In this document: positions 1 through 12,446 of the stretch, one piece after another
How the letters are laid out: each line of letters begins with the position of its first letter
How positions within the stretch are numbered: position 1 is the stretch's first letter
From: an uncultured Atopobiaceae bacterium
GTDB lineage: Bacteria; Actinomycetota; Coriobacteriia; Coriobacteriales; Atopobiaceae
Reading direction: 5' to 3'
Assembly (NCBI GenBank): GCA_944321005.1
Contig: CALUJT010000036.1
Coordinates: 1 to 12,446, forward strand
DNA: 12,446 nucleotides
Notes under the pieces: generated by a model
Told to the model about the DNA's origin: nothing
Seen by the model: only the letters and a program-made list of their open reading frames with translations
Database searches by the model: none
Program-made: the position numbers and the translations under genes

Positions 1-1557
1 CTCCGCGCGCTGCTCACCTGCAAGTCCAAGTACGGCGTCTGCCAGAAGTGCTACGGCTGGGACCTCTCCACGCGTCGCCCGGTCAACATCGGCACGGCCG
101 TGGGCGTCATCGCCGCCCAGTCCATCGGCGAGCCGGGCACCCAGCTCACGATGCGCACCATTCACTCCGGCGGCGTCGCTGGCGCTGACGACATCACGCA
201 GGGCCTCCCCACGGTCGCCCGCATGTTCGACGTCGTCGGCAACGTCAACGAGAAGATTCTCGGCCGCGAGGCCGACCTCGCGCCCGTGTCTGGCCTGCTT
301 CGCATCATGCCCGAGCAGACCGAGTACCTGCTGCGCATCCTGGACACCGACGACCCGAGCCGCATCATCGAGGAGTGGCGCGTCCCGGCCTCCGTCCGCT
401 TCATGCCCGACGTGGAGGACGGCGTGGAGGTCCGTGCCGGCGACCAGATCACCCGCGGCTTCGTCAACTTCCGCAAGCTGCGCAAGCTCACGGACATCGA
501 GTCGACGATGCACACCTTCGTCGAGTCCGTCAAGGACGTCTACACCTCCCAGGGCGTCGACCTCAACGACAAGCACATCGAGGTCATCGCGCGCCAGATG
601 CTGCGCCGCGTCCAGGTGACCAACCCGGGCGACTCCCAGTACCTGCTGGGTCAGTACGTCGACCGCTACGTCTTCGCGGACACCGTGCGCAACGTGACCC
701 TCGCCGGCGGCACCCCGCCCGAGGCCGAGCCCGTCATCCTCGGCACCCTCAAGGTCGCGAGCTCCATCGACTCCTGGCTCTCCAGCGCGTCGTTCATCCG
801 CACCGCCGGCGTTCTCACCGAGGCCGCCATCGAGGGTGACGTCGACCACCTGCTCGATCTCAAGTCTAACGTCATCGTGGGCAAGCAGATCCCCGCGGGC
901 ACCGGTCTGGAGGCCTACAACAACGTGGAGCTCACCTACCACGGCACCAAGATCGACGGCCCCACGTCGCCCCTGGCCAAGAGCCTGCCCGAGTGGGCGC
1001 CCGACGAGCTCAAGACCATCGAGGAGCAGCTGCCCAAGCAGCTCGACTGGGTGGGCGACGACTACGGCTTCGGCGGCGTGTACTCCAAGAACGGCCGCAC
1101 GCTCTCGAGCGAGGACGCCAAGCTCTACCTCTTTGACGACCTCGGCGTCTCGCAGCGCTGGACCAACAAGTTCAGCGAGGTGGGCATCGAGACGGTGGGC
1201 GACCTCATCGGCAAGACCGAGGACGACCTGCTGCGCATCGACGGCATCGGCGCCAAGGCGATCGAGGAGCTCCGCGACGGCCTCGAGGCCCGCGGCCTGC
1301 TCTACATCCTCGAGCCCGATGACTCCGAGGCGGACAGCGAGGACCTCTCCCAGCTCCTGAACATGGTCTTCTCGCCGGATGCCGACGCCGACATCATGCT
1401 CGGCACCGCCGCGCCGTCCACTCACCACTTCGACGACGAGCTCATCGGCGGCTCCGACTCCTCCGCGAGCGACTCCGACGTCATCAACGAGGACCTTGGC
1501 TCCCTCGATGACCTGCTCTCCCAGGTCGTTCGCCAGGAGGCCGGGGACGAGGAGTAG
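1..1557 (+). CDS. rpoC: RNA polymerase subunit beta' (C-terminal part, 5' end outside window)
   Basis: The reading frame is open from base 1 to TAG at 1555-1557, giving 518 visible residues. The first residues carry the last three ligands of the C-terminal zinc site (Cys7-x6-Cys14-x2-Cys17). The invariant run [19 protein letters not shown] and the trigger loop follow at about residues 34-60. There is no large insertion in the trigger loop, unlike the enterobacterial enzyme. The segment around [12 protein letters not shown] and the LTEAAIEG...[13 protein letters not shown] block complete the conserved core, which ends near base 918. About 212 further residues (919-1554) do not belong to the ordinary beta' core. 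They contain a helix-hairpin-helix resembling the alpha-subunit C-terminal domain and an acidic tail. A strong terminator starts 33 nt after the stop, so this is the natural C-terminus. rpoB would be expected upstream. Identity is certain; the role of the extension is unknown. Confidence 0.98.
1123..1299 (+). other. Alpha-CTD-like helix-hairpin-helix domain fused to beta'
   Basis: Codons 375-433 of the visible beta' fragment align without gaps to the C-terminal domain of RNA polymerase alpha as I remember it from E. coli and B. subtilis. Shared landmarks are S-x-R-x-x-N near the start, G-I-x-T-V-x-x-L, KTE-x-D, I-G-x-K and EEL...L-E-x-x-GL. Of the E. coli residues known to contact UP-element DNA, the equivalents of R265, N268, G296, K298 and E302 are present; C269 and S299 are replaced by Lys and Ala. 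Helix-hairpin-helix folds are common, so alpha-CTD homology is an inference from the gapless match rather than proof. Confidence 0.7.
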
Positions 1558-1590
1558 CCCCTAGCGCCAATGACGCCGCAAGGCGACTCA

Positions 1591-1626
1591 GGCGCCGGTT
1601 CCGCAGTTGCGGGGCCGGCGCCTTTT
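1591..1626 (+). terminator. Intrinsic terminator of rpoC
   Basis: An 8 bp stem GGCGCCGG/CCGGCGCC (1591-1598 with 1615-1622) encloses a 2-nt bulge on each side and an inner stem CCGC-AGTT-GCGG (1601-1612). It is followed directly by TTTT (1623-1626). It starts 33 nt after the rpoC stop. This is a classical Rho-independent terminator and probably ends the rpoB-rpoC transcript. Confidence 0.92.
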
Positions 1627-1648
1627 GCGTTGCGCGCGGGGCGCCCCT

Positions 1649-1780
1649 TCAAACTCTGGGATTTCTGTACACTGGGAGAGACCTCTTCCAGACCGCCCAG
1701 TGTTTGCGCAGCTAGACGAGCTGCTCGTTCTTCTCGCCCCGTCGAACGTCCGCGCAGTGTACAGAAAAGTCAGAGTTCGC
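1649..1780 (+). repeat. Copy A of a ~132 bp element with terminal inverted repeats (MITE-like)
   Basis: The left end (1652-1674, AACTCTGGGATTTCTGTAC...) and right end (1755-1777, ...TACAGAAAAGTCAGAGTT) are inverted repeats matching at 20 of 23 positions. The interior carries a 27 bp core (1713-1739, beginning TAGACGAGCTGCTCGTTCTT). This core recurs on the opposite strand at 3241-3267 with a single mismatch. The outer right 29 bp (1752-1780) are identical to 3304-3332. Size, terminal inverted repeats and a second copy nearby fit a small non-autonomous mobile element or an intergenic repeat family. No transposase is encoded and no convincing target-site duplication is visible. Confidence 0.75.
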
Positions 1781-2009
1781 TGATGAGGCCTCGGCGCGAC
1801 GCGGCGCCGTCTGCGCCGCCTGCCGGCAGAAAGGCGCCGCCCGCGAAGGTTACACGAACCTGTCGCTGGATTTTACTTATCCAACACTCGGTCATTTACT
1901 GCCATCTACCACGTCTTCAGCGAAGCTTTAGATCAAATATGGAAGCAGCAGGCTATTATTGCGGGTTCTGGCGGCCGCATGACAGGAGGCGAGGTGATAG
2001 CCTCCGCGC
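1781..2009 (+). other. Gene-free leader region upstream of the unrecognised gene
   Basis: No coding region is supported here. Just right of element A there is a strong hairpin, GCGGCGC-CGTCT-GCGCCGC (1801-1819), followed by the palindrome CTGCCGGCAG (1820-1829). Neither is followed by a T run. Bases 1868-1965 are clearly more AT-rich than the rest of the window and are the likeliest promoter site. TATTAT at 1954-1959 is one mismatch from the -10 consensus, but no good -35 box stands at the proper distance. TTTACT-17 nt-TTTACT (1872-1900) is a weaker alternative. Confidence 0.4.
1984..2005 (+). promoter_or_regulatory. Shine-Dalgarno site folded into a hairpin before the unrecognised gene
   Basis: AGGAGG at 1984-1989 is a perfect Shine-Dalgarno sequence but lies 20 nt before the ATG at 2010. 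GGAGGC (1985-1990) is exactly complementary to GCCTCC (2000-2005), so the ribosome site can pair with the bases just before the start codon around a 9-nt loop. A GTG at 1994 has ideal spacing to this site and opens an 11-codon frame ending at 2029, overlapping the main start. This could give leader-peptide coupling, or the hairpin could shorten the effective spacing. Both are inference. Confidence 0.35.
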
Positions 2010-3170
2010 ATGGAGACCATCATCTGTGACATATCCGCATTTCTGTACTGGCGCGTTCCGCCCGTCGTCCGTCTGCTCGTGAGCGCGGCGGACGACGACC
2101 CCCTCCTTGCCAATCTGGTGAGCCCCGAGGGGCTTGCCGAGCTGCGCGCGGGCTGCGCCGAGCTCCCCCTGGCTCGTGCGTGCGCATCCTCCGGCATTCA
2201 CTGGCGGGCCGCCGGGGAGGCGTCGCGTGCGATTCGCTCGTCGGCGGCACTTCTCTCCGTGGGCATGGAGGGACCCGTGGACGTGCTGGTGACAAGGCGC
2301 GAGCAGACTCGGCGGGCAACCGTGGTGAGGCCTCGTCTCTGGTCTGCCGGCGTTTCCCAGGAGGAGCTGAGCCGGGTATCGGAGGATCTCAGCGTGGTCT
2401 CTCCGGAGTTTGCCCTGCTACAGCTTGCACGGAGGGCAAGCCTTGTGAGGACGGTGCTCCTGGCTTCCGAACTCTGCGGCTCCTTTGCCGTCTATACGGC
2501 TCCGGAGTGCGTGCGGGAGGTTCTCCAGCAGCTCGTGGAGGGCAACGTGCTTCCCAGGATGGGCGGCTGGGACCCCTGCCTCGACCGCGAGGGGAAGCTC
2601 ACGGACCTCTGGTCGAGAAAGCCCCTGGCCACTCCCGCCGACCTGCGACGCATTGCCGAGCAGTCTCCTTCGTCGGGTGGGCGCGAGAGGCTGCTCGAGG
2701 CCGTTCGGCTGGTGAACGCGGGCGCCGCGTCGCCATTTGAGGCAAAGGCGGGTGTCATCCTCGGTTTTTCTCGCAGGAGAGGAGGGGAGGGTCAGGGCGG
2801 GTTCGTTCACAACCAGCGCATCGCGCTCGCCCCCGAGGCACGAGCGCTTGCCCGCCGATTCAGCTGTTACTGTGACCTCTACTGGAGCGAGGGCTTGGAT
2901 CTCGAGTGCCAGAGCAGGCTCGCGCACGACATCGGATCGAGTTTCCTCTCGGACTCCGACAGGACGGCCGCCCTCAGGCTGATGGGGGTGGAGGTCCTGC
3001 CGGTGACCTACCGACAGCTCAAGAACGAGGCTCGTACTCAGACGCTCTCCAAGATGGTGGCGGAGAAGAGGGGCGTTTCCTGGGCGCCGCCGACGGAGAG
3101 GCAGCGTGTGGCGGGCCAGCGCCTTAGAGGCGAGGTCCTTGTTGACTGGGAGGGCCTCCCGTTTGTCTGA
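2010..3170 (+). CDS. Unrecognised accessory protein with possible restriction-endonuclease-like C-terminal half
   Basis: This 386-residue soluble protein has no signal peptide or membrane segment and no gene name I can assign. The start at ATG 2010 is supported by an in-frame TGA at 1995 and by the N-terminal pattern ICDISAFLYWR, which I recall from uncharacterised coriobacterial proteins. The middle contains SPEFALLQLA (131-140). A SPFEAK motif (241-246) precedes the C-terminal part, where CDLYW (288-292), LDLECQS (296-302), His306, SDSDR (314-318) and a Gly-Val-x-Val-x-x-x-Thr strand (326-333) follow in order. This order resembles DUF559/Vsr-like folds found with AbiEi-type proteins. The usual acidic residue after the Glu is Gln here (E299-C-Q301), so catalysis is doubtful. 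Arginine codons AGG and AGA are frequent, unlike the neighbouring fab genes. The gene stands alone between the two inverted elements A and B, which suggests accessory origin. That the gene is real is likely; its function is unknown. Confidence 0.8.
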   Translation: METIICDISAFLYWRVPPVVRLLVSAADDDPLLANLVSPEGLAELRAGCAELPLARACASSGIHWRAAGEASRAIRSSAALLSVGMEGPVDVLVTRREQTRRATVVRPRLWSAGVSQEELSRVSEDLSVVSPEFALLQLARRASLVRTVLLASELCGSFAVYTAPECVREVLQQLVEGNVLPRMGGWDPCLDREGKLTDLWSRKPLATPADLRRIAEQSPSSGGRERLLEAVRLVNAGAASPFEAKAGVILGFSRRRGGEGQGGFVHNQRIALAPEARALARRFSCYCDLYWSEGLDLECQSRLAHDIGSSFLSDSDRTAALRLMGVEVLPVTYRQLKNEARTQTLSKMVAEKRGVSWAPPTERQRVAGQRLRGEVLVDWEGLPFV

Positions 3171-3199
3171 TGCGGGGTGACCTGGGGAGGCACGGCAGA

Positions 3200-3332
3200 G
3201 CGAACTCCGAGTTTTCTGTACATTGAAGGGGCGTCGGAGTGGGCGAGAAGAACAAGCAGCTCGTCTACCTGGGCAAATGCAGGAGCGCTTAATGTGCGCC
3301 CGTGCGCAGTGTACAGAAAAGTCAGAGTTCGC
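3200..3332 (-). repeat. Copy B of the ~132 bp terminal-inverted-repeat element, opposite to copy A
   Basis: The left end (3203-3225) and right end (3307-3329) are inverted repeats matching at 20 of 23 positions, extended by GCG/CGC on the outside. The 27 bp core at 3241-3267 is the reverse complement of copy A's core with one mismatch, so this copy is flipped. It sits in the convergent gap between the unrecognised gene and birA and overlaps the last codons of birA. The long inverted ends could also act as a two-way transcription barrier, although no T run of terminator type follows either arm. Confidence 0.75.
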
Positions 3333-4068
3333 CAGCGGGCGCGCACGCCGGCCGCAGCGAGGCGCGCTCGGACGCGTACGCGAGCCCGTCCACGACGGCG
3401 CGGCCCCAGAGGTCGACCGTCTCAAACGAGCCGCAGGTCAGAAGGGCGCCATCTGGTGCGAGCGCGCGGACCTTCTCGCCTCGCCAGGCAAGGGCGGAGA
3501 CGTAGTCGTCGTGGATTCCGGCAAGCGGCTCTACGCCTCCGGCCGCGACCCATGCGTCCGCCCGGGCAACAATTCCGTCTCGCAGCGCCTCGGCAAGTGC
3601 CGAGAAGGACGGCGTGGCCCCCAAGTCCGCCAGGGAGATCGCCCCCAGATCGGCGGGGGCGCGCTCGACGTTGACGCCCACCCCGCAGACGGCAAAGGCG
3701 TTGCCTGCGCCGTCGCGCGCCGCCTCCACGAGTATGCCGCCGAGCTTGCGATTGCGTGCCAGAATGTCGTTGGGCCACTTGAGCTGCGGCGCATTGGCAA
3801 GCTCGATGCCGGCGAGCCCGTCCAGCACGCCAAGGCCGCAGGCCGCGGCCAGCCCGGGCAGCTTGGAGGGCGGCACGTTCGGGCGCAGCAGCACGGACAG
3901 GTGGAGGTTGCCCTTGGGGGAGGCCCACACGTGGCCGCGCCGCCCGCGCCCGGCGGTCTGCCGGTGTGCGGCGACGGCGGAGCCGCTCGGCGCCCCGGCC
4001 AGGCCGAGCGTCCGGACCTCGTCGTTGGTGGACGCGACCTCGTCAAGCACGCGCACGATCGGGCCCAT
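3322..4068 (-). CDS. birA: Biotin--[acetyl-CoA carboxylase] ligase, single-function (no repressor domain)
   Basis: The enzyme activates biotin with ATP and attaches it to the carrier lysine of AccB, encoded 5.5 kb away in this window. The 248-residue product shows STN (13-15), the biotinyl-AMP loop QTAGRGRRG (37-45) with Trp48, KWPND (97-101), KLGGIL (108-113) and GVGVNVE (129-135). A short C-terminal domain follows from about residue 195. The start at ATG 4068 was chosen because AGGAGG lies 10 nt upstream and the conserved ligase fold begins at once; an in-frame GTG two codons earlier is possible. A longer upstream open frame holds no helix-turn-helix, so this is a class I ligase that cannot act as the biotin repressor. 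The TGA stop lies within the terminal repeat of element B. The gene diverges from fabH. Confidence 0.95.
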   Translation of the reverse strand: MGPIVRVLDEVASTNDEVRTLGLAGAPSGSAVAAHRQTAGRGRRGHVWASPKGNLHLSVLLRPNVPPSKLPGLAAACGLGVLDGLAGIELANAPQLKWPNDILARNRKLGGILVEAARDGAGNAFAVCGVGVNVERAPADLGAISLADLGATPSFSALAEALRDGIVARADAWVAAGGVEPLAGIHDDYVSALAWRGEKVRALAPDGALLTCGSFETVDLWGRAVVDGLAYASERASLRPACAPAGEL

Positions 4069-4102
4069 GGGCACGCTCCCTCCTGACTCAGCTGCAGAGA
4101 CG

Positions 4103-4108
4103 ATTGTA
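4103..4108 (-). promoter_or_regulatory. Candidate -10 box for birA
   Basis: On the minus strand TACAAT (5 of 6 to consensus) lies 34 nt upstream of the birA ATG, leaving room for a short leader with the Shine-Dalgarno site. No good -35 hexamer is visible at 16-18 nt, so the call rests on the -10 box and its position. Confidence 0.4.
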
Positions 4109-4250
4109 GACGAGCGCTCTGGGCGCACGGCCACCGCCGGCGGAAATGCCCAGTGTGAAGCGGGCGCATGTGGAGGAGTCGTGGCAAAATTGAAAAGGTG
4201 AACAATGCCGGCGTTATGCCGGTCGCACATTGACTAGCCTACGAAAGAGA

Positions 4251-4266
4251 TGTTGACGGGTTAACA
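4251..4266. promoter_or_regulatory. Candidate operator: near-palindrome upstream of fabH
   Basis: TGTTGACGGGTTAACA is a 16 bp near-palindrome of the form TGTTRAC-NN-GTYAACA. It lies 41 nt before the fabH start and about 29 nt before its Shine-Dalgarno site. Size and symmetry fit a dimeric regulator such as a MarR/FabT- or TetR-type protein. The sequence is not the FapR or FabT consensus I know, and no regulator gene is in the window. Confidence 0.4.
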
Positions 4267-4307
4267 TCGAATCGACCACGGCAACTACGACGACAGGGGG
4301 CGTGAAG

Positions 4308-5267
4308 ATGGGATTCCGCATTCTGGGCACGGGCTCCGCGCTTCCGGCGCGCTCGGTGACCAATGACGACCTGTCCGAGTTCCTTGATACCTCTGACGAG
4401 TGGATCTTCCCGCGCACCGGCATCAGGAGCCGTCGCATCTGCGCGGACGAGACCCTCGACGACCTCTCCGTCGAGGCGTGCCGCCTGGCCCTCGAGGCCG
4501 CCGGCGTCACGCCCGACCAGCTCGACCTCATCATCTGCTCCACCACGAGCGGCGACCACCTCATTCCCGCCGAGGCCTGCGCCATCGCGGAGCGCCTGGG
4601 CGCGAGCTGCCCCGCCTTCGACGTCTCCGCCGCCTGCGCGGGCTTCGTCTTCGCGCTCGACGTGGCGGACGGCTACTTCGCGCGCGGCCGCGCGGAGCGC
4701 GTGCTCGTGGTGGCCGCCGAGAAGATGAGCCGCCTCGTTGACTGGGAGGACCGCGCCACGTGCGTCCTCTTCGGCGACGGGGCCGCCGCGGCCGTGCTGG
4801 GCGCGGGCGGGGAGAGCCCGCTCGCCATGCGCCTCGAGACCGAGCCCTCGGTGGACATCCTCCACGTGCCGGGGATCGGCGGCAGCTCGCCCTATGACAG
4901 GACCGAGCACCCCGCCAACGTACTCGCCATGGAGGGCCGTCGCGTCTTCAAGTTTGGCGTGAACGCCATCTGCTCCTCGGTGAGCGCCCTCTGCGAGGAG
5001 GCGGGCGTCTCTGTCGAGGACATCGACCACTTTGTCTTCCACCAGGCCAACGAGCGCATCCTCTCCTCGGCCGTGTCCCGCCTCGGCATCGATCCCGCCA
5101 GGGTGGCGCGCGTCCTCGAGGAGACGGGCAACATCTCGAGCGCCTGCATACCCCTTGCCCTCGACAGGCTCGCCCGCTCGGGCGAGCTCGCATCCGGCCA
5201 GCTCGTCGTTCTCGTGGGCTTTGGCGCCGGGCTCGACACGGGGGCCTGCCTGCTCCGCTGGGAGTAG
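4308..5267 (+). CDS. fabH: Beta-ketoacyl-ACP synthase III
   Basis: This enzyme starts fatty-acid chains by condensing an acyl-CoA primer with malonyl-ACP. The 319-residue protein keeps the complete Cys-His-Asn triad: Cys110 in SAACAGF, His245 in FHQAN and Asn275 in GNISSA. The TSDEWI and RTGI motifs near residues 28-39 are typical of the family. The start at ATG 4308 has AGGGGG 7 nt upstream. A GTG six bases earlier would leave only 1 nt of spacing and is less likely. It is the first gene of the operon, as in streptococci and lactococci, but no fabT-like regulator precedes it. Primer choice (acetyl or branched acyl) cannot be read from the sequence. Confidence 0.97.
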   Translation: MGFRILGTGSALPARSVTNDDLSEFLDTSDEWIFPRTGIRSRRICADETLDDLSVEACRLALEAAGVTPDQLDLIICSTTSGDHLIPAEACAIAERLGASCPAFDVSAACAGFVFALDVADGYFARGRAERVLVVAAEKMSRLVDWEDRATCVLFGDGAAAAVLGAGGESPLAMRLETEPSVDILHVPGIGGSSPYDRTEHPANVLAMEGRRVFKFGVNAICSSVSALCEEAGVSVEDIDHFVFHQANERILSSAVSRLGIDPARVARVLEETGNISSACIPLALDRLARSGELASGQLVVLVGFGAGLDTGACLLRWE

Positions 5268-5287
5268 GCCGAGAAACGTCCATCGGC

Positions 5288-5303
5288 GCGCCCGACCGGG
5301 CGC
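5288..5303 (+). promoter_or_regulatory. Small GC hairpin between fabH and acpP
   Basis: GCGCCC-GACC-GGGCGC forms a 6 bp stem with a 4-nt loop in the 57-nt fabH-acpP gap, just before the acpP Shine-Dalgarno site (AAGGAG). There is no T run, so it is not a terminator. It could be an RNA-processing or stability element that raises acpP over fabH. That function is inference. Confidence 0.35.
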
Positions 5304-5324
5304 ACGGAGAAAAGGAGAAGAACC

Positions 5325-5561
5325 ATGGCAGATCAGAGCACCTTCGACCGCGTGTGCGCCATCGTCCGCGAACAGGGCGGCCTCGACGACGTCGAGCTGA
5401 CCGCCGAGACCACGCTCGCCGAGGTCGGCCTGGACAGCCTGGCCACCGTCGAGGCCGTCATGGCCTGCGAGGACGAGTTCGGCATCGAGATCGACGCCGA
5501 GTCCAACCCCACCACCATCGGCGAGTTCGTCGAGATGGTCGACTCCCTCCTGGAGAACTAG
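5325..5561 (+). CDS. acpP: Acyl carrier protein
   Basis: This 78-residue, strongly acidic protein carries growing acyl chains on a phosphopantetheine arm. The attachment serine is Ser38 in the GLDSL motif, followed by helix II residues (VEAVMACEDEFGIEI) that bind the fatty-acid enzymes. Length is normal for the family. An AGGAG site lies just upstream of ATG 5325. It sits between fabH and fabK, and its stop is 2 nt before the fabK start. Its place in this operon makes it the fatty-acid carrier rather than a polyketide or peptide carrier. Confidence 0.97.
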   Translation: MADQSTFDRVCAIVREQGGLDDVELTAETTLAEVGLDSLATVEAVMACEDEFGIEIDAESNPTTIGEFVEMVDSLLEN

Positions 5562-5563
5562 TC

Positions 5564-6508
5564 ATGCTGCGCACCCCCATCTGCGACCTTCTCGGCATCG
5601 AGAAGCCCGTCTTCCAGGGCGGGATGGCCTGGATCGCCGACGCCTCCCTCGCCGCGGCCGTTTCCGAGGCCGGCGGCCTGGGAGTCATCGCGGCCATGAA
5701 CGCCAACGCCGACTGGCTGCGCGACCAGATCCACGAGCTTCGCGAGAAGACCGACAAGCCCTTCGGCGTGAACGTCATGCTCATGAGCCCGTTTGCCGAC
5801 GAGGTCGCCCAGGTCGTCATCGACGAGCGCGTCCCCGTGGTGATCACGGGCGCGGGCAACCCCACCAAGTACATGAAGGCGTGGAACGCCGCGGGCATCA
5901 AGGTCATCCCCGTGGTTGCCTCCGTGGCCATGGCCAGGCTCGTCCAGCGCGCCGGTGCCGTGGCCGTGGTGGCCGAGGGCACCGAGTCCGGCGGCCACAT
6001 CGGCGAGACCACCACGATGGCGCTCGTCCCGCAGGTCGTCGACGCCGTGAAGATCCCCGTCATCGCCGCGGGCGGCATCGCCGACGGCCGGGGCTTCGCC
6101 GCCGCCCTCATGCTCGGCGCCGTGGGGGTCCAGGTGGGGACGCGCTTCCTCGTGGCCAACGAGTGCACCGTGTCCGACAAGTACAAGGACATGGTCATCA
6201 AGGCCAACGACATCGCCACGCGCGCGACCGGCCGCTCCACCGGCCACCCGGTCCGCGCCCTCAAGAACCCCTTCTCGAACAAGTACGCCCAGATGGAGTC
6301 CGCGGGCGCCTCCGAGGAGGAGCTCAACGCGCTGGGCACCGGCGCCCTGCGCAAGGCGGCCAAGGAGGGCGACTACGAGAACGGCTCGTTCCTCTGCGGC
6401 CAGATCGCCGGCATGGTGCACGAGCGCCAGAGCGCGCTCGAGATCGTGGACGACCTCGTCAACGGGGCCGAGAAGGTCCTGTCTGGAGCGATGCAATGGG
6501 TAAGGTAG
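5564..6508 (+). CDS. fabK: Enoyl-ACP reductase II (FMN-dependent)
   Basis: This enzyme performs the last step of each elongation round, reducing trans-2-enoyl-ACP with NAD(P)H through FMN. The 314-residue TIM-barrel protein has the N-terminal PVFQGGMAWI segment, ESGGHIG with His145 (141-147), the phosphate-binding GGIADGRG (170-177) and QVGTRF (190-195). The nitronate monooxygenase family is close in sequence, but the position inside a fab operon decides for FabK. The same frame is open upstream, inside acpP; ATG 5564 is chosen because GGAG lies 8 nt before it and the conserved domain starts there. Its 3' end overlaps fabD by 13 nt. No FabI is visible, and FabK enzymes are known to resist triclosan. 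Confidence 0.95.
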   Translation: MLRTPICDLLGIEKPVFQGGMAWIADASLAAAVSEAGGLGVIAAMNANADWLRDQIHELREKTDKPFGVNVMLMSPFADEVAQVVIDERVPVVITGAGNPTKYMKAWNAAGIKVIPVVASVAMARLVQRAGAVAVVAEGTESGGHIGETTTMALVPQVVDAVKIPVIAAGGIADGRGFAAALMLGAVGVQVGTRFLVANECTVSDKYKDMVIKANDIATRATGRSTGHPVRALKNPFSNKYAQMESAGASEEELNALGTGALRKAAKEGDYENGSFLCGQIAGMVHERQSALEIVDDLVNGAEKVLSGAMQWVR

Positions 6509-7431
6509 CCTTCCTCTTTGCCGGCCAGGGCGCCCAGCACCCCGGCATGTGCGCAGACCTCATCGAGTCCGAGGCCGCGGCCAGGGCCGTCTTCGACGCC
6601 GCCGACGCCGTGCGTCCCGGCACCACCGAGCAGTGCCTCTCCGGCACCAAGGAGGAGCTCTCTCAGACCATCAACACCCAGCCCTGCGTCTTCGCGGCGG
6701 ACCTCGCGTGCGCCCGCGCCCTCGAGGCGCGCGGCGTGACGCCGGACGTTGTCGCGGGCTTCTCGCTCGGCGAGGTGGCCGCGCTCACGTTTGCCGGCGC
6801 CTACACCGACGAGCGGGGCTTCGAGCTCGTGTGCCGCCGCGCCGAGCTTATGGCCGACGCCGCGGCCGCCAACCCCGGCGCCATGCGTGCCGTCGTGAAG
6901 CTCGACGCCGCCACCGTCGAGCGCCTCGCCGCCGAGGCGGGCGAGGCCTGGCCCGTCAACTACAACAGCCCCCTCCAGACCGTCGTCGCCGGGACCGCCG
7001 AGGCGTGCGAGAGCCTCGACGCCCTCGTGAAGGAGGCCGGGGGGCGCGCGATGAAGGTCGCCGTCTCGGGCGCCTTCCACAGCCCGTTCATGGCGGACGC
7101 CGAGCGGGGCCTCACGGAGTACCTCGCCGAGGGCCACGAGCCCGGTGAGACCCGCGTACCCGTGCTCGCCAACCGCACGAGCGAGCCGTACCCGGCGGAC
7201 GCCTCCGGGCGCGCCGCCCTTCTCGCCAGCCAGGTGGCCAATCCCGTGCAGTGGGTGCGGACCCTGCAGAACATGGCGGCCGACGGCGTGGACACCTTCA
7301 TCGAGGTGGGCCCGGGCAAGACCCTCACGGGTCTCGTGTCGCGCACCCTCGAGGGCGTGACCGCGCTGCCGTGCGAGACGGTCGAGCAGCTCGAGGCCGT
7401 CCTCGCCGCCCTCTCCGAGAGAGGGGAGTAG
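6496..7431 (+). CDS. fabD: Malonyl-CoA:ACP transacylase
   Basis: The protein transfers malonyl from CoA to acyl carrier protein. The 311-residue product has GQGAQ (10-14), the nucleophile Ser90 in GFSLGE, Arg114/Arg115 for carboxylate binding and catalytic His195 in GAFHSPF. The start at ATG 6496 lies within the last codons of fabK in another frame (13-nt overlap), with GGAG 7 nt upstream, which suggests translational coupling. It is followed after 2 nt by fabG. Length and motifs are normal. Confidence 0.97.
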   Translation: MGKVAFLFAGQGAQHPGMCADLIESEAAARAVFDAADAVRPGTTEQCLSGTKEELSQTINTQPCVFAADLACARALEARGVTPDVVAGFSLGEVAALTFAGAYTDERGFELVCRRAELMADAAAANPGAMRAVVKLDAATVERLAAEAGEAWPVNYNSPLQTVVAGTAEACESLDALVKEAGGRAMKVAVSGAFHSPFMADAERGLTEYLAEGHEPGETRVPVLANRTSEPYPADASGRAALLASQVANPVQWVRTLQNMAADGVDTFIEVGPGKTLTGLVSRTLEGVTALPCETVEQLEAVLAALSERGE

Positions 7432-7433
7432 CA

Positions 7434-8204
7434 ATGGCCGAGAAGATCGGGACCATCGAGCGCGACGCCTCCCGTCGCGTGGCCCTCGTCACGGGCGCCT
7501 CGCGCGGAATCGGGCGCGCCGTCGCGGAGGGGCTCGCCGCCGACGGCTTTGACCTCGCCCTCGTCTATGCGGGCAACGAGGCTGCGGCCGCCGAGGCCGT
7601 GGCCGCCTGCGAGGCCGCCGGCGCCACCGCGCGCGCCTACCGCTGCGACGTCTCCGACCCCGAGGCCGTGAAGCAGGTCGTCGACGCGGTGATGGCGGAC
7701 TTCGGCAGCGTCTGGGCCCTCGTCAACAACGCGGGCGTCACGCGCGACGGCCTGCTCGTCCGCATGTCCGACGAGGACTTCGCGCGCGTCATCGACGTCA
7801 ACCTCAAGGGCGCCTTCCACACCATCCGCGCCCTCTCGCGTGCCTTCATGCGCCAGCGCGGAGGCCGCATCGTGAACATGGCCTCCGTCGTGGGCCTCAT
7901 GGGCAACGCCGGCCAGGCCAACTACGCGGCCTCCAAGGCCGGCCTCATCGGCCTCACCAAGTCCGTCGCGCGCGAGCTCGCCCCGCGCGGGGTCACCGTC
8001 AACGCCATCGCGCCGGGCTTCGTCGAGACCGACATGACGGCCGTCCTCTCCGAGAGCGTGGTCGAGGGCTACGAGAGGCAGATCCCCCTCGGGCGCCTCG
8101 CGAGCGCGGAGGAGATCTCCGCCGTGGCCCGCTTCCTCGTGAGCGACGCCGCGTCCTACGTAACCGGGGAGGTCATCCGCGTCGACGGTGGCATGGCGAT
8201 GTAA
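7434..8204 (+). CDS. fabG: 3-oxoacyl-ACP reductase
   Basis: This short-chain dehydrogenase reduces beta-ketoacyl-ACP with NADPH. The 256-residue protein shows the cofactor loop TGASRGIG (20-27), NNAG (98-101) and the catalytic tetrad Asn123, Ser151, Tyr164 and Lys168. The IAPGFVETDM segment follows at 192-201. An N-terminal lead of about 13 residues precedes the first beta strand, slightly longer than usual. ATG 7434 has a GGGGAG site and lies 2 nt after the fabD stop, so the start is well supported. The downstream gap to fabF is unusually long for this operon and holds a REPIN-like repeat. Confidence 0.97.
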   Translation: MAEKIGTIERDASRRVALVTGASRGIGRAVAEGLAADGFDLALVYAGNEAAAAEAVAACEAAGATARAYRCDVSDPEAVKQVVDAVMADFGSVWALVNNAGVTRDGLLVRMSDEDFARVIDVNLKGAFHTIRALSRAFMRQRGGRIVNMASVVGLMGNAGQANYAASKAGLIGLTKSVARELAPRGVTVNAIAPGFVETDMTAVLSESVVEGYERQIPLGRLASAEEISAVARFLVSDAASYVTGEVIRVDGGMAM

Positions 8205-8211
8205 CTGGCAC

Positions 8212-8283
8212 GCGTGCAAAAGGGACAGTCACTTTTGCACGCTCACATGACAGACGTGCAAAAGTGACTGTCCCTTTTGCACG
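8212..8283 (+). repeat. REPIN-like perfect inverted repeat between fabG and fabF
   Basis: Two 29 bp arms (8212-8240 and 8255-8283) are exact reverse complements, separated by 14 nt. Each arm is itself a partial palindrome: CGTGCAAAAG and CTTTTGCACG flank the 9-nt centre GGACAGTCA (or its complement). The same arms in the same order recur at 10448-10529. Two inverted palindromic units around a short spacer fit the REPIN pattern, whose REP units are mobilised by RAYT transposases; none is encoded here. The transcript would form a very stable 29 bp stem ending 4 nt before the fabF Shine-Dalgarno site. Confidence 0.88.
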
Positions 8284-8297
8284 CGATGGGAGTTGAG

Positions 8298-9545
8298 ATG
8301 GAGCACAGGGTAGCAATCACCGGCATCGGCGCCGTCACGCCGCTCGGCAACACCGCCAAGGAGACCTGGGAGGCCATGGTGGCGGGCAGGTGCGGCATCG
8401 GCCCCATTACCCACTTCGACACCGAGAACTTCAAGGTCAAGGTCGCGGCCGAGGTCAAGGACTTCGACGGCGCCGCCCTTCTCGGCAAGCAGGAGGCCGC
8501 GCACCTGGACCTCTTTTCCCAGTACGCGCTCGTGGCCTCCGACGAGGCGATGGCCGACTCCGGCCTCGACGCCGAGGACGCCGTCGACCGCGAGCGCCTG
8601 GGCGTCTACGTGGGCTCGGGCGTGGGCGGCATCAACGCCTTCGCGGACAACGTCCACGTCATCGCCGACCGCGGGCCGCGTCGCGCGTCCCCCTTCATGA
8701 TCACGATGATGATCGCCAACATGGCAACCGGCAACATCGCCATTCGCCACAAGGCCCTCGGCCCCACGCTCCCCGTCGTGACCGCGTGCGCCACCTCCGC
8801 CCACGCCGTGGGCGAGGCCTTCCGCGCGATCAAGCACGGCTACGCCGACGCCATCCTCGCCGGCGGCGCCGAGGCCGCCATCATGCCGGAGTCCATCGCG
8901 GGCTTCACCAGCTGCCGCGCCCTCACCACCAACCCCGACCCCGCCACCGCGTGCCGCCCGTTCGACGCGGAGCGCAACGGCTTCGTCATGGGCGAGGGCG
9001 CCTGCGTGCTCGTCCTCGAGGAGTGGGAGCACGCAGTCGCGCGCGGCGCCCACATCTACGCCGAGCTCGTGGGCTACGGCAACACCGACGACGCCCATCA
9101 CATCACGAGCCCCGACCCCGAGGCCGCGGGCATCACCCGCGCCATCAGGCAGGCCGTGGAGGAGGGCGGCGTGAAGCCCGAGGAGGGCCTCTACATCAAC
9201 GCGCACGGCACCTCAACCAAGCTCAACGACGCCTCCGAGACGCTCGGGTTCAAGCAGGCGCTCGGCGAGAAGAACGCGCGTGCGGCACACGTCTCCTCCA
9301 CCAAGTCCATGACCGGCCACATGATCGGCGCCACGGGCGCCGTGGAGGCCATGGCCTGCGCCCTCGCCCTCGAGAACGGCATCGTGCCGCCCACGATCAA
9401 CTACCACACGCCCGACCCGGCGTGCGATCTCGACTACACGCCCAACGAGGCCGTGGAGTGCGAGCTCACCTGGGCCCTCTCCACCAACCTCGGCTTCGGC
9501 GGACACAATGCGGCGCTCGCCCTGCGCGCCGTGGAGAGGAGCTAA
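8298..9545 (+). CDS. fabF: Beta-ketoacyl-ACP synthase II
   Basis: The enzyme elongates acyl-ACP with malonyl-ACP. The 415-residue protein has the Cys-His-His triad of the family: Cys164 in TACATS, His303 in NAHGTST and His341 in KSMTGHMIGA, with Lys336. The glycine-rich NLGFGGHNA motif lies near the C-terminus. ATG 8298 is chosen because GGGAG lies 5 nt upstream and the protein then begins MEHRVAITGIG as in relatives. ATG 8286 and a TTG at 8277 are in frame but lack a ribosome site, and the TTG is inside the repeat. It is the only elongating ketosynthase here, so it may serve both FabB and FabF roles. accB starts 2 nt after its stop. Confidence 0.97.
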   Translation: MEHRVAITGIGAVTPLGNTAKETWEAMVAGRCGIGPITHFDTENFKVKVAAEVKDFDGAALLGKQEAAHLDLFSQYALVASDEAMADSGLDAEDAVDRERLGVYVGSGVGGINAFADNVHVIADRGPRRASPFMITMMIANMATGNIAIRHKALGPTLPVVTACATSAHAVGEAFRAIKHGYADAILAGGAEAAIMPESIAGFTSCRALTTNPDPATACRPFDAERNGFVMGEGACVLVLEEWEHAVARGAHIYAELVGYGNTDDAHHITSPDPEAAGITRAIRQAVEEGGVKPEEGLYINAHGTSTKLNDASETLGFKQALGEKNARAAHVSSTKSMTGHMIGATGAVEAMACALALENGIVPPTINYHTPDPACDLDYTPNEAVECELTWALSTNLGFGGHNAALALRAVERS

Positions 9546-9547
9546 CC

Positions 9548-10012
9548 ATGGACTCTGCCAAGATTTCCGAGATCGCCGACATCATGAGGAGTCACGGCCT
9601 CACGCGCGTGCGCGTGGAGGACCCGGACGGCTCGGCCGTCGAGCTCGAGTGCGGCGGCGCGCCCTCGGCTGCCCCGGCGCCCGCGCCGCTCCCCGCGCCC
9701 GTCGCTCCGGCGCCGGCCCCCGCGCCTGCGCCCGCGGCTCCCGCCCCCGCCGGCGACGAGCCCCTCGACATGTCCCACACCACTGCGGTTCGCGCCCCCA
9801 TGGTCGGTGTCTTCTACGCCGCCCCCGCCCCCGGTGCCGAGCCCTTCGTGCAGGTGGGCTCCAAGGTCAAGAAGGGCGACACCCTCTGCGTCATCGAGGC
9901 GATGAAGGTCATGAACGAGGTGACCGCGGAGGAGGACGGCGAGGTCGTGGACATCTGCGTGAAGGACGGCGACCTCGTCGAGTACGGCTGCTGCCTCATG
10001 AAGATCTACTAG
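9548..10012 (+). CDS. accB: Biotin carboxyl carrier protein of acetyl-CoA carboxylase
   Basis: This 154-residue protein carries CO2 on biotin between the carboxylase and carboxyltransferase. A short N-terminal domain (1-36) is joined by a Pro/Ala-rich flexible linker (about 38-69) to a biotinyl domain. The acceptor is Lys120 in IEAMKVMNE. The linker is encoded by near-repetitive GC-rich sequence at 9662-9751. The start ATG 9548 has AGGAG 7 nt upstream and is 2 nt after the fabF stop. It is the expected substrate of the BirA ligase encoded at 3322-4068. Confidence 0.97.
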   Translation: MDSAKISEIADIMRSHGLTRVRVEDPDGSAVELECGGAPSAAPAPAPLPAPVAPAPAPAPAPAAPAPAGDEPLDMSHTTAVRAPMVGVFYAAPAPGAEPFVQVGSKVKKGDTLCVIEAMKVMNEVTAEEDGEVVDICVKDGDLVEYGCCLMKIY

Positions 10013-10025
10013 GGGAGGGCGTCGC

Positions 10026-10439
10026 ATGAACAAGGAGGAGCTCAAGAGCCTGCTGCCGCACCGCGAGCCCATGCTCCTGCTCGACGAGGCGGAGGTCGTC
10101 GACGGCGAGGCTCACGGCAAGATCACCATCACGGGGGACGAGTTCTTCGTCCGGGGCCACTTCCCCGGCAACCCCATCGTCCCCGGGGTCATCCAGTGCG
10201 AGATGCTCGCGCAGAACTGCTGCGTCCTTCTTGCCAACGACCTCGCCGCCAAGGGCGCCACGCCCTTCTACACGAGCCTCGACAAGGTGCGCTTCAAGCA
10301 CCCCGTGCGTCCTGGCGACACCATCGAGCTCACCTGCCGCATCACCAAGAGCCGCGGCCCCTTCCGCTTTGCCACGGGAGAGGCGCGCGTCAACGGGGAG
10401 CTCTGCTGCCAGGCGGAGATGTCCTTCGCGCTCATGTAG
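10026..10439 (+). CDS. fabZ: 3-hydroxyacyl-ACP dehydratase
   Basis: The enzyme removes water from beta-hydroxyacyl-ACP. The 137-residue hot-dog-fold protein has PHREPMLLLD at the start, catalytic His45 in GHFPGNPIVPG and Glu59 in IQCEMLAQ. Length is usual for FabZ and too short for FabA-type extensions. A GGGGAGGG site precedes ATG 10026, 13 nt after the accB stop. No FabA, FabM or second FabZ is seen in the window, so how unsaturated fatty acids are made is not shown here. A REPIN-like repeat follows 8 nt after its stop. Confidence 0.96.
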   Translation: MNKEELKSLLPHREPMLLLDEAEVVDGEAHGKITITGDEFFVRGHFPGNPIVPGVIQCEMLAQNCCVLLANDLAAKGATPFYTSLDKVRFKHPVRPGDTIELTCRITKSRGPFRFATGEARVNGELCCQAEMSFALM

Positions 10440-10447
10440 CGGCCGGC

Positions 10448-10529
10448 CGTGCAAAAGGGACAGTCACTTTTGCACGGCTCTTGGCATTTGACGAGAGCGG
10501 CGTGCAAAAGTGACTGTCCCTTTTGCACG
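10448..10529 (+). repeat. Second REPIN-like perfect inverted repeat, between fabZ and accC
   Basis: The arms (10448-10476 and 10501-10529) are identical to those at 8212-8283 and in the same order, but the 24-nt spacer differs in length and sequence. The outermost bases add one more pair (C/G). It fills most of the 108-nt fabZ-accC gap and ends 7 nt before the accC Shine-Dalgarno site. It carries no T run of terminator type, so the transcript probably continues through it. Confidence 0.88.
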
Positions 10530-10547
10530 GTGCGCCAGGAGGCAACG

Positions 10548-11877
<1,330 letters not shown>

Positions 11878-11885
<8 letters not shown>

Positions 11886-12446
11886 GCGGGAGAAGAGCGT
11901 CAACGCGCTCGAGGGTCCGGTCACGGAGATCGCCGCCGAGTTCCCGGAGCGCCACGTCCTCGTCAAGTGCCCCGGCTGCAAGCGCGTCATCGACCAGGCA
12001 AAGTTTGCCGAGAACCTCGACGTCTGCCCGCGCTGCGGGCGTCACCTGCGCGTCTCCGGCCGCAAGCGCATGCGCATCACCGTGGACGCGGGGAGCTTCG
12101 AGGAGTGGGACGCCAACCTTGCCGCCACGGACTTCCTTGACTTCCCCGGCTACGCCGAGAAGCTCGCGGACGCCCGCGAGAAGAGCCACGAGAACGACGC
12201 GGTGGTCTGCGGCGTCGGCACGATAGGGGGCCACAAGGCCGCGCTCTTCTTCATGAACGCCGACTTCATGATGGGCTCCATGGGCTCGGTGGTGGGAGAG
12301 AAGATCTGCCGCACCTTCGAGCGCGCCACGGAGCTCGGCCTGCCCGTCGTGGGCTTCACCGTCTCCGGCGGCGCCCGCATGCAGGAGGGCACGACCTCCC
12401 TCATGCAGATGGCCAAGGTCTCCGCGGCGGTGCGCCGCCACTCCGA
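11878..12446 (+). CDS. accD: Acetyl-CoA carboxylase carboxyltransferase beta subunit (3' end outside window)
   Basis: This subunit, with AccA, moves CO2 from carboxybiotin to acetyl-CoA. The 189 visible residues start at ATG 11878, inside the last codons of accC. A zinc ribbon follows with Cys31-x2-Cys34 and Cys50-x2-Cys53. The crotonase-type carboxyltransferase core shows GSMGSVVGEK (133-142) and SGGARMQEG (163-171), where the backbone forms oxyanion holes. Together these identify AccD rather than a propionyl-CoA carboxyltransferase. The remaining roughly 90-100 residues, and probably accA, lie beyond the window edge. Confidence 0.96.

Follow-up and report, generated by a model that had tools for sequence, protein, structure and literature searches.

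The RNA polymerase beta' subunit (RpoC) encoded at the start of the window, by which we mean the whole stretch of 12,446 nucleotides analyzed here, carries behind its core a domain that, judged by profiles and alignments, is a true homologue of the C-terminal domain (CTD) of the alpha subunit. In most sampled families of the class Coriobacteriia, to which common gut and oral bacteria such as Olsenella and Atopobium belong, beta' bears this regulatory part of the alpha subunit. Apart from insertions, bacterial RNA polymerase is generally regarded as having a fixed subunit architecture. The domain might most readily be explained as a contact for upstream promoter DNA or for activators, a reading to which we give about an even chance. 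If it is a true third promoter hand, promoter models derived from E. coli or Mycobacterium would misjudge Coriobacteriia.

Reading frame and core of the rpoC end

A forward-strand reading frame (positions 1 to 1554; 518 amino acids) extends unbroken from the first base of the contig to a TAG codon at 1555-1557. That base falls within rpoC, so that beta' is represented by its last 518 residues alone. The C-terminal part of the RpoC core, recognized by TIGR02386 (residues 2-307) and PF04998, corresponds to residues 1-307 (1..921, forward strand), the 5' side of the gene being cut by the contig start. Because the rpoC model TIGR02386 is practically exhausted at residue 307, where position 1146 of 1147 is reached, the core presumably ends near base 921. 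This agrees with the first-pass annotation, which had put the end of the core near base 918 and about 212 codons behind it; the extension is indeed 212 codons long and is closed by the stop codon. The RpoC family NF011498 (PRK14906) matches residues 1-511, up to model position 1442 of 1459. Its score of 872.7 bits is below the full-length cut-off of 1437, as the 5' part of the gene lies beyond the contig start.

Among the matches listed for class genomes with an uncut gene, the domain lies in uninterrupted frames between 1,411 and 1,600 amino acids long. An assembly error or frameshift was rejected as the source of the extension, since relatives share a stop-free frame that includes the domain and since each of the 25 class members chosen matches PF03118 individually (25/25). 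The closest named kin, among the best 80 of 324 loci, are Olsenella, Thermophilibacter and Atopobium (Atopobiaceae, Coriobacteriia).

Identity of the domain

The domain lies at positions 1123 to 1302 of the forward strand, as placed among the matches listed by a profile built from relatives. The Pfam family RNA_pol_A_CTD (PF03118) aligns residues 379-429 with profile positions 16-66, stretches of equal length without gaps, at 34.8 bits (E 1.4e-8), which bears out the earlier claim that 1123-1299 aligns gap-free to the alpha CTD. PF03118 scores range from 34.8 to 39.9 bits and thus exceed the curated cut-off of 23.8, and NCBIfam models of the alpha subunit match the same stretch. The helix-hairpin-helix family HHH_5 (PF14520) scores 19.8 to 23.7 bits for the window, under its cut-off of 27. 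The C-terminal repeats of NusA, which are helix-hairpin-helix repeats and likewise part of the transcription machinery, match distantly at 29.6 bits, far below alpha CTDs, and belong to a separate factor. Although the first-pass annotation had raised the prospect that unrelated helix-hairpin-helix proteins would match best, profiles rank alpha CTDs well above them. A generic helix-hairpin-helix protein was rejected on these scores. An AlphaFold model of the protein is weak (mean pLDDT 55.5; 58-69 per block across the domain), and a Foldseek search with this low-confidence model returned alpha-CTD matches, just one of them with E <= 0.001.

The RpoC domain shares with the alpha CTD of RpoA its profile and a flexible tether, and it may share the fold as well, as far as the weak model shows. 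It differs in being attached to beta', once per beta', rather than following an alpha N-terminal domain, and, in the order that includes the window, in not being C-terminal. A separate RpoA that retains its CTD is encoded by the same genome, which settles a question left by the first-pass annotation and makes the RpoC domain an additional copy; transfer of the CTD from RpoA to RpoC was thereby rejected for this genome. PF03118 is found in 146 of 149 class genomes, with two or three matches in 106. Matches as strong as those of RpoA (E 4e-24 or better) occur in 145 of the 149; one genome (G035) has a weak match only and three have none. Five second matches, among those listed, sit in frames of 1,418 to 1,484 amino acids.

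Databases already mark the fusion. Precomputed Pfam domains include PF03118 on 120 listed of 2,114 RpoC proteins (E <= 0.001), and the NF011498 match takes in the domain together with most of the tail behind it, although the text of that entry names beta' alone. An older NCBI title of this family was presumably of the beta'/alpha-domain-fusion kind. The first-pass annotation knew of no description of such a fusion. This holds for papers, in that none was found in the open-licence literature, judged by titles and abstract starts of the matches listed, but not for databases; within the literature searched, the fusion is apparently unstudied. The BEAN and HABAS domains, lineage-specific insertions in beta and beta', are comparable as additions to these subunits in certain lineages, but are other domains than the alpha-CTD homologue (PMC11515920, from the part of the text available). 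The terms 'Coriobacteri', 'CTD', 'C-terminal extension' and 'helix-hairpin-helix' do not occur in that part of PMC11515920.

Distribution in Coriobacteriia

RpoC was located by its core in class genomes, which gave 101 C-terminal ends: that of the window and those of 100 of the 148 other genomes in the class sample. They represent 19 of 22 families, with no RpoC end from f14, f21 or f22. This survey, which the first-pass annotation had proposed, found the alpha-CTD-like domain in 79 of the 101 ends and in 16 of the 19 sampled families. Restriction of the domain to the genus of the window was accordingly rejected. One further end (L101) is cut by a contig end before the domain and another (L097) is cut within it. 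L097, L127 and L131 score less than 5 bits with an HMM built from RpoA and were retained by alignment.

The other 21 ends have no such domain and belong to families f5 (14), f16 (6) and f17 (1), in which a Cys/His module of zinc type is found (for example L108:838-1365). Six cysteines are present in all 21; 20 of these ends fit the Cys/His pattern twice and the remaining one fits it once. The pattern is absent from the remaining 80 of the 101 ends, and the two modules never occur together. Among proteins near the f5 end, 3 of 39 are named Anaerosomatales, and the rest just Coriobacteriia or Coriobacteriales. The zinc-type modules are unrelated in sequence to the alpha-CTD homologue, but share its place in RpoC and a similar linker segment. 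The beta' end thus bears one module or the other, and this exchange gives a good handle on the function of that end.

Such an exchange might mean that both modules do the same job, that is, a general grip on nucleic acid that serves elongation or the wrapping of DNA and not promoters. A Cys/His module in the domain's place in 21 of 101 ends would fit this, as would the Pfam matches of these ends (of four scanned out of 21, all exceed the cut-off for zf-TRM13 and two match DUF5763) and the drift of the alpha-CTD hairpin toward the generic G-I-G-x-K-A pattern. Retention of the R265 equivalent and an alpha-CTD score that beats generic helix-hairpin-helix families argue against it, and we consider it quite unlikely.

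Conservation of DNA-facing residues

We take seven positions of E. coli alpha to contact DNA: R265, N268, N294, G296, K298, S299 and E302. The five equivalents claimed in the first-pass annotation are all present in the window, as R386 (R265), N389 (N268), G417 (G296), K419 (K298) and E423 (E302). The two positions that it did not mention differ, N294 being replaced by G415 and S299 by A420. Arg386 is encoded at 1156..1158 (forward strand), and the hairpin segment G-A-K-A-I-E-E, with the equivalents of G296, K298 and E302 and with A where RpoA has S299, at 1249..1269 (forward strand).

The first-pass annotation would have been refuted by DNA-facing residues that are not conserved among relatives; the identity of the domain stands up to this test too, even if conservation in the class differs between positions. 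The equivalents of R265 (79/79), G296 (78/78) and E302 (78/78) are invariant among class RpoC domains and that of K298 is mostly kept (69/78), but that of N268 is kept in just 46 of 79. Position 294 is G in 79/79 RpoC domains versus N in 46/46 RpoA, and position 299 is A in 77/78 versus S in 46/46. When families are given equal weight, the ten most conserved positions of the domain include six of the seven, and N268 ranks outside the first 18. Entropy averages 0.43 bits over the seven, compared with 1.84 at other polar positions (p = 0.0008; p = 0.006 without G294 and G296). G294, G296 and A299 are also generic helix-hairpin-helix residues, so their conservation is partly structural; R265, in our reading, lies outside the generic hairpin. 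In alignment, the hairpin of Thermus RpoA is also PGIG, with G at 294, and this substitution alone therefore leaves a role like that of the alpha CTD possible. Named kin loci (best 80 of 324) were found by a pattern inside the domain, and invariance among them is therefore partly by construction; the 79 rows used for conservation were drawn otherwise.

Other features also differ from RpoA. W266 is present in 73 of 79 class RpoC domains and K269 in 72 of 79, and RpoA has neither; the domain has a net charge of -6, versus -2 for the CTD of the genome's own RpoA. W266 and K269 could form a new contact, and the alpha-CTD fold might serve as a dock for a regulator such as a transcription factor, sigma or NusA, the grip on DNA having been lost. 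The acidity relative to RpoA CTDs and the replacement of N294 and S299 are in keeping with a protein dock, and a structural neighbour, PDB 1z3e, has an alpha CTD bound to Spx. R265 is the main DNA residue of the E. coli alpha CTD. Its retention in every class domain, together with the rank of six DNA-contacting positions among the ten most conserved, counts against loss of the DNA grip. We regard this alternative as unlikely, if worth serious attention.

Codon constraint is evident among near relatives, for which dN/dS is about 0.05 (81 sequences, 290 pairs; relatives picked by likeness). A captured domain retained by drift or for stability, with no role in transcription, could account for the divergence between families (mean column identity 59%) and for the other module in three of them. 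Given this constraint, an invariant R265 and a domain shared by most sampled families (16 of 19), we consider a mere passenger very improbable.

Linker and acidic tail

A linker of about 71 residues (910..1122, forward strand; net charge -6), delimited from the sequence and the low-confidence model, joins the core to the domain. The linker of alpha itself is shorter. A 17-residue segment of it (985..1035, forward strand) resembles in alignments one (LPxFAPxEL) in zinc-type RpoC ends; the form LP-x-[W/F/Y]-AP-x-x-L is common to both types of end and is less clear in f4, f6 and f7.

The domain is followed in the window by an acidic tail of 83 residues (1306..1554, forward strand) with a net charge of -23. 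Alignments reveal two conserved motifs in it, one of 14 residues (1339..1380, forward strand), a helix in the weak model, and one of 15 residues (1486..1530, forward strand), partly a helix there. Long tails are found in the class sample only in families f1-f3, which form the window's order and have 84-100 residues behind the domain. In most class families the domain is the C-terminal end of the protein, and in the 13 other domain-bearing families 0-24 residues follow it (mostly 0-9, up to 24 in f6). The length of the f1-f3 tails, the charge of that in the window and the two conserved motifs might indicate that the tail covers the DNA face of the domain until a signal or partner releases it. 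The structural model on which this would draw is weak, however, and the 13 short-tailed families lack such a cover, so we give autoinhibition hardly any weight.

Occurrence outside the class and origin

Within the window's phylum, 396 genomes were scanned with the relatives' profile. Outside the class, 47 genomes gave more than one match, and 42 of them were searched again (G248, G267, G297, G306 and G357 being left out); 40 RpoC ends from 35 of 71 families were read. The domain is present in two of these families, both actinobacterial: f36 (4/4 ends) and f47 (3/3 ends). It is absent from RpoC in the 33 others, represented by one end each. The f47 domains (L157, L158 and L159, from genomes G319, G377 and G189) have Y at R265 in 3/3 and keep K298, S299 and E302. 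The f36 domains keep R265 and N268 and have N, S, G and G at K298 if aligned gap-free from G296. Separately, an alpha-CTD-like domain (53.6 bits) occurs at G170:C1:5622513-5622692 of a large actinobacterial genome, in an open frame whose 681 residues exceed the length of RpoA but fall short of that of RpoC.

A tree of the domain, based on 36 of the 79 class rows and just 59 columns and with a bootstrap that had not settled, groups all 43 RpoC rows with weak support (86/86). A branch (99/97) has all 36 class domains on the same side, and the class rows of f11 and f20 are nearest the RpoA side (83/74). On a tree of the RpoC core, four changes of the alpha-CTD label are required if the split inside the class is counted, and well-supported branches force three of them or more. 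The RpoC domains could thus reflect several gains or one gain followed by losses, and both scenarios remain.

Proposed role

The C-terminus of beta' adjoins omega in assembled RNA polymerase structures, and an omega gene is present in the genome. Each polymerase therefore probably has three alpha-CTD-like hands, two on alpha and one on beta'. The homologue would sit behind the beta' core on a flexible linker near omega, and the linker of about 71 residues could let it reach DNA upstream of promoters. We infer that it would grip this DNA through R386 and the G-x-G-x-K hairpin, or be held there by activators, and that this placement at promoters would help recruit or position the polymerase and so activate transcription.

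The original omega fusion work is reportedly that of Dove and Hochschild in 1998. In E. coli without rpoZ, transcription rose about 8-fold when dCas9-omega was placed 80-81 bp upstream (PMC8096225), which provides a precedent. In the parental strain, which has an omega of its own, the activation described there was not significant, a result that counts against the proposed role.

Points against this role are also the N268 equivalent kept in just 46 of 79 class domains, the Y at R265 in f47, the lack of K298 in f36, and the net charges of tail (-23) and domain (-6). The acidity of the domain, like its residues G294 and A299, argues against a plain equivalence with that of E. coli. A broader reading, which we offer tentatively as rather doubtful, is that the beta' end beside omega is an exchangeable dock for nucleic-acid-binding modules. 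Coriobacteriia would then run three hands of alpha-CTD type with a promoter and activator geometry of no studied RNA polymerase, sister lineages would use zinc modules, and two other actinobacterial lineages would have gained their hands independently.

Other features of the window

Downstream of rpoC, positions 4302-12444 encode putative FabH, FabK, FabD, FabG, FabF, AccB, FabZ, AccC and AccD, as read from translations. Two inverted copies of a 79-base element (1703-1781 and 3199-3277; 82%) with a TGTACAGAAAAGTCAGAGTT-like core flank the reading frame at 2010-3170. Paired palindromes, GTGCAAAAGGGACAGTCACTTTTGCACG, occur in four copies with arms 90-100% complementary in the gene gaps at 8211-8285 and 10447-10530, and could be terminators, repeat elements or binding sites.
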